A stretch of DNA of 60,105 nt from Candidatus Zixiibacteriota bacterium (GTDB lineage Bacteria > Zixibacteria > MSB-5A5 > UBA10806), in contig JAHEDG010000014.1 in NCBI GenBank assembly GCA_024641335.1, forward strand, positions 1 through 60,105, read 5' to 3'. Shown here in pieces: positions 1 through 60,105 of the stretch (its first letter is position 1; every line of letters begins with the position of its first letter). The notes below the pieces were generated by a model, which did not search any database, was not told the DNA's origin, and was given only the letters and a program-made list of their open reading frames with translations. Made by a program: the position numbers and the translations under genes.

Positions 1-301
1 AAAGATCAATATGATCGCCGCGAAGAAGAGCCTCGCCCTTCCTGAATATATCGAGCAGGGTCTCCGCCTCATGTGTTACCTTACTGACAGTATACAGATC
101 CAAAAATCCGGCGGCTCCCTTAAGGGAATGAAACAACCGGAAAATGGTATTCAATACTTCAGGGTCTATTCCAACGGATGGATCGGAGGCCTGTTCAAGT
201 TCGATCAACAGCGGCTCGACCTCATCGAGCATCTCCCGACCCTCTTCCACAAACGCCTGAATAAATTCGCCCTGATCGTTATCTATTCCCGGGTTAGACA
301 T
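1..301 (-). CDS. cheA: Chemotaxis histidine kinase CheA, N-terminal Hpt domain (partial)
   Basis: This gene reads on the minus strand from an ATG whose first base is 301 and runs off the left edge, so only the first 100 residues are visible. They form a histidine phosphotransfer (Hpt) domain. The core FRLFHSLKGAAGFL carries the predicted phosphorylated His58, and the following helix (VTHEAETLLD) is as in CheA P1 domains. CheA passes phosphate from this His to CheY-type regulators in chemotaxis or related signalling arrays. A GGAGAG ribosome binding site lies about 9 nt upstream of the ATG. A stand-alone Hpt protein or another Hpt-first hybrid kinase is possible because the kinase domains are outside the window. 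Confidence 0.8.
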   Translation of the reverse strand, partial: MSNPGIDNDQGEFIQAFVEEGREMLDEVEPLLIELEQASDPSVGIDPEVLNTIFRLFHSLKGAAGFLDLYTVSKVTHEAETLLDIFRKGEALLRGDHIDL

Positions 302-740
302 TATTCCCACTCTCCGTTGTCTAAAAAGATGTTCAAGTCAAATCCTTTTAATGTCATGTAAATAAGGAAAAAGACCTTTCCTGGTTATGTCCCTTTAATT
401 ATCGGATCGCCCGATACCGGCTTCACTATCTGTTACGTCAGACAATTTTAGTTGAAACAGCGCCCGGTCGATTTTCCAAGTCATATCTCGATAAGATGTT
501 ATGAACAGATTTATCCGATTCGCCCAAAATCTCCGTTCCCAATTGAAACGAACATGCATCATACACGGATCGAATTCTTTTATAAAAAACTATCGGATCA
601 TCTCGATTACCGGTATCGTCGGACTATTCGGCGATGTATTATTATTATTGTAAATAATAAACGCCTATAATCGTTGTTGCTTTATATTCTCTATTCCGAA
701 ATCAAGCCGCGGCTTTAGGGCGGCAATATTATTGGCGGGA
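302..740. other. Intergenic region between lepA and cheA
   Basis: About 440 bp without a convincing gene. Both flanking genes read leftward, so it should hold the end of the lepA transcript and the cheA promoter. A weak GC-rich hairpin (GCCGC/GCGGC arms, about 706-724) just beyond the lepA stop is the only terminator-like element. An AT-rich stretch at 637-660 has no clear partner -35 box. No tRNA or conserved structured RNA is recognisable. The 15-mer at 684-698 recurs at 9129-9143. Confidence 0.5.
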
Positions 741-2540
741 CTATTTATCGACCTTGAGAATGGCGAAAAAGGCCTCCTGGGGAACCTCAACCTGACCGAC
801 CTGTTTCATCCTCTTTTTCCCCTCTTTTTGTCTTTCCAAAAGCTTGCGCTTGCGGCTGATATCACCGCCGTAGCATTTGGCGGTCACGTTCTTCCTGAGC
901 GGCTTGACCGATTCCCTGGCTATGACCTTGTTACCGATAGCGGCCTGAATGATCACCTCGAACATCTGACGCGGAATCAGGGTCTGCAATTTCTGGCATA
1001 ACGAGCGCCCCCATTCGAACGCTTTATCGCGATGCAGGATATACGACAATGCGTCGACCTGTTCGCCGTTTAAAAGAATATCCAGCTTGACCAGTTTCGA
1101 TTCCTTGTAATCCAAAAATTCATAATCCAGCGAAGCGTAACCGCGAGATACCGATTTCAGCTTATCATAAAAATCGAAAATTATCTCCGATAACGGTATC
1201 TCATAACGGAGACTGGCTCTTTCCTTATCGATATACTCGGTATTCTTGTATATCCCGCGCCTGTCCATGCAGAGCTTCATGAGATTGCCGATAAACTCCG
1301 ACGGCGTGATGATGGTCGCCCGAACGAAAGGTTCCTCGATACTTTCGATCTTTCCGGCATCCGGCAGCAATGACGGATTCTCGATCAGGATTTGACTGCC
1401 GTCCGATTTGTTTACCTTGTATTCCACGCTCGGTACGGTGTTGATTATATTCAGTTCATATTCCCTTTGCAGACGTTCCTGCACTATCTCCATGTGCAAA
1501 AGCCCCAAAAAGCCCACCCGGAAACCGAAACCCAGGGCGTTGGATGTCTCCGGTTCGAATGTAATGGCTGAATCGTTCATCTGCAGTTTCTCTATGGCCG
1601 TCCGAAGATCCTCGAAATCATCGCTTTGAGTGGGGTAAAGCCCGGCGAAAACCATCGGCTTGGCCTTACGGAACCCCGGCAGCGGCTGTTTCGCCGGTTT
1701 CGATTTGATCGTAATTGTATCGCCGACCTGCGTATCGGCCACATTGCGGATATTTCCTATGATATACCCCACCTCTCCGGCCGTAAGCTGGTCTCTGGGC
1801 ATATACTTAAGCTTCAGATGGCCGACTTCGTCTATTTCGTACTCACGGCCATGAGAGAAAAACTTCATCCAGTCATGCACCTTGATTGTGCCATCGAATA
1901 CCCGGACATAAGCCACCGCTCCGCGATAGCTGTCAAACGCCGAATCGAAAATCAGAGCCCGGGGCGGGGCCAGAGGATCGCCGGTCGGTGGAGGAACCTT
2001 CTTTACGATAGCTTCCAGTGTTTCGGCGATACCGATACCGGTCTTGGCCGAGATCTTCAGAACCTCATTCTGCTCGACTCCCAGAAGATTAGAGATATCT
2101 TCCACCACTCGCTCTACTTCGGCTGACGGTAAATCGATTTTATTGACAACCGGGATAATCTGCAGTTCGGCCTCCATGGCCAGGTACAGGTTGGAAAGAG
2201 TCTGCGCCTCTATCCCCTGAGACGCGTCCACGATCAAAAGCGCCCCTTCGCACGAAAACAGCGATCGGGATACCTCGTATGTGAAATCCACGTGCCCGGG
2301 AGTATCTATCAGGTTCAACGTGTACTCTATGCCGTCCGACGCGGTATAAAGCATCCTGACAGCGTGAGACTTAATAGTGATGCCTCTTTCCCGTTCCAGA
2401 TCCATGGAATCCAGAACCTGCATCTTCATCTCGCGGTTAGTTAAGGTATGCGTCGCCTCCAAAAGCCGGTCGGCCAAAGTCGATTTCCCATGATCGATAT
2501 GGGCGATAATGCAAAAATTTCTTGTCCTGCTCGTGCTCAT
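741..2540 (-). CDS. lepA: Elongation factor 4 (LepA), ribosome-associated GTPase
   Basis: A full-length 599-residue LepA/EF-4, the translational GTPase that rescues or back-translocates stalled ribosomes. The G1 loop AHIDHGKST is near residues 13-21, the G2 region carries RERGITI, G3 is DTPGHVDF and G4 is NKID. The C-terminal LepA-specific domain contains [15 protein letters not shown], and length and domain order are standard. The ATG at 2540 has no clear Shine-Dalgarno site, but a promoter-like pair lies just upstream with its -10 box only 8 nt from the ATG, so the mRNA is probably leaderless or nearly so. The gene stands alone on the minus strand. The family assignment is essentially certain. 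Confidence 0.97.
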
Positions 2541-2548
2541 AGCCTGGC

Positions 2549-2576
2549 AATGTAATCAATATTCCCCGAAATTCAA
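2549..2576 (-). promoter_or_regulatory. Predicted promoter of lepA (leaderless)
   Basis: On the minus strand TTGAAT (2571-2576) is followed after 16 nt by TACATT (2549-2554), 8 nt before the lepA ATG. Transcription would begin at or within about 2 nt of the start codon, which fits the absence of a ribosome binding site. Confidence 0.55.
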
Positions 2577-2666
2577 AAGGGAGTTTACATTATTTTCATG
2601 TTTCCGCGGCGTTCCAGCCCCTTGCTTCTATATATATCGGACCGATTTCGGCCGACCGTAAACAAA

Positions 2667-2694
2667 TTGACATTGATTACCGCGATCATATATT
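2667..2694 (+). promoter_or_regulatory. Predicted promoter of the thioesterase gene (leaderless)
   Basis: A perfect TTGACA (2667-2672), a 16-nt spacer and TATATT (2689-2694). The expected start point, about 7 nt downstream, coincides with the ATG at 2702. Confidence 0.7.
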
Positions 2695-2701
2695 GAGGTT
2701 T

Positions 2702-3121
2702 ATGCCGGAAAAACTAACCCCCCAGCGAGAAAAAGAGATACGGGCCGAATTCCCCAATTACCCCTTCCCCGCATACCTCGGGCTGACCATCGAAAAGCTC
2801 GAGTTCGGGTATGCCCGGTTGAAATTGTACAAAAAACAGGAATTAGCACAGGGAATGGGCCTCCTGCACGGAGGAGCCATCGCCGGATTATGCGATACCA
2901 GTATGGCTTTCGCCCTGGCCACCATGAATAAGGATGTCAACAAAATGCTGACCATCGAGATGAAAGTCAATTTTATCGGCCCGGCTGACGATCATCTTTT
3001 CGCCGATGCCAGGATTATCCATAAGGGCAGAAAAACCGCGGTCGGCGAGGTCGATGTCCGTAAATCCGACGGCGCGCTGATAGCCAAGGCGCTACTAACC
3101 TATTACCTGCTTGACGATTAA
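2702..3121 (+). CDS. PaaI-type hotdog-fold acyl-CoA thioesterase
   Basis: A 139-residue single hotdog-fold protein of the PaaI/YdiI thioesterase family, which hydrolyses acyl-CoA or phenylacetyl-CoA-type thioesters in the cytosol. The family hallmark HGGAIAGLCDTSMAFAL, with its His-Gly-Gly turn and helix-borne acid, is present, as are the following strands (MLTIEMKVNFIGPA). The ATG at 2702 is chosen over a TTG at 2693 because the -10 box TATATT ends 7 nt before the ATG, making the TTG untranscribed. The gene is followed 21 nt later by the ABC transporter and may be cotranscribed with it. The substrate cannot be read from the sequence. Confidence 0.85.
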   Translation: MPEKLTPQREKEIRAEFPNYPFPAYLGLTIEKLEFGYARLKLYKKQELAQGMGLLHGGAIAGLCDTSMAFALATMNKDVNKMLTIEMKVNFIGPADDHLFADARIIHKGRKTAVGEVDVRKSDGALIAKALLTYYLLDD

Positions 3122-3142
3122 GCGGGGAAGCGAAGAAATACA

Positions 3143-4942
3143 ATGTCTCCGGAAGTATACGGCCATGAAGAAGAGATTTTAGGCAAGGCTTATGATGCCC
3201 GCCTGATGAAACGGCTGGTTCATTACCTCAAACCATACCGGGCAAATATCATTCTGGCCACTTTTTTGCTGATTCTGGCCTCCATGGCCCAATTGGCCGG
3301 CCCGTATCTGACCAAAATAGCCATCGATAACTACATCAGAGTCGGAGATATTTCGGGCTTATCTGTCATTATCTGGCTGTATGTCGGGGTATTGGCTCTT
3401 CAGTTTTCTCTGCAGTACTTTCAGATTTACATAATGCAGCTGGTCGGCCAGAAAACCATGTACGACCTGCGAATGAAAATCTACTCGCATATAGAACATC
3501 TGGGACTCTCTTTTTTCGACAGAAACCCGGTCGGACGGCTGGTCACCCGGGCCACGGGAGATATCCAGGCCCTGAATGAACTGTTCACGTCTGGCGTGGT
3601 GGCGATTTTCGGCGACATCATAACTCTTTTCGGAATCCTGGGCATCATGTTCTATATGAACTGGAAACTCGCTCTGTTCTCTATGGTGGTCATTCCGATA
3701 CTCTTCGTGGCTACGGTCATATTCAGGACCAGAGTCAGAAAATCTTTCCGCGAGATCAGAACCCGGGTAGCCCACCTGAACTCCTTTTTACAAGAGCATA
3801 TATCCGGCATGTGGGTGGTGCAAAGTTTCGCCGCCGAGAAAAAAACCGATGAGAGATTCAGAAATATCAACCGGGACCTCAGAGACAGCCATCTGAAATC
3901 GGTCCTGTATTTCGCCGTATTTTTTCCCGTGGTCGAGATAATGGGGGCTGTCAGTCTGGCCATAATTATCTGGTACGGCGGAGGACAGATATTGAAAGAA
4001 ACCCTTACTTTCGGCGCTTTGGTGGCATTCATTCAATACGCCGAGCGATTCTTCTATCCGATCAGGGATCTTTCGGAAAAATATAATATCCTTCAGCAGG
4101 CCATGGCCTCATCGGAACGGATATTCAGGCTCCTGGATGAAAAGCCCGATATACGCGACCCGGAAACTCCTCGGTCTAACGACGTAGTTGAGGGAAATAT
4201 CAGATTCGAAAATCTCGGATTCGCTTACAATAACGACGAATGGGTGCTAAAGGATATCAATCTCGATATCAAACAGGGCCAAAGAATCGCTATTGTCGGC
4301 GCCACAGGGTCAGGCAAAACATCCCTGATCAGCCTGCTTCTCCGGTTCTACGAATTTCAAAAAGGGAATATCTATCTGGACGGTATCTCCATCAGGGATT
4401 ACGGCTTGAAAAAGTACAGAGAGAGTTTCGCCCTGGTGCTGCAGGATATCTTCATTTTTTCAGGCGATATAGCCAAAAACGTGCGGCTCGGGAACAAAGA
4501 GATATCCGAGGATCAGATAATCCAATCGTTGAAAACGGTGGGGGCCGACCATTTCGTGGATAAACTGACCGACGGTATCGACTACGTACTGATGGAGAGA
4601 GGCTCGAACCTTTCCCTGGGACAAAGACAGCTTCTGGCCTTCGCTCGGGCCCTGGCCTTCGACCCCAGAATATTGATACTCGACGAGGCCACGTCATCGG
4701 TCGACACCCAGACCGAAATCCTGATCCAGGAGGCTCTGGAGAAACTTCTGGCCGGTAGAACATCCATTATCATCGCCCATCGGCTCTCGACTATTAAGAA
4801 TTCGGATAAGATCGTAGTCATGCATAAGGGAATGATAAAAGAGATCGGAACGCACGCTGAATTGCTGGCGGCCGGCGGAATATATTTCAGGCTGTATCAA
4901 TTGCAATATAAAGATCAGGAATCCGCCGTGGGAATTCAGTAA
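3143..4942 (+). CDS. ABC exporter half-transporter (MsbA/MDR type)
   Basis: A 599-residue fusion of a type IV (MDR/MsbA-like) transmembrane domain and an ATPase domain; such proteins work as dimers exporting lipids, drugs or peptides across the inner membrane. About six hydrophobic segments occupy residues ~35-310. The nucleotide-binding domain has Walker A GATGSGKTS (386-394), Q-loop LVLQDIFIF, signature LSLGQRQ, Walker B ILILDEATSS and the switch His in IIIAHRLST. All catalytic motifs are intact. It lies between the thioesterase and the IMPase-like gene, and its stop overlaps the next start (TAATG), so translation is probably coupled. The substrate is unknown. Confidence 0.93.
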   Translation: MSPEVYGHEEEILGKAYDARLMKRLVHYLKPYRANIILATFLLILASMAQLAGPYLTKIAIDNYIRVGDISGLSVIIWLYVGVLALQFSLQYFQIYIMQLVGQKTMYDLRMKIYSHIEHLGLSFFDRNPVGRLVTRATGDIQALNELFTSGVVAIFGDIITLFGILGIMFYMNWKLALFSMVVIPILFVATVIFRTRVRKSFREIRTRVAHLNSFLQEHISGMWVVQSFAAEKKTDERFRNINRDLRDSHLKSVLYFAVFFPVVEIMGAVSLAIIIWYGGGQILKETLTFGALVAFIQYAERFFYPIRDLSEKYNILQQAMASSERIFRLLDEKPDIRDPETPRSNDVVEGNIRFENLGFAYNNDEWVLKDINLDIKQGQRIAIVGATGSGKTSLISLLLRFYEFQKGNIYLDGISIRDYGLKKYRESFALVLQDIFIFSGDIAKNVRLGNKEISEDQIIQSLKTVGADHFVDKLTDGIDYVLMERGSNLSLGQRQLLAFARALAFDPRILILDEATSSVDTQTEILIQEALEKLLAGRTSIIIAHRLSTIKNSDKIVVMHKGMIKEIGTHAELLAAGGIYFRLYQLQYKDQESAVGIQ

Positions 4943-5718
4943 TGGAATACCTGAAAACAGCCGAATATGCCGCCCGACAGGCCGGGGATCTTCTGACCAA
5001 AAGATTCACGCGCGAATTGAAAATCGAGAAAAAGGGGCGAATCAATCTGGTTACCGACGCCGACCGGGCATCAGAGGAGCTGATAAAGAGAATCATATCC
5101 GAGACCTACCCCGAACATTCGTTTTTAGCCGAGGAAGGAACCGGAACGAAATCCGGATCGCCTTATCTCTGGGTAGTCGATCCTCTCGACGGCACCACCA
5201 ACTTCGCTCATGGATTGCCGATCTGGTGCGTCTCCATAGGCTTGTTGAAAGACAGGGAGATTATCGCCGGATGTGTCTACAACCCCAACCTCGATGAATG
5301 TTTTACCGCCGAACGAGGATCAGGGGCCTGTCTCAATGGCCATCCGATAGCTGTTTCCACAACCCAGACATTGGATGACGCTCTTTTAGCTACCGGTTTT
5401 CCGTATGATATCCGCGAATCGCCTCTGGACAATCTCAGCCAGTTCGCCTCCTTCGCCAAATCTGCCCGGGCGGTCAGACGGGCCGGAGCGGCCGCCCTCG
5501 ATCTGGCTTATACAGCCTGCGGCCGTTTCGACGGTTTCTGGGAGTTCAAACTCTCTCCCTGGGATATCGCCGCCGGGATTCTGCTGATCGAGGAGGCGGG
5601 GGGCCAGGCAACCTCATATTCGGGAGACCAATATGATATTTACCAGGGCGAACTGCTGGCCTCGAACGGAAAAATACACAATGCGATGATAGAAATATTA
5701 AGAAATACTCTGGGGTAA
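4942..5718 (+). CDS. suhB: Inositol-1-monophosphatase family protein
   Basis: A 258-residue member of the Mg2+-dependent IMPase/FIG phosphatase family, which dephosphorylates inositol monophosphate or related sugar and nucleotide phosphates. The metal-binding residues are visible: Glu65 in FLAEEG, Asp80 and Asp83 in DPLDGTTNFAHG, and Asp208 in SPWDIAAG. Length is typical. Its ATG overlaps the ABC transporter stop by 1 nt. SuhB also has a role in rRNA antitermination in E. coli, so the symbol denotes family only. CysQ or fructose-bisphosphatase-like activities cannot be excluded. Confidence 0.88.
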   Translation: MEYLKTAEYAARQAGDLLTKRFTRELKIEKKGRINLVTDADRASEELIKRIISETYPEHSFLAEEGTGTKSGSPYLWVVDPLDGTTNFAHGLPIWCVSIGLLKDREIIAGCVYNPNLDECFTAERGSGACLNGHPIAVSTTQTLDDALLATGFPYDIRESPLDNLSQFASFAKSARAVRRAGAAALDLAYTACGRFDGFWEFKLSPWDIAAGILLIEEAGGQATSYSGDQYDIYQGELLASNGKIHNAMIEILRNTLG

Positions 5719-5773
5719 ACCCGATTATAATTTGCCTGTGATTTAATTACCCTTCTATATCATCTGTTTGTAT

Positions 5774-6547
5774 TCAGTGGCTATTCAGCAATTCGTTGAT
5801 AACTTCTTTAAGCTGGATCAGCCTGAACGGTTTCACCAGGTAGGCGCTGATCCCCTCATCCCTGGCAACTGCCGGGGGATAGGCCAGAGGATAACCGGTT
5901 ATCATAACTACCGGAATTTCAGGATTTATTTTTTTAAAATGGACTATCAATTCCTTGCCGGTAAGATCCGGCATCATGAAATCGGTTATGACCAGATCGA
6001 ATTTCCGCTTGATGAAAAGATCCAATGCCTCGCTGCCGCTGTTCGCCGTGGTCACATAAAAACCCATGATCTCAAGACCGTCCCTTAAAACCCGTAGAAT
6101 ACCCGGATCATCATCCACGGCCAGTATATTTCTTTTTTCTTTTTTCGGTTCGGCTTTAATCCTGTCGTATTTTATTAGTATCGACGATATCAGTTCTTCG
6201 ACCTTGGCTATCCGAAACGGTTTGGCCAGGACACCGTCTGATCCCGCCTCCAGAAGCATCGGGCTGTCGAATTGATCCGATTCGGCCAGGAGCACCACCG
6301 GAATACCCGGATAATTCCGCTTTACATCCCTGATAAATTCAAAACTATCATCGGGAGGCAAACCGGAATCGCAGAAAATAAAATCGATCTTTCTCCCTCG
6401 CAGAATATCGCCGGTTCCGGAACATTCCTCGGCCATATATGTCTTATATCCGATCGCCCTGAGAGTTTCCCCCAGAAGATTGCGGGTTTCCTGATCCGGT
6501 CCGACTATCAGGACTCCGATGGAATATTCAAAACCCGGTTTGTTCAT
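5774..6547 (-). CDS. Tandem receiver-domain protein without output domain
   Basis: 257 residues made of two response-regulator receiver domains (about 10-125 and 138-257) and nothing else. The second is canonical: acidic pocket VDDD at 144-147, phosphoacceptor Asp189 in LVITDFMMPD, Thr217 and Lys239 (LVKPF). The first keeps Asp60 (FIFCDSGLP) and Lys109 (LAKPF), but its acidic pocket is reduced to GPD and the Thr is Ala, so it may be a poor phosphoacceptor. The ATG overlaps the stop of the upstream mutase by 4 nt. Such proteins act by protein-protein contact or in a phosphorelay. No cognate kinase is adjacent. Confidence 0.87.
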   Translation of the reverse strand: MNKPGFEYSIGVLIVGPDQETRNLLGETLRAIGYKTYMAEECSGTGDILRGRKIDFIFCDSGLPPDDSFEFIRDVKRNYPGIPVVLLAESDQFDSPMLLEAGSDGVLAKPFRIAKVEELISSILIKYDRIKAEPKKEKRNILAVDDDPGILRVLRDGLEIMGFYVTTANSGSEALDLFIKRKFDLVITDFMMPDLTGKELIVHFKKINPEIPVVMITGYPLAYPPAVARDEGISAYLVKPFRLIQLKEVINELLNSH

Positions 6548-7887
6548 TTCCCTCTTATAACTTCCAATACTTTGCCGGTCATGATCTCAAGCTGTTCCGG
6601 CGTCGCGGCTTCCACATTCAGCCTGAGCAATGGCTCCGTGTTGGATGGCCTGACATTGAACCACCAATCCCCATAATCGATTGTCAACCCGTCGAGCTTG
6701 TCTATATTGCCGGCGGAAAACAGCTCTTCGATTTTTTTCAGGCTCTCGGCGATATTGTCGACCCGGCTGTTGATCTCGCCGGATCGGACGTAATGATCGA
6801 ACGTAGCCACCTGCTTCGAAAGCGGAACCCCGGCATCGGATATCAGTTCCAGACAAATCAATAGAGCGATCAGCCCCGAATCAGCATACCAGTTATCTCG
6901 AAAATAGAAATGTCCCGAATGCTCCCCCCCGAAAATAGCGTTATGTTTTTTCATCAGAGGCTTAATCAGGGCATGTCCCACCCGCGTGCGGATCGCCTTA
7001 CCTCCCGATTCCTCGACCGTTTCCCGCACAGCCTTAGAGCAGATCAGGTTGTACAGGATTGTCGAGCCTGGATTCTTTTTCAATAACGCTTTAGCCGCCA
7101 GGGCGGTGACCATATCGCCCCCCAGGGTCTTGCCCTTCTCGTCAATCAAAAACACCCGGTCGGCGTCGCCGTCGAAGGCCGCGCCCAGATCGGCCCCGGT
7201 CTCTTTTATTCGAACGATCAAATCGGCCACGTTTTCCGGCTCTATCGGGCTGGCCGGATGGTTGGGAAACGTGCCGTCCAGTTCGAAATACATCGGGATC
7301 AACCGGCATGGAAGTTTCTTGAAAACCTCCGGAACTATCATCCCGGCCATTCCGTTGCCGGCGTCTACAACAATCTTAAACGGTTTGATACGCGAGATAT
7401 CGATAAAACTTAAGGCATGCTCCACATATTCCGAGATAATATTTCTCTTCTTGACCGTACCGGGCCTGGCGGTTTTTTCGAAATTATCGCTTTCGATGAT
7501 CTTCTTAACCTCGGCCAGCTTGCCGTCCCCGGAAAGTGGTACCGCGTTTTTTTCGCAGATCTTCATGCCGTTGTATCGGGCGGGATTATGCGAGGCCGTG
7601 ATCATGACCCCGCAATCGAAACCATACTTGCCTACAGCGAAATAAAGACCATCGGTGGATACCAGGCCTATATCGGTTACCGCCGCTCCGCCGTCGGATA
7701 ATCCCCGGATAACGGCCTCGGACAGACCGGAGGATGATGTTCTCATATCGCGTCCCACGACCGCCGTTGCCGGTTTCAGCAGCGAGGCGGTTCCCAGCCC
7801 GATAGCATAGGCTGAATCTTCTTCCAACTGCTCGGGATAGATCCCCCGGATATCATAGGCTTTGAATATCGTTTCATCTATCTTCAT
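6544..7887 (-). CDS. Phosphomannomutase/phosphoglucomutase
   Basis: A 447-residue alpha-D-phosphohexomutase of the AlgC/ManB type that interconverts mannose- or glucose-1-phosphate and the 6-phosphates for envelope polysaccharide synthesis. The phosphoserine is Ser99 in TASHNP, the Mg2+ loop is DGDADR (239-244), the sugar-specificity loop is GEHSG (321-325) and the phosphate-binding motif is RPSNTEP near the C-terminus. The N-terminal FKAYDIRGIYP is the classic beginning of bifunctional PMM/PGM enzymes, as opposed to GlmM. It shares an ATGA overlap with the tandem receiver protein. Its start is predicted leaderless. Confidence 0.93.
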   Translation of the reverse strand: MKIDETIFKAYDIRGIYPEQLEEDSAYAIGLGTASLLKPATAVVGRDMRTSSSGLSEAVIRGLSDGGAAVTDIGLVSTDGLYFAVGKYGFDCGVMITASHNPARYNGMKICEKNAVPLSGDGKLAEVKKIIESDNFEKTARPGTVKKRNIISEYVEHALSFIDISRIKPFKIVVDAGNGMAGMIVPEVFKKLPCRLIPMYFELDGTFPNHPASPIEPENVADLIVRIKETGADLGAAFDGDADRVFLIDEKGKTLGGDMVTALAAKALLKKNPGSTILYNLICSKAVRETVEESGGKAIRTRVGHALIKPLMKKHNAIFGGEHSGHFYFRDNWYADSGLIALLICLELISDAGVPLSKQVATFDHYVRSGEINSRVDNIAESLKKIEELFSAGNIDKLDGLTIDYGDWWFNVRPSNTEPLLRLNVEAATPEQLEIMTGKVLEVIRGK

Positions 7888-7894
7888 CTCTCAA

Positions 7895-7924
7895 AATCTA
7901 TCAGTTACCCGCGCATAATGTCAA
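7895..7924 (-). promoter_or_regulatory. Predicted promoter of the phosphohexomutase gene (leaderless)
   Basis: On the minus strand a perfect TTGACA (7919-7924), an 18-nt spacer and TAGATT (7895-7900), with only 7 nt between the -10 box and the ATG at 7887. Confidence 0.65.
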
Positions 7925-7966
7925 GGCGCAAAACCGGCGGAAACCGGAAATGTCCGAATTAATCTC

Positions 7967-7995
7967 TTGCGGCCGGACGGTTGGAAATTTATGAT
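7967..7995 (+). promoter_or_regulatory. Predicted promoter of the lipoprotein gene (leaderless)
   Basis: TTGCGG (7967-7972), a 17-nt spacer and TATGAT (7990-7995). The ATG at 8002 starts 7 nt after the -10 box, so it would be the first or second transcribed codon position. Confidence 0.55.
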
Positions 7996-8001
7996 ACTTC
8001 C

Positions 8002-8421
8002 ATGAAAACAAAAATCCCGCTGGCAATACTGATACTCTTAAGTTGTTCTGGGAAACCGACTCCTAAGGACGTGGTCTTCGATTTCATTAAAGCCGTCAAA
8101 AGCTCTGATTCCCTCGAGGTTGCCCGTCTCCTCGACGTGGACGCTTATATTCAGTATAGAATGGCTCAAATGACGCCCGAGGATTCAGCCCAGGTTTTGG
8201 CCGAGCACCGAAAGAAAACTTTTGAATCTGTTCTCAAAGACGGCCAGATCAGAACTCACTGGAAAAAATCACAGATTCTGGTTAACAGGGCAACCGAATC
8301 GGACAGCCTGGCCGAGGTCGAAGTTTCTTTTATGGATAAACAGACCGCTTACCTTCTTTATACCAAAATTGTTTTAAAAAGAGGTCCCGATGGTACCTGG
8401 CGAATTGTCTGGTTTCAATAG
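8002..8421 (+). CDS. Small putative lipoprotein, DUF4878/SnoaL-like
   Basis: A 139-residue protein beginning with a short signal sequence (MKTKIPLAILILLSCSG) whose lipobox-like LLSC places the lipidated Cys at residue 15. The rest resembles the alpha+beta cone (NTF2-like, DUF4878) proteins: a helical start with PKDVVFDFIKAVKSSDS and C-terminal strands ending in GTWRIVWFQ. It is presumably anchored in the periplasm or outer membrane; the function is unknown. The ATG at 8002 is preferred over the in-frame TTG at 7981 because that TTG lies within the promoter spacer. No binding residues can be assigned. Confidence 0.7.
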   Translation: MKTKIPLAILILLSCSGKPTPKDVVFDFIKAVKSSDSLEVARLLDVDAYIQYRMAQMTPEDSAQVLAEHRKKTFESVLKDGQIRTHWKKSQILVNRATESDSLAEVEVSFMDKQTAYLLYTKIVLKRGPDGTWRIVWFQ

Positions 8422-8556
8422 CCGGATTCCATTTTTCGCCAACAAACAATAAACCAGCCCGTGGACTTCGTTTCTGACATTTATTGTATATTATTCGATT
8501 CGATATTTAGAGTTTACCGCTCCCAAACCGCCAGAATAACAATCCCCAAAGACCCG

Positions 8557-8585
8557 TTGACATATCGTTGCTCCCGGCATATTAT
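8557..8585 (+). promoter_or_regulatory. Sigma70-type promoter of the small multidrug export-like gene
   Basis: TTGACA (8557-8562), 17-nt spacer, TATTAT (8580-8585). The predicted start is near 8592, giving a leader of about 20 nt that contains the ribosome binding site GGAGA at 8602-8606. Confidence 0.75.
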
Positions 8586-8612
8586 GCCTCACATGCCGAA
8601 TGGAGATTTCCG

Positions 8613-9092
8613 ATGTCCGATTTCCTTTATGCCCTGATACTCTCGATTCTACCGATCGCCGAACTCCGGGGCGGAATACCGTACGCCCTGCTAAAAGGCT
8701 ATCCCGTCTGGGCAGCCTATACCGGATGTGTGGCCGCCAATTTTCTGGTCGGCCCAATAGTCTTTGTTTTCTTAAATACTATTCACAAATATCTCTACCG
8801 GGTCTCGCCTTATAAAAACCTCTTCGACTGGTTCGAGCAAAGGGTCAGAAACAAAACCACCCACCTGATCGAAAAATACGGTTTCTGGGGAATTGCCCTT
8901 TTCGTGGCCATACCTCTTCCGGTTACCGGGGCTTACACCGGAAGCATGGCCGCCTGGCTTTTCAAGCTCGACTTCAAGCGCTCCATGTTAGCGGTCATGG
9001 TCGGAGTAATCATTGCCGGAGTAATAGTCACGACCGTGATGGTCATGGGCATAGAATGGCTGATACCTTTATTTACCAAACGGATAGAATAA
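8613..9092 (+). CDS. Small multi-drug export family membrane protein (PF06695-like)
   Basis: 159 residues, strongly hydrophobic, with about four membrane segments. The N-terminal LSILPIAELRGGIPYAL and later PLPVTGAYTGSMAAWLF are characteristic of the Sm_multidrug_ex (COG2426) family, whose E-R-G-G motif and P-T-G motif sit in re-entrant or helical-hairpin regions. Despite the family name, the physiological substrate is not established. The start at 8613 is chosen because GGAGA lies 6 nt upstream; upstream in-frame TTG and ATG codons lack a site or precede the expected transcription start. It appears to be a single-gene transcript with its own strong promoter. Confidence 0.8.
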   Translation: MSDFLYALILSILPIAELRGGIPYALLKGYPVWAAYTGCVAANFLVGPIVFVFLNTIHKYLYRVSPYKNLFDWFEQRVRNKTTHLIEKYGFWGIALFVAIPLPVTGAYTGSMAAWLFKLDFKRSMLAVMVGVIIAGVIVTTVMVMGIEWLIPLFTKRIE

Positions 9093-9155
9093 ACCCGACC
9101 GAAAAAATAAATATTTCCCGCAACTTTAATATTCTCTATTCCGTAGTTTATCATT

Positions 9156-11420
9156 ATGACGAATTCTCCCCTGTCTAAAATATTGCCGGTTGTTTTCGCC
9201 TTGTGGCTGAACTCTGCTCTGTCCGCGTCCGCCGACAGTACTTTTGCCCCGAATGTCAAGCCCGCTTATAATGTCGCCCGGGTGAACAGCCAAATAGAGA
9301 TCGACGGTCGTCTGGATGACATAGGATGGCAGGGAGTAACCCGCGCCTCCAATTTCGCTGAACAGTTCCCCAACAACGGCGACAAAGCCTCGGTCGAAAC
9401 CGAAGTCATGCTCGCCTACGACGACGATAATCTCTATATCGCGTTTATCTGCTATGATAACAACGCGTCATCCATACGCTCGTCATGGGCGGATCGAGAC
9501 CGAATCTGGTCGGACGATTACATGGGGATAATATTCGATACCTACGGCGACGGCGTCTGGGGCTATGAGATATTTTGCAATCCTATCGGCCTGCAAGGCG
9601 ATGGCATACAGGTGACCTCCGGCGGGGAAGACATGGGATTCGATCTCATTTTCGAATCGCGGGGAATGGTTACCGATTCGTGCTATCAGATCGAGATCGC
9701 TCTCCCCTTCGCCAGCCTTCGTTTCCCCGATAAACCCGAACAGGAATGGAAGGCGACCTTCTGGAGAACCAGGCCGAGAGAGAGCCTGGCTACCAGCTCA
9801 TGGGCGTTCGTCGACGATAACAATATCTGCTGGCTGTGCGAATTCGGGACTTTGACCGGAATAAAAAATATCAAGCCCGGGAAAAATATCGAGCTGATGC
9901 CGTCGATGATAGGCTATCAGTCGGCCAGCCTGAAAGATCCCGATAATCGCGATTCCGGATTGAAAAACGAAAAGCTCGATGGTGAAGCGTCGCTGGGAAT
10001 GCGTTACTCGATAACATCGAGCATGACCGCCGAGGCCACGATCAATCCCGATTTCAGCCAGGTGGAATCGGACGCGTCGCAGATCGATGTTAACGAAGCG
10101 TTCGCTCTCTCCTATCCCGAAAAAAGACCGTTCTTTCAGGAAGGCAGCGATCTTTTCCGAACCTGGATCGATGTCGTCTATACTCGCTCGATCAACAATC
10201 CGGCGGTAGCCGGCAAGCTCATCGGACGGATGGGCAAAACAAGTATTGCTTATCTCGGAGCTTATGATCAGGACTCTCCGATTATCATACCTTTAGAGGA
10301 GCGAAGCGGGTTTGTGGATGCCGGCGAAAGCTACTCCAATATCATCCGTTTCAAACAGGCGTTCGGGGGAAGCTCCAATTTCGGCGCCATTTTATCGGAT
10401 AGACGGCTGAAAGAGGACGGCGGCAATACCGTCTTCGGAGTCGATTTCAATCTTCCGTTCAAAGAAAAATACCGATTCATGACACAGGTTCTGGGTTCTT
10501 ATACCACTGAAGCGTCAGATACCGCGCTGACCGAGAACATCGGACAAATCGATTTCGGCGGCCATAAATATACTACCGCTTACGACGGCGAATCGTTCGG
10601 CGGCCATGCGGTATATACCGGCCTGACCAGAGAAACCCGCCGCTGGTATATGGAGATGGAGTATCTCGAACATAGCCCGGCCTTCAGGGCCGATAACGGA
10701 ATTGTTACCCGCAACGATTTCCGATGGGCCGAGTTCTTGAACGTCTTTAATTTCTATCCCGAGAGCAGGATTTTCGACAGGATCCAGCAGGGGATCGAGA
10801 TCGCCCGGATATGGAATTCGAACGGCCAATACCGCGACGGCTGGATCTCTCCGTTCCTCTTCCTGCAGCTCAAAGGTCAGACCAATATCAGCATTCATTA
10901 CGTGAATACCAGAGAGAATTTCCGAGGCCAGAAGCTCGATGCCATGAACAGGTTCTCGACTGAAATCTCCAGCTCGTTCAGCGAACCGGTGCAGGCCGGT
11001 GTTTATTACGAAATCGGGCCGCATGTAGCCCGTAACGAGGATCCGCCTGTCCTGGGCGACGGTTACAATTTCGTCGGTTGGATCGATATAAGACCGATGT
11101 CAAAGTTGAAAATAGAACAATCAAATCGTTTCTCGACACTCAAGAGACAGGACAACGACGTGGAGCTTTTTAAAGGGTTTATTTATCGCGCCCGGGCGGA
11201 TTACCAGTTTAACCGGGAGATGTTCTTGCGGCTGGTTTTGCAATATAATGATTTTTCAGAGAGTTTCGATGTCGATCCGCTGTTTAGCTACAAGCTCAAT
11301 CCATTCACCATATTTTATATCGGCTCAACCCACGATTACAGCGATATCGATAATTCCGACAATATGACCCTGACTTCCAGGCAGTTCTTCGCCAAGTTCC
11401 AGTATTTGTTCAGGATGTAA
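9156..11420 (+). CDS. CBM9-like / DUF5916 outer-membrane-type protein
   Basis: A 754-residue secreted protein. An N-terminal signal peptide (to about residue 25, ending ALSASADS) is followed by a carbohydrate-binding family 9-like domain (about 45-235: IEIDGRLDDIGWQ, LAYDDDNLYIAF, GIIFDTYGDG). A DUF5916-type region then runs to the end, with alternating hydrophobic strands and an aromatic C-terminus (FAKFQYLFRM) as expected of an outer-membrane beta-barrel. The family is common in FCB bacteria and is thought to bind or import glycans or other polymers, but its function is not proven. There is no clear ribosome binding site; the ATG is taken because it begins the signal peptide. Confidence 0.8.
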   Translation: MTNSPLSKILPVVFALWLNSALSASADSTFAPNVKPAYNVARVNSQIEIDGRLDDIGWQGVTRASNFAEQFPNNGDKASVETEVMLAYDDDNLYIAFICYDNNASSIRSSWADRDRIWSDDYMGIIFDTYGDGVWGYEIFCNPIGLQGDGIQVTSGGEDMGFDLIFESRGMVTDSCYQIEIALPFASLRFPDKPEQEWKATFWRTRPRESLATSSWAFVDDNNICWLCEFGTLTGIKNIKPGKNIELMPSMIGYQSASLKDPDNRDSGLKNEKLDGEASLGMRYSITSSMTAEATINPDFSQVESDASQIDVNEAFALSYPEKRPFFQEGSDLFRTWIDVVYTRSINNPAVAGKLIGRMGKTSIAYLGAYDQDSPIIIPLEERSGFVDAGESYSNIIRFKQAFGGSSNFGAILSDRRLKEDGGNTVFGVDFNLPFKEKYRFMTQVLGSYTTEASDTALTENIGQIDFGGHKYTTAYDGESFGGHAVYTGLTRETRRWYMEMEYLEHSPAFRADNGIVTRNDFRWAEFLNVFNFYPESRIFDRIQQGIEIARIWNSNGQYRDGWISPFLFLQLKGQTNISIHYVNTRENFRGQKLDAMNRFSTEISSSFSEPVQAGVYYEIGPHVARNEDPPVLGDGYNFVGWIDIRPMSKLKIEQSNRFSTLKRQDNDVELFKGFIYRARADYQFNREMFLRLVLQYNDFSESFDVDPLFSYKLNPFTIFYIGSTHDYSDIDNSDNMTLTSRQFFAKFQYLFRM

Positions 11421-11524
11421 TATATGACATAATAGATGATTATTGGGCTGGCAGGCCATCCTTGTCTCCCGTGATTTCATATTCGCATACATTTTCGAGT
11501 ATAATCACCCCTAAAAATACACCC

Positions 11525-11552
11525 TTGACCAACTTCGAAAATATGTTATCTT
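11525..11552 (+). promoter_or_regulatory. Predicted promoter of the M14 peptidase gene (leaderless)
   Basis: TTGACC (11525-11530), a 16-nt spacer and TATCTT (11547-11552). The ATG is at 11562, leaving at most a few untranslated nucleotides. Confidence 0.5.
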
Positions 11553-11561
11553 TATTTTACA

Positions 11562-13358
11562 ATGGTTATTTTGAGAACGATTCTGATAGTAGTGGCCCTG
11601 AACGCGGCCGCCGCCGCCCAGATAGAGACCGGCGATTTTATAGCCGATTTCGAATCCGGCAATATCGCCAATATTCAAGAGGTCGGAATCGACAGCTTCA
11701 CCTTCGAGATCAGGCTCGATGATAACCACGGCGATACCTACGGATGGTATTATTTCGCCATCGCCGGCAACCGGGGACGAACTGTCACCCTCTTTCTGAC
11801 CAATCCCGACGGCTGGCAGAATATCAATTGCCATCCTCTGGTCTCCTTCGACAACCTGCATTGGGGACGAGTGAATGACGTCTGGATGAGCGACGGCCGG
11901 CTTTCCTTCAGACGGTACCTCCCGGCCGATACAGTCTGGTTCGTCCAGGATTTTCCCTATACAGTGACTTCCATGTATTCCTTTCTGGACAGCCTGGAAA
12001 GTTCTCCCGTTGTCGGCCGGCAGACTCTTGGATATTCGGTCCATAATCGGCCGGTGGATATGATAACCATAACCGACAATGAATACCCCGCCGCCCGCAA
12101 GAAAACGGTCTGGCTGATCTCCCGTCAGCACCCTATGGAAACACCGCCCACCTTCTTAATTCACAGCCTGATAAACCTGATTCTGAACGATAGCGAATTT
12201 TCGCGACGGTTTCTCCGGGATATCGATCTGAGAATCGTTCCTATCGTCAATGTGGACGGGGCGGCTGAGGGTTATTCTCGGCACAATGTCAATGGCAGGA
12301 ACCTAAATCGTGTCTGGAATCAAAATCTCGATCTGGAAGAGCCCGAAGTGCGGGCCGTGCATCGGGCTATCGACGATTATCTCTCCGACGGCGGCGACAT
12401 CGATCTCTTTATAGACCTGCACGCCGCCCCGGATTACTATGATTTCGGTTACCGGATGGCCCGCGATTTCTCAGGCGCCCCCTACTACTACAACCAGGAA
12501 ACCTTTATGCATCTTATCGAAACTTACGATCCCTGGCACGATCATACCCGCTGGCGCGATCTCGATACCAGCTACGCCTCCGGAGTCTCCTGCAATGTCC
12601 TATACAATATGTACGGCCTCGACGTCCTGACTATCGAGAATCCCTGGACCAAAAGAAATACCGGCGCTTTCATAACAGTTCAAACGCTCATCGATCAGGG
12701 TCCGCCGGCCGCCCTCGCGATCTATGACTATCTTTTCCCCTTGAATGTCTATGATGAAAACGACAATCTGATCGATACCCTGGCGATTTTCGAAAATATC
12801 TTGCCCAAAGTCAGCGACTACAACCGTCGGGTTAATAGCTCGCTGCAGATTTCCGCCTCCTGTTCCACCTCCGGAGATTCCGAAACAGTGACCCTTTATC
12901 GCGAGAATTTTGACGGACTGTTTTTACCTCTATTGCCTCTCGAAACCAACGATTCCGAGGCGGTGCCGGGTGACGGAGTAATCTCTGTTGCAGCCGGTCA
13001 GGAGATAATATTATCTTATATAGAACCCGATCTGCCTGACAGGATTTACCGACGATTCCTCCATGCGGTCGAACCGACGGGGATTCGCGGGCCTGATATC
13101 ACTCTGCCGGAGATAGACCTGGCTGCGTATCCCAACCCGTTCAATTCCACCTGCGTCATTGACATCAATAGCGGCGCGGATGAAATCAGGGTGTTCGATA
13201 TAAGCGGCGCGTTGGTCAACAGGCTGTCCGCGGTCGATGGGCGGGCCTATTGGGACGGCCGCTCAGCCGAAGGAAAATCGCTGGGATCAGGCGTTTACTT
13301 TCTTCAAGCCGCGATCAACGGCCAGGAAAAATCCGTCAAAATAATCCTGCTAAAATAG
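11562..13358 (+). CDS. Secreted M14 family zinc carboxypeptidase with sorting domain
   Basis: 598 residues. A signal peptide (about 1-20) is followed by a beta-sandwich-like N-terminal region and an M14 carboxypeptidase domain. Zinc ligands are His190 and Glu193 (RQHPMET) and His287 (FIDLHAAP); NGRNLNR (244-250) supplies the substrate-carboxylate arginine motif, and Glu359 in VLTIENPW is the likely catalytic base. The arrangement resembles the M14-6/Nna1-like subfamily. The last ~75 residues form the YPNPFNST...GSGVYFLQ...ILLK domain shared with two other proteins in this window, used for outer-membrane transit or anchoring in type IX-like systems. The substrate is unknown. The start is probably leaderless. 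Confidence 0.86.
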   Translation: MVILRTILIVVALNAAAAAQIETGDFIADFESGNIANIQEVGIDSFTFEIRLDDNHGDTYGWYYFAIAGNRGRTVTLFLTNPDGWQNINCHPLVSFDNLHWGRVNDVWMSDGRLSFRRYLPADTVWFVQDFPYTVTSMYSFLDSLESSPVVGRQTLGYSVHNRPVDMITITDNEYPAARKKTVWLISRQHPMETPPTFLIHSLINLILNDSEFSRRFLRDIDLRIVPIVNVDGAAEGYSRHNVNGRNLNRVWNQNLDLEEPEVRAVHRAIDDYLSDGGDIDLFIDLHAAPDYYDFGYRMARDFSGAPYYYNQETFMHLIETYDPWHDHTRWRDLDTSYASGVSCNVLYNMYGLDVLTIENPWTKRNTGAFITVQTLIDQGPPAALAIYDYLFPLNVYDENDNLIDTLAIFENILPKVSDYNRRVNSSLQISASCSTSGDSETVTLYRENFDGLFLPLLPLETNDSEAVPGDGVISVAAGQEIILSYIEPDLPDRIYRRFLHAVEPTGIRGPDITLPEIDLAAYPNPFNSTCVIDINSGADEIRVFDISGALVNRLSAVDGRAYWDGRSAEGKSLGSGVYFLQAAINGQEKSVKIILLK

Positions 13359-13431
13359 GGAGCAAAATATCTCCGAATTCTGTTATAAGGCCGGATGGTT
13401 GATTTGTATTGCTTAAGAAAAGGACCCAATA

Positions 13432-14958
13432 ATGAAAAAATCCGCTTTTGTTTTATTCGCCGCTATAATGATCTCCTCCGGGATCTTCGCTCAGGATATA
13501 TCCGAGGACGGCCATTTGACCGCCGCCCATGATGGCACTCCGGGAGGAATAGTAATTATTACCGATGATGTTCCCTTGCCCGATACACCCGACTATACCT
13601 GCGATTTGCGCATGCAGGTCGGTGGAATCGAATTCGGCGATTTTGATCGCGACGGTGATCTCGACCTGGCCGTAGGATGTTACCATTCCCAGAGTTATCC
13701 TCCTTACGACGACTGGCGCAATTTCGTCCTGACCAATAATAACGGACAATTGGAATCATCACCCTCCTGGTGGTCGGCAGATATGCGCTCCACCACTGAT
13801 GTCAGATGGGCTGATTTTAACGGTGATAACTATCCCGATCTGTTTGCCTGCAACGGCGATTTCTCATTCGATAATTCGGTGATCTATTTCGGATCTTATA
13901 ACGGGCTGGCCGCTAATCCCGGATGGCTGGCCAACGACAATACCTGGACCCTCTGCGCCGCCCCGTTCGATTATGATGATGACGGCGATATCGATGTGGC
14001 TACCGCCAACCAGGGAGCGAATGACGACCCATTTCGCCCCATATATATTTATGTCAACGACGGCAGCGGCCTGCCGACAACGCCGTCCTGGCAATCCAAC
14101 GACCAGATGATTACCAATTTCCTCAAATGGGGAGATATGACCGGCGACGGCTGGTACGAACTGGCCGCTTCCAAATGGGTCAATTTCCAAAGCGCCGTCT
14201 ACGGCAATAACGAGGGAGTTATCACAGGCTCCCCTGTCTGGACTTCCGGTTCTACCAGGGGCGATAAGGGTATCGGCTGGGCGGATATCGACGGAGACTA
14301 CTATCCGGAATTGGCAATCGGAGCGACCCAGCCGACCTGGCTTTTCGATAATACAGAAGGCCAACTCGGACAAACCCCTATATGGGAATCGAATAATTCT
14401 TTTCACGGCTGCCAGGATCTGGCCTGGGGCGATATCGACGGCGACGGTGATCCCGATCTGGCCACCGTTCATTTCTCCACCGGCAGTCTCCGGCTCTACC
14501 TGAATGTGAACGGAGTCCTCGAATCATCCCCCTCATGGGAATACGACGGCAACGCCAGCGGCACCGCCCTGGCCTTCGGCGATGTCAACGGTGACGGCAT
14601 GCTCGATCTGGCCATGGGACAATCGGGCACTCCGTCGGTGCTGGTCTTTTTGAATACTCTCCAAACCGCTGTAGACCCCGAACTCCAACAGCCAAAAGAA
14701 AACTCGCTTTCGCTAAACTACCCGAATCCGTTCAATTCTTCCACCGCCATCCGGCTCGAATTGGCTGAAAGCGGCCCTGTTTCTCTGGAAATCTTTGATC
14801 TTCTGGGACGTCGAGTGGAAGTTCTGGCCGACTATAACCTGTCCGCGGGAATTCATGATTTTATTTGGGACGCCAAAAATCGGCCGTCCGGCATATATTA
14901 TTGCCGGATGGTAACTTCCGGTCGAATCGAAACCCGACGACTGGCCCTGTTGAAATAA
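13432..14958 (+). CDS. Secreted FG-GAP/VCBS beta-propeller protein with sorting domain
   Basis: 508 residues. A signal peptide (MKKSAFVLFAAIMISSGIFAQ) is followed by about seven integrin-like FG-GAP/VCBS repeats, each with a Ca2+-loop signature such as DFDRDGDLDLAVG, DYDDDGDIDVATA and DIDGDGDPDLATV. This forms a predicted extracellular beta-propeller. The C-terminal ~85 residues (LNYPNPFNSS...IFDLLGRRVE...PSGIYY...LALLK) are the same sorting domain as in the flanking M14 peptidase. AAAGGA lies 10 nt before the ATG. Such proteins bind ligands or surfaces; no enzymatic motif is visible. It may be cotranscribed with the peptidase 73 bp upstream. Confidence 0.85.
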   Translation: MKKSAFVLFAAIMISSGIFAQDISEDGHLTAAHDGTPGGIVIITDDVPLPDTPDYTCDLRMQVGGIEFGDFDRDGDLDLAVGCYHSQSYPPYDDWRNFVLTNNNGQLESSPSWWSADMRSTTDVRWADFNGDNYPDLFACNGDFSFDNSVIYFGSYNGLAANPGWLANDNTWTLCAAPFDYDDDGDIDVATANQGANDDPFRPIYIYVNDGSGLPTTPSWQSNDQMITNFLKWGDMTGDGWYELAASKWVNFQSAVYGNNEGVITGSPVWTSGSTRGDKGIGWADIDGDYYPELAIGATQPTWLFDNTEGQLGQTPIWESNNSFHGCQDLAWGDIDGDGDPDLATVHFSTGSLRLYLNVNGVLESSPSWEYDGNASGTALAFGDVNGDGMLDLAMGQSGTPSVLVFLNTLQTAVDPELQQPKENSLSLNYPNPFNSSTAIRLELAESGPVSLEIFDLLGRRVEVLADYNLSAGIHDFIWDAKNRPSGIYYCRMVTSGRIETRRLALLK

Positions 14959-15067
14959 GCGGACCGAACAGACGACTTAAAGCCTTATAGGTTTTAGAGT
15001 TATTGAGCTCCATCAGGAAATTTACTGATTTTTAAAAAAAACAGACCTTATTTGGTCCTGTTATCAG

Positions 15068-15073
15068 TATAAT
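15068..15073 (+). promoter_or_regulatory. Predicted -10 box of the DUF58 gene (leaderless)
   Basis: A perfect TATAAT ends 5 nt before the ATG at 15079, and there is no ribosome binding site. A matching -35 box is not evident at 16-18 nt. Confidence 0.5.
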
Positions 15074-15078
15074 ATTGC

Positions 15079-15993
15079 ATGGCCAACAGCGAACGTACAC
15101 CGACTGATTACCGGAAATTCCTCGATCCGGCCGTAGTCAGCAAGCTATCTTCGATAGAACTCAAAGCCAGACTTGTGGTTGAAGGGTTCATAGTCGGTCT
15201 GCACAGATCGCCGTATCACGGTTTTTCCGTGGAATTCGCCGAGCACCGCCAATATATGCCCGGCGACGATTTCAGGCATATCGATTGGAAAGTCTACGGT
15301 AAGAGCGATCGATTCTATATCAAGCAGTTCGAAGAGGAAACCAATCTCAAAGCGTATATTCTGCTGGATGCCTCTAATTCCATGGGATATAAATCCGATG
15401 GTATCTCGAAACTGGAATACGGTTCATACCTGGCCGCCTCTTTGGCCTATTTGATGCTCAGACAACAGGATGCCCCGGGACTATTGGTCTATGATGAGGC
15501 TATCAGATCCTATATTCCTCCTAAGGGAGCCCGGTCTCATATCACTCCCATTCTGGCCCAGCTTAATAATACCGGCCCATCGAATAAAACCGATGCCGCC
15601 GTGGCCTTCCACGAGCTGGCGGATAGAATCAAACGCCGGGGCTTGATTATAGTTATTTCAGACCTGTTGGATGATCCGGAAAGCCTGCTTTTAGGACTCA
15701 AACATTTCCGCCACCGCCGTCACGAGGTCATAGTCTTTCAGATACTGGATCCGTATGAAAGGAATTTCGCGTTCAAATCCGAGGCCAGGTTTAAGGATAT
15801 GGAAACCGGCCGGGAGCTTCTGACCGATCCCTGGCAGATAAAAGAAGAGTATATGTCGCGCCTGGGGGAATACCTTGATGTCATTTCCCGCGCCTGCCGT
15901 GAATCCCGAATAGATTACCATCTTCTGGATACCTCCGTTCCATTTGATCGGGCGCTTTTCGGTTACCTGGCCAGAAGATCAAAATTAGGTTGA
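15079..15993 (+). CDS. DUF58 domain protein (MoxR-associated)
   Basis: 304 residues of the soluble DUF58 family, which has a von Willebrand A-like fold and usually works with MoxR-type AAA ATPases in envelope or metalloenzyme maturation. The signature YMPGDDFRHIDWKVYGKSD lies around residues 59-77 and the MIDAS-like LLDASNSMGY around 95-104. No transmembrane helix is present. No moxR gene is adjacent, which is unusual because the pair is normally in one operon. The ATG immediately follows a TATAAT and is probably leaderless. The role here is unknown. Confidence 0.86.
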   Translation: MANSERTPTDYRKFLDPAVVSKLSSIELKARLVVEGFIVGLHRSPYHGFSVEFAEHRQYMPGDDFRHIDWKVYGKSDRFYIKQFEEETNLKAYILLDASNSMGYKSDGISKLEYGSYLAASLAYLMLRQQDAPGLLVYDEAIRSYIPPKGARSHITPILAQLNNTGPSNKTDAAVAFHELADRIKRRGLIIVISDLLDDPESLLLGLKHFRHRRHEVIVFQILDPYERNFAFKSEARFKDMETGRELLTDPWQIKEEYMSRLGEYLDVISRACRESRIDYHLLDTSVPFDRALFGYLARRSKLG

Positions 15994-16066
15994 CGATGTC
16001 TGGTTTTTACATATATTAAAGGAACCGGAATTTTTTCCGAATATTTTTTTAACGAGGATGAGATCG

Positions 16067-16843
16067 ATGACTAAACAGCTTGTAATTTTGGCCCTGTTTT
16101 TCGGACTGACGGCCACAGCCGCGGCAGACCCGAAAATTCTGATCCCGGACGCCAAATGGGATTTCGGACATATCCCTCAAAAAAGCAAAGTAACCCATGA
16201 CTACCTGGTGAAAAACGTGGGCACCGATACCTTGAGGATTCTCAGGGTAAAACCCGGCTGAGGATGCACCAGCGCGCCGATTCAAAAAGATGTTTTGGCG
16301 CCCGGAGAGTCCACGGTCGTGGAACTGTCGTTCGACACAAAATCGTATAAAACCAGCATCAACAAATACGCCACCATTTACTCCAACGACCCCAGCCAGC
16401 CCCAGGTTAAAATACACCTGAGCTCCAAGGTTGATGCCGTTCCCGATACCACCCTGCCTTACGCTTTATCTCCTCAACGATTTAATTTCACCGAGAAAAA
16501 CAAAAAGCAGGAAATATATATCGAGAACAAAAGCGATAACCAGCTTCAACTTAATTTCATCGACGATCTGTTCGACGGGTTGAAGATGGATATTAAAAAA
16601 GATAAGATCGACCCCTGGAAAACATCCAAAATCAAGTTCGAGTGGAAAGGGGAATTCCAAAAAGAGAACATGGCCAGATCCCTGACCTTTTCCATGTCCG
16701 GACAGGATACCACTTTCTTTTCCATTCCGATAGTAATACAGGGAACGAATCCCACGCCTGAACCCGCGAAAAAAGAACCGGTTAAGAAAGATCCGGTCAA
16801 AAAGGATAGCGAAAAACCGTCGCTGGATGCCAAAAAGAAATAA
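16067..16843 (+). CDS. DUF1573 protein with in-frame TGA (candidate selenoprotein)
   Basis: One reading frame spans 16067-16843 except for a single TGA at 16259-16261. Read through, the protein is 258 residues: a signal peptide (about 1-20), a DUF1573 domain, a second beta-domain and a Lys/Pro-rich tail (EPAKKEPVKKDPVKK). The TGA sits in VKPG-TGA-GCTSAP, exactly where DUF1573 proteins have the first Cys of the SCGCT motif. TGA is a normal stop in neighbouring genes (for example hemC, hemD, hemE), so general recoding is excluded. A hairpin follows at the distance expected of a bacterial SECIS. I infer selenocysteine; a point mutation or sequencing error is the alternative. GAGG lies 9 nt before the chosen ATG. 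Function of the family is unknown; it is periplasmic or extracellular. Confidence 0.72.
16274..16301 (+). promoter_or_regulatory. Candidate bacterial SECIS hairpin
   Basis: Downstream of the in-frame TGA (16259-16261) a stem GCGC (16274-16277) / GCGC (16298-16301) encloses a 5-nt bulge ending in UU, then a 5-bp apical stem CAAAA (16283-16287) / TTTTG (16293-16297) with loop AGATG. The loop begins 26 nt after the TGA, within the usual range, and it contains G and U with bulged U residues below, features that SelB recognises. The upper stem is A-U rich, so stability is modest. Confidence 0.45.
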
Positions 16844-16861
16844 TGACCTTTGAATCACCGG

Positions 16862-16895
16862 GCCGCGATATCATCTGATATCGCGGCTTTTTTTT
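16862..16895 (+). terminator. Rho-independent terminator after the DUF1573 gene
   Basis: An inverted repeat GCCGCGATAT / ATATCGCGGC (16862-16887), perfect over at least 10 bp, is directly followed by eight T residues. It is the strongest intrinsic terminator in the window. Confidence 0.92.
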
Positions 16896-17094
16896 ATTCT
16901 GTCAATATGCCTCGATCCCTGACCTTGCCCCGTTTCGCGACCTGGCAACCGATGACCCTAAGAAAATTTGATTTGTTATGGCCATGTCAATACCGTATTT
17001 TACGGCCGCTCTCTTCTCGATTTCTCGGGATCTCGGAGAGAACGAAAATATCTGCCGGTATTGTTTTGCTGTTAATAGACGCTAAGGAGCAAGA
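16896..17094. other. Leader region of the acyl-CoA dehydrogenase gene
   Basis: About 200 bp between the terminator and the next start. Apart from the AAGGAG ribosome binding site just before 17095, no operator or RNA structure is evident. Confidence 0.4.
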
Positions 17095-18306
17095 ATGGAT
17101 TTCAGTTTTACCGATGATCACAAAGCGGTTGCCAAATTATGCCGCGAGTTCGCCGCCAAAAACGTCCTCCCGGATATTCAGGAAAATGACCGTAAACATG
17201 AATTCGACCGTTCGCTTCCGGGCAAAATGGCTCAATCCGATATCCTCGGTATATGTCTGCCTGAAAAATACGGCGGCGCCGGAATGGATTATATCTCACT
17301 CGGACTGGCCTGCGAGGAATTAGAATACGCCGATACATCGGCCAGGGTGATCCTCTCGGTTCATATAGGTCTGAATTCACTGACTCTGCTCGCCTGGGGC
17401 AATCAATTCCAGAAAGAGAAATACCTGATACCGCAAGCCAAAGGCGAAAAATTAGGGACCTTCGGACTGACCGAGCCCAACGCCGGCTCTGATGTCGTCG
17501 GCCTGCAAACCACCGCCGCGAAAAAAAGTGATAAGTATATCCTGAACGGCGAAAAAATGTGGATCAGCCTGGCCGACGTAGCCGATCATTTCCTAATCTT
17601 CGCCTGGACCGACATGGAGAAGAAAAAAAACAGAGATCATTCCGGCATTTCCGCTTTTATATTGGAAAGATCATTTCCCGGCCTGACAACCGGCTCCATA
17701 CACGGCAAACTCGGGGTGCGCGCCGGAAATACCGGCTGGATATCGATGCAGGATGTCGAGGTTCCCGCTGAAAATATGCTGGGTAACGAGGGAGAGGGGT
17801 TCGGAATCGCCATGTTCTGCCTGGAGCAGGGACGATATACCGTGGCCGCCGGCTCGACCGGCCTGATCAAAGCCTCCTTAGACGCCTGTCTCAACTATAC
17901 CAAAACACGCCAGGCATTCGAAGTACCCATAGCCGATCATCAGCTGGTTAAGGAGATGCTGGCCAATATGGCCGCTGGCTATGAGTTTTCCCGGCTTCTA
18001 TGGCTCAAAACCGGCTGGATGAGAAACAATGGTATTCGCCCCACAAGAGAGACCGCTCTGGCCAAATGGATCGCCTGCCAGGAGGCCGAAAAGGCGGCGT
18101 CTGACGCTGTCCAGGTCCATGGGGCTTATGGTTTTTCCGACGAGTATCCTGTCGAGAGATTCTTCCGCAACTCCAAGGGAGCGTCGATATACGAAGGTAC
18201 ACGGGAGATCCAGAAGCTGATGCAGGCCGATTACGCTCTCGGTTTCCGCAAAGATAAACCTCGCCGCCGAGATCTGCCAACCTGGCCTTTCGGCGATGAT
18301 GTTTAA
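17095..18306 (+). CDS. Acyl-CoA dehydrogenase
   Basis: 403 residues, an FAD-dependent acyl-CoA dehydrogenase that introduces an alpha-beta double bond and passes electrons to ETF. Visible motifs are the FAD-binding FGLTEPNAGSDV (about 123-134), the substrate and flavin loop GEKMWIS and the C-terminal VQVHGAYGFSDEYPVERF. The catalytic Glu is likely the one in SIYEGTREIQ near residue 365. The extra C-terminal tail (LGFRKDKPRRRDLPTWPF) is longer than in butyryl-CoA dehydrogenase and resembles enzymes acting on cyclic or dicarboxylic acyl-CoAs, but this is only a resemblance. Its own AAGGAG site precedes the ATG. No etf genes are present in the window. Confidence 0.9.
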   Translation: MDFSFTDDHKAVAKLCREFAAKNVLPDIQENDRKHEFDRSLPGKMAQSDILGICLPEKYGGAGMDYISLGLACEELEYADTSARVILSVHIGLNSLTLLAWGNQFQKEKYLIPQAKGEKLGTFGLTEPNAGSDVVGLQTTAAKKSDKYILNGEKMWISLADVADHFLIFAWTDMEKKKNRDHSGISAFILERSFPGLTTGSIHGKLGVRAGNTGWISMQDVEVPAENMLGNEGEGFGIAMFCLEQGRYTVAAGSTGLIKASLDACLNYTKTRQAFEVPIADHQLVKEMLANMAAGYEFSRLLWLKTGWMRNNGIRPTRETALAKWIACQEAEKAASDAVQVHGAYGFSDEYPVERFFRNSKGASIYEGTREIQKLMQADYALGFRKDKPRRRDLPTWPFGDDV

Positions 18307-18337
18307 GACAGTTTAGATCAGAGCAGCCTTTAGTGCG

Positions 18338-18361
18338 TCGTCAGGATTCCATTCCTGACGA
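18338..18361. terminator. Bidirectional hairpin between convergent genes
   Basis: TCGTCAGGA (18338-18346) and TCCTGACGA (18353-18361) form a perfect 9-bp stem with a 6-nt loop between the convergent acyl-CoA dehydrogenase and desaturase genes. No T-run follows directly. Its CAGGATTC core resembles one of the repeat hairpins at 39.3 kb, so it may be a repeat element and not a terminator. Confidence 0.45.
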
Positions 18362-18444
18362 CCCGCGGAAATGCTATAAAAAAACTCCTGACAACACGTA
18401 AGCGCTTCTTTATAAATTGCTTGTTAAGATATTCCGGCAGGTTA

Positions 18445-19467
18445 TTACTTTCCGTATTTCGCTTCCCTGAAACCGATCAGCCTGCCCTGCTCCTCGTCCC
18501 AAAGACGGTACTTAAGCGATTTTAAACTGGCGATCAGCTTAATAGATTTGGCCTTCTCAAAGCCCGGGATCTTCCGCTGGCACTTGGGCAGATTGTAATT
18601 CGGTATACCGGGATTAAGATGATGAATATGATGATAACCGATGTTGCCGGTAAACCAGTTCAGTATCAGCGGCAATTTGTAGAATGACGCCCCTTTCAGG
18701 GAAGCCTCGGCAAATTTCCATTCGCCATCCCTGGCCCAGTAAACATCTTCGAACTGATGCTGCACATAAAACAGCCAGATCCCGCCAATCAGACCGATAA
18801 ATAGTATCAAAAACTGAATAAGTAGATAGGCTTTCAGCCCTATCAGCAGGCTCATCGGAACAGCCATCAGCAGAATGCCGAGGTTATTTCCGTAAATACT
18901 GCGGCGTTCTTTTGGGCTCGCTTTCGAGCCGGGGATTCGATGAGTAATCAGCATGAGAAGAAGCGGCCCTAAGAAAAACATCACCAGAGGATTGCGGTAA
19001 AGTCTGTATTTGAGCCGTCGGCCGCGTGACGATTGCCGGTACTCGTTGGCGGTCATCGTCCAGACATCTCCATACCCGCGCTTATCCAGGTTGCCCGACG
19101 TGGCGTGATGCAAAGCGTGATTTCTGCGCCAGAAATAATATGGAGTAAATGTCAAAATACCGGTCACCACGCCCCAAAAATCGTTGGCCTTTCTGGAATG
19201 AAAAAATGACTGGTGCCCGCAATCGTGGAAAATTATGAATGTCCTGGTCATAAAACCGCTGGCCAGCGCTATAACCGGCAAAGCCAGCCAGAACGAATAG
19301 CCCAGCGCCCAATTCGCTAATATCCAAAGAGACGCATATGGGATAAGCGTATTAATCAACTGCCATATACTCCGCTTCCTGCTGGAAAGCTGGAATGCCG
19401 ACATCGCGCGTTTCAATGGTTCTGTATGTATTTCGTCGTTATTATCTGGTCTTTTTAAATCAGTCAT
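18445..19467 (-). CDS. Membrane fatty acid desaturase
   Basis: 340 residues of the integral-membrane di-iron fatty acid desaturase family, which inserts cis double bonds into acyl-lipid or acyl-CoA chains using O2. The three histidine boxes are intact: HDCGHQSFFH (about 91-100), RRNHALHH (about 127-134) and YHHIHHL (about 273-279). Several hydrophobic segments lie between them. A CGGAGGG site precedes the ATG at 19467. The need for O2 contrasts with the strictly anaerobic chemistry of the neighbouring island. The gene is divergent from the TetR regulator, which could control both. Confidence 0.92.
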   Translation of the reverse strand: MTDLKRPDNNDEIHTEPLKRAMSAFQLSSRKRSIWQLINTLIPYASLWILANWALGYSFWLALPVIALASGFMTRTFIIFHDCGHQSFFHSRKANDFWGVVTGILTFTPYYFWRRNHALHHATSGNLDKRGYGDVWTMTANEYRQSSRGRRLKYRLYRNPLVMFFLGPLLLMLITHRIPGSKASPKERRSIYGNNLGILLMAVPMSLLIGLKAYLLIQFLILFIGLIGGIWLFYVQHQFEDVYWARDGEWKFAEASLKGASFYKLPLILNWFTGNIGYHHIHHLNPGIPNYNLPKCQRKIPGFEKAKSIKLIASLKSLKYRLWDEEQGRLIGFREAKYGK

Positions 19468-19536
19468 TTTCCCTCCGAGTTAATTTCCATAACTACATAA
19501 CCTGACCGGCTTATGTCGGGTTCCTGGCGGCGCGTC

Positions 19537-19570
19537 TTAAAAAATGCCGGCGAACGGCTTACCGGCCGCG
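19537..19570 (-). terminator. Possible terminator in the desaturase leader
   Basis: On the minus strand GCCGG...CCGGC is followed by TTTTTT, about 70 nt before the desaturase start. The stem is short (5 bp). It might end a short upstream transcript or act as an attenuator; this is tentative. Confidence 0.25.
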
Positions 19571-19649
19571 GCCAGCGTCAGCAGTCTTTTCGGATCTGTA
19601 TGGACAATCTGCCGACTTGCGGCTGCCCCGCTTCTCCTTATTTGAAAAT

Positions 19650-19660
19650 GAATGTCATTC
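19650..19660. promoter_or_regulatory. Palindrome GAATG-T-CATTC in the desaturase/tetR divergent region
   Basis: A perfect 5+5 bp inverted repeat adjoining a TATAAT (19662-19667). The half-site resembles operators described for TetR-family FadR regulators of acyl-CoA metabolism. It could be a second operator acting on the divergent desaturase gene. Confidence 0.35.
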
Positions 19661-19693
19661 CTATAATCATAGATAAATAATTCCACTATTTTC

Positions 19694-19722
19694 TTGACAG
19701 GGCAGGCGATTATTCCGATAAT
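19694..19722 (+). promoter_or_regulatory. Promoter of the tetR-headed operon
   Basis: TTGACA (19694-19699), 17-nt spacer, GATAAT (19717-19722). The expected start point falls at about 19729, inside the palindrome at 19728-19737. Confidence 0.75.
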
Positions 19723-19727
19723 TAGAA

Positions 19728-19737
19728 CGAACGTTCG
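19728..19737. promoter_or_regulatory. Candidate TetR operator CGAACGTTCG
   Basis: A perfect 10-bp palindrome overlapping the predicted transcription start and lying 27 nt before the tetR ATG. Position and symmetry are typical of an autoregulatory TetR-family operator. Confidence 0.6.
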
Positions 19738-19763
19738 ATAAACTTTCGACAAGCGAGGTTTCG

Positions 19764-20378
19764 ATGCCTTCCGCGGTCAAAGAAAAACCGTTGCCTGCAA
19801 GACGTAATAGCCAGTACAATAAGAAGTTATCATCCATACTCAAAGCCGCGTCCGAGATCATCGCCCGTCACGGTTTCGAGGGGGCGTCGATACGCCAGGT
19901 GGCCGCTAAAGCTGGAATCGGGCTTTCCGGAATTTACTATTATTTCAAAAGCAAAGATGAACTGCTCTTCGCCATTCAGGAAAATACCTTCTCGACCTTG
20001 GCCGAATCGCTCGAAAAACGGCTCGAAGCGGTTTCGACCGCCCGAGAGAGACTTAAAGCCGTCCTCGATAACCATTTCCATTTCTTTCTCAATAATATGG
20101 ACGATCTGAAAGTCTGTGTGCACGAAATCGAATCGCTCTCCGGAAAATATTATAAAGATATTCTGAAAATCAGACGGAAATATTTCGGACTGGTCAGGAA
20201 TATCGTCGCCGAGAATATCTCGTCGCCGGCGGAATTCAATGACGATCTTGTCTCTCTTTATCTGTTCGGATCGCTCAACTGGATATATATGTGGTACGAT
20301 CCCCGGCGCAACCCCGATATGGGCGTCCTTTCCGATCAGCTTCTGGAAATTTTTCTACATGGAATAAAAGCAACTTAA
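19764..20378 (+). CDS. TetR/AcrR family transcriptional regulator
   Basis: 204 residues with an N-terminal helix-turn-helix (about 25-70: ILKAASEIIARHGFEGASI, then AGIGLSGIYYYFKSKDELL) and a helical ligand-binding domain. The family represses transcription until a ligand, often an acyl-CoA in catabolic clusters, is bound. GAGG lies 5 nt before the ATG. The gene ends 17 bp before the reductase operon, so it is probably its first gene and controls itself and the operon through the palindrome at 19728-19737. The inducer is unknown; benzoyl-CoA or a pathway acyl-CoA would be the natural candidate. Confidence 0.88.
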   Translation: MPSAVKEKPLPARRNSQYNKKLSSILKAASEIIARHGFEGASIRQVAAKAGIGLSGIYYYFKSKDELLFAIQENTFSTLAESLEKRLEAVSTARERLKAVLDNHFHFFLNNMDDLKVCVHEIESLSGKYYKDILKIRRKYFGLVRNIVAENISSPAEFNDDLVSLYLFGSLNWIYMWYDPRRNPDMGVLSDQLLEIFLHGIKAT

Positions 20379-20395
20379 GATACGCAAGGTGGGTT

Positions 20396-21523
20396 ATGTT
20401 CGAAAAATTCTTTGAATGGTATGAAAAACGGCATGATTACGCCCGTGATTGGATGGCCAAAACCGGCGGCGACGTTGTCGGCTGTTTCTGCAGTTACGCT
20501 CCCGAAGAGATAATCTATGCCGCCGGGCTTCTGCCCGTGCGCATGCTCGGCTCCCACGAACCGCAGGATGTCACCGAGCCGCACATATTCGGCATGTTCT
20601 GCCCGTTTTGTCGTGACGTACTGGCGCAGGGGCTCAAGGGGCGTTACGATTACATGAAAGGTATAATGATCGCGCAGTCCTGCCTGCATATCAGGCAGTC
20701 GTTCACCTCCTGGAAAAAACATGTGCCGATAGATTACGCCTATTATCTCTATATGCCCAACAAAGTGCAGACCGAACATGCCCGGCCGTACCTAAAAAGC
20801 GAGTTCGAAAAATTCAGAAAATCGCTGGAGGAATGGAGAGGCAAAGAGATAACCGATCAGGCCCTGCGCGAATCGGCGGAGCTGCACAACGAAAACAGGC
20901 GGCTCCTGCACGCGGTTTATGAGCTTCGCAAGGGTCCTAACCCCGCTATCACCGGCCTGGAGGCGATGGTCATGGTGGCCTCATCGTTTTTTGTGGATAA
21001 AAAAGATCACAACGCCGAACTGAATCGGATCCTGCCTCAACTCAAAGACAGACAGCTCGGCAGGGAAACCGGAGCGCGTTTGATGATTGTCGGCTCCGAG
21101 GACGACGACACCGATTTCGTCAGGATGGTCGAATCGGTCGGGGCGACTATCGTGGTCGACGAGCATTGCACCGGCACCCGCTATTTCTGGAACCTGACTC
21201 AATATCAAAACGGCGATATTTTACAGGATCTGGCCAATCGTTATATCGACAGGCCTCCCTGCCCGACCAAAGATTGGGAGGAACGCCAGAGATTTCCCCA
21301 TATCCTTCAATTAGCTAAAGACTACAAAGCCGACGGCGTTATTCTGATACAACAAAAATTCTGCGACCCGCACGAATGCGATATCCCACCGTTGAAGGAG
21401 TATCTCAACGCCAACGGTTTCCCAACGTTGTTTCTGGAATTTGATGTTACTGTGCCTCTGGGTCCGATGCGTATCAGGGTCGAGGCGTTTTTGGAGATGG
21501 TCGGTGAAGAGGAACTGTTTTAG
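20396..21523 (+). CDS. bzdN: Benzoyl-CoA reductase-like catalytic subunit (BzdN/BcrC type)
   Basis: 375 residues of the HgdB/BcrB/BcrC fold shared by 2-hydroxyacyl-CoA dehydratases and class I benzoyl-CoA reductases. Cluster-ligand cysteines appear in GCFCSYAPEEI, FCPFCRDVL and KFCDPHECDIP, and EFDVTVPLGPMR is the family C-terminal motif. Length fits BzdN of Azoarcus. The ATG at 20396 follows an AGGTGGG site; in-frame upstream codons lie within tetR. Together with the next three genes it should form a four-subunit enzyme that reduces an aromatic (or related) acyl-CoA with ferredoxin and ATP. That two different ATPase subunits follow favours a reductase over a dehydratase. The substrate itself is inferred. 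Confidence 0.82.
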   Translation: MFEKFFEWYEKRHDYARDWMAKTGGDVVGCFCSYAPEEIIYAAGLLPVRMLGSHEPQDVTEPHIFGMFCPFCRDVLAQGLKGRYDYMKGIMIAQSCLHIRQSFTSWKKHVPIDYAYYLYMPNKVQTEHARPYLKSEFEKFRKSLEEWRGKEITDQALRESAELHNENRRLLHAVYELRKGPNPAITGLEAMVMVASSFFVDKKDHNAELNRILPQLKDRQLGRETGARLMIVGSEDDDTDFVRMVESVGATIVVDEHCTGTRYFWNLTQYQNGDILQDLANRYIDRPPCPTKDWEERQRFPHILQLAKDYKADGVILIQQKFCDPHECDIPPLKEYLNANGFPTLFLEFDVTVPLGPMRIRVEAFLEMVGEEELF

Positions 21524-21547
21524 TCCGCTGGACAATAAGGAGCTGTT

Positions 21548-22879
21548 ATGGCAATATACAAAACCGAACCGCTGAAATGCTGGAGCAAGGCCAAGGAACT
21601 ACGGCAAAAATATTATAAAGATTACCAGGAAGCCCACACTAAAGGCGGCATCCGCTGGACAGGCGGAGCCTGGGCGTTCGACGCTCTCCCCGCGGGGCTG
21701 GGCCGCGACGTCTACAATATCACAGGCGAACCGTACGGCGCCTCCCTCGCTTTCGATAAAAAGCTGTCGCAGGAATGTATGGAAGCGGCCGAGGCCAAAG
21801 GCTGGGCCCGCGATCTTTGCAGTTATATGCGCAATTACTGGGGCTCGATGTATCTGAATAAGTACGCTTTCGGCGGCGATTACCCCTCGCCCGATTTCTG
21901 CTACCAGGATCATATCTGCTGCAGCCACGGCAAATGGTACCAGCACGTGGCCGAGTATAAGAAGATCCCTTATTTCTGCCTCGACGTTTCCGTCGGCCCG
22001 TATAAGGATCTCGACGAAGACAAACTCATGTTCGTGGTCAACCAGATGCACGAAGCGATCGAATGGCTGGAAAAAGTCACCGGACGAAAATACCAGGATG
22101 AATTGCTATTCGAGGCCGTGGAGAACGAACTCCGCTCCACCTCGACATGGGCAGAAATCTGTTATCTCAATATGGCCCGCCCCGCTCCTCTGGATGAAAA
22201 AACCATGTACTCGCTCTACGTCCACGGAACATTATCCAAGCATTCCAAAGAGATGGCCGATTTCTACGAGGAGCTTCGGGACGAGGTAAAATATAGAGTC
22301 GAGAATCAGATCGCGGCCTTACCCAACGAGCGCTGCCGTTTGATGTCCGATACGCAGCCGCCCTGGGGTTTCCTGAAAGTATTCCGTTATCTCGAGCAGT
22401 ACGGCGCTATTTCGGTAGGATCGTTGTATACGTTCGGACTGATCGGGATCTGGGAAACCAAGCCCGACGGCACCTGGGGGCCGCGAACAACCCCGATGCA
22501 AAGAGGCGAGAGGATCACCACCCGTGATCAGGCTTTACGCGTATTGGCCGACTGGAATCTTTCCAAACCGGAGTGGCAGCATTTCTACGATCCCGATCTG
22601 AAAACCGAAATGATGCTGCAGATAGCCAGGCAATGGGAATTAGACGGCGTGATGCTTCATTTGAACAGGGGCTGCGAGGGTCTCTCGTGCGGCATAATGG
22701 AAAATCGTCTCGGTATCGCCGAGGCCGGGGTTCCCGTGATGACCTTCGAGGGAAATATGGGGGACGAAAGGGAATTCGACTTTAAGGGTGTCATGTCGAG
22801 GATCGATTCGTTTATGGAACGGCTCGGCTATGATATGAAATCCGGAGGATCAACCGGAAAAGTCCCGGCGGGAGCTTAA
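21548..22879 (+). CDS. bzdO: Benzoyl-CoA reductase-like catalytic subunit (BzdO/BcrB type)
   Basis: 443 residues, the second HgdB-fold catalytic subunit, expected to pair with the preceding one and share the active-site [4Fe-4S] clusters. Conserved cysteines occur in [20 protein letters not shown] and [14 protein letters not shown], and the C-terminal [16 protein letters not shown] is the family substrate-pocket motif. Length matches BzdO (about 445 aa) more closely than dehydratase beta subunits (about 380 aa). It begins 25 nt after bzdN with an AAGGAG site. Confidence 0.82.
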
Positions 22880-22934
22880 AAGTGATAAGAATAATTTTGT
22901 CCTGCCAATCGGCGGGAGCAATAAAGGAGGTACA

Positions 22935-23714
22935 ATGATCACCGCGGGCATCGATATGGGAGCCAAGCATATAAAAGTGGTGATATTAAAGGATGGCGAG
23001 GTAATCGGCAAATCGAAGATCTCAACCGGATTCGATCAGGGGGCCTCAGCCCGAAAGGGCTTGGACGAAGCTGGCAGTCAGGCCGGGATCGAGTTGTCGG
23101 CCATAGAGCATATCACCGCTACCGGAGCGGGGAGAAAATCCGTTCCTGAAAAGAATTCCGAGGTAACAGAGGTCGGCGCGGGAGCCGTCGGAACGATCCG
23201 TCTTATTCCCGAGGCCAGAACGGTTGTTGATGTCGGCGCCGAAGAGGGACGAGGCATAAAAATCGACGGGGCCGGCAAAGTGATCGATTTCGCGGTCAAT
23301 GAGAAATGCGCCGCCGGGGCCGGTTCGTTCGCCGAATCGATGTCCCGGGCGTTGGAGATGACTGTCAGAGAATTCGGCGAAATATCGTTGAAATCGGAAA
23401 AGACAATTCCTATGAACGCCCAATGCACAGTCTTCGCCGAATCGGAAGTCGTTTCCCTTCTGCACGCTCAGACGCCGAAACCGGATATCGCCCGGGCTGT
23501 CTGCGACGCCATAGCCAGCCGAATAACCTCTATGGTGCGCCGGGTCGGAATTGAGCAGAAAGTCGCCCTGATAGGCGGAGTCTCCCATAATATAGGATTT
23601 GTTTCATCTCTCAAGAGGGCGCTGAACTGCGAAGTTATAATACCTGAAGATCCCGATTACGTGGGAGCGTTGGGCGCCGCTATAATTGCCGGGGAAAGGA
23701 AAACGAATGGCTGA
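22935..23714 (+). CDS. bzdP: Benzoyl-CoA reductase-like ATPase subunit (BzdP/BcrD type)
   Basis: 259 residues of the BadF/BadG/BcrA/BcrD (ASKHA) ATPase family. Nucleotide-binding motifs are GIDMGAKHIK at the N-terminus, VVDVGAEEG and the C-terminal GGVSHN and GALGAA. Cys125 (NEKCAAGAG) and Cys164 (NAQCTVFAES) are the ligands that each ATPase monomer gives to the bridging [4Fe-4S] cluster. ATP hydrolysis here drives electron transfer to the catalytic subunits. A strong AAAGGAGG site lies upstream of the ATG, and the stop overlaps the next gene by 8 nt. Confidence 0.87.
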   Translation: MITAGIDMGAKHIKVVILKDGEVIGKSKISTGFDQGASARKGLDEAGSQAGIELSAIEHITATGAGRKSVPEKNSEVTEVGAGAVGTIRLIPEARTVVDVGAEEGRGIKIDGAGKVIDFAVNEKCAAGAGSFAESMSRALEMTVREFGEISLKSEKTIPMNAQCTVFAESEVVSLLHAQTPKPDIARAVCDAIASRITSMVRRVGIEQKVALIGGVSHNIGFVSSLKRALNCEVIIPEDPDYVGALGAAIIAGERKTNG

Positions 23715-24591
23715 AAATAAAGAATTCTGGCGCTGGACCGAATACTCCTGGCGCGATGAAAATAAAGACTGGCGCGGCGCCGCGATAATCACAGCGGGTA
23801 TCGACGTCGGCTCGGTATCGTCACAGGCGGTCATCATGGCCGACGGTGAGCTTTACGCTTTTAACAACACCCGCACAGGATCGAACTCCCCTGATTCGGC
23901 CAATAAGGCGATAGAGGGAGCGTTGGCCGGAACAGGCCTGACATTGGAGAATATCAATTTCATAGTCGGCACCGGTTACGGCCGTGTCAATGTCCCCTTC
24001 GCTCATAAGGCGGTAACGGAGATTGCCTGTCATGCCCGTGGCGCGAATTTCATGGGCGGTTCCGAGATCCGGACCATACTCGATATGGGCGGCCAGGATT
24101 GCAAAGCAATTCATTGCGATGAGAAAGGCAAAGTCACCAATTTCAAAATGAACGATAAATGCGCCGCCGGAACCGGTCGGGGTATGGAAGTTATGGCTGA
24201 TCTTTTAGAGGTTCCCATTACCGAGGTGGGGGATCTCTCCTTTCAGGTGGAAGAAGAACCGCCCCCGGTATCGTCGACCTGCGTAGTTTTCGCCAAGTCC
24301 GAGGCCATGGCTCTTTTGCGTGACGGCTGGAAAAAAGAGAAGGTTTTGGCCGCCTATTGTTCGGCTATGGCGCACCGTGTATCCTCTCTCCTCGATTCGG
24401 TGGGAGTTCAGGAAAAGTTTTTCATCACCGGCGGAATCGCCAAAAACCGAGGAGTAGTCGAACGGCTGGAAAAAGAATTAGGCGTAAAGGCGGTCAAAAC
24501 CAAAATCGATTCCCAGATCGCCGGAGCGTTGGGCGCAGCGCTCTTCGCTAAAACCCTTTTCGAAAAACAGCAGGCTAAAAGCGTAGCCTGA
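23707..24591 (+). CDS. bzdQ: Benzoyl-CoA reductase-like ATPase subunit (BzdQ/BcrA type)
   Basis: 294 residues, the second ASKHA ATPase. It has an N-terminal extension (EFWRWTEYSW) that I recall from BzdQ/BcrA-type subunits and that simple dehydratase activators lack. Cys152 (NDKCAAGTG) and Cys192 (SSTCVVFAKSEA) should ligate the bridging cluster, and GIDVGSVSSQ, DMGGQDCK and GGIAKN are the nucleotide-binding motifs. The presence of two different ATPases implies a heterodimeric activator, as in benzoyl-CoA reductase. The start at 23707 follows AAAGGA within the end of bzdP. Confidence 0.88.
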   Translation: MAENKEFWRWTEYSWRDENKDWRGAAIITAGIDVGSVSSQAVIMADGELYAFNNTRTGSNSPDSANKAIEGALAGTGLTLENINFIVGTGYGRVNVPFAHKAVTEIACHARGANFMGGSEIRTILDMGGQDCKAIHCDEKGKVTNFKMNDKCAAGTGRGMEVMADLLEVPITEVGDLSFQVEEEPPPVSSTCVVFAKSEAMALLRDGWKKEKVLAAYCSAMAHRVSSLLDSVGVQEKFFITGGIAKNRGVVERLEKELGVKAVKTKIDSQIAGALGAALFAKTLFEKQQAKSVA

Positions 24592-24606
24592 GGCGGGAGA
24601 CGGAAG

Positions 24607-24888
24607 ATGATCGCTAATTACGGTTATACCGACGGTTCCGGGGAGTATTATATCGCTATCAATACCGACGACTGCCTGGAATGCCCCCAACACCTCTGCG
24701 TAAACGCCTGTCCAAAAAATATTATAGAGATTATCGAGGACGACTACGACGATCTGGTGGCGGCTGTTAAAGACGAATCCCGCAAAGCTCTCAAATATAT
24801 CTGCGCCGACTGCAAACCGTCGTCGGAGAGGCCCCCTCTGCCTTGTGTCTCGGCCTGCCCCAACGGTTCATTGAGCCATACGTGGTAA
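24607..24888 (+). CDS. bzdM: Two-[4Fe-4S] ferredoxin of the reductase operon
   Basis: 93 residues with two cluster motifs: CLECPQHLCVNACP (about 23-36) and a second set starting CADCKP and ending CVSACPNG. The spacing is atypical of clostridial ferredoxins, with a ~27-residue insertion between motifs, as in ferredoxins linked to benzoyl-CoA reductase. It would carry low-potential electrons from the oxidoreductases downstream to the ATPase pair. It lies 15 bp after bzdQ and 1 bp before the following flavoprotein. The symbol follows the Azoarcus gene order and is tentative. Confidence 0.78.
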   Translation: MIANYGYTDGSGEYYIAINTDDCLECPQHLCVNACPKNIIEIIEDDYDDLVAAVKDESRKALKYICADCKPSSERPPLPCVSACPNGSLSHTW

Positions 24889-24889
24889 T

Positions 24890-27286
24890 ATGCCGATTGT
24901 GAATGGACAAAAGATCGAGTGCGGTCCTGATGAAAATCTGCTGTCCGCCTGCCTGAATGCCGGGATATATATTCCCCATATTTGTTACCATCCGGCTATT
25001 CCCACGGTGGAATCGGGCGAGGGCTGCGGACTCTGCAAGGTCGTTATCAATGGCAATCCCGAACCTGTCAACGCCTGCATGGTTCGCGCCGTGGACGCGG
25101 GAAATGTTATAACAGATAATGAGGCTCTCACTGCGGCTCGCCAAAAGAATCTGGCCCGCATACTCTCTACCCACCCCCACGCCTGTCTGACCTGCAATGA
25201 GGCGGAGGGCTGCAGCCGTACCCAATGCTCACAAAATGTCGACTCTCCGGAACGATGCTGTTCTATCTTCGGCAACTGCGAACTGCGCCAGGTGGCCGCT
25301 TATATCGTCATACCGGATTATACACCTCGTTATATTCATCAGGCCATGCCGGTTATTAAAAATCAGCCGTTTTATAATCTCGATTACAATCTCTGTATCG
25401 CCTGCGGAAGATGTCTTCGGGTTTGCCGCGATGTCAAAGAGATCGATGTCTTCGAATATTCAGAAGAGTATGGCCATCCCGTGGCGGTTCCCAAAAACGG
25501 AACCATGAAGGAGAGCGGCTGCATATTCTGCGGCGCTTGTGTCGAGGTCTGTCCGACCGGAGCTCTTTTGGACAAGCCCTGGGAATATGAGACTAAATCG
25601 AAATCGGTGCTCCCCTGCATGGCCAGCTGTCCGGCCGAAATAAATGTGCCGCTGTATGTAAAACTGATCGGTGAGAAGCGTTACGGCCAGTCTATCGCCG
25701 CGATCAGGGAGAAAGCCCCGATCCCGGGGATATTAGGCCGGGTTTGCTACAGCCCCTGCGAAACGGGATGCCGCCGGGCGGTTTGGGACGAGCCGGTGGC
25801 TATCAGGTCGCTCAAACGGTTCGCGGCCGATCATGACGACGGCTACTGGAAAGAAAACATAAACGTAAAACCTGATACCGGTAAAAAAATAGCTGTCGTG
25901 GGAGCCGGGCCGGCCGGTCTCTCGGCTTCGTATTACCTGCGTCTTCTGGGTCATCAAGTCGATCTATACGAATCGATGCCCAAACCCGGCGGCATGCTTC
26001 GCTACGGCATACCTCGTTATCGTTTGCCGGAGCAAGCGCTGGACAGCGAAATCAATGATATACTCTCCCTCGGAGTAAACTTCCATCCGAACCGAAAAAT
26101 CGACTCCCCCGAAAGTTTATCTGATTACGATTCTCTATTCTGGGCCACCGGCGTGCCGCTCGGCGTATCCCTGCCCAGGGGCGTGGAGGAGAATGATGAG
26201 GTCGCCGACGGCCTCGAATTTCTAAAGAAGGTCAATATGGGCGAGAATATTCGCCTGGCCGGTTCAGTCGGCGTAATCGGCGGCGGCAACGTGGCCACCG
26301 ATGTTGCCCGGACAGCCATAAGGCTGGGAGCCGATAAAGTAACTATTTTATATCGCAGAACCCGGGCCGAAATGCCCGCCTACGACGAGGAAATCGACGC
26401 TTCGATCGACGAGGGAATCGAGTTTCTATTTCTCATATCCCCCCGCCTCATTTTTCAACGGGATGACGGCCTGCACGCCTCTTTCCAAAAAATGAGATTG
26501 GGCGCGGAGGATGAAAAAGGGCGCCGTTCGCCCGAACCTATACCGGGCGAATTTATCGAAATGATCTTCGATCATATTTTCACGGCCATCGGCCAGAAGA
26601 TCGAAACCGCCCTCGGATTGGAAATAGTTGATAACGGCGTATTCAAGATTAATCCCGATTATTCCACGCCGCGAGAAGGAATATTCGCCGGAGGAGATAA
26701 TGTCAGCGGACCGGCCTCAGTTGTCGAAGCAGTTCAGGCTGGACGAAAAGCGGCGATTTCCATAGATATATATCTTGGCGGTCCCGGCGAATTGCCGTCC
26801 TACGGTATCGATATCGATCGCGCTCCCAAGGCGGCAAAGGATATCAGAACCCCTCAGAGAAAAGCCCCCTGCCTAAAAATCGAATCGAGAAGAGGTTTCG
26901 ATGAGATCGAGCAGGGCTACGCTGAGAACGCGGCTATCGCCCAGGCCCATCGATGCGCCAGGTGCGATCTTCGCCTTTCCATTATACCGTCAGTACTGCC
27001 ACCCGATAAATATTCCCATTTCGATCAAAATTCCATCGAAACGGTCCCTGAGGAGCCGGGCGTTATTCAGTTGTATGACAGGGAGAAAAATATTATTCTG
27101 GTATCCGGTACTGAAAATATGCGATTAGCGTTGCGCGGGAAAAAAGACGAGGGGTTCCAATCGGCCTATTTCGCCTGGGAGCCTTATCAGATGTACACCC
27201 AGCGGGAATCGGAGATATTGAGCGCGCATCTGCAAGCGCACGGCAAGCTCCCCCCGGGCAACGATATGGACGAGGATCTATTCTGA
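24890..27286 (+). CDS. bzdV: Multidomain NAD(P)H:ferredoxin oxidoreductase-like flavoprotein (BzdV type)
   Basis: 798 residues. In order: a NuoG-like [2Fe-2S] domain (1-75, HICYHP, GCGLCK), a His/Cys [4Fe-4S] motif (HPHACLTCNEAEGCSRTQC, about 97-115), two ferredoxin motifs (CIACGRCLRVC about 168-178, CIFCGACVEVC about 209-219), a GltD N-terminal Fe-S region (CMASCPAEINVP, CYSPCETGC) and GltD FAD/NAD(P) domains (GAGPAGLSASYYLR; GGGNVATDVARTA). A final C-terminal ~100 residues include CARCDLR. The architecture would link NAD(P)H to ferredoxin, supporting the ring reductase. It overlaps the next gene by 1 nt. Assignment to BzdV rests on architecture and gene order. Confidence 0.8.
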   Translation: MPIVNGQKIECGPDENLLSACLNAGIYIPHICYHPAIPTVESGEGCGLCKVVINGNPEPVNACMVRAVDAGNVITDNEALTAARQKNLARILSTHPHACLTCNEAEGCSRTQCSQNVDSPERCCSIFGNCELRQVAAYIVIPDYTPRYIHQAMPVIKNQPFYNLDYNLCIACGRCLRVCRDVKEIDVFEYSEEYGHPVAVPKNGTMKESGCIFCGACVEVCPTGALLDKPWEYETKSKSVLPCMASCPAEINVPLYVKLIGEKRYGQSIAAIREKAPIPGILGRVCYSPCETGCRRAVWDEPVAIRSLKRFAADHDDGYWKENINVKPDTGKKIAVVGAGPAGLSASYYLRLLGHQVDLYESMPKPGGMLRYGIPRYRLPEQALDSEINDILSLGVNFHPNRKIDSPESLSDYDSLFWATGVPLGVSLPRGVEENDEVADGLEFLKKVNMGENIRLAGSVGVIGGGNVATDVARTAIRLGADKVTILYRRTRAEMPAYDEEIDASIDEGIEFLFLISPRLIFQRDDGLHASFQKMRLGAEDEKGRRSPEPIPGEFIEMIFDHIFTAIGQKIETALGLEIVDNGVFKINPDYSTPREGIFAGGDNVSGPASVVEAVQAGRKAAISIDIYLGGPGELPSYGIDIDRAPKAAKDIRTPQRKAPCLKIESRRGFDEIEQGYAENAAIAQAHRCARCDLRLSIIPSVLPPDKYSHFDQNSIETVPEEPGVIQLYDREKNIILVSGTENMRLALRGKKDEGFQSAYFAWEPYQMYTQRESEILSAHLQAHGKLPPGNDMDEDLF

Positions 27287-27540
27287 TGAGCAATGAGTTG
27301 ATCAAAAAAATGGCCGGCGAAGGGTGGATCCAGCAGTTCAGCGCGTCCGGCGATAAGCTCGAGGAAGCTATCGACAACTATACCTGGCTCGGATTCGAGG
27401 TCAGGACTATCCCGGTGAAAGATCTGGGGTGCGACGGCTGTACCGTTTGTTTCGGCGACGAAAACGACGATTCTGCGATGATTTTCACCCGGAAAGTCAG
27501 GGCCGGGCAGGACGATGAACTGTTTTCCGGCAACGATTGA
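27286..27540 (+). CDS. Small cysteine-motif protein of unknown function
   Basis: 84 residues, acidic, with one motif LGCDGCTVCF (C-x2-C-x2-C, about 47-56) that could bind a metal or Fe-S cluster. The first half (KLEEAIDNYTWLGFEVRTIPV) resembles small proteins found next to benzoyl-CoA reductase and hydrogenase genes, but I cannot name a family. It overlaps the stop of the flavoprotein by 1 nt (TGATG), so translation is probably coupled. This suggests a partner or assembly role for that enzyme. Function is unknown. Confidence 0.7.
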   Translation: MSNELIKKMAGEGWIQQFSASGDKLEEAIDNYTWLGFEVRTIPVKDLGCDGCTVCFGDENDDSAMIFTRKVRAGQDDELFSGND

Positions 27541-27579
27541 TTTGGCGTATAATATTGATGATAGAGAGAGGAGTATAAT

Positions 27580-28602
27580 ATGAAAGCCGCTGTATTCCAC
27601 GGTCCCGATCAGCCGTTGAAGATAGAAGAGGTTCCCACTCCCAAACCGGGCCGTGGCGAACTATTAATAAAAACCGCCGCCTGCGGTGTATGTCATACCG
27701 ATCTGCATTATATCGATCACGGCGTGCCGACCTTCAAAAAACCGCCGTTGATCTTGGGCCATGAGCCGTCGGGTATAGTCGCAGGGTTGGGCGAGGGGGT
27801 GACCGGTTTCAAGGAAGGGGATAGAATCCTCCTGCCCGCTGTCTTAACCTGCGGCCATTGCGATTTCTGCCGTACCGGACGGGAGAATATCTGTCTTGGT
27901 ATGGTCATGTTCGGCAACAATATCGACGGCGCCTACGCCGAATACGTGCTGGCCCCGGCCAAAGATACGTTTCATCTGCCCGATGAAATACCGTTGGAGG
28001 AAGGCTCGATTATCGCCGACGCTATCTCGACCCCGTTTCACGCTGTAAAAAACCGCGCTCAGGTCAAACCCGGGGATACTGTGGTAATTCTCGGATGCGG
28101 CGGTGTCGGTATAAATTTAGTCCAGGTGGCCGCGGCTGTGGGAGGTTCGGTCATCGCGGTTGATATCTCCCCCGAAAAGCTGGAATGGGCTAAAAAACTC
28201 GGCGCTGATATATGTATCAACCCCAAAGAGGACGAAAACTGGACTAAAACTGTCAGGAAGATGACTGGCGGAGGCGCCGATATCGCTATTGAGGCTATCG
28301 GCAACCCGTCTACAATAGAAACCGCCTTCAACTCCCTCAGGAGCGGCGGTCGGCTGGTCGTTCTGGGCTATACCAATAAAGATATCTCCTTGAACGCCGG
28401 TAAGATAATGTACCGTGAGATGGAAATTGTCGGCTCCCTCGGATGCCGTCCGGTAGACTACCCCAAGCTGATCGAGCTTTGCCGCTTAGGCAAAATCAAG
28501 GTCAAGGAGTTGGTTACCGGCAGGTATCCGATAGAGAAGATCAACGACGCTTTCGATCTTTTGCGTAACGGCAAGGGGTTGCGGTCCATTATCGTATTCT
28601 AG
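27580..28602 (+). CDS. Zinc-dependent alcohol dehydrogenase (Had-like)
   Basis: 340 residues of the medium-chain dehydrogenase family. Catalytic zinc ligands are in CGVCHTD (about 36-42) and GHE (about 61-63), structural zinc cysteines in [15 protein letters not shown], and the NAD+ fold in [29 protein letters not shown] and [12 protein letters not shown] are similar to what I recall of 6-hydroxycyclohex-1-ene-1-carbonyl-CoA dehydrogenase (Had/BzdX), which fits its place after the reductase genes. A generic alcohol dehydrogenase is possible. The site GAGAGGAG precedes the ATG, and a terminator-like hairpin follows the gene. Confidence 0.85.
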
Positions 28603-28625
28603 ATACCGCGGTCGGTCTTATCGAT

Positions 28626-28688
28626 TACCGGCCGGATTGAAATCGCACTTAACCCTTGAATTCGGGCCGGTATTTTTGTTTTTTGTCT
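28626..28688 (+). terminator. Terminator-like hairpin after the alcohol dehydrogenase gene
   Basis: TACCGGCC (28626-28633) and GGCCGGTA (28665-28672) form an 8-bp stem with a long 31-nt loop, followed by TTTTTGTTTTTTG. It probably separates the reductase operon from the beta-oxidation genes, perhaps incompletely. Confidence 0.6.
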
Positions 28689-28747
28689 GGTCGGAACAGC
28701 GGTATCCGATATCGCGATTTTCTTTAACTAAACTCGGAAGGGCTGTT

Positions 28748-28873
28748 ATGAATTTCGCTTTTCCCCTGAGAGATCGACAATTGAATTTAAAACGGGATGA
28801 TCGCCATATGGCCGGTTGGTCCTCAATAGATCCGATTCAACAGATGATTTTACCTGATAACCATTTAGTGTAG
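28748..28873 (+). CDS. Possible 41-residue small protein
   Basis: A short open frame with a good GGAAGGG site 5 nt upstream of its ATG and ending just before the hydroxyacyl-CoA dehydrogenase. The product (beginning MNFAFPLRDRQLN and rich in Asp/Arg) has no signal peptide, membrane segment or recognisable motif. It could be a leader peptide or chance. Confidence 0.3.
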   Translation: MNFAFPLRDRQLNLKRDDRHMAGWSSIDPIQQMILPDNHLV

Positions 28874-28889
28874 TGATGGAGTGTTGATT

Positions 28890-29747
28890 ATGGAGATTAA
28901 GAAGGTAGGAATTTGCGGATGCGGCCTGATGGGCTCCGGCATAGCCGAGGTGGCCTCCAAAGCCGGTATGAAAGTGGTGATCCGCGAGGTCAACGATGAT
29001 TTCCTCAAAAAAGGAATGGGACGAATAGAAAAATCGCTCTCAAAGGCCGTGGAAAAAGGCAAGCTCGACGAGGCCGGCAAAAAGGCGGTACTGGATAATA
29101 TTTCCGGCACGACCGAGATCGACGACTTGAAAGACTGCGATATAGTTTGCGAAGCGATAGTAGAGAATCTCAACACCAAGCTCGAGCTTTATAAACACCT
29201 CGATACGATCGTGAAAAAAGAAGCCATTTTCGCCTCCAACACCTCATCGCTTTCGATCACCGAGATGGGCGCGGTCACCAAACGGGCCGATCAGTTCTGC
29301 GGCCTGCACTTTTTCAATCCAGTGCCGGTCATGAAATTGGTCGAAGTGGTCAAGACAGTGGCTACCTCGGATGCCACGTTCCAGACCGCCAAAACATTCG
29401 GCGAAAAGCTCGGTAAGGTGGTAGTATCCTGTCAGGATACTCCGGGGTTCGTGGTCAATCGTCTTTTGGTTCCCTACATGCTTGACGCTATCCGGGCGCT
29501 GGAGCAGGGTGTAGCCACCAAAGAGGATATAGATAACGGCATGAAATTAGGCTGCGCCTATCCGATGGGCCCGCTGGAGCTGACAGATTTCGTCGGTCTC
29601 GATACCACTTACTATATCGCCGAAATTCTTTTTGAAGAGTTCAAAGATCACCATTACGCCGCTCCCCCGCTGCTCAAGGCGATGGTCAAAGCCGGATATC
29701 ACGGCCGGAAAACAGGGCGCGGATTTTACGATTACTCAAAAAAATAG
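28890..29747 (+). CDS. hbd: 3-hydroxybutyryl-CoA dehydrogenase family enzyme
   Basis: 285 residues, the NAD(P)-dependent L-3-hydroxyacyl-CoA dehydrogenase of short-chain beta-oxidation. The Rossmann motif GICGCGLMGSGIAEV is at the N-terminus, the catalytic His is in CGLHFFNPVPVM with Glu in the preceding FASNTSSLS/VCEAIVE region, and the C-terminal dimerisation domain contains GPLELTDFVGLD. Length fits stand-alone Hbd, not the FadB fusion. The start at 28890 follows GGAG by 8 nt and is preferred to an in-frame GTG at 28881 that overlaps the site. It is the first of a tight group with crotonase and acyl-CoA dehydrogenase. Confidence 0.93.
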   Translation: MEIKKVGICGCGLMGSGIAEVASKAGMKVVIREVNDDFLKKGMGRIEKSLSKAVEKGKLDEAGKKAVLDNISGTTEIDDLKDCDIVCEAIVENLNTKLELYKHLDTIVKKEAIFASNTSSLSITEMGAVTKRADQFCGLHFFNPVPVMKLVEVVKTVATSDATFQTAKTFGEKLGKVVVSCQDTPGFVVNRLLVPYMLDAIRALEQGVATKEDIDNGMKLGCAYPMGPLELTDFVGLDTTYYIAEILFEEFKDHHYAAPPLLKAMVKAGYHGRKTGRGFYDYSKK

Positions 29748-29756
29748 GCGGGGATC

Positions 29757-30539
29757 ATGGAATATGAAAATATCAAAATCGAAAAAGAAGGTGCGGTAGC
29801 CATAGTCAGCATCGACCGTCCCAAAGTGCTCAACGCTTTAAACGACCAAACTATCGCCGAACTCGACAGCTGTTTTACGTCGATAGCCGCTGATAATAAT
29901 ATACTCTGCGTGATCCTGACCGGCGGCGGCGAAAAATCGTTTGTGGCCGGCGCCGATATCGGGGAGTTGGCTGTTTGCGACGTCGTCTCCGGCAGAGCAA
30001 AATGCGACAGGGGCCAGACCTTGCTGTTCAAAATCGAGAATCTACCCCAGCCGGTTATCGCCGCGGTTAACGGGTTCGCGCTCGGCGGGGGATGCGAGAT
30101 CGCCATGGCCTGCGATATAAGACTGGCCTCGGATAAAGCTAAAATCGGGCAGCCGGAGGTCAATCTCGGTATTATTCCCGGTTACGGGGGCACGCAGCGG
30201 CTGACCAGGCTTGTCGGTCCCGGCAAAGCCAAAGAGATGATTTTCACCGGAGATTTCGTGACCGCCCAGGAAGCTTATAGAATCGGGCTGATCGACCAGA
30301 TTTATCCGCCGGAAGAGCTTATGACCAAAGCAAAAGAGATGGCCGAAAAGATTGCCTCCAAAGGGCCGTTAGCTATAAGAGCCGCCAAAGAGGCGATCAA
30401 TCTGGGGCTCGATGTCGATCTCAAATCGGGATGCGCGCATGAAGCGGCCCTGTTTGCCGGTATCTGCGCCTCCGACGACAAAAACGAGGGGACTAACGCT
30501 TTTCTTGAAAAAAGAAAAGCGGAATTCAAGGGTAAATAA
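29757..30539 (+). CDS. crt: Enoyl-CoA hydratase (crotonase)
   Basis: 260 residues of the crotonase fold, hydrating short-chain trans-2-enoyl-CoA. The oxyanion-hole motif AGADIGEL (about 65-72), ALGGGCEIAMACD and the second catalytic Glu in GQPEVNLGIIPGYGGTQRL are intact, which marks a true hydratase. It does not resemble the ring-cleaving 6-oxocyclohexene-carbonyl-CoA hydrolase (BzdY/BamA), which is about 100 residues longer. It lies 9 bp after hbd. Confidence 0.92.
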   Translation: MEYENIKIEKEGAVAIVSIDRPKVLNALNDQTIAELDSCFTSIAADNNILCVILTGGGEKSFVAGADIGELAVCDVVSGRAKCDRGQTLLFKIENLPQPVIAAVNGFALGGGCEIAMACDIRLASDKAKIGQPEVNLGIIPGYGGTQRLTRLVGPGKAKEMIFTGDFVTAQEAYRIGLIDQIYPPEELMTKAKEMAEKIASKGPLAIRAAKEAINLGLDVDLKSGCAHEAALFAGICASDDKNEGTNAFLEKRKAEFKGK

Positions 30540-30611
30540 CCATTGTTCTAAAACCGAATGTGATTGCCTCTGGTGATGTGTCTTAAGAAAATTCTGCGCG
30601 AGGATTAACAG

Positions 30612-31757
30612 ATGAATTTCGAACTGACTGAAGATCAACTGGCGGTACGAGAAGTCGCCGTGGGGTTTGCTGAGAAAAAACTCAAACCCCGCGCCGAGGA
30701 ATTCGATTCCGAATCGAAGCTGGATATGGCTCTCATTAAGGAAATGGGAGATCTGGGTCTCATGGGGATAACGCTTCCGGAGGAATACGGCGGCGGAGCC
30801 ATGGATATGATCTCCTATATGATCACCATCGAAGAATTATCCAAAGGCTGTCCGTCGCACGCTTCGGTGGTAGCCCTGCATAATTCCCTTTACGGTTATC
30901 CGCTTTTGATGTTCGGCACGGAAGAACAGAAGAAAAAATACCTGTCCGCGGTCTGTGCCGGAGAACATATAGGGGCGTTCGCCCTGACCGAACCGGGAGC
31001 CGGCTCCGACGCCGCCGCGCTGACCACGTCATACGTAAAAAAAGACGACGGCTATATAATAAACGGCGCCAAGATTTTTATTACTATGGGATCTTTAGCC
31101 GATAGCGTGATCGTATTCGCTACGGCCAAGAGAGGCTCCGGCCCCAAGGGGATTTCCGCTTTCATAGTCGATAAGGGAACCCCCGGATACGAGGTAGGCA
31201 CGATCGAAAAGAAAATGGGTCTCAAAGGCTCCCCGACCGCCGAATTGATCTTCTCCGATTGTTTCGTTCCCGCCAAAAACCTGCTCGGCGTGGAAGGCAA
31301 AGGGTTCCGGGTGGCCATGTCGACTCTGGACGGCGGCCGGATCGGCTGCGGGGCCATGTCCGTAGGCATAGCACAGGCCGCCTTCGATATCGCCTTGAAA
31401 TATTCGAAGGAACGAGAACAGTTCGGCCAGCCTATATCGGCATTTCAAGCTATTCAATTTCATCTGGCCGATATGTCTACCATGATAGAAAACGCCCGGC
31501 TGCAGGTCTACCGGGCAGCCTGGCTCAAAGATCAGGGAAAACCGTATTCTTTGCAATCGGCCCAGGCCAAAGTCTACGCTTCGGAGATTTCGACTGCCGT
31601 AACGCATAAGGCGATTCAGATTTTAGGCGGTTACGGCTACATGCGCGAATACAATGTCGAGAGAATGTATCGTGACGCCAGAGTTATGGAGATATTCGAA
31701 GGGACATCGGAAGTCCAGCGGCTGGTAATCGCCAAACACCTCATTAAAGGTAAATAA
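30612..31757 (+). CDS. Short-chain acyl-CoA dehydrogenase (butyryl-CoA dehydrogenase type)
   Basis: 381 residues, standard length for Bcd-type enzymes. It shows FALTEPGAGSDAAAL (FAD contact), FITMGSLAD, the QILGGYGYMREYNVERMYRD stretch and the likely catalytic Glu in MEIFEGTSEVQR near residue 366. It completes, with crotonase, Hbd and the thiolase downstream, a four-step C4 beta-oxidation set. No etfAB lies adjacent, so its electron acceptor is encoded elsewhere. Confidence 0.92.
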   Translation: MNFELTEDQLAVREVAVGFAEKKLKPRAEEFDSESKLDMALIKEMGDLGLMGITLPEEYGGGAMDMISYMITIEELSKGCPSHASVVALHNSLYGYPLLMFGTEEQKKKYLSAVCAGEHIGAFALTEPGAGSDAAALTTSYVKKDDGYIINGAKIFITMGSLADSVIVFATAKRGSGPKGISAFIVDKGTPGYEVGTIEKKMGLKGSPTAELIFSDCFVPAKNLLGVEGKGFRVAMSTLDGGRIGCGAMSVGIAQAAFDIALKYSKEREQFGQPISAFQAIQFHLADMSTMIENARLQVYRAAWLKDQGKPYSLQSAQAKVYASEISTAVTHKAIQILGGYGYMREYNVERMYRDARVMEIFEGTSEVQRLVIAKHLIKGK

Positions 31758-31785
31758 CTGTATTGGCCGGGGAAAAGGACAGCTT

Positions 31786-32355
31786 ATGGCCGGAACTAAC
31801 TCTCCGGGCTTGAAAGAGATCACAGTATTCGGACGCGGAGGTCAGGGAGCGGTGATCGCAGCCGAGGCGTTGGCTGACGCTTATTTCCGCGAGGGATATC
31901 ATGTTCAGAGCTTCCCGTCGTTCGGCGTGGAACGGCGAGGAGCACCGGTTACCGCCTTCTTGCGAATCGACAACGAGTTTATATTTCTTAGAAGCATGAT
32001 CTATAACGCCGATATCGGCCTGGTTCTCTCTCCTGATATCGTCAAGGGCCCTCTATTCAGACAATCTCTGAAAGATAACGCCGCCATAGTTATTAATTCG
32101 CCGGCGCGATTACCGGAGCTTGATGGACGTTCGGCGTGGTATGTCGACGCCACAGGTATCGCTGTTTCCCACGGCCTCGGATCAAAAGCGCAGCCCCTGG
32201 TGAATACAGCCATGCTCGGGGCGTTCGCCAAGGCCGCGGGAAATCTTAAACTCGAGAATCTCTTGAGGGCGGTAGAGGAAAGCGTTCCGCATAAAGTGGA
32301 AAATAATCTTCGCGCGGTAAATGAGGCTTACGAATCGACGGTGAGTCTTGGGTAA
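31786..32355 (+). CDS. 2-oxoacid:ferredoxin oxidoreductase, gamma subunit
   Basis: 189 residues of the PorC/PorG family, the gamma subunit or domain of thiamine-diphosphate 2-oxoacid oxidoreductases. The N-terminal FGRGGQGAVIAAEALADA and SFPSFGVERRGAPV are hallmark motifs. It has AAAGGA upstream, starts 29 bp after the acyl-CoA dehydrogenase and overlaps the next gene by 8 nt. The gene order gamma, GltD-delta, alpha, beta shows one complex. Confidence 0.9.
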   Translation: MAGTNSPGLKEITVFGRGGQGAVIAAEALADAYFREGYHVQSFPSFGVERRGAPVTAFLRIDNEFIFLRSMIYNADIGLVLSPDIVKGPLFRQSLKDNAAIVINSPARLPELDGRSAWYVDATGIAVSHGLGSKAQPLVNTAMLGAFAKAAGNLKLENLLRAVEESVPHKVENNLRAVNEAYESTVSLG

Positions 32356-33988
32356 GTTTATCGTTTTTAAATCGATCGATGATATGCCGGAGATGGCGGT
32401 CAGCGAATCATCAATGGACTGGAACAAGACCGGTTCGTGGAGATCGTCGACGCCGCTGCATAAGAATATCACCCCTCCATGTAATTTCAATTGCCCCGCC
32501 GGGGAAAATATTCGCGGCTATATCGATCTTTTAAAAGATAAGAAGACCAAAGAGGCTTTCGAGCTTTTAACCGAAGCCAACCCATTCCCCGCGGTCTGCG
32601 GGCGGGTATGCTACCATCCCTGCCAGGCCAGCTGCAACCGCTCCAGTTTGGATCGGGAAATAAATGTCCGGAAGCTGGAACGATTCATCGGGGATTGGGG
32701 GATGGAGAATGTAAATAAACAGGCTCTGCCGCCGACCGCTTCCAAAAAAATAGCGATTATCGGCGCCGGACCGGCGGGACTTTCGGCGGCCTTTTACCTT
32801 CGCAAACAAGGTATCGCCGTTACCGTATATGATGAAAATTCAATGCCCGGCGGAATCCTCCGCTACGGTATACCGTCTTATAGACTTGAAAAAGATGTCC
32901 TGGCAAAAGAGTTGGATCGGGTCTTGCATGGTATCGAGTTCAAATCCAATATGCGATTCGGCTCCGATTTCGACATATCCGATCTGCTCGGTTTTGACGC
33001 CGTCTTTCTGGCCACCGGCGCGCATCTCTCCAAAACGATGAATATCGACGGCGAGAATATACCGGAGGTCGAATCAGGCTTGAATTTTCTGAAAACCGCC
33101 AATTCCAACGGGAGCGGAAACCTGAAGGGAAAAGAGGTAATCGTTGTTGGCGGAGGGAATACCGCCTGCGACACGGCCCGTTCGGCGTACCGTTTTGGAG
33201 CCAAAGTTACTCTCGTATATCGACGTACCGAGGCCCAGATGCCCGCGTTCGCCGAAGAGATAGAACAACTGAAAAAAGAACCGATAAAAATCGAATTTTT
33301 GACCGCTCCGAAGAATATCAGGAAAACCGATGGCGGCAAATTAGGTGTTACATTTATAAAAATGAAGCTCGGGCTTCCTGATAGTTCGGGACGCTCGAGA
33401 CCGGTGCCGATTGCCGATTCGGATTTCGAGATGAGCGTCGATAAGATATTCACCGCTATAGGCGAGGACCCGGATTTATCGTTTTTCGGCAATGCCCGGA
33501 TAAAAACAGGAGGCGAATTCGATTTCTCCGATATCGATGAACGTCTGAAGGCCAGGCTCTTCGTCGGCGGCGATATACTGCCCAACCCCAGAACAGTCCC
33601 TCACGCCGTCGGCTCCGGCCGTCTGGCCTCGGAGAAGATCGCGGCCTTTCTCAAAGGCGAAGTATTAACACAAAGCGAAGATATCGAGGTGATAGCCGGG
33701 CCGGGCGATATCAACTTCGATTATTTTTCGATGATAAATCTGACCAAAAGAGGTTCTCATCCGGCGGAAAGCGGATTTGCCAATATGGATGAGGCTTCCT
33801 CGGAAGCCGCCAGGTGCTTCTCCTGCGGAGTCTGCGATCATTGCGATAACTGCCATAATTTCTGTCCCGATATGGCCGTGATAAAAACATCCAACGGCTA
33901 TCATGTCAATCTCGAGTACTGCAAAGGATGCGGCATCTGCGCCCGTGAATGCCCGCGCGGCTCGCTGAAGATGGATGGCACGGAATGA
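32348..33988 (+). CDS. GltD-like NAD(P) flavoprotein fused to a PorD-type ferredoxin
   Basis: 546 residues. The N-terminus has a PorD-like segment (WNKTGSWRSSTPLH, about 26-39) running into a GltD Fe-S region (CNFNCPAGENI, CYHPCQASC). FAD and NAD(P) domains follow (GAGPAGLSAAFYLR about 140; GGGNTACDTARSA about 268). The C-terminal ~70 residues hold two ferredoxin-type motifs (CFSCGVCDHCDNCHNFCP; CKGCGICARECP). It would join the 2-oxoacid oxidoreductase to NAD(P). Azoarcus evansii has a biochemically described 2-oxoglutarate:NADP+ oxidoreductase tied to aromatic ring reduction, a likely parallel. The start is a TTG at 32348 overlapping the gamma stop. It ends in an ATGA overlap with the alpha gene. 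Confidence 0.82.
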   Translation: MGKFIVFKSIDDMPEMAVSESSMDWNKTGSWRSSTPLHKNITPPCNFNCPAGENIRGYIDLLKDKKTKEAFELLTEANPFPAVCGRVCYHPCQASCNRSSLDREINVRKLERFIGDWGMENVNKQALPPTASKKIAIIGAGPAGLSAAFYLRKQGIAVTVYDENSMPGGILRYGIPSYRLEKDVLAKELDRVLHGIEFKSNMRFGSDFDISDLLGFDAVFLATGAHLSKTMNIDGENIPEVESGLNFLKTANSNGSGNLKGKEVIVVGGGNTACDTARSAYRFGAKVTLVYRRTEAQMPAFAEEIEQLKKEPIKIEFLTAPKNIRKTDGGKLGVTFIKMKLGLPDSSGRSRPVPIADSDFEMSVDKIFTAIGEDPDLSFFGNARIKTGGEFDFSDIDERLKARLFVGGDILPNPRTVPHAVGSGRLASEKIAAFLKGEVLTQSEDIEVIAGPGDINFDYFSMINLTKRGSHPAESGFANMDEASSEAARCFSCGVCDHCDNCHNFCPDMAVIKTSNGYHVNLEYCKGCGICARECPRGSLKMDGTE

Positions 33989-35139
33989 AACGGGTGATCT
34001 CCGGAAATGAAGCCGCTTCGCTGGCGGTCAAACTCTCCAGGGTGCAGGTGATCTCCGCCTACCCTATCACGCCGCAAACCACCATAGCGGAAAAGCTCTC
34101 GGAGCTTTGCGGGTCGGGGGAGCTGGACGCCAAATTCGTCAAGGTCGAGTCGGAGCATTCCGCTATGGCCACATTAATAGGAGCGTCATCGACCGGCGTA
34201 AGAACCTTCACCGCCACCTCGGCCCAGGGGCTGGCCCTGATGCACGAACTACTTTTCTGGGCTTCGGGAGCCAGACTGCCGATCGTGTTGGTTGACGTTA
34301 ACCGGGCCATGGCCGCGCCCTGGACTATCTGGTGCGATCAGACTGATTCGCTCGCCCAGCGGGATACCGGTTTTTTGCAATTCTACTGCTGGTCGAACCA
34401 GGAAATTTTAGATAGCGTCATCTGCGCTTTTAAGATTGCCGAGAAACTTCTTCTGCCCTGTATGGTTTGTTACGACGGCTTTTATATTTCCCATACCCAC
34501 GAGGCGGTGGAGATACCGGAGCAGTCGGATGTTGATAAGTTCCTTCCTCCCAGAGACGCGGAATACCGTCTAGATACGAAAGATCCCCGGACTTTCTCCG
34601 GCGGAACATTGCCGGCCAATTTCATGGAAATTCGTTATAAGCTTCAGAAGGCCTTCGAAAAAGCGCCTGATGTCATCAATACGACTTACGGCGAGTTCGA
34701 TAAATTATTCGGCCGTTCCTATAGCGCCGTGGAGCCGTATTATACAGACGACGCCGAAGCTGTTTTACTGGCCTCCGGATCGGCAGCCTCGACCGCCTTT
34801 CACGCGATTAGGAAGATGCGGCAATCGGGCATCAAAGCCGGACTGCTGCGATTGAGGCAATTCAGGCCGTTCCCGGAAAAGGAACTGCTCTCATATCTGA
34901 AGCCGAATATAAAATACGGTGTTCTCGATCGAGATCTCTCCCCCGGCACCGGCGGAGTAATCGCCCAGGAGATCAGGGCGATACTGAATCGAAACAATGT
35001 CCGGATAGATATAAACGAATTCATAGCCGGCCTGGGCGGCCGGGATATTACCGTTGATAATGTAACGGAGATATTATTGAAAGTGCGTGATGATAAGGGC
35101 GATAAACTCCAGATCAACTGGGTGGGATTGAAGAACTGA
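33985..35139 (+). CDS. 2-oxoacid:ferredoxin oxidoreductase, alpha subunit
   Basis: 384 residues of the PorA family. AYPITPQTTIAE (about 25-36) and ESEHSAMATLIGAS carry residues of the thiamine-diphosphate site contributed by domain I, TATSAQGLALMHE is a further hallmark, and the C-terminal transketolase-C-like domain is complete. It resembles pyruvate-type PorA more than KorA, but substrate preference cannot be fixed from this. The ATG at 33985 overlaps the preceding stop by 4 nt, and beta begins 1 bp after the stop. Confidence 0.9.
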   Translation: MKRVISGNEAASLAVKLSRVQVISAYPITPQTTIAEKLSELCGSGELDAKFVKVESEHSAMATLIGASSTGVRTFTATSAQGLALMHELLFWASGARLPIVLVDVNRAMAAPWTIWCDQTDSLAQRDTGFLQFYCWSNQEILDSVICAFKIAEKLLLPCMVCYDGFYISHTHEAVEIPEQSDVDKFLPPRDAEYRLDTKDPRTFSGGTLPANFMEIRYKLQKAFEKAPDVINTTYGEFDKLFGRSYSAVEPYYTDDAEAVLLASGSAASTAFHAIRKMRQSGIKAGLLRLRQFRPFPEKELLSYLKPNIKYGVLDRDLSPGTGGVIAQEIRAILNRNNVRIDINEFIAGLGGRDITVDNVTEILLKVRDDKGDKLQINWVGLKN

Positions 35140-35140
35140 T

Positions 35141-36064
35141 ATGGATCGCGAACTTTTGAACGATAATGATTTTTTGCGGGACAGCGGCTTTTGCGGGCAT
35201 ACCGCCTGTCCGGGATGCGGCGAGAAGATCCTGCTTCGACACGTGCTCGATGTTTTAGGTCCGGAAACCGTGATCGCCGCACCCGCCGGATGCGCCGCTG
35301 TTACCGACGGTATTTTTCCTCATACTGTTTCTCCGGTGCCGTTTCTGCATACCGCCTTCGGAGCCGTAGCCTCGGGAGCCGCCGGCGTTCGGGCCGGCCT
35401 CGACATGTCGGGCAGAGAGAATGTCACCGTCCTGGCCTGGGCCGGCGACGGAGCGACATTCGATATAGGCCTGGGGCCGCTCTCGGCTATCGCCGAGAGA
35501 AATGAGAATATCATTTATGTTTGCTATGATAACGAAGCCTACATGAACACCGGGGTACAGCGAAGCTCGGCCACGCCGTCGGGAAGCTGGACAACCACAA
35601 CTCCGTCGGGACGATTGAAATCGGAGCCGAAGAAAAATATCGATCTCATAATGGCCTCACATAAGATCCCGTACGTGGCCACGGCCTCGCCCGCGTTCCT
35701 GGACGATCTGAAAATGAAAGTGGCCAAAGCGAAACGATTAACCGGATTTAGATTTTTGCGTCTTTTCTCCCCCTGTCCGCCCGGCTGGAAATCGGATCCC
35801 GCTGATAGCATAACGCTGGCCAGGCTGGCGGTCGAATCCAATATATTCCCGCTTTTCGAAATCGAGGACGGCGAGCGCTGGTCGCTGTCATACGAATCAT
35901 CGGGCGTTCCTGTTGCCCGATATCTGAAAACGCAGGGACGGTTCAGGTATCTTTCCGATGACGATATGGCCCGAATTCAGCGGGAAACCGATCGCGATTA
36001 CAATCGCTTGAAATCACTCCATCAATATAACGGCTATCAAAAGATCGTAGTGGAGGAGCAATGA
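35141..36064 (+). CDS. 2-oxoacid:ferredoxin oxidoreductase, beta subunit
   Basis: 307 residues of the PorB family, the thiamine-diphosphate-binding subunit. GHTACPGCGEK (about 19-29) supplies cluster cysteines, WAGDGATFDIGL is the Mg/TPP motif, and NEAYMNTGVQRSSATP is the PorB signature next to the cofactor. Only some of the four PorB cluster cysteines are obvious by eye. Its stop overlaps the next start (ATGA at 36061-36064), so the acyltransferase below is translationally coupled to this oxidoreductase. Confidence 0.9.
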   Translation: MDRELLNDNDFLRDSGFCGHTACPGCGEKILLRHVLDVLGPETVIAAPAGCAAVTDGIFPHTVSPVPFLHTAFGAVASGAAGVRAGLDMSGRENVTVLAWAGDGATFDIGLGPLSAIAERNENIIYVCYDNEAYMNTGVQRSSATPSGSWTTTTPSGRLKSEPKKNIDLIMASHKIPYVATASPAFLDDLKMKVAKAKRLTGFRFLRLFSPCPPGWKSDPADSITLARLAVESNIFPLFEIEDGERWSLSYESSGVPVARYLKTQGRFRYLSDDDMARIQRETDRDYNRLKSLHQYNGYQKIVVEEQ

Positions 36065-37407
36065 AACGAAAACTCTCCGAAGGCGCCCTGATTTATGATT
36101 GGAACAGGCGCAAAGGATTTAAATTCCGTCATAAAAGGAATTTCCAGCTCGATGACGAGACTTTGCGAGATGGTTTGCAGTCCCCATCCATTACCGATCC
36201 CACGATCGACGAGAAACTGAAGCTTCTGGATATGATGGAAGAATTAGGGATCGACGCCGCCGATCTCGGATTGCCCGGCTCCGGACCCAGAGCTCAGGCG
36301 GATATCACTTCCATGGCCCGGCATATAGTCAAAAACAAAATGAAGCTCGAACCCAACTGCGCCGTCCGTACGGTCAAACAGGATATCACCCCGCTGATAG
36401 AAATATCCCAGAAGGTCGGAATCCCTATCGAGGCGGCCGCCTTCATCGGATCGTCCCCCATTCGTCAATACGCCGAGGACTGGACTGTCTCCAAAATGAT
36501 ACAGCTGACCGAGGAAGCGGTCAGTTATGCGGTCGAAAACGGTTTGCCGGTCATGTATGTAACCGAGGATACCACTCGCGCCGATCCGGCGACATTAAAG
36601 AAACTGTACACAGCCGCTATCAACGCCGGAGCAAAAAGGATCTGTGTTTGCGATACTGTCGGCCATGTTACCCCTATCGGCGTTTACTACCTGATGAAAT
36701 TTATCGTCAAGATGGTCAACGACATCGATCCCAAGGTCAAGATCGATTGGCACGGCCATTCCGACAGGGGCTTAGCTGTTCCCAACACCATGGCGGCTAT
36801 CGCTCAGGGAGCTAACCGAGTCCATGCTACCGCCTTGGGTATCGGCGAGAGAGTCGGCAATACACCTATGGATATTCTCCTGGTCAATCTCAAACTCGAG
36901 GGTATTCACAAAGGAGATCTGACCCGTTTGGCGGAATATTGCGAACTGGTCTCCCGGGCCTGCGATGTCCCCATCCCGGCCAACTACCCGGTCATGGGGC
37001 GGGACGCTTTCAGAACCGGCACCGGTGTACATGCCGCCGCTATTATCAAAGCCAAAAATAAGGGGGACGACTGGCTGGCAGACAGGGTCTATTCGGGGGT
37101 TCCCGCCGGAATGGTGGGCCTGAGACAGATTATAGATATCGGCTTTATGTCCGGGGTATCCAATATAGTTTACTGGCTTAAAGTCCGGGGAATCGAACCT
37201 GATCAGAGGCTGGTCGACGAAATATTCAAAGCCGCCAAACAGCATAACCGGGTATTGAACGACGAGGAGATCGAGGAGCTTATCAAGTTCAGATCCCATG
37301 AGCCGGAAAAAATATCACTCGATACTGTCAATTCGTGGAAGAGAGAGATTAAACCGGAAAAATCAAAAAAGAAAGCCGTAAAAAAAAGCGACAACGGCCG
37401 CAAGTAA
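36061..37407 (+). CDS. DRE-TIM acyltransferase (Re-citrate synthase / homocitrate / isopropylmalate synthase-like)
   Basis: 448 residues with a DRE-TIM metallolyase barrel: DDETLRDGLQSP holds the catalytic Arg-Asp, DWHGHSDRGLA the metal-binding His pair, and GIGERVGNTP the glycine loop. Such enzymes condense acetyl-CoA with a 2-oxoacid. The length leaves no room for the ~130-residue LeuA regulatory domain, and fits Re-citrate synthases (about 450 aa) known from Clostridium kluyveri and Syntrophus aciditrophicus, or homocitrate synthases. The C-terminal tail is Lys-rich. Coupling to the oxidoreductase and the following hydratase and dehydrogenase favour a citrate-to-2-oxoglutarate route; this is inference. 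Confidence 0.8.
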   Translation: MKRKLSEGALIYDWNRRKGFKFRHKRNFQLDDETLRDGLQSPSITDPTIDEKLKLLDMMEELGIDAADLGLPGSGPRAQADITSMARHIVKNKMKLEPNCAVRTVKQDITPLIEISQKVGIPIEAAAFIGSSPIRQYAEDWTVSKMIQLTEEAVSYAVENGLPVMYVTEDTTRADPATLKKLYTAAINAGAKRICVCDTVGHVTPIGVYYLMKFIVKMVNDIDPKVKIDWHGHSDRGLAVPNTMAAIAQGANRVHATALGIGERVGNTPMDILLVNLKLEGIHKGDLTRLAEYCELVSRACDVPIPANYPVMGRDAFRTGTGVHAAAIIKAKNKGDDWLADRVYSGVPAGMVGLRQIIDIGFMSGVSNIVYWLKVRGIEPDQRLVDEIFKAAKQHNRVLNDEEIEELIKFRSHEPEKISLDTVNSWKREIKPEKSKKKAVKKSDNGRK

Positions 37408-37450
37408 TCAGGATTTTTTAACCGCTCGGAAAATAGAATTAGAGGAGATA

Positions 37451-38725
37451 ATGGGTCAGACAATCGCCGAAAAAATCATCGCGGAGCACGCGCGGGTCGA
37501 GTGTGTCGTGCCGGGACAGATAGTCACTGTTCCGGTCGATATGGCCATGGCCAACGAGCTTTCCGCCGCCCTCTCCATCAAGGAACTCAAGAGCTGGGGA
37601 ATCGAAAAGCTCTTCGATACGAACAGGGTCTGCCTGATACCGGATCATTTCACCCCCAATAAAGATATCAACGCCGCCGGGATCACCCGAACGGTCAGGG
37701 AGTTCGCCAACAAGCACGATATCAAATGGTACTTCGAGGTCGGACGGGCCGGAATCGAACATGCCGTGCTGCCCATGGAAGGAGTGATCCTGCCCGGCCA
37801 GATCATGGTCGGAGGAGATTCGCATAGCTGCACCGCCGGGGCCATCAACTGTCTGGCTACCGGTGTCGGCTCCACCGATATCGCCTGCGCCTGGGCCACC
37901 GGCGATATCTGGCTGAAAGTCCCCCAGTCGGCCAAACTGACCTATTCCGGAAAACTGCCCCCCTATGTCTACGGTAAAGATCTGATTCTATACGCGCTGA
38001 AGGATCTCGGCACGGCCGGAGCTACATATATGTCCATCGAGTTTCACGGCAGCGTCTTCGATCAGCTGCCCATGGCCGATCGTTTCACTATGGCCAATAT
38101 GGCCATCGAGGCCGGAGGCAAAACCGGCATATTCCGATTCGATGAAAAAACAAAAGAACTCGTCGAATCGACACCCAGGTACAAGGCCGAAAAACCATCC
38201 TATAAAACATACGATCCCGATCCCGACGCCGTTTACGCCATAGAGCGAAAATACGATGTATCTAATCTCGAACCGATGATCGCCCGTCCTTTCTCCCCCG
38301 ACCTGGTCGGCCCGGTTTCCGAGATCAAAAATGTCAAAATCGACCAGGTGGTTATCGGCACCTGCACCAACGGCTGGCTCGATGATATGATCAGGGCGGC
38401 CGAGATTTTAAAAGGCCGGAAAGTTCACAGGGATGTCAAAGCGATAATCATCCCCGGCTCACAGAAGATCGCCCGGCAGGCGTTCGATCTGGGCCTGCCC
38501 CAGATCTTCATTGACGCCGGCTGCGTCTTTTCGACCTCGACCTGCGGGCCGTGCATAGGAGGCCACATGGGCGTCTTGGGGGAAAACGACGTCTGTGTCT
38601 CCACCACCAACCGCAATTTCAAGGGGCGCATGGGGCATATAACCTCGCGGGTCTATCTGGCTAATACGTCGGTAGCGGCCGCGTCCGCTGTTCTGGGACG
38701 GGTCGGTTCGCCCGTTGAACTGTAA
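37451..38725 (+). CDS. Aconitase-superfamily hydratase, large subunit (LeuC/HacA-like)
   Basis: 424 residues of the two-subunit isopropylmalate/homoaconitate/aconitate hydratase large chain, archaeal-type length. The three [4Fe-4S] cysteines lie in IGTCTNGW (about 297-304) and STCGPCIGGH (about 356-365). GGDSHSCTAGA is the substrate and cluster-proximal motif. It dehydrates and rehydrates a 2- or 3-hydroxy tricarboxylate or dicarboxylate. AGAGGAG lies just upstream. The substrate is set largely by the small subunit, whose specificity loop is unusual here. Confidence 0.88.
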   Translation: MGQTIAEKIIAEHARVECVVPGQIVTVPVDMAMANELSAALSIKELKSWGIEKLFDTNRVCLIPDHFTPNKDINAAGITRTVREFANKHDIKWYFEVGRAGIEHAVLPMEGVILPGQIMVGGDSHSCTAGAINCLATGVGSTDIACAWATGDIWLKVPQSAKLTYSGKLPPYVYGKDLILYALKDLGTAGATYMSIEFHGSVFDQLPMADRFTMANMAIEAGGKTGIFRFDEKTKELVESTPRYKAEKPSYKTYDPDPDAVYAIERKYDVSNLEPMIARPFSPDLVGPVSEIKNVKIDQVVIGTCTNGWLDDMIRAAEILKGRKVHRDVKAIIIPGSQKIARQAFDLGLPQIFIDAGCVFSTSTCGPCIGGHMGVLGENDVCVSTTNRNFKGRMGHITSRVYLANTSVAAASAVLGRVGSPVEL

Positions 38726-38739
38726 ATAGAGGAGAAACG

Positions 38740-39237
38740 ATGATACTCAAAGGCAGCGTATATAAAACCGGGGAGAATATCAATACCGACGTCATCATGC
38801 CGGGACGATGGTGCCATCTGACCGACGACAAGGAGCTGGCCAAGCACTGCATGGAGGATCTCGATATCGATTTCCATAAGAAGATCAAAGTCGGCGATAT
38901 TATCGTGGCCGACGATAACTTCGGCTGCGGATCGTCGCGGGAAGTGGCTCCACTTTCGATCAAGGCGGTCGGGATCTCGGCCGTGGTGGCCAAATCGTTC
39001 GCCAGGATATTCTACCGCAACGCCATCAATATCGGCCTGCCTATATTCGAATCGCCGGAATGCGCCGACGCCACCGAGGCCGGGGATAGACTCGAGATCG
39101 ATATGTTCGGCGGCAAAATTAAGAATATTACCAAAGGAAAAGATTTCGCTTTCGCCCCCTTCCCGCCGTTTATGAAAACCATAATAGATAAAGGCGGCCT
39201 GAAGGGCTGGGTATTGGAGAAGCTGGGGAAGGCGTAA
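38740..39237 (+). CDS. Aconitase-superfamily hydratase, small subunit (LeuD/HacB-like)
   Basis: 165 residues of the swivel-domain small subunit that pairs with the preceding large chain. The catalytic-serine loop GCGSSREVAP (about 65-74) is intact and NTDVIMPGR is typical. The substrate-recognition loop after PGR reads W24-C25-H26-L27-T28, where isopropylmalate and homoaconitate enzymes, as I recall, have YL-type sequences (YLVY, YLRT). A different substrate such as aconitate is thus possible. It starts 14 bp after the large subunit, with a GGAGAAA site. Confidence 0.88.
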   Translation: MILKGSVYKTGENINTDVIMPGRWCHLTDDKELAKHCMEDLDIDFHKKIKVGDIIVADDNFGCGSSREVAPLSIKAVGISAVVAKSFARIFYRNAINIGLPIFESPECADATEAGDRLEIDMFGGKIKNITKGKDFAFAPFPPFMKTIIDKGGLKGWVLEKLGKA

Positions 39238-39245
39238 GGCTGTGG

Positions 39246-39388
39246 GGCAGGTCTCTCCGAGACCTGCCGATGATGATTCAGGCAAGCATCACTGACTCTT
39301 GCCTAACGCGCGGGGCATGCAGGATTCGGGGAATCCTGCCCTACAAACTACAGCGGAGGTAATGTAGGTCGGCAGCTCGTCTGCCGAC
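39246..39388. repeat. Cluster of four REP-like hairpins
   Basis: Four perfect inverted repeats lie in the gap between the small subunit and the dehydrogenase: 39246-39268 (GGCAGGTCTC arms), 39280-39304 (AGGCAAG arms), 39319-39339 (GCAGGATTC arms) and 39368-39388 (GTCGGCAG arms). They share a GGCAG/CTGCC core and GTAGG-type flanks. None is followed by a T-run, so they look like a palindromic repeat family and not terminators. Confidence 0.75.
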
Positions 39389-39442
39389 AGCCGGGCTGAA
39401 CAAAAAAGTGGTTTATGCCTTGAAAATACTGAAAGGAAATCA

Positions 39443-40498
39443 ATGTACAAAATCGCGGTAATAGGCGGGGACGGTATCGGACCCGAGGTGACGACCGAAG
39501 CGTTAAAGGTGCTCAAACGGGCCTCGGAGATTTACGGATTCCAATATAAGACGACCGAATACCCCTTCGGTTCGGAGCATTATCTCAAAACCGGCGAGTT
39601 AGTGCCGGAATCGGCTTATGATGAATATAGAGACCACGACGCAATCTATCTCGGCGCCATTGGCGATCCCAGAGTCGAAGTGGGGCTGGTCGAACGGGCA
39701 GTTATAGCCGGGATACGATTCAGGCTCGATCTGTATATAAATCTGCGGCCTATAAAACTCTACGCCGAATCATTGTGTCCTCTTAAAGGCAAAAAAATCG
39801 AGGATGTCAACATGGTGGTAGTCCGCGAAAACACCGAAGACGTTTACACCGGTATCGGCGGTATTATGAAAAAGGACACGCCCGATGAGGTCGCCATCGC
39901 CAACATGATCTTCACCCGCAAAGGGTGCGAACGGGCGGTACGTTACGCCTTTGAACTCGCTAAAGAGCGCAAAAAAGACAACAAGGTAACCCTCGTTGAC
40001 AAGGCCAACGCCATCAGGGCGCAGGATATCTGGACCCGCACGGTAGAACAGGTCGGCAAGGAGTACCCCGGTATCACTCACGATCACGCTTATATCGACG
40101 CGGCTTGTATGTGGATGGTCAAGAACCCGGAGTGGTTCGACGTGGTCGTGACCACCAACATATTCGGCGATATATTCACAGATTTAGGCGCCATGGTGCA
40201 GGGCGGCATGGGGATCGCGGCTTCCGGCAATATCCATCCGGGACAGGTTTCGATGTTCGAGTCGATTCATGGTTCCGCCCCGAAATACAAGGATCAAAAC
40301 GTCGCCTGCCCCATAGCGGCCATCATGGCGGCCCAGATGATGCTCGATTATCTCGGTGAGAAAAAGGCGGCGGCGGCCATCGAAGAGGCAGTCGGCTCGC
40401 TGCTGCGATCGGGACGGATCAAATCGCTCGACACCAAATCCGGCATCTCGACATCCGAAATGGGGGATATGGTGGTCAGGGAGATGAAGGGGGCGTAA
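39443..40498 (+). CDS. NADP-type isocitrate/isopropylmalate dehydrogenase family enzyme
   Basis: 351 residues of the beta-decarboxylating dehydrogenase family. GGDGIGPEV is at the N-terminus, INLRPIKLY holds the substrate arginine, VVRENTEDVYTGIGG resembles isocitrate and homoisocitrate enzymes more than LeuB, and the metal aspartates are in TTNIFGDIFTDLGA. In HGSAPKYKDQN, Lys281-Tyr282 match the NADP+-specifying Lys-Tyr pair of E. coli isocitrate dehydrogenase, where NAD enzymes have Asp-Ile. I infer an NADP+-dependent isocitrate-like dehydrogenase; 3-isopropylmalate or homoisocitrate remain possible. Repeat hairpins flank the gene on both sides. Confidence 0.85.
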   Translation: MYKIAVIGGDGIGPEVTTEALKVLKRASEIYGFQYKTTEYPFGSEHYLKTGELVPESAYDEYRDHDAIYLGAIGDPRVEVGLVERAVIAGIRFRLDLYINLRPIKLYAESLCPLKGKKIEDVNMVVVRENTEDVYTGIGGIMKKDTPDEVAIANMIFTRKGCERAVRYAFELAKERKKDNKVTLVDKANAIRAQDIWTRTVEQVGKEYPGITHDHAYIDAACMWMVKNPEWFDVVVTTNIFGDIFTDLGAMVQGGMGIAASGNIHPGQVSMFESIHGSAPKYKDQNVACPIAAIMAAQMMLDYLGEKKAAAAIEEAVGSLLRSGRIKSLDTKSGISTSEMGDMVVREMKGA

Positions 40499-40564
40499 AA
40501 CTTACCCGTCAGATCGTGTTCCTAATATACGCTCGGAACTCTGCCGGATGATTTGTACGTATGA

Positions 40565-40605
40565 ACAAGGCAGGTCAAGTCCTTGGGGATTACGACCTGC
40601 CTTGT
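40565..40605. repeat. REP-like hairpin downstream of the dehydrogenase
   Basis: Perfect 12-bp arms ACAAGGCAGGTC (40565-40576) and GACCTGCCTTGT (40594-40605) with a 17-nt loop. The GGCAGGTC core is shared with the first hairpin of the cluster at 39246. It could also end transcription after the dehydrogenase, though no T-run follows at once. Confidence 0.7.
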
Positions 40606-40691
40606 CAGGTTTTGCGCGAGAATTACTCCTTGCTTCCCTCATGAGAATAATTTAAACTTTCACAGCAATTTCACAAGCATTAAGGGACATC

Positions 40692-40708
40692 CCCGGCGAA
40701 ATGCCGGG
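40692..40708 (+). other. Small hairpin in the transporter leader
   Basis: CCCGGC and GCCGGG arms (6 bp, 5-nt loop) lie about 10 nt before the ribosome binding site of the transporter gene at 40729. A regulatory role is speculative. Confidence 0.3.
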
Positions 40709-40728
40709 ATTTAAATCGGGGGACTTTC

Positions 40729-42933
40729 TTGGAATCGAAATCACAGGGCTCTTTGGGCACCTTCCTTGGTGTATATACTCCCACCATCCTGACCATTCTC
40801 GGAGTCATCATGTATATGCGGTTCGGATGGGTAATCGGGAATCTGGGACTTTCTGAGGCTATCATAGTAGTCATCATCGCCAACAGCATCACGCTGATAA
40901 CCACGCTGTCATTTTCGTCGATGGCCACCAACATGAAAGTCGGGGTCGGCGGGGCTTATTTCATAATCTCGCGAAGTCTCGGTCTGGGGATAGGCGCGGC
41001 TATCGGGATACCGCTGTTTTTATCGCAGGCTGTATCCATCACCCTGTACTCTTTCGGTCTGGCGGAATCGCTTCGGATAGTCTGGCCCGCTATCCCATTG
41101 GACATAGCCTGTGTCGTGATAATATTCGCCGTAAGCCTGATTTCTCTTTATGGGGCCAAATTCGCTCTCAAGACCCAGATTCCGCTGTTATTTCTGGTCG
41201 GTCTGTCGCTGGCCGCGTTGACCGCGGGCGTATTCATATTCAAGCGCCCCGAATTTTATTCGGTTGCCGAGATAACACAGAATGTCGGATTCTGGACCGG
41301 ATTCGCGGTTTTCTTCCCCGCGGTTACCGGGGTCATGGCCGGGCTTAGTTTATCGGGAGATCTGAAAAATCCGGGCAGATCAATTCCGTTGGGCTCTATC
41401 TCCGCCACCTTAACCGGATTCATTGTCTATCTGATAATTCCTGCCCTTTTGTCGATGGCCGCGTCATCGGATGAATTGAAAGCGGATTATCTGATCTGGC
41501 TGAAAATCGCTCCCTTCGGTACCCTTCTCATATTACCCGGACTGTGGGGGGCGATATTATCGTCAGCCGTAGGGTCGGTTCTCGGGGCGCCGAGAACCTT
41601 ACAGGCGATTATCAGAGATCAATTACCGAATCAAAAACTGCGTTCAGCGATATCGGGGATCGCGGGCAGCAGAGGATCGCTGCTTCTGACCGCCATGATA
41701 GCCCTGGCATTCGTATTTCTCGGAGACCTGAACGCCGTAGCGCAGGTTGTTACCATGTTCTTCCTGACCGTTTACGGGACGATGAATATCGTGACCGGGC
41801 TCGAGACTCTCTCCGGAGACCCGTCATGGCGGCCCAGGCTTCGCGTGCCCTGGTGGCTGAATATCGTCTGCGGCCTGGCTTGTTTATGGGTGATGTTCCT
41901 GATCAATCCCATCGCCGGCGCTATCGCTATAGCCATTGAGTTTCTGCTCTGGCTGATATTCGCCCGCCGGGAACAACGCGCCACCTGGGGTGACGCTCGG
42001 CGCGGCCTTTACGAGGCAGTGCTTCGATGGGTGCTGATTCGTCTTTCCCGTCGCCCGATGAGCGCCAGAAATTGGCGTCCCCACGTGCTGGCCTTTGTGG
42101 ACGACCCCCGAAAGAGACTCGATATAATAAAATTCAGCTCATGGTTTAGCCAGAACAGGGGAGTTGTCACAGTCTGCGAGCTGGTAGTCGGGGATCTGCT
42201 GCGAGAGGATATCGATGTCCAGGCGAGGCTCGATTCGATCAATGATTTGCTGCTCTTGGAAGATCTTTCTCTCTTCGCCGAGGTGGATGTCGTGGAAAAT
42301 GTCGTCGACGGCATAGTCGACGTATCTCAGGCGAACGGTATAGCCGGGTTTTCAAGCAATACAATTGTCCTGGGCTGGCCGAAAGACCACAAAAGAATGG
42401 CTGAATTCCTGGTAATCGCGCGTCGTCTGGAAAGCTTGAAAAAATCTGTGGTAATCGGCAGAATCAATCCCCAGCATATCTTCCCGACCCGTAAAAGCGC
42501 GCGTCAAATCCATGTCTGGTGGGGCGGGCTCAAGCAGAATGGCGATTTGATGCTTCTACTGGCCTACCTTCTTACACGGAATCCGGAATGGCGGAACGCC
42601 GAATTGAAAATCCTCTGCGCCGCGTCCAACGATTTTGCCAAACAAAATACGTCGCTATATATCGATTCGATGCTCAAGGAGATTCGCATTAAGGCCGAAT
42701 GCCACGCTTTCGTCAAGGAGGCGGATATTTCGATGAGCGAGCTAATTCATTCGCATAGCAAAGAGGCCGACGTTGTATTCCTTGGATTGGGATTCCCAGA
42801 GCCGGGCGATGAACTCGACTATGTCGAAAGAATGGAGAACCTGGCCGGAGATTTGCAAGTTGTTTTCTTCGTCAAAAATTCGTCGCTGTTTGTCGGACAG
42901 CTCATGAAATCGGAACAACTGGATACCGAGTGA
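40729..42933 (+). CDS. Cation-chloride cotransporter-like APC-superfamily permease
   Basis: 734 residues. About 12 membrane segments fill residues 10-430 and a cytosolic domain of about 300 residues follows. The N-terminal TFLGVYTPTILTILGVIMYM, AYFIISRSLG and FFPAVTGVMAGLSLSGDLKNP are characteristic of the SLC12/cation-chloride cotransporter branch of the APC superfamily, of which a few prokaryotic members are known. The C-terminal domain (IVLGWPKD, VWWGGLKQNGDLMLLLAYLL) also matches SLC12 proteins. The start is a TTG at 40729 with GGGGGA 5 nt upstream. Ion substrates are inferred from family. It interrupts the catabolic genes and may have its own promoter. Confidence 0.85.
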   Translation: MESKSQGSLGTFLGVYTPTILTILGVIMYMRFGWVIGNLGLSEAIIVVIIANSITLITTLSFSSMATNMKVGVGGAYFIISRSLGLGIGAAIGIPLFLSQAVSITLYSFGLAESLRIVWPAIPLDIACVVIIFAVSLISLYGAKFALKTQIPLLFLVGLSLAALTAGVFIFKRPEFYSVAEITQNVGFWTGFAVFFPAVTGVMAGLSLSGDLKNPGRSIPLGSISATLTGFIVYLIIPALLSMAASSDELKADYLIWLKIAPFGTLLILPGLWGAILSSAVGSVLGAPRTLQAIIRDQLPNQKLRSAISGIAGSRGSLLLTAMIALAFVFLGDLNAVAQVVTMFFLTVYGTMNIVTGLETLSGDPSWRPRLRVPWWLNIVCGLACLWVMFLINPIAGAIAIAIEFLLWLIFARREQRATWGDARRGLYEAVLRWVLIRLSRRPMSARNWRPHVLAFVDDPRKRLDIIKFSSWFSQNRGVVTVCELVVGDLLREDIDVQARLDSINDLLLLEDLSLFAEVDVVENVVDGIVDVSQANGIAGFSSNTIVLGWPKDHKRMAEFLVIARRLESLKKSVVIGRINPQHIFPTRKSARQIHVWWGGLKQNGDLMLLLAYLLTRNPEWRNAELKILCAASNDFAKQNTSLYIDSMLKEIRIKAECHAFVKEADISMSELIHSHSKEADVVFLGLGFPEPGDELDYVERMENLAGDLQVVFFVKNSSLFVGQLMKSEQLDTE

Positions 42934-43076
42934 TCGCCAGCCCGATCTATCCGAGTCCGCGGTCTATGCTTGCTTCCCGGCGTCTAATTTCTTAAATTTC
43001 CCCGGTCATTTTATTCATTGCGGGCCGGGTTCTATTTTTAGCGTATCAAAAAACCCGGCGTTGATGACAGGAAAAC

Positions 43077-43123
43077 GAGGCGCGGTATTTAATTGATGCA
43101 ATATCTCAAAGGAGGCGCGGTAT
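43077..43123 (+). repeat. 12-bp direct repeat overlapping the thiolase start
   Basis: GAGGCGCGGTAT occurs at 43077-43088 and again at 43112-43123, the second copy covering the ribosome binding site and the first bases of the thiolase ATG. The copies are 35 nt apart. Confidence 0.7.
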
Positions 43124-44315
43124 GAGTTTCGAAAAATCATATATCCCTTATGGTGGCTACTGGAGCAGCCCGTACGCTAAGTGGCAGGGAAGCTTCGCCA
43201 ATCTGCACGCTCTGGAGCTGGCCGCGGCTACGGCCAAAAAGTTTTTCGAATTACGAAAGATCGATCAACAAAAGCTCGATAATCTCTATCTCGGACTGAC
43301 CATCCCTCAATTACAATGCTTCTACGGCGGACCCTGGCTCGCCGGCCTGATCGGCAATGAGAATATTACCGGGCCGGTTATCAATCAGGCCTGTATAACC
43401 GGAGTAGTCTGTGTAAAATACGCCGCGCAGGATATTGAGAGCGGTATCGCCGATACCAGCCTGGTGATCGCCGCCGACCGCTGCTCCAACGGCCCTCACC
43501 TCTACTACCCGTCGCAAACCGCTCCGGGAGCCACAGGCAAATCGGAGGATTGGGTCTGGGATAATTTCAGCCGAGACCCATGGGCCAAAAATTCGATGAT
43601 CGAGACTGCCGAGAATGTTGCCAAAGCCAATAACATCGGCCGCGACGAGCAGGACGAGGTAACCCAGAGACGGTACGAGCAGTACGCCGAAGCGTTGGCC
43701 AACGATCAGGCGTTTCAGAAAAAATATATGATACCGGTGGAGGTCGGCAGAGGGAAAAGCGCCAAACTGATCAGCGGAGACGAAGGAGTATTCCCGACTA
43801 CTCTCGACGGTCTGAAGGGATTGAGGCCGGTCATGCCCGATGGTTCGGTGACATTCGGTACCCAGACCCATCCCGCCGACGGCAACTCCGGGATGATCGT
43901 GACCACCAAAGAAAAAGCCGCTGAATTTTCGGCCGATCCCAAAATACAGATTCAGTTCCTCGGATTCGGCACCGCCCGTGTCAAAAAGGGGTTCATGGCC
44001 GAGGCCGTGGCGCCGGCCTCGAAAGCGGCATTAAGGGACGCCGGAATCGAGGTCTCCGATCTGAAAGCGATTAAAACTCATAATCCGTTCGCCGTCAATG
44101 ACATATATCTCTCCCGCGAAATAGGATTCGAGGTCAGCAAGATGAATAACTACGGCAGTTCCCTTATTTGGGGCCATCCCCAGGGGCCGACCGCCTTGAG
44201 ACTGCTGGTCGAATTGATCGAGGAACTGGTCGACGCTGGAGGCGGCTGCGGACTGTTCGGTGGCTGCGCCGCGGGTGATACGGCCGCGGGATGCGTGATC
44301 AAGGTTTCCGGATAA
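43122..44315 (+). CDS. Thiolase family protein (SCP2-like motif variant)
   Basis: 397 residues of the thiolase superfamily, which cleaves 3-oxoacyl-CoA or condenses acyl-CoAs. The nucleophile is Cys91 (INQACITGV), the catalytic His is His352 (WGHPQGPT) and the second Cys is Cys382 (GGCAAGD). The usual NEAFA motif is replaced by HNPFA with His320, as in SCP2-type thiolases that have HDCF, so specificity may differ from acetoacetyl-CoA thiolase. Many residues around the active site (YIPYGGYW, GGPWLAGL) are uncommon. A strong AAAGGAGG site precedes the ATG. It is the last gene before the heme operon and ends at a hairpin. Confidence 0.87.
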   Translation: MSFEKSYIPYGGYWSSPYAKWQGSFANLHALELAAATAKKFFELRKIDQQKLDNLYLGLTIPQLQCFYGGPWLAGLIGNENITGPVINQACITGVVCVKYAAQDIESGIADTSLVIAADRCSNGPHLYYPSQTAPGATGKSEDWVWDNFSRDPWAKNSMIETAENVAKANNIGRDEQDEVTQRRYEQYAEALANDQAFQKKYMIPVEVGRGKSAKLISGDEGVFPTTLDGLKGLRPVMPDGSVTFGTQTHPADGNSGMIVTTKEKAAEFSADPKIQIQFLGFGTARVKKGFMAEAVAPASKAALRDAGIEVSDLKAIKTHNPFAVNDIYLSREIGFEVSKMNNYGSSLIWGHPQGPTALRLLVELIEELVDAGGGCGLFGGCAAGDTAAGCVIKVSG

Positions 44316-44341
44316 TCACCCCCATTTTCACTGAATTGTAA

Positions 44342-44373
44342 GGCCGGAAGTTCCGAATTCTGAATTTCCGGCC
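44342..44373 (+). terminator. Terminator-like hairpin after the thiolase gene
   Basis: GGCCGGAA (44342-44349) and TTCCGGCC (44366-44373) form an 8-bp stem extended by a TTC/GAA inner stem. The following sequence is only moderately T-rich. Confidence 0.55.
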
Positions 44374-44520
44374 CGATTTATCAGCTATTCCGCCGATTTT
44401 TTATGATAATCATCATTTTTAAAAACTTTTAAGCGGTTATCTTGTTTAACTCTATTATATTCAGGTTTTTCGGAAGCCTGGCAGGAGTATTGGACCGGGG
44501 TTGGCCAACTTGAAAACGGA

Positions 44521-45423
44521 ATGAGGATTAGGATGATAATCGGCACTCGGGGAAGCGATCTGGCCAGAACACAAACCGGCCATGTCGCTGATCTTATCTC
44601 AAAGCAACTGGATATCGAAATCCGGCAGATAATTATCAAAACCAAAGGGGATATAGTCACCGACAGACCTCTGCGGGAACTCGAAGGCCGCGGATATTTC
44701 ACCAAAGAACTCGAAGAAGCCCTCCTCGATAAAAAAATAGACATCGCCGTACATTCGTTCAAGGATATGCCCTCCGAATCTCCTCAAGGGCTTATCGTGG
44801 CGGCCATCTCAAAACGGGAGGATCCGGCCGATCTGCTGGTGATAAGAAAAAATTCTTTTCAACCCGAAGCCGGAGAAATCCCTTTGAAAAATGGAGCCGT
44901 TGTCGGCACCAGCGCGGTCAGACGGGAGACGCAGATCCGGGCCATGAGAAACGATATCCGCGCCAAAGACCTCCGAGGTAATGTCCCCACCAGGGTCAAG
45001 AAGTTAGCCGATGGAGATTATGACGCTATTTTCCTGGCCTCGGCCGGAGTTCGACGGTTAAATCTTGATCTCTTCGCTTTCCAGGTTGTCCGGCTTGATC
45101 CGACCCGCTTCGTACCATCCCCCGGGCAGGGAGCCCTGGCTATTCAGATGCGAGCCGACGATAATTTCGTTGGCAGGGTTCGTGAAATTCTTCACGATAA
45201 ATCGGTGGAAACCGCCACCCGAATAGAACGCGAAGTCATGGCCCGGTTCGGAGGCGGCTGCGGTTTGCCGTTGGGAGCCTTCGCCTGGAGCGACGACAAT
45301 ATCTGGCGCGCCAGAGGATTCTGGGGCGGAAAACCGGATTCGCCCATATGGGCCGATGTCAGCGGCGGCGATCCCTTATCATTGGGAGAAGAATTATTTA
45401 TGGCGATTAAATCGAGGATCTGA
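44521..45423 (+). CDS. hemC: Hydroxymethylbilane synthase (porphobilinogen deaminase)
   Basis: 300 residues. HemC polymerises four porphobilinogens to hydroxymethylbilane. IGTRGSDLARTQ (near the N-terminus) and the conserved AVHSFKDMP region with the catalytic Asp are present, as is TSAVRRETQIRA. Cys247 in FGGGCGLPLGA binds the dipyrromethane cofactor. The start is either 44521 or the ATG four codons on (44533); the latter sits after AGGATTAGG, so the N-terminus is uncertain by four residues. It opens the heme operon, and its stop overlaps hemD (TGATG). Confidence 0.95.
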   Translation: MRIRMIIGTRGSDLARTQTGHVADLISKQLDIEIRQIIIKTKGDIVTDRPLRELEGRGYFTKELEEALLDKKIDIAVHSFKDMPSESPQGLIVAAISKREDPADLLVIRKNSFQPEAGEIPLKNGAVVGTSAVRRETQIRAMRNDIRAKDLRGNVPTRVKKLADGDYDAIFLASAGVRRLNLDLFAFQVVRLDPTRFVPSPGQGALAIQMRADDNFVGRVREILHDKSVETATRIEREVMARFGGGCGLPLGAFAWSDDNIWRARGFWGGKPDSPIWADVSGGDPLSLGEELFMAIKSRI

Positions 45424-46166
45424 TGGCCGCTCGCGTATTGATAACACGCTCTTCTCAACGAGCCTCGGATCTCATGGATGAACTGCGAAAACGGGGTATC
45501 GTTTGCCACGCTCTGCCGGTTACTGAAATATCGTTTTTAAAAAACGACCTTCCCGATCTGCTAAAATTCAATTGGCTGGCCTTTACCAGCGTCAACGGGG
45601 TAACGGCCTTCGCCGATCTACTCGATAAAAACAAGCGGCAGCTGCCGGGCAATCTCAAAATCGCGGCGGTCGGCTCGGCCACTCGCAAGGCGGCAAAAGA
45701 TCGTTTCGGTAAAACCGATAGATCGCCTTTAAAGTCCGATGGACTCTCCTTAGCCGATTCGATTCTCGAAACCGCCTCGGATCATTCGGAGTTGACCATT
45801 CTATGGCCCTGCGGCCAGGACGCTCTTCCCCGATTTTATGATCGCCTTACTCAAGCGGGAGCGAAAGTAAATAAATGGATTTGCTACAGAACCGAAGCGG
45901 TTGATCCGATGAAAATAAAAGCGGAGCTGCTTAAATTGCCGCCCTGGGATCTGGCATTGTTCGCCGCCCCGAGCGCGGTCAGAGCTTTTTCCGCCGCCTG
46001 GGAGAAGAGAAACGATTTCGCCGCATTCGCTATCGGTCCGACCACGGCCGACGCGCTTAGAGATGAAGGTTATATCGACGTGGTCATAAGCGGCGGCGCC
46101 GACAGCCATGGATGCGCCGATTCGATTGTCGAACTTTTCAAAAAAAGGAATGTCGATTTTAGATGA
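45423..46166 (+). CDS. hemD: Uroporphyrinogen-III synthase
   Basis: 247 residues of the poorly conserved HemD family, which closes hydroxymethylbilane with inversion of ring D. The N-terminal VLITRSSQRASDLMDEL, WLAFTSVNGV and the C-terminal LALFAAPSAVRAFSAAWE and FAAFAIGPTTADAL match family patterns in the two Rossmann-like domains. The context between hemC and hemE supports the call. It overlaps both neighbours by 1-4 nt. Confidence 0.92.
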   Translation: MAARVLITRSSQRASDLMDELRKRGIVCHALPVTEISFLKNDLPDLLKFNWLAFTSVNGVTAFADLLDKNKRQLPGNLKIAAVGSATRKAAKDRFGKTDRSPLKSDGLSLADSILETASDHSELTILWPCGQDALPRFYDRLTQAGAKVNKWICYRTEAVDPMKIKAELLKLPPWDLALFAAPSAVRAFSAAWEKRNDFAAFAIGPTTADALRDEGYIDVVISGGADSHGCADSIVELFKKRNVDFR

Positions 46167-47239
46167 AAAACAGAGGTTCGTTTCGCTGGCATTTTGTTTT
46201 GTTTGTGGTTCTTTCGCTGGTTGCCATAGCTCAACTTTCCTGGTGGGTGATTTTTCAGGTCAGGGAGGGAGCCAGAATATCTGATAATCAGCGGCTGATC
46301 TGGAATCAGCAGATGGAACTGGTTCTCCGAAGACTTGATTCTCCCGAGGGTCAAAATCCGGCTCAATTTAGAGAATGGCTGAACAATACATTCCCCGATC
46401 TGGCCTTATCCGACGACGGCCGGTCGCTGACTATTACCGAACAGGCGGAAAACCGTCTCGATGGGCTGGCCCGAAAACGAGTGAGAATGTTCGTTTCCGA
46501 GGGCGCTTTCTTCAGCCTTCTGGTTCTATCGGGTGTCTGGTTTCTTTACTGGACCTTACGCAGGAAAGTAGAGATGGAGAACCAAACCGCCGGAATAATC
46601 TCCGCCGCTTCCACCGGAATAAAAAATCCGATCTCCGCATTGGGAGAGGATATTCTGGCTCTCTCCGGAACCAATCTCTCCGAATCCGGGCGCGATGAAC
46701 TTTTATCCAGGATGAAATCCAATATCGGCGCGATATCCGAAACCTGCGACCGCATGAGTATGCTCCGGCTCCTGTCCGCAAGCAGACGAAAAACTCCGCT
46801 TAGCCTTAATAACCTCTCCGAGGCCGCCGGCGCGTTGTTCGCTGAGATCGACGGTACTCTAAAAACTTCCGGCTTTAAGCTGGAATCGAGTGTCGAGCCG
46901 GGGCTTTCATCCGTAACCAATCTGGAACGATGGCTGGCCGCGGTCAGAGGACTTATGCAAATAGCCATGAGAATCACCGGCGAGAAAATAATAAAAGCCG
47001 ATTTCTCCAGAATCGAAAACAAGGCTGTTCTCCGAATATCGAGAAGAGGTGTATTCGAAAGCTCCGGCGATCATGAATTCGATTCCGCCTATATGCTGTT
47101 CGCGCCCGAATTCAACATGATCAAAGAAACCGGGGAAATGACCGGAGCGGAGATTTCCCTGGCCCGTACAGATGACGGCAGGGGATTGATCTTTACGGCT
47201 GTGGTTCCCCTGCTCGAAGATCTTTCCGGGGCGAAATGA
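46163..47239 (+). CDS. Membrane sensor-kinase-like protein lacking phosphoacceptor His
   Basis: 358 residues: transmembrane segment about 10-31, an extracytoplasmic domain of ~80 residues, a second segment about 113-131, then a helical region resembling a histidine-kinase DHp domain. Where kinases read SHELKTPI, this reads STGIKNPI, with Thr151 in place of the His. The C-terminal part ends in a short ATPase-like stretch (TGAEISLARTDDGRGLIFTAVVPL), but recognisable N, G1 and G2 boxes are missing. It is likely a pseudokinase or a scaffold. The ATGA overlap with hemD and the hemE gene 35 bp downstream bind it firmly to the heme operon. Its function is unknown. Confidence 0.75.
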   Translation: MKNRGSFRWHFVLFVVLSLVAIAQLSWWVIFQVREGARISDNQRLIWNQQMELVLRRLDSPEGQNPAQFREWLNNTFPDLALSDDGRSLTITEQAENRLDGLARKRVRMFVSEGAFFSLLVLSGVWFLYWTLRRKVEMENQTAGIISAASTGIKNPISALGEDILALSGTNLSESGRDELLSRMKSNIGAISETCDRMSMLRLLSASRRKTPLSLNNLSEAAGALFAEIDGTLKTSGFKLESSVEPGLSSVTNLERWLAAVRGLMQIAMRITGEKIIKADFSRIENKAVLRISRRGVFESSGDHEFDSAYMLFAPEFNMIKETGEMTGAEISLARTDDGRGLIFTAVVPLLEDLSGAK

Positions 47240-47274
47240 AACTATCAACCCTGTTCCGCGAATTGTGAGGAGAC

Positions 47275-48312
47275 ATGAACGATTCCAATAAAATGAAATA
47301 TCTCCGGGCCTGCCGCGGAGAAAGCATGGATACACCCCCGGTCTGGCTCATGCGCCAGGCGGGACGATACCTTGAAGAATACCGAAATGTCCGGGCGAAA
47401 AATAAATTTCTGGATATCTGCAATATCCCGGAACTGGCCTGCGAAGTGACTCTCCAGCCTATACGAAGATTCGGGTTTGACGCATCAATCTTATTCAGCG
47501 ATATACTCGTCCCCCTGGTTCCGATGGGAGCCAATCTGACTTTCGGCGAGGGCGAGGGTCCGAAAATAGATCCGCCCATTCGATCAGTCGATGATATCAG
47601 GAAGCTGAAAAAAATAGAGCCGCGCGAAAGCCTCGATTTCGTCCTCGAAGCCATAAGAATGATCCGTCGGGAACTGCCCGATGACGTAGCCCTGATCGGT
47701 TTCACCGGCGCTCCCTTTACCCTGGCCACCTATCTGATCGAAGGAGGAAAACCTAATCCATTCGCTCATATCAAACAGCTGATGTACACGGAACCGGAGG
47801 CCTTCAACGATCTGTTGATCAAGCTTCAGGAGATGATTACCGATTATCTTCGCGCCATGATCGAAGCCGGGGCCGACGCCCTGCAGGTTTTCGATACCTG
47901 GGGCGGCATACTCGATAACCGTGATTTTCGCGCTGTCAACCTGCCGGTCGTGAAAAAAATATTCGCCGGCCTGGCCGACCTGAATGTGCCCACGACTTAT
48001 TTCGTTCATAATAACGCCCACCTGATCAGCGAGGTGAAAGAGACTGGCTGTACTGTGGCCGGATTCGACTGGCGCTGCTCTCTGAAAGAGGCCAGAAAAA
48101 TTATGGGGAAAAATATTGCCGTCCAGGGAAATCTCGATCCCACAGTACTTCTCGGCGGCGAATCAGCTATCCGAAACGCTGTCCGCAATACGTTGAGCGA
48201 CGCCTCCGGCCCCGGCGGACATATTTTCAATCTCGGCCACGGAATTCTCCCCATGACTCCGGTCGAATCAGTGGAGATCATGCTCGACGAGATCCGTGGA
48301 GGAAAAAAGTGA
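47275..48312 (+). CDS. hemE: Uroporphyrinogen decarboxylase
   Basis: 345 residues. HemE decarboxylates the four acetate side chains of uroporphyrinogen III to coproporphyrinogen III. The N-terminal PPVWLMRQAGRYLEEYR with catalytic arginines, ILFSDILVPL with its Asp, FTGAPFTLATY and the C-terminal FNLGHGILPMTPVE are standard. GAGGAG lies just before the ATG. It overlaps hemN by 4 nt (GTGA). Confidence 0.97.
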   Translation: MNDSNKMKYLRACRGESMDTPPVWLMRQAGRYLEEYRNVRAKNKFLDICNIPELACEVTLQPIRRFGFDASILFSDILVPLVPMGANLTFGEGEGPKIDPPIRSVDDIRKLKKIEPRESLDFVLEAIRMIRRELPDDVALIGFTGAPFTLATYLIEGGKPNPFAHIKQLMYTEPEAFNDLLIKLQEMITDYLRAMIEAGADALQVFDTWGGILDNRDFRAVNLPVVKKIFAGLADLNVPTTYFVHNNAHLISEVKETGCTVAGFDWRCSLKEARKIMGKNIAVQGNLDPTVLLGGESAIRNAVRNTLSDASGPGGHIFNLGHGILPMTPVESVEIMLDEIRGGKK

Positions 48313-49703
48313 GCATGACCCCGTTAAAAGAGATTCCTGAAAACCGGATATTCGATCTGATCGAAAAACTTGACGTTCGCGGACCGCGATACACATCGTA
48401 TCCGACGGTGCCGGTTTGGAAAAACGATTTTCCGGCCGGGCAGTATATCGATTCGCTGCGGCGTATCAGTTCGAACGGCAAACCGGTGGCGGTCTATGTG
48501 CATCTGCCTTATTGCAAATCCAGATGTCTTTATTGCGGGTGCAATTCCTGTATCTCCAGAGAGGATACGAAATTCAGAGCTTATATCGACGCTTTCAAAC
48601 AGGAAATCGATCTGGTTTCGCGATTCCTCGAAAACGGGCTGACCCATTGCCAGCTTCATCTCGGAGGCGGCACCCCCACCCATACGCCGTCGGATATGCT
48701 GGCCGAACTGCTCGACTACCTCATCGAACGGATACCCGGCAGTGGCAGCCCCGATAGATCCATCGAGGTCGATCCGCGGGTAACTACTGTTGAACATCTG
48801 AAGCTACTCTCCTCTCGCGGTTTCAGACGTATCTCTGCGGGATTGCAGGATCTGAACCCGGATGTGCAAAAGGCTGTTAATCGACGTTTCTCGGCGGGCG
48901 ATATGAAAAAATTCGTCGATTCCGCCAGGGAACATGGCTTTACAGGAGTAAATATCGATTTGATCTATGGCCTGCCGTTGCAGAACAGAAAAACCTGGGC
49001 CGCCACTATGGAGCAGGTATTAAGCTTCAATCCCGACAGGCTGGCCTGTTTCGGCTACGCTCATCTGCCTTCGAAAATTGTCCATCAGAGGGGTATCAGA
49101 GAAGAAGATCTCCCCTCGCCAGGAGAGCGTCTGGGAATGCTCCTTGACGCTAACAGGTTTTTTCTGGATAACGGTTTTGAGGCTATCGGAATGGATCACT
49201 TCGCCAAGCCGGACGACGAGCTTTCCAAAGCTTTCCGCGACGGCAAACTCTGGCGCAATTTCATGGGATATACTCCCAACGGCGGCCTGGAGCTTCTGGG
49301 GCTGGGATGCTCTTCCATTAGCGAGTTTCAGGATCTCTTCGCCCAGAATCTTTTCCCGCCGGAACCGTACCAGGAGAAATTATCGGCCGGCCTGCTGCCT
49401 GTTACCAGAGGATGCGCCCTGGATAGAGACGATATAATCCGCAAACATCTGATCAACCACCTGATGTGCAATCTCGAAATCAAGATCCCGCGCTCAGATA
49501 ATACAGCTGATGCCGAAACTATCGAAAGCATTACCGAAGCTCTGAACGGCTTCGGTAAACTCGAGGACGAGGGATTGCTTATCAGGGAATCTGACGGTTA
49601 CCGGATTACACCTTTGGGACAGCTCTTTCTAAGAAATCTGGCCATGCCCTTCGATAGATATCTCTCCGCGGAATCGGCCGCCGCCTTCTCAAGGACTGTG
49701 TAA
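48309..49703 (+). CDS. hemN: Oxygen-independent coproporphyrinogen III oxidase
   Basis: 464 residues, a radical-SAM enzyme that decarboxylates two propionates of coproporphyrinogen III without O2. The cluster motif CKSRCLYCGC (CxxxCxxC plus the HemN-specific next Cys) is at about 73-82; LHLGGGTPTHT and NIDLIYGLPLQ are SAM-site motifs, and GIRE/GMDHFAKPDDEL belong to the HemN domain. Length is close to true HemN (about 457 aa) and exceeds HemW. The start is taken as GTG at 48309, 5 nt after GGAGGA; an ATG two codons later is possible. Confidence 0.94.
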   Translation: MSMTPLKEIPENRIFDLIEKLDVRGPRYTSYPTVPVWKNDFPAGQYIDSLRRISSNGKPVAVYVHLPYCKSRCLYCGCNSCISREDTKFRAYIDAFKQEIDLVSRFLENGLTHCQLHLGGGTPTHTPSDMLAELLDYLIERIPGSGSPDRSIEVDPRVTTVEHLKLLSSRGFRRISAGLQDLNPDVQKAVNRRFSAGDMKKFVDSAREHGFTGVNIDLIYGLPLQNRKTWAATMEQVLSFNPDRLACFGYAHLPSKIVHQRGIREEDLPSPGERLGMLLDANRFFLDNGFEAIGMDHFAKPDDELSKAFRDGKLWRNFMGYTPNGGLELLGLGCSSISEFQDLFAQNLFPPEPYQEKLSAGLLPVTRGCALDRDDIIRKHLINHLMCNLEIKIPRSDNTADAETIESITEALNGFGKLEDEGLLIRESDGYRITPLGQLFLRNLAMPFDRYLSAESAAAFSRTV

Positions 49704-49714
49704 AGGCAATCGGT

Positions 49715-50662
49715 ATGAGCAGGGGATTATTGCTGGTCAATATGGGAGGGCCGTCGAATACCGACGAGATCAAACCGTATCTCAAATCGATATTCAGGGA
49801 TCCGGCTATACTTCCCTTGCCTGGAATTATCAGGACCCCGCTGGCCTCCATAATAGCTCATAAAAGAAAAGACAAAGTAGCCGAACGTTACGATAAAATC
49901 GGAGGATCCTCTCCCCTGATCGTCTGGACCGAAAAGCTGAGAGATTCGATCAATAAAATTGTCGATAAGAATTATGATGATATCACAGTCGCCCACGCAT
50001 TTCGTTATACTTCGCCTTCCATAGAAGACGCCCTCGAAGCGTTCTCCGCTTTATCGATCAAGAGGGTCAGACTACTACCCCTGTTTCCGCATAAAACTTC
50101 CGCCATGACCGGTTCGATAGAGGATGAAGCCCGCAGGGTGGCCGGAAAACTGGGAATGGTTCTCAGTATGATTCCGGCCTGGGGCAACCATAGCGAAATC
50201 CTCTCGATCTGGGCAGCTTATATCAAGGAGCTATTGGGCGATAAGCCCGACGATTCCCATTTGCTTTTTGTCGCTCACGGCATTCCGCGACGAGATGTCA
50301 GAAGGGGCGACGATTATCCGGAAAATGTGGAAAAAACTGCCCGGACTCTGGGGAGATGGCTTCCTGATAATATCACCTGGTCGCTGGCTTATCAGAGCAA
50401 AGTCGGACCGGTCAAATGGACCGGCCCATATCTTGAAAATGAGATCGACAAACTGGCCGCCAAGGGCGCGCGAATTATACTGATGCCGATAAGCTTCGCC
50501 GCCGATTGCCTCGAAACACTCTATGACCTCGATATTGCGGCCTCCGACCGGGCGATGAAAACCGGAGCCAGATCCGTAAGTCGGGTCAGGGTGTTTAATG
50601 ACGATGATAGATTCGCCCGCGCGATGGTCCGGATCGCTCTGGAAGGCAGACAGCATGATTAA
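49715..50662 (+). CDS. hemH: Ferrochelatase
   Basis: 315 residues. It inserts Fe2+ into protoporphyrin IX (or coproporphyrin III in the coproporphyrin-dependent route). LLVNMGGPSNTDEIKPYL is the family N-terminus, the catalytic His is in FVAHGIPRRDV (about 189-199), and Glu/aromatic residues of the second half (GPYLENEIDKLAAKGA, SFAADCLETLYDLD) are present. No Fe-S tail is seen. It overlaps hemY by 8 nt. Confidence 0.95.
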   Translation: MSRGLLLVNMGGPSNTDEIKPYLKSIFRDPAILPLPGIIRTPLASIIAHKRKDKVAERYDKIGGSSPLIVWTEKLRDSINKIVDKNYDDITVAHAFRYTSPSIEDALEAFSALSIKRVRLLPLFPHKTSAMTGSIEDEARRVAGKLGMVLSMIPAWGNHSEILSIWAAYIKELLGDKPDDSHLLFVAHGIPRRDVRRGDDYPENVEKTARTLGRWLPDNITWSLAYQSKVGPVKWTGPYLENEIDKLAAKGARIILMPISFAADCLETLYDLDIAASDRAMKTGARSVSRVRVFNDDDRFARAMVRIALEGRQHD

Positions 50663-52061
50663 TCCCGCGGCCGCTAAAAAAGTAGTCATAGTGGGTGCGG
50701 GTATTGCCGGTCTTTCTACAGCTTTTCTCATTCGTCAAATAGGCAGACTCAAAGGACACGAGCCATCCATTACTATTCTGGAGAGCAAATCAACGCCGGG
50801 AGGGTCTACCAGAACCGATATAGTAGATGGATACACCTGCGAATGGGGCCCTAACGGTTTTCTCGATAACGAACCGGCTACGCTGGAGTTGATTAAGATG
50901 CTGGGAATAGAGGATCGTCTGGTAAAAGCCGATGAGGCCTCGGCCAGACGGTATATTTATCATGGCGGGAAAATGAGAGAAGTCGCCATGAATCCATTGA
51001 AATTCCTGTTTTCAAATATCCTTCCGGTTTCCGCCAAACTCCGCGTCGGAATGGAGTATTTCATTCCCGCCAACCGAAGCGACGGCGACGAAACGGTCTA
51101 TTCCTTCGGAGAACGGCGTCTCGGAAAAGGATTCGCCCGATTCCTTTTAGATCCTATGGTCTCCGGGATATTCGCCGGCGATATCAGGGAACTCTCGCTC
51201 CAGGCTGTATTCCCCAATATGTATTCTATGGAACGGCAATACGGCGGACTTTTTAAAGCCCTGATGGCCAAAAAAAGGGAATCGAGAAAAACAGGGGTAA
51301 AATCCGGCGGACCGTCCGGGCCCGGAGCTGTCCTTCATACCTTTAAAAACGGAATGGGAGAATTGACCGCCGATCTGGCCTCCCGCTTCTCTTCGGAGAT
51401 AAAACTTTCCTCCAAAGCGCTTTCGGCTCTGCGGCGGAATGATTCCTTTATTGTGAAAACTGAAAACGATACCATAGAGACCGACAACCTGATTTTGGCC
51501 TGCCCGTCGTATGAGGCCGCCGCTATAATCGCAGATATGGATAAACCGACCGCCGACAAACTCGATTCAATACCTTATGCCCCTGTTGACGTCGTCTGTC
51601 ATGGATTTCCCGAAAAAAGCATCGAACAGGATATCAGAGGATTCGGAGTCCTTGTCCCCCGTCATGAGGGAATCAGATCTTTAGGCTGTCTCTGGAGCGA
51701 CTCGATTTTCCCCGGACAGGCCCCGGACGGTTTCCACATTTTGAGAACGATAATGGGAGGCGCGCACGATTACCGGATCGCCGATGAAACAGACAATTCG
51801 GTCGATCAGATCGCCTTTAATGATATGAAGACAATCCTGGGCGTCAGGGGAAAACCCGGTTTCAGAAAAATATTCCGTCATCCCAAAGGAATCGCCCAGT
51901 ATAACATGGGACATCTGGATAAAATCGCCGCCGCGGATAATATGGAAAAAAATCTGCCCGGATTGTATTTTACCGGAGCGTCCTACCGGGGAGTGTCGGT
52001 TAACGGCTCTGTTAAAGACGCTTTTCGGGTCGCTGAAAAATTCTGGGATATGGCGAGGTAA
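50655..52061 (+). CDS. hemY: Protoporphyrinogen/coproporphyrinogen oxidase, HemY type
   Basis: 468 residues. An FAD-dependent oxidase that aromatises protoporphyrinogen IX (or coproporphyrinogen III). The FAD motif VVIVGAGIAGLSTAFLIRQ, CEWGPNGFLDNEPATL, ERRLGKGFARFLLDPMVSGI and the C-terminal GLYFTGASYRGVSVNGSVKD are all typical. The classical enzyme uses O2, unlike HemN upstream. The start at 50655 follows a purine-rich GGAAGGCAGA and lies inside hemH. Confidence 0.93.
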   Translation: MINPAAAKKVVIVGAGIAGLSTAFLIRQIGRLKGHEPSITILESKSTPGGSTRTDIVDGYTCEWGPNGFLDNEPATLELIKMLGIEDRLVKADEASARRYIYHGGKMREVAMNPLKFLFSNILPVSAKLRVGMEYFIPANRSDGDETVYSFGERRLGKGFARFLLDPMVSGIFAGDIRELSLQAVFPNMYSMERQYGGLFKALMAKKRESRKTGVKSGGPSGPGAVLHTFKNGMGELTADLASRFSSEIKLSSKALSALRRNDSFIVKTENDTIETDNLILACPSYEAAAIIADMDKPTADKLDSIPYAPVDVVCHGFPEKSIEQDIRGFGVLVPRHEGIRSLGCLWSDSIFPGQAPDGFHILRTIMGGAHDYRIADETDNSVDQIAFNDMKTILGVRGKPGFRKIFRHPKGIAQYNMGHLDKIAAADNMEKNLPGLYFTGASYRGVSVNGSVKDAFRVAEKFWDMAR

Positions 52062-52067
52062 TATCTT

Positions 52068-52892
52068 ATGATCGATCTTTTACTCGAACTGCTCCCGGCC
52101 CTGACAATAGCCGCGTTGGGAGGTCTCCTGGCCACCTGGATCCATCTGGCCAACCATCCCGATAAACATCTGGAGCAATGGGCCGCCAGACTGGGTTGGT
52201 TTTCGCTGGCTTTATATTTCTTCTGGATCGTCCTTTTGACTTTTGATCAGGGACAGATACCGTTCATAAGCGTCGGACAACTGGCCGCCCTGCTGGGATT
52301 TTTGATCTGGGCCTCACACCTTTATATTCAACGAAAAATCAGGCAGGGAATCCTGGTGGTTCTGCCTGTTATCGCCTCGGTAATCATGATATTGCTCTCG
52401 ATTATCCTCGGCTTTCAATCGTCCGAACGCCCGGCCATATTCGAAGGACCCTGGGTCGCTTTTCATATAGGATTCACCATGGCCGGAGTCGCTCTGATTC
52501 TCGGCGCCGGAGTTTACGGTATCGGATATATGGTTTTATACAGACAGATAAAAAACAGAAAATTCGGACCCCTGTATTCGTTCCTGCCCTCTCTCGGCGA
52601 TCTGAATAATCTGCGAACCCTTACCCTTCTCTCCGGCTGGCTATTCATTACCCTGGGCATGATCGCCGGCTCGATCTGGATGGGCATGCGTTTCGATATA
52701 TTCGCTCTGTTCAAAGGACATCTCGGAATCGCTCTTTTATTCTGGGTTATAATATCGGCCATGTCCGCCGCGGCTCGGTTCAAATGGCTGGGACAGCATC
52801 AACTGGCCGGGCTCTCCGTACTGCTCTCGGCCGTAATTGTCGTTCTGATCATTATCTCCATTGTGGTGACCTATCCCGGAGGAGCGTTATGA
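52068..52892 (+). CDS. Cytochrome c assembly / HemX-like membrane protein
   Basis: 274 residues with about eight hydrophobic segments. It has the CcsA/CcmC-like pattern: conserved His residues in WIHLANHPDKH and WVAFHIGFTMAGVALILGAG, and a late one in FKGHLGIAL. Members placed directly before hemA are called HemX and affect HemA level in Bacillus; others handle heme for cytochrome c biogenesis. The stop overlaps the hemA start by 4 nt, supporting the HemX role. Which of the two functions applies cannot be decided. Confidence 0.85.
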   Translation: MIDLLLELLPALTIAALGGLLATWIHLANHPDKHLEQWAARLGWFSLALYFFWIVLLTFDQGQIPFISVGQLAALLGFLIWASHLYIQRKIRQGILVVLPVIASVIMILLSIILGFQSSERPAIFEGPWVAFHIGFTMAGVALILGAGVYGIGYMVLYRQIKNRKFGPLYSFLPSLGDLNNLRTLTLLSGWLFITLGMIAGSIWMGMRFDIFALFKGHLGIALLFWVIISAMSAAARFKWLGQHQLAGLSVLLSAVIVVLIIISIVVTYPGGAL

Positions 52893-54187
52893 ATCTCGAG
52901 ATGATCGGTATCAACCACGAGACATCGGAGATTGCCGTCAGAGAACAGGCGGCCATAGACCCGAATAGGCTGGAGGATATTTACAAAATCATCCTGGAGA
53001 AACCATCGATCGAGGGAGCCGTCATTATCTCCACCTGCAACCGGGTGGAAATCTATATCTCTCCGCGCAAGCATCTGCCCGAATCGGAACTGCGCGGTCT
53101 CTACGGCGATGTCTGCGGTTTGGGCCATGAAGAGGCGGCCAGAGCTTATATCCACCGGGACGATGAAGCTGTCCGCCATCTTTTCCGAGTCGCTTCCGGT
53201 CTGAATTCCCGAATGATCGGCGAGGTCGAGATACTCGGGCAGGTCAAGGCATCCTACTATGTGGCCCTCGATATCGGAAGCGTCTCCGGTTTTTTGAACA
53301 GGCTTTTTCACAAAGCCATAGAATGCGGCAAGCTGGTCAGGGAACGTACCGCCATTTCCAAAGGCGCGGTTTCGGTCGCTTTCGCCGCGGTAGATCTGGC
53401 CGGAAAGATCTTCGGCGATCTCGAAAAACTCAAGGTTCTGATTATCGGCGCGGGGCAAACCGGCGAGCTGGCCTCCAAACATTTCCGCAAGGCCGGAGTA
53501 ACCTCATGGAGAGTCAGCAATCGCACACTCGAACGGGCCGAACAGCTGGCAGCCGAATTATCGGGCGAGACCGTTCCATTTCCGCCCCGCGGCGACGATT
53601 TCCTCTGGGCCGATATTATCGTATCCGCCACCGGAGCGCCCGGATATGTTATCGATGCCGACACTTTTCTGCCATTATGCCGGGCCCGAAAAAACCCGGT
53701 CTGCCTGCTCGATCTGGCGGTACCCAGGGATATAGAACCCGATCTGAAAAAATCCGATAACGCATTCGTTTATTCTGTCGACGATTTCAACGAGTTGGTG
53801 GAAGCCAACAAAAACGCCCGTCTCAAGGAAGCGGTCAGGGCCGAAAAATTCGTCGACCAGAAAGTCGAGAGTTTCATCAAATGGCATCGCGAAAACCGGG
53901 TCGTCCCGACTATTCTGCAATTACAGGAGATTATCGAGGGAATCCGGCTGGCCGAGATCGAGAAGAACGGCAAACGATTTTGCGAGGCCGACCGCGATAA
54001 ACTCGATAAATTCTCGGACTCGCTGCTTAAAAAAGTTATGGGTCTTTTGATCGCCAATATGAAAAAGGCGAGTGTCGATGAGGACGATCTCTCTATGGCC
54101 CGCGCCGTGCTCCTGGCCTTCTCTCAAAAAGGCAGGGAGGAACTGAATGATATACTGGAGAAAATAGATTATGAGCTTTCCCATTGA
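52889..54187 (+). CDS. hemA: Glutamyl-tRNA reductase
   Basis: 432 residues. HemA reduces glutamyl-tRNA to glutamate-1-semialdehyde with NADPH, the committed step of the C5 pathway. The catalytic Cys50 is in [10 protein letters not shown], the His in GINHETSEI starts the domain, [17 protein letters not shown] is the family signature and [16 protein letters not shown] binds NADPH. The start at 52889 follows GGAGGAG within the end of the HemX-like gene. It overlaps hemB by 17 nt. Confidence 0.97.
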
Positions 54188-55151
54188 AAGACCGCGCAGA
54201 CTGCGGCGAAATGAAAACCTGAGACGCCTGGTTCGCGAAAACAGGCTGAGTGTAGACGATCTCGTTCAGCCGCTGTTCGTCGTGCCCGGCAAAAACATTA
54301 AAAAAGAAATCCCTTCGATGGCCAGGCAGTACCATCTCTCTATTGATCTCGCCGCCGCCGAAGCCGTCCGAATCGCCGAGCTTGGTATCCCGGCGATTAT
54401 TCTTTTCGGTATTCCCGAAAAAAAAGATGAAACCGGAAGCGAAGCCTATTCCGAAAACGGAATAATTCAGAAAGCCGTCAGAGAGATCAAGAAGGCGGCC
54501 CCTGATCTTTTGGTAATCACCGATGTCTGCCTGTGCGAATATACCAGCCACGGCCATTGCGGAGTAATTTCCGGACAGGAAATTCTCAACGACCCCACGT
54601 TGGAGCTTCTCGGCAAAACCGCCCTTAGCCATGCGGCCGCCGGCGCCGATATTGTGGCTCCCTCGGATATGATGGACGGCAGAATCGCCGCCATCCGCCA
54701 GGCTCTCGACAATAATGGCTTTTCGCATATCGCCATACTCTCCTACGCGGTCAAGTACGCCTCAGCTTATTATGGTCCGTTCCGCGACGCCGCCGGGTCC
54801 GCTCCGATGTTCGGCGACCGAAGAGGTTATCAGATGGATTCCGCCAACGGTCTCGAGGCCCTGCGGGAAGCCGAACTCGATCTCGAAGAAGGCGCCGATA
54901 TGATCATGGTCAAGCCGGGCATCGCCTATCTCGATATCCTCTCTAATGTAAAGAGAGAGTTCGAGCGAGTGACCGCTATATACCAGGTCTCCGGGGAGTA
55001 CGCCATGATCGAAACCGCGGCCAAAGCAGGACTGGTGGACAGAAAAGCGATTATCATGGAGACGCTGATGTCATTCAAAAGAGCCGGGGCCGATTTTATC
55101 CTGACTTATCACGCCTCCGAAGTTGCCGGATGGCTTAAAGAAAAAAAATAA
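54171..55151 (+). CDS. hemB: Delta-aminolevulinic acid dehydratase (porphobilinogen synthase)
   Basis: 326 residues. It condenses two 5-aminolevulinates to porphobilinogen. [14 protein letters not shown] gives the zinc-binding cysteines, [15 protein letters not shown] and IMVKPG give the two Schiff-base lysines, and [10 protein letters not shown] is a family motif. The presence of the cysteines marks a Zn-dependent type. The 17-nt overlap with hemA implies translational coupling. Confidence 0.97.
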
Positions 55152-55188
55152 CCGCAAGTGCAAGATCATCGATCGATCAGGTGGTAAA

Positions 55189-56466
<1,278 letters not shown>

Positions 56467-56561
56467 CCCCTCGTTATCTCCTCGGCTGTCTCTTTCAGAT
56501 ATCAGACTTCGAAGCGGCAATCGTTCTTTGAAAAACCGCTGTATTTCCATGTACATTAAAA

Positions 56562-56589
56562 TTGACAATATCTGTTTAATGTTTATATT
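56562..56589 (+). promoter_or_regulatory. Sigma70-type promoter of the M1 aminopeptidase gene
   Basis: TTGACA (56562-56567), 16-nt spacer, TATATT (56584-56589), giving a leader of about 60 nt before the ATG at 56656. Confidence 0.75.
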
Positions 56590-56655
56590 GGAACATCGGC
56601 AGGCCGCCTTATGGTTTATTTAGAAAACAGGGAAAACCGAAAGTTGAGGAAACAG

Positions 56656-58926
56656 ATGAAATTGAGATTGTTCTTAGCGAGTGTGATGACGCTCCTTTTG
56701 GCTTCTTCGATTTTGGCCCAGGAGTTGTCGCGCGAAGATTTCCGCGATAACGAATGGCGCATGAAAGCCCAATACTACCAGAAACTTCTGGAAAGACAAT
56801 CAGGGGGAATGCTTCTGGATCAAACCGACTTTGATGTTAAATACTGGGATCTTCATGTCAATGTCACCAATATCCAGGGGCAGATCATCACCGGTTTCGT
56901 CACCATGACCTCGGAATCGGTTGTTGACGGATTAGCGTCGATCGATTACGATTTCCACAGCAATATGACGGTCGATTCGGTTAGAATGTACGGCTCTCCC
57001 GCTCCATTCACCCGCCCATCCAATATTGTTCATGTTACTCTCGATAGAACCTATAATACCGGAGAACAATTCACTACGCTGATCTACTATCATGGCCACC
57101 CGCCCGGCGGCGGATTCGGTTCCTTCGGCTGGGACACCCACAACGGCCAGCCGATCGTTTCCACTTTATCCGAACCCGAGGGAGCCAGGGAATGGTGGCC
57201 CTGCAAGGATATGCCGCACGATAAAGCCGATTCGGCCGATGTCCATATTACTATCCCCGATAACCTGGTGGGCACATCCAACGGTGTACTGGTGAGCGAA
57301 ATAGATAATGGTAACGGCACTAAAACCTATAGCTGGCATATTTCGTATCCTATAACCACCTACCTGATCTCTCTGGCCATCTCCAACTACCAGAGCTTCA
57401 CCGATTGGTATGTCAACACCGACGGCGATTCCATGCCGGTTACCAATTATGTCTACCCCGAACATTACAGCCAGGCTGTCGAGGATCTCAGCATCACCCC
57501 CGATGCCATCGGAATATTCGCCGGTCTTTTCGGAGAGTACCCGTTTATCAGGGAAAAATACGGTATGTCCATATTCCCCTGGGGCGGCGCCATGGAGCAT
57601 CAATGCAACACCAGCTACGGCTCCTCGCTTATAAGGGGAAATCACACATACGACTGGATACTTGTTCATGAATTGGCCCATATGTGGTTCGGCGATATGA
57701 TCACCTGCGATACCTGGCCCGATATCTGGATGAACGAAGGATTCGCCTCATATCTCGAAGCGCTCTGGATAGAAGACGACCAGGGATTCAACGGCTATCT
57801 CAACTATATGAGATACAGTCAGCCCGTCAGCGATCCCAGCGGCCCGATCTATGATCCCAATCCGCTTTTCGACGGGAATACAGTATACAATAAGGGAGCC
57901 TGGGTTCTGCATATGCTCCGCGGGGTCATGGGAGATGACGCCTTTTTCCAGGGTATGTACGCCTACGCCAATCACCCCGATCATCAATACGGCACTATCC
58001 AAACCCGCCAGTTCCAGCACATAATGGAAGATTATTACGGCTCCGATCTGGATTGGTTCTTCGACCAGTGGGTCTGGGGGATGAACAGGCCTACATACAG
58101 ATACTCCTGGCTGCACGAGGAAAACTCCAACGGCCGTCATGAAGTCTTTCTGCATATCAGGCAGACTCAAAACTCTCCCTCCCCCAATGTCTTTACCATG
58201 CCGATTCAGGTCTTTGCCCGGATTAACGGTGTCGATACCGTGGTCACTGTCTGGAACGACAGGCGCACCGATGACCTCAGGTTCGTAGTCAACGATCAGC
58301 CGACCATGGTCCGCCTGGATGTCAACGACTGGTTCTTGAAAAACTCCAGCCTGGAAAGCTACACCATGAATATCGTCACCAGGGATCTTCCCGACGGCGA
58401 TCTTCAGCATCAATACAGCCAGATTGTCGAAGCCAGAGGAGGCACGACTCCATATGCCTTCACTATAGTCAACGGATCATTGCCGGACAACCTGGAGCTT
58501 GATTCCGCTGCAGGAGAGATATCCGGCCAGCCGATTGAACTCGGTGAATTCTCATTCACTATCCGCTGTACCGATTCATCGAGCCCGGCCAAAACCGACG
58601 ATAACGATTATACCATCAATATCTACGAAATGACCGGCACCGACGACCAGGTCACGCCTCCGTCGAATTTCGCTCTTCTGGGCAACTATCCCAACCCCTT
58701 CAACAATTCGACCGTGATAAGGCTCAACCTGGCCAATCCCGGCAATGTCAGCCTGGAGATCTTCAACCTGCTCGGCCAGCATGTCGAACTTCTGCATGAC
58801 GGTTATCTCGACGCCGGTTTGCATGAGATCATCTGGAACGGCGACAATATACCGTCCGGAGTCTATTTCTATAAGCTGACCGCCGGCGAAAAGAGCGCGG
58901 TTAAGAAAATGGCCTTGATTAAGTAA
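56656..58926 (+). CDS. Secreted M1 family aminopeptidase with sorting domain
   Basis: 756 residues. A signal peptide (MKLRLFLASVMTLLLASSILAQ) precedes an M1 N-terminal beta-domain and the gluzincin catalytic domain: His338-Glu339-x2-His342 (HELAHMWFG) and Glu361 (NEGFAS) bind zinc. The exopeptidase motif appears as GGAMEHQ, with His in place of the usual Asn of GAMEN. An Ig-like region (about 610-670) and the YPNPFN sorting domain (last ~85 residues, ending MALIK) follow. It would trim peptides outside the cell or at the surface. The ATG at 56656 is preferred, as GAGGA lies 5 nt upstream, over an in-frame ATG at 56611. Confidence 0.9.
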   Translation: MKLRLFLASVMTLLLASSILAQELSREDFRDNEWRMKAQYYQKLLERQSGGMLLDQTDFDVKYWDLHVNVTNIQGQIITGFVTMTSESVVDGLASIDYDFHSNMTVDSVRMYGSPAPFTRPSNIVHVTLDRTYNTGEQFTTLIYYHGHPPGGGFGSFGWDTHNGQPIVSTLSEPEGAREWWPCKDMPHDKADSADVHITIPDNLVGTSNGVLVSEIDNGNGTKTYSWHISYPITTYLISLAISNYQSFTDWYVNTDGDSMPVTNYVYPEHYSQAVEDLSITPDAIGIFAGLFGEYPFIREKYGMSIFPWGGAMEHQCNTSYGSSLIRGNHTYDWILVHELAHMWFGDMITCDTWPDIWMNEGFASYLEALWIEDDQGFNGYLNYMRYSQPVSDPSGPIYDPNPLFDGNTVYNKGAWVLHMLRGVMGDDAFFQGMYAYANHPDHQYGTIQTRQFQHIMEDYYGSDLDWFFDQWVWGMNRPTYRYSWLHEENSNGRHEVFLHIRQTQNSPSPNVFTMPIQVFARINGVDTVVTVWNDRRTDDLRFVVNDQPTMVRLDVNDWFLKNSSLESYTMNIVTRDLPDGDLQHQYSQIVEARGGTTPYAFTIVNGSLPDNLELDSAAGEISGQPIELGEFSFTIRCTDSSSPAKTDDNDYTINIYEMTGTDDQVTPPSNFALLGNYPNPFNNSTVIRLNLANPGNVSLEIFNLLGQHVELLHDGYLDAGLHEIIWNGDNIPSGVYFYKLTAGEKSAVKKMALIK

Positions 58927-58952
58927 ATCAATCTTAACAAATTAGCTAATTC

Positions 58953-58990
58953 AAAGGCCGGAGATAATTTCCGGCCTTTATTTTTCTTTT
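58953..58990 (+). terminator. Rho-independent terminator after the aminopeptidase gene
   Basis: AAAGGCCGGA (58953-58962) and TCCGGCCTTT (58970-58979) form a perfect 10-bp stem with a 7-nt loop, followed by a T-rich tail (ATTTTTCTTTTT). Confidence 0.9.
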
Positions 58991-59251
58991 TAGGCAAATC
59001 AGCGTCCAATCCGCATTACTTTCCCCGCGGGTCGAATAAATAGAAGGAAACAGATCAGGCGCCTGATTCTCCTTCGATGGCGGCTGCCCGACCATCCCGC
59101 ATCTATTACGATCGGGATCAAAAGGCTCATGCCGCCTTGAGTGGGATTATGTTTTTCAGATCCCGGGATCGCCCCTCTCAATGGAATGAGACAAGAAAGA
59201 GAAAGAAAAATAGACTAAAAAACTCGATATTCAGGCTCCCGCAATTACCGA

Positions 59252-59280
59252 TTTACTTTCGGTCCTAAATTGCCTATTTT
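59252..59280 (+). promoter_or_regulatory. Predicted promoter of the lipid kinase gene (near-leaderless)
   Basis: TTTACT (59252-59257), a 17-nt spacer and TATTTT (59275-59280), 9 nt before the ATG at 59290. No ribosome binding site is visible. Confidence 0.5.
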
Positions 59281-59289
59281 AGGGCCTAT

Positions 59290-60105
59290 ATGAAAAACGC
59301 CTTGATTCTGAACCCGACCAGCGGGGGAGGGCAATCCCTGAAACTCCTGCCTAAAATTCATGCCTGGGCAAAAAGTAATAATATAGATTTCGAGTTTTAC
59401 TCCACCACCCGGCCCGGCGACGGTTACCGTCTCGGACGGATCTGCAGGCTGGAACGGTTCGGGCAGGTTATTGTGGTCGGGGGGGACGGTTCTATCAACG
59501 AAGTCGGCTCCGCGCTTCTCGGATCCGATATCCCGCTCGGGGTCCTGCCGGGAGGTTCCGGCAACGATTTTTACAAGATGCTCGGCAATAATGGCAATCT
59601 TAAAAAAGCTATGAGTACCGCATTCGATTCCCGCTATCTCGATGTTGATGTCGGGCTGGTCAATGACCGTCCATTTTTCAATACTGTCGGCATCGGTTTT
59701 GACGCTGAAGTCGCCATGCTGGCGAATCAATCCTCAAAAAGGGGAATCGCGGGCTATCTGGCCGCCGTTTTCAAAACCTGGCGGAATCTCCGCCACCTGG
59801 ATATCGAAATAGAACTCGATGGAGTTAGGCTGGAAACCGATGTCACCCTGGTTTGTATCGGCAACGGGCGAAGTTCCGGAGGAGGATTTTACCTGACCCC
59901 CCATGCCCGCTTCGATGACGGTCTTTTCGATATTTGCATTATTGAAGCCCTGCCCAAGAAACGGATTTTCCAGTATCTCCCCAGGACATTAAACGGCTCC
60001 CATATCCGCCTGCCCGGCGTAAAAATATATAGAAGCCGGAAGGTAACCATCAGATCGCTGCAGAAACTGCCGGTGCATATCGACGGCGAACCGATGACCG
60101 ATTCG
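59290..60105 (+). CDS. Diacylglycerol kinase / YegS family lipid kinase (partial)
   Basis: The first 272 residues of a DAGK-catalytic-domain protein; the frame is open at the right edge, and the family is usually about 290-310 residues, so little is missing. NPTSGGG (9-15) and VVGGDGSINEVGSALL (about 60-75) form the ATP-binding and catalytic loop, GVLPGGSGNDFYKML follows, and DGEPM near the end is the C-terminal family motif. It would phosphorylate diacylglycerol or another lipid at the inner membrane. The start is near-leaderless. Confidence 0.88.
   Translation, partial: MKNALILNPTSGGGQSLKLLPKIHAWAKSNNIDFEFYSTTRPGDGYRLGRICRLERFGQVIVVGGDGSINEVGSALLGSDIPLGVLPGGSGNDFYKMLGNNGNLKKAMSTAFDSRYLDVDVGLVNDRPFFNTVGIGFDAEVAMLANQSSKRGIAGYLAAVFKTWRNLRHLDIEIELDGVRLETDVTLVCIGNGRSSGGGFYLTPHARFDDGLFDICIIEALPKKRIFQYLPRTLNGSHIRLPGVKIYRSRKVTIRSLQKLPVHIDGEPMTDS

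Follow-up and report, generated by a model that had tools for sequence, protein, structure and literature searches.

In the published model of the bacterial SECIS element (bSECIS), a stem of 4–16 bp with a minimum free energy of ≤−7.5 kcal/mol carries a small apical loop that lies 16–37 nt past the UGA and has a G within its first two positions, usually as G[G/U]; a review from 2026 states outright that some elements do not conform and that these hint at additional classes (PMC13188914). DUF1573 proteins with the motif UGC (U: selenocysteine, Sec) are listed among the predicted selenoprotein families, and Zixiibacteriota are not named in these lists (PMC9312934, PMC13188914). An NCBIfam model, OS_HP2_seleno (NF041425), is also available, with a curated cut-off of 100 bits. 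In the literature searched for Zixibacteria together with selenocysteine, the phylum appears solely as a reconstructed genome. The likely primary source behind both review listings is reportedly a 2007 analysis of an Olavius symbiont.

The window, that is, the whole stretch of 60 105 nt that was analysed (Candidatus Zixiibacteriota bacterium, contig JAHEDG010000014.1), contains a DUF1573 gene, the features of which are given in Table 1. Its frame is interrupted solely by one in-frame TGA (codon 65, in the context VKPG-U-GCTSAP of the read-through translation), and re-reading of the frame agreed with the earlier note, in which the remainder had been described as open. The read-through protein was matched by Pfam DUF1573 (PF07610) over residues 29–113 with E=2.4e-24 and a score of 85.6 bits (Pfam gathering score 26.1), the match crossing the TGA; the same locus was recovered, flagged “1 TGA”, when the whole genome was searched for DUF1573. 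Against NF041425 the protein scored 82 bits, under the curated cut-off, and on this score it is to be regarded as related to, but outside, the curated OS_HP2_seleno subfamily. It has the same domain as the listed selenoproteins and the same U-G-C motif with Sec in first place. The earlier proposal of a new selenoprotein family was given up, since DUF1573 with UGC is already listed and an NCBIfam model exists. With the family already known, what looks new is that it occurs throughout the phylum and that Sec and Cys genes form tandem pairs; most novel is the proposed distal two-stem SECIS, which is well supported. The DUF58 gene is also found upstream of the Sec DUF1573 gene in three genomes of the window gene's family (G115, G116, G117).

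Table 1. Features of the DUF1573 locus; positions are counted from the first nucleotide of the window.
Feature	Position	Strand	Details	Basis
DUF58/VWA gene	15079–15993	+	directly upstream of the DUF1573 selenoprotein gene, same strand	
DUF1573 selenoprotein gene	16067–16843	+	258 aa, Sec as residue 65, stop TAA	ORF reading and DUF1573 match
Probable Sec-type signal peptide	16067–16126	+	MTKQLVILALFFGLTATAAA/D	read by eye from the sequence
DUF1573 (HYDIN-like Ig fold) domain	16151–16405	+		profile match, AlphaFold2 model, structure comparison
UGA selenocysteine codon	16259–16261	+	position 1 of the U-G-C motif	frame, phylum loci, codon alignment
Putative SECIS stem I (accessory)	16274–16301	+	16274–16280 paired with 16295–16301; hairpin of the earlier note	
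Putative SECIS stem II	16310–16323	+	UCCAC-GGUC-GUGGA; loop GGUC at 16315–16318; proposed SelB-binding hairpin	
Intrinsic terminator	16860–16897	+	13 bp stem, T run, 16 nt past the stop codon	

Elsewhere in the window, the region 11562–14958 encodes an M14 carboxypeptidase together with an FG-GAP repeat protein, both bearing a Por secretion tail, a sorting domain for type IX secretion. The region 20291–24591 encodes 2-hydroxyacyl-CoA dehydratase-like subunits and an activator ATPase of the BadF/BcrA type; next comes a ferredoxin-like ORF. The TGA from which the frame of this ORF runs on overlaps the ribosome-binding site of the ORF and is not a selenoprotein signal.

All 132 Zixiibacteriota genomes were searched for DUF1573 relatives; these were found in 131 of them, very many flagged with one TGA. 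Among the fetched loci, at least 59 distinct sequences carry TGA at position 1 of U-G-C, nearly all within PGUGC[TA]xAP, and 21 distinct sequences have C-[GS]-C at the same column. These two sets supplied the homologues with TGA or Cys at the site that had been called for earlier, and bore out that the TGA takes the place of the first Cys in the DUF1573 CxC pair. In the codon alignment of the two nearest families, TGA occupies the column in 6/6 members. Sec and Cys genes are frequently adjacent or in tandem (e.g., in G118, G089, G087, and G034), and the tree shows at least 12 Sec/Cys state changes on well-supported (starred) branches, together with several Sec/Cys sister pairs each drawn from one genome. 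One contig (L183) holds three Sec DUF1573 genes in tandem, and another locus (L180, 3859–7268) four consecutive DUF1573 genes, of which three have Cys motifs (PGCGCT, VSCGCT, PACGCT) and the remaining one has TGA. When the pattern PGUGCxxAP was scanned for, every convincing match among the 80 loci listed was from Zixiibacteriota (including GN15), and the other loci among these 80 were read as chance frames. No homologue was found in the plasmid collection searched.

The loop of the distal hairpin (stem II) lies 53 nt past the UGA in the window. In the window gene's group, the UCCAC-GGUC-GUGGA hairpin occurs with a UGA-to-loop spacing of exactly 53 nt in 6/6 genes; the other families mostly have GCUGUC-GGY-GACAGC with a G[GU]-type loop, at a spacing of exactly 42 nt in 49/53. 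Both spacings, 53 nt in the window and 42 nt in most relatives, fall outside the 16–37 nt rule of the canonical bSECIS (E. coli fdhF type), with which the hairpin nevertheless shares a small apical loop starting G-G or G-U; the conserved intervening stem (stem I) is a further difference. The GGUC tetraloop of the window is the same as that of E. coli fdhF. The distal hairpin comprises 5–6 bp and, taken alone, amounts to −5.4 to −6.3 kcal/mol in the window's group and to a mean of −7.9 kcal/mol in the others; the fold of the window including stem I amounts to −19.5 kcal/mol. Within the canonical range, a G[GU]-loop hairpin was found in a minority of the Sec genes (17/53) and in 11/21 Cys genes, and this criterion does not discriminate between the two.

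Discrimination was obtained at the distal range, where any hairpin at all was found in 5/21 Cys genes and a GGU loop in 0/21. Over phylogenetically independent pairs, the strict GGU hairpin coincides with Sec in about 8 out of 12 and runs against it in 0 (median sign-test p=0.008). Folding z values (energy relative to synonymous-codon shuffles) were used in place of an RNAalifold consensus, of which almost none was obtained over all Sec genes, apparently owing to differences between species in the register of stem I. For the distal hairpin of the other families the mean z was −2.14 in Sec genes versus −0.33 in Cys genes, and for the GGUC hairpin of the window's group it was −2.15 versus −0.26 in Cys genes. 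The five codons under the latter hairpin are nearly identical in six species (chance about 1e-13, an overstated figure, as the species are related and the codons were assumed to be independent). At the hairpin, the Sec proteins of most other families read AVGDS, versus mostly APGDS in the Cys paralogues; judged from these sequences, the distal hairpin costs a protein residue there. In G118, it is kept in the Sec copy and lost in the tandem Cys copy. The Cys genes L040 (G087), L030 (G003), and L035 (G004) carry altered SECIS-like hairpins, with GCTGTCGGAGACAGC at a spacing of 42 nt and CGGC or GGCG loops at 53 nt; two or three of these are apparently relics of a change from Sec to Cys.

Among the Sec genes, a few have one broken pair in the distal stem (e.g., L037 and L052), some have a GGC loop instead of GGU, and three genomes of family f2 have a differently placed hairpin, GCGGAAU-AGUU-AUUCCGC, at about +30. 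A divergent Sec-DUF1573 (K[AP][GT]UGCT) was observed at L131, L136, and L137 (genomes G111, G112, and G114), with a hairpin, GCGGAATAGTTATTCCGC, about 30 nt past the TGA, one stem pair of which alternates between GC and GU/AC forms. An Rfam scan of the region gave no match. In the SelD genes of the phylum, hairpins lie at about +18, +21, or +33 and have loops of the kind GGU, GUU, or GUC, and the SelB of the lineage therefore plausibly accepts such loops. A shift of every SECIS by one helical turn in families f1 and f2 (SelD loop at +33 rather than at +18 to +21) was considered and rejected, as a SelD loop at about +33 is likewise seen beyond f1/f2, in G007 and G103 among others. From its conservation, its loop, and its association with Sec, stem II is probably the SelB binding site.

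The earlier note had identified the SECIS with stem I. The stem is real, but its loop in the window, AAAAAG, is without the G-rich SelB motif, and stem II fits better. In the window's group, z for stem I was −3.21 versus −0.43 in Cys genes, and in the other families the intervening stem had a mean z of −1.58 in Sec genes versus 0.01 in Cys genes. In these other families no pair in the whole region covaries more strongly than the central pair of this stem, columns 15–32 (45/51 paired versus 26.5 expected on permutation), the phylogenetically independent changes being few (3 supported pairs, none contrary, at most one concordant). If stem I itself were the SECIS, with its loop in the canonical 16–37 nt range, the distal hairpin would have to be something else. 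The stability of stem I beyond that of synonymous shuffles in Sec genes, its agreement with the published spacing, and the GGA or GGAAAA loops seen in some species speak for this arrangement; it is unlikely all the same, because the loop varies among species and has no initial G in the window, because the SelD elements of the phylum have GGU/GU-type loops unlike it, and because it is the distal hairpin that is near-invariant, with fixed spacing and a G-G-Y loop, and that Cys genes lack or have in changed form. A bipartite SECIS is the most likely arrangement. With stem I looped out, the distal loop is left about 16–26 nt from the UGA, within the canonical range, and stem I seems reasonably likely to act as a bridge over the extra distance. 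On balance, we favour a distinct two-stem class of bacterial SECIS, in which a SelB-binding GGY hairpin would stand at a fixed 42 or 53 nt and an accessory stem would loop out the excess.

The machinery for Sec insertion was sought in the host genome (2.86 Mb, completeness estimate 100 %), as had been proposed earlier, and all four components were found: selA, selB, and selD, which adjoin on contig 69, and tRNA-Sec with a TCA anticodon, about 4 kb off. The host selD itself carries an in-frame TGA, as do most of the complete selD genes listed for the phylum (one each). SelA was above the cut-off in 116/132 phylum genomes. G069 and G127 have a TGA DUF1573 and a TGA selD yet gave no selA match; for G127, rated 100 % complete, an assembly gap is most simply assumed. 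Two selenoproteins were seen in the host genome, SelD and the window DUF1573. In a search of this genome for a Sec formate dehydrogenase, the sole molybdopterin Fe4S4 match was NuoG of complex I on contig 42 (L287).

Taken together, the machinery, the phylum-wide conservation of the TGA, the Cys paralogues, the purifying selection, and the RNA structure make it nearly certain that the window DUF1573 gene encodes a selenoprotein, and the earlier claim to this effect is strongly supported. A selenium-free reading, with UGA reassigned or suppressed to, for example, Trp or Cys, would also account for read-through of the UGA in this gene; it is very improbable, given that the genome has a dedicated tRNA-Sec with selA, selB, and selD, that in the motif-bearing genes read the UGA column alternates with Cys alone, that a SECIS-like RNA structure is found specifically in UGA genes, and that TGA is an ordinary stop in the window, where it ends 14/37 long ORFs, just as the absence of global reassignment had been noted before. 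Although a lone TGA in one metagenome-assembled gene could be a sequencing error or mark a decaying pseudogene, this is exceedingly improbable with the identical TGA column in 59 distinct genes of many families, purifying selection past the TGA, and an intact stop codon and terminator. In comparisons of the window gene with its relatives, pN was 0.27–0.44 and pS 0.68–0.90, with the same pattern 5′ and 3′ of the TGA; the downstream half, described earlier as open and protein-like, is under purifying selection. Because the TGA column is conserved across the phylum and purifying selection acts on both sides of it, error, decay, and reassignment are effectively excluded.

AlphaFold2 modelled the protein with confidence (mean pLDDT 87) as a two-domain beta structure, in which U65 and C67 lie in the stretch after strand 56–63 and a second beta domain (strands 132–224) follows the DUF1573 domain. 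By profile and by structure, the fold class is common to HYDIN/ASH-type Ig domains (PF22544; cilia central-pair proteins, CEP192 SPD-2, Porphyromonas 2qsv), though with about 6–18 % identity and a large rmsd over two domains. The proteins of this type are structural, and the Ig/ASH-type matches are uninformative on the chemistry of the UGC motif. With its probable signal peptide, the product would be exported and the Sec-Gly-Cys motif placed outside the cytoplasm. There a thiol/selenol redox role is the leading reading, at roughly even chances; Sec-Gly-Cys, which is interchangeable with Cys-Gly-Cys, fits such a pair. Binding of a soft metal would be the alternative. Synthetic CGC peptides mimic disulfide isomerase, which offers a lead.

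The proposed mechanism is as follows: The UGA would be read as selenocysteine by ribosomes by means of SelB and tRNA-Sec. Stem I would fold out about 28 nt, and the GGUC hairpin, bound by SelB, would thereby be brought near the UGA. In the exported protein, Sec-Gly-Cys at the edge of the first Ig-like domain would act as a redox pair (selenenylsulfide/selenol-thiol). As a whole, the explanation as a functional, exported DUF1573 selenoprotein with a two-stem SECIS is very likely.

For annotation, the locus is a concrete case of a probable SECIS outside the spacing rule of SECIS finders: programs limited to 16–37 nt would miss the element of the window, and in standard annotation the gene would be cut short or made to start past the TGA. 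If the two-stem SECIS is true, it would permit Sec in a protein segment whose conserved CGCTxAP residues would be in conflict with a canonical hairpin. A thinly documented predicted family becomes one that is phylum-wide, with dozens of Sec genes and many natural Sec/Cys pairs; these pairs, often in tandem in one genome, are a good system in which to study what Sec adds.
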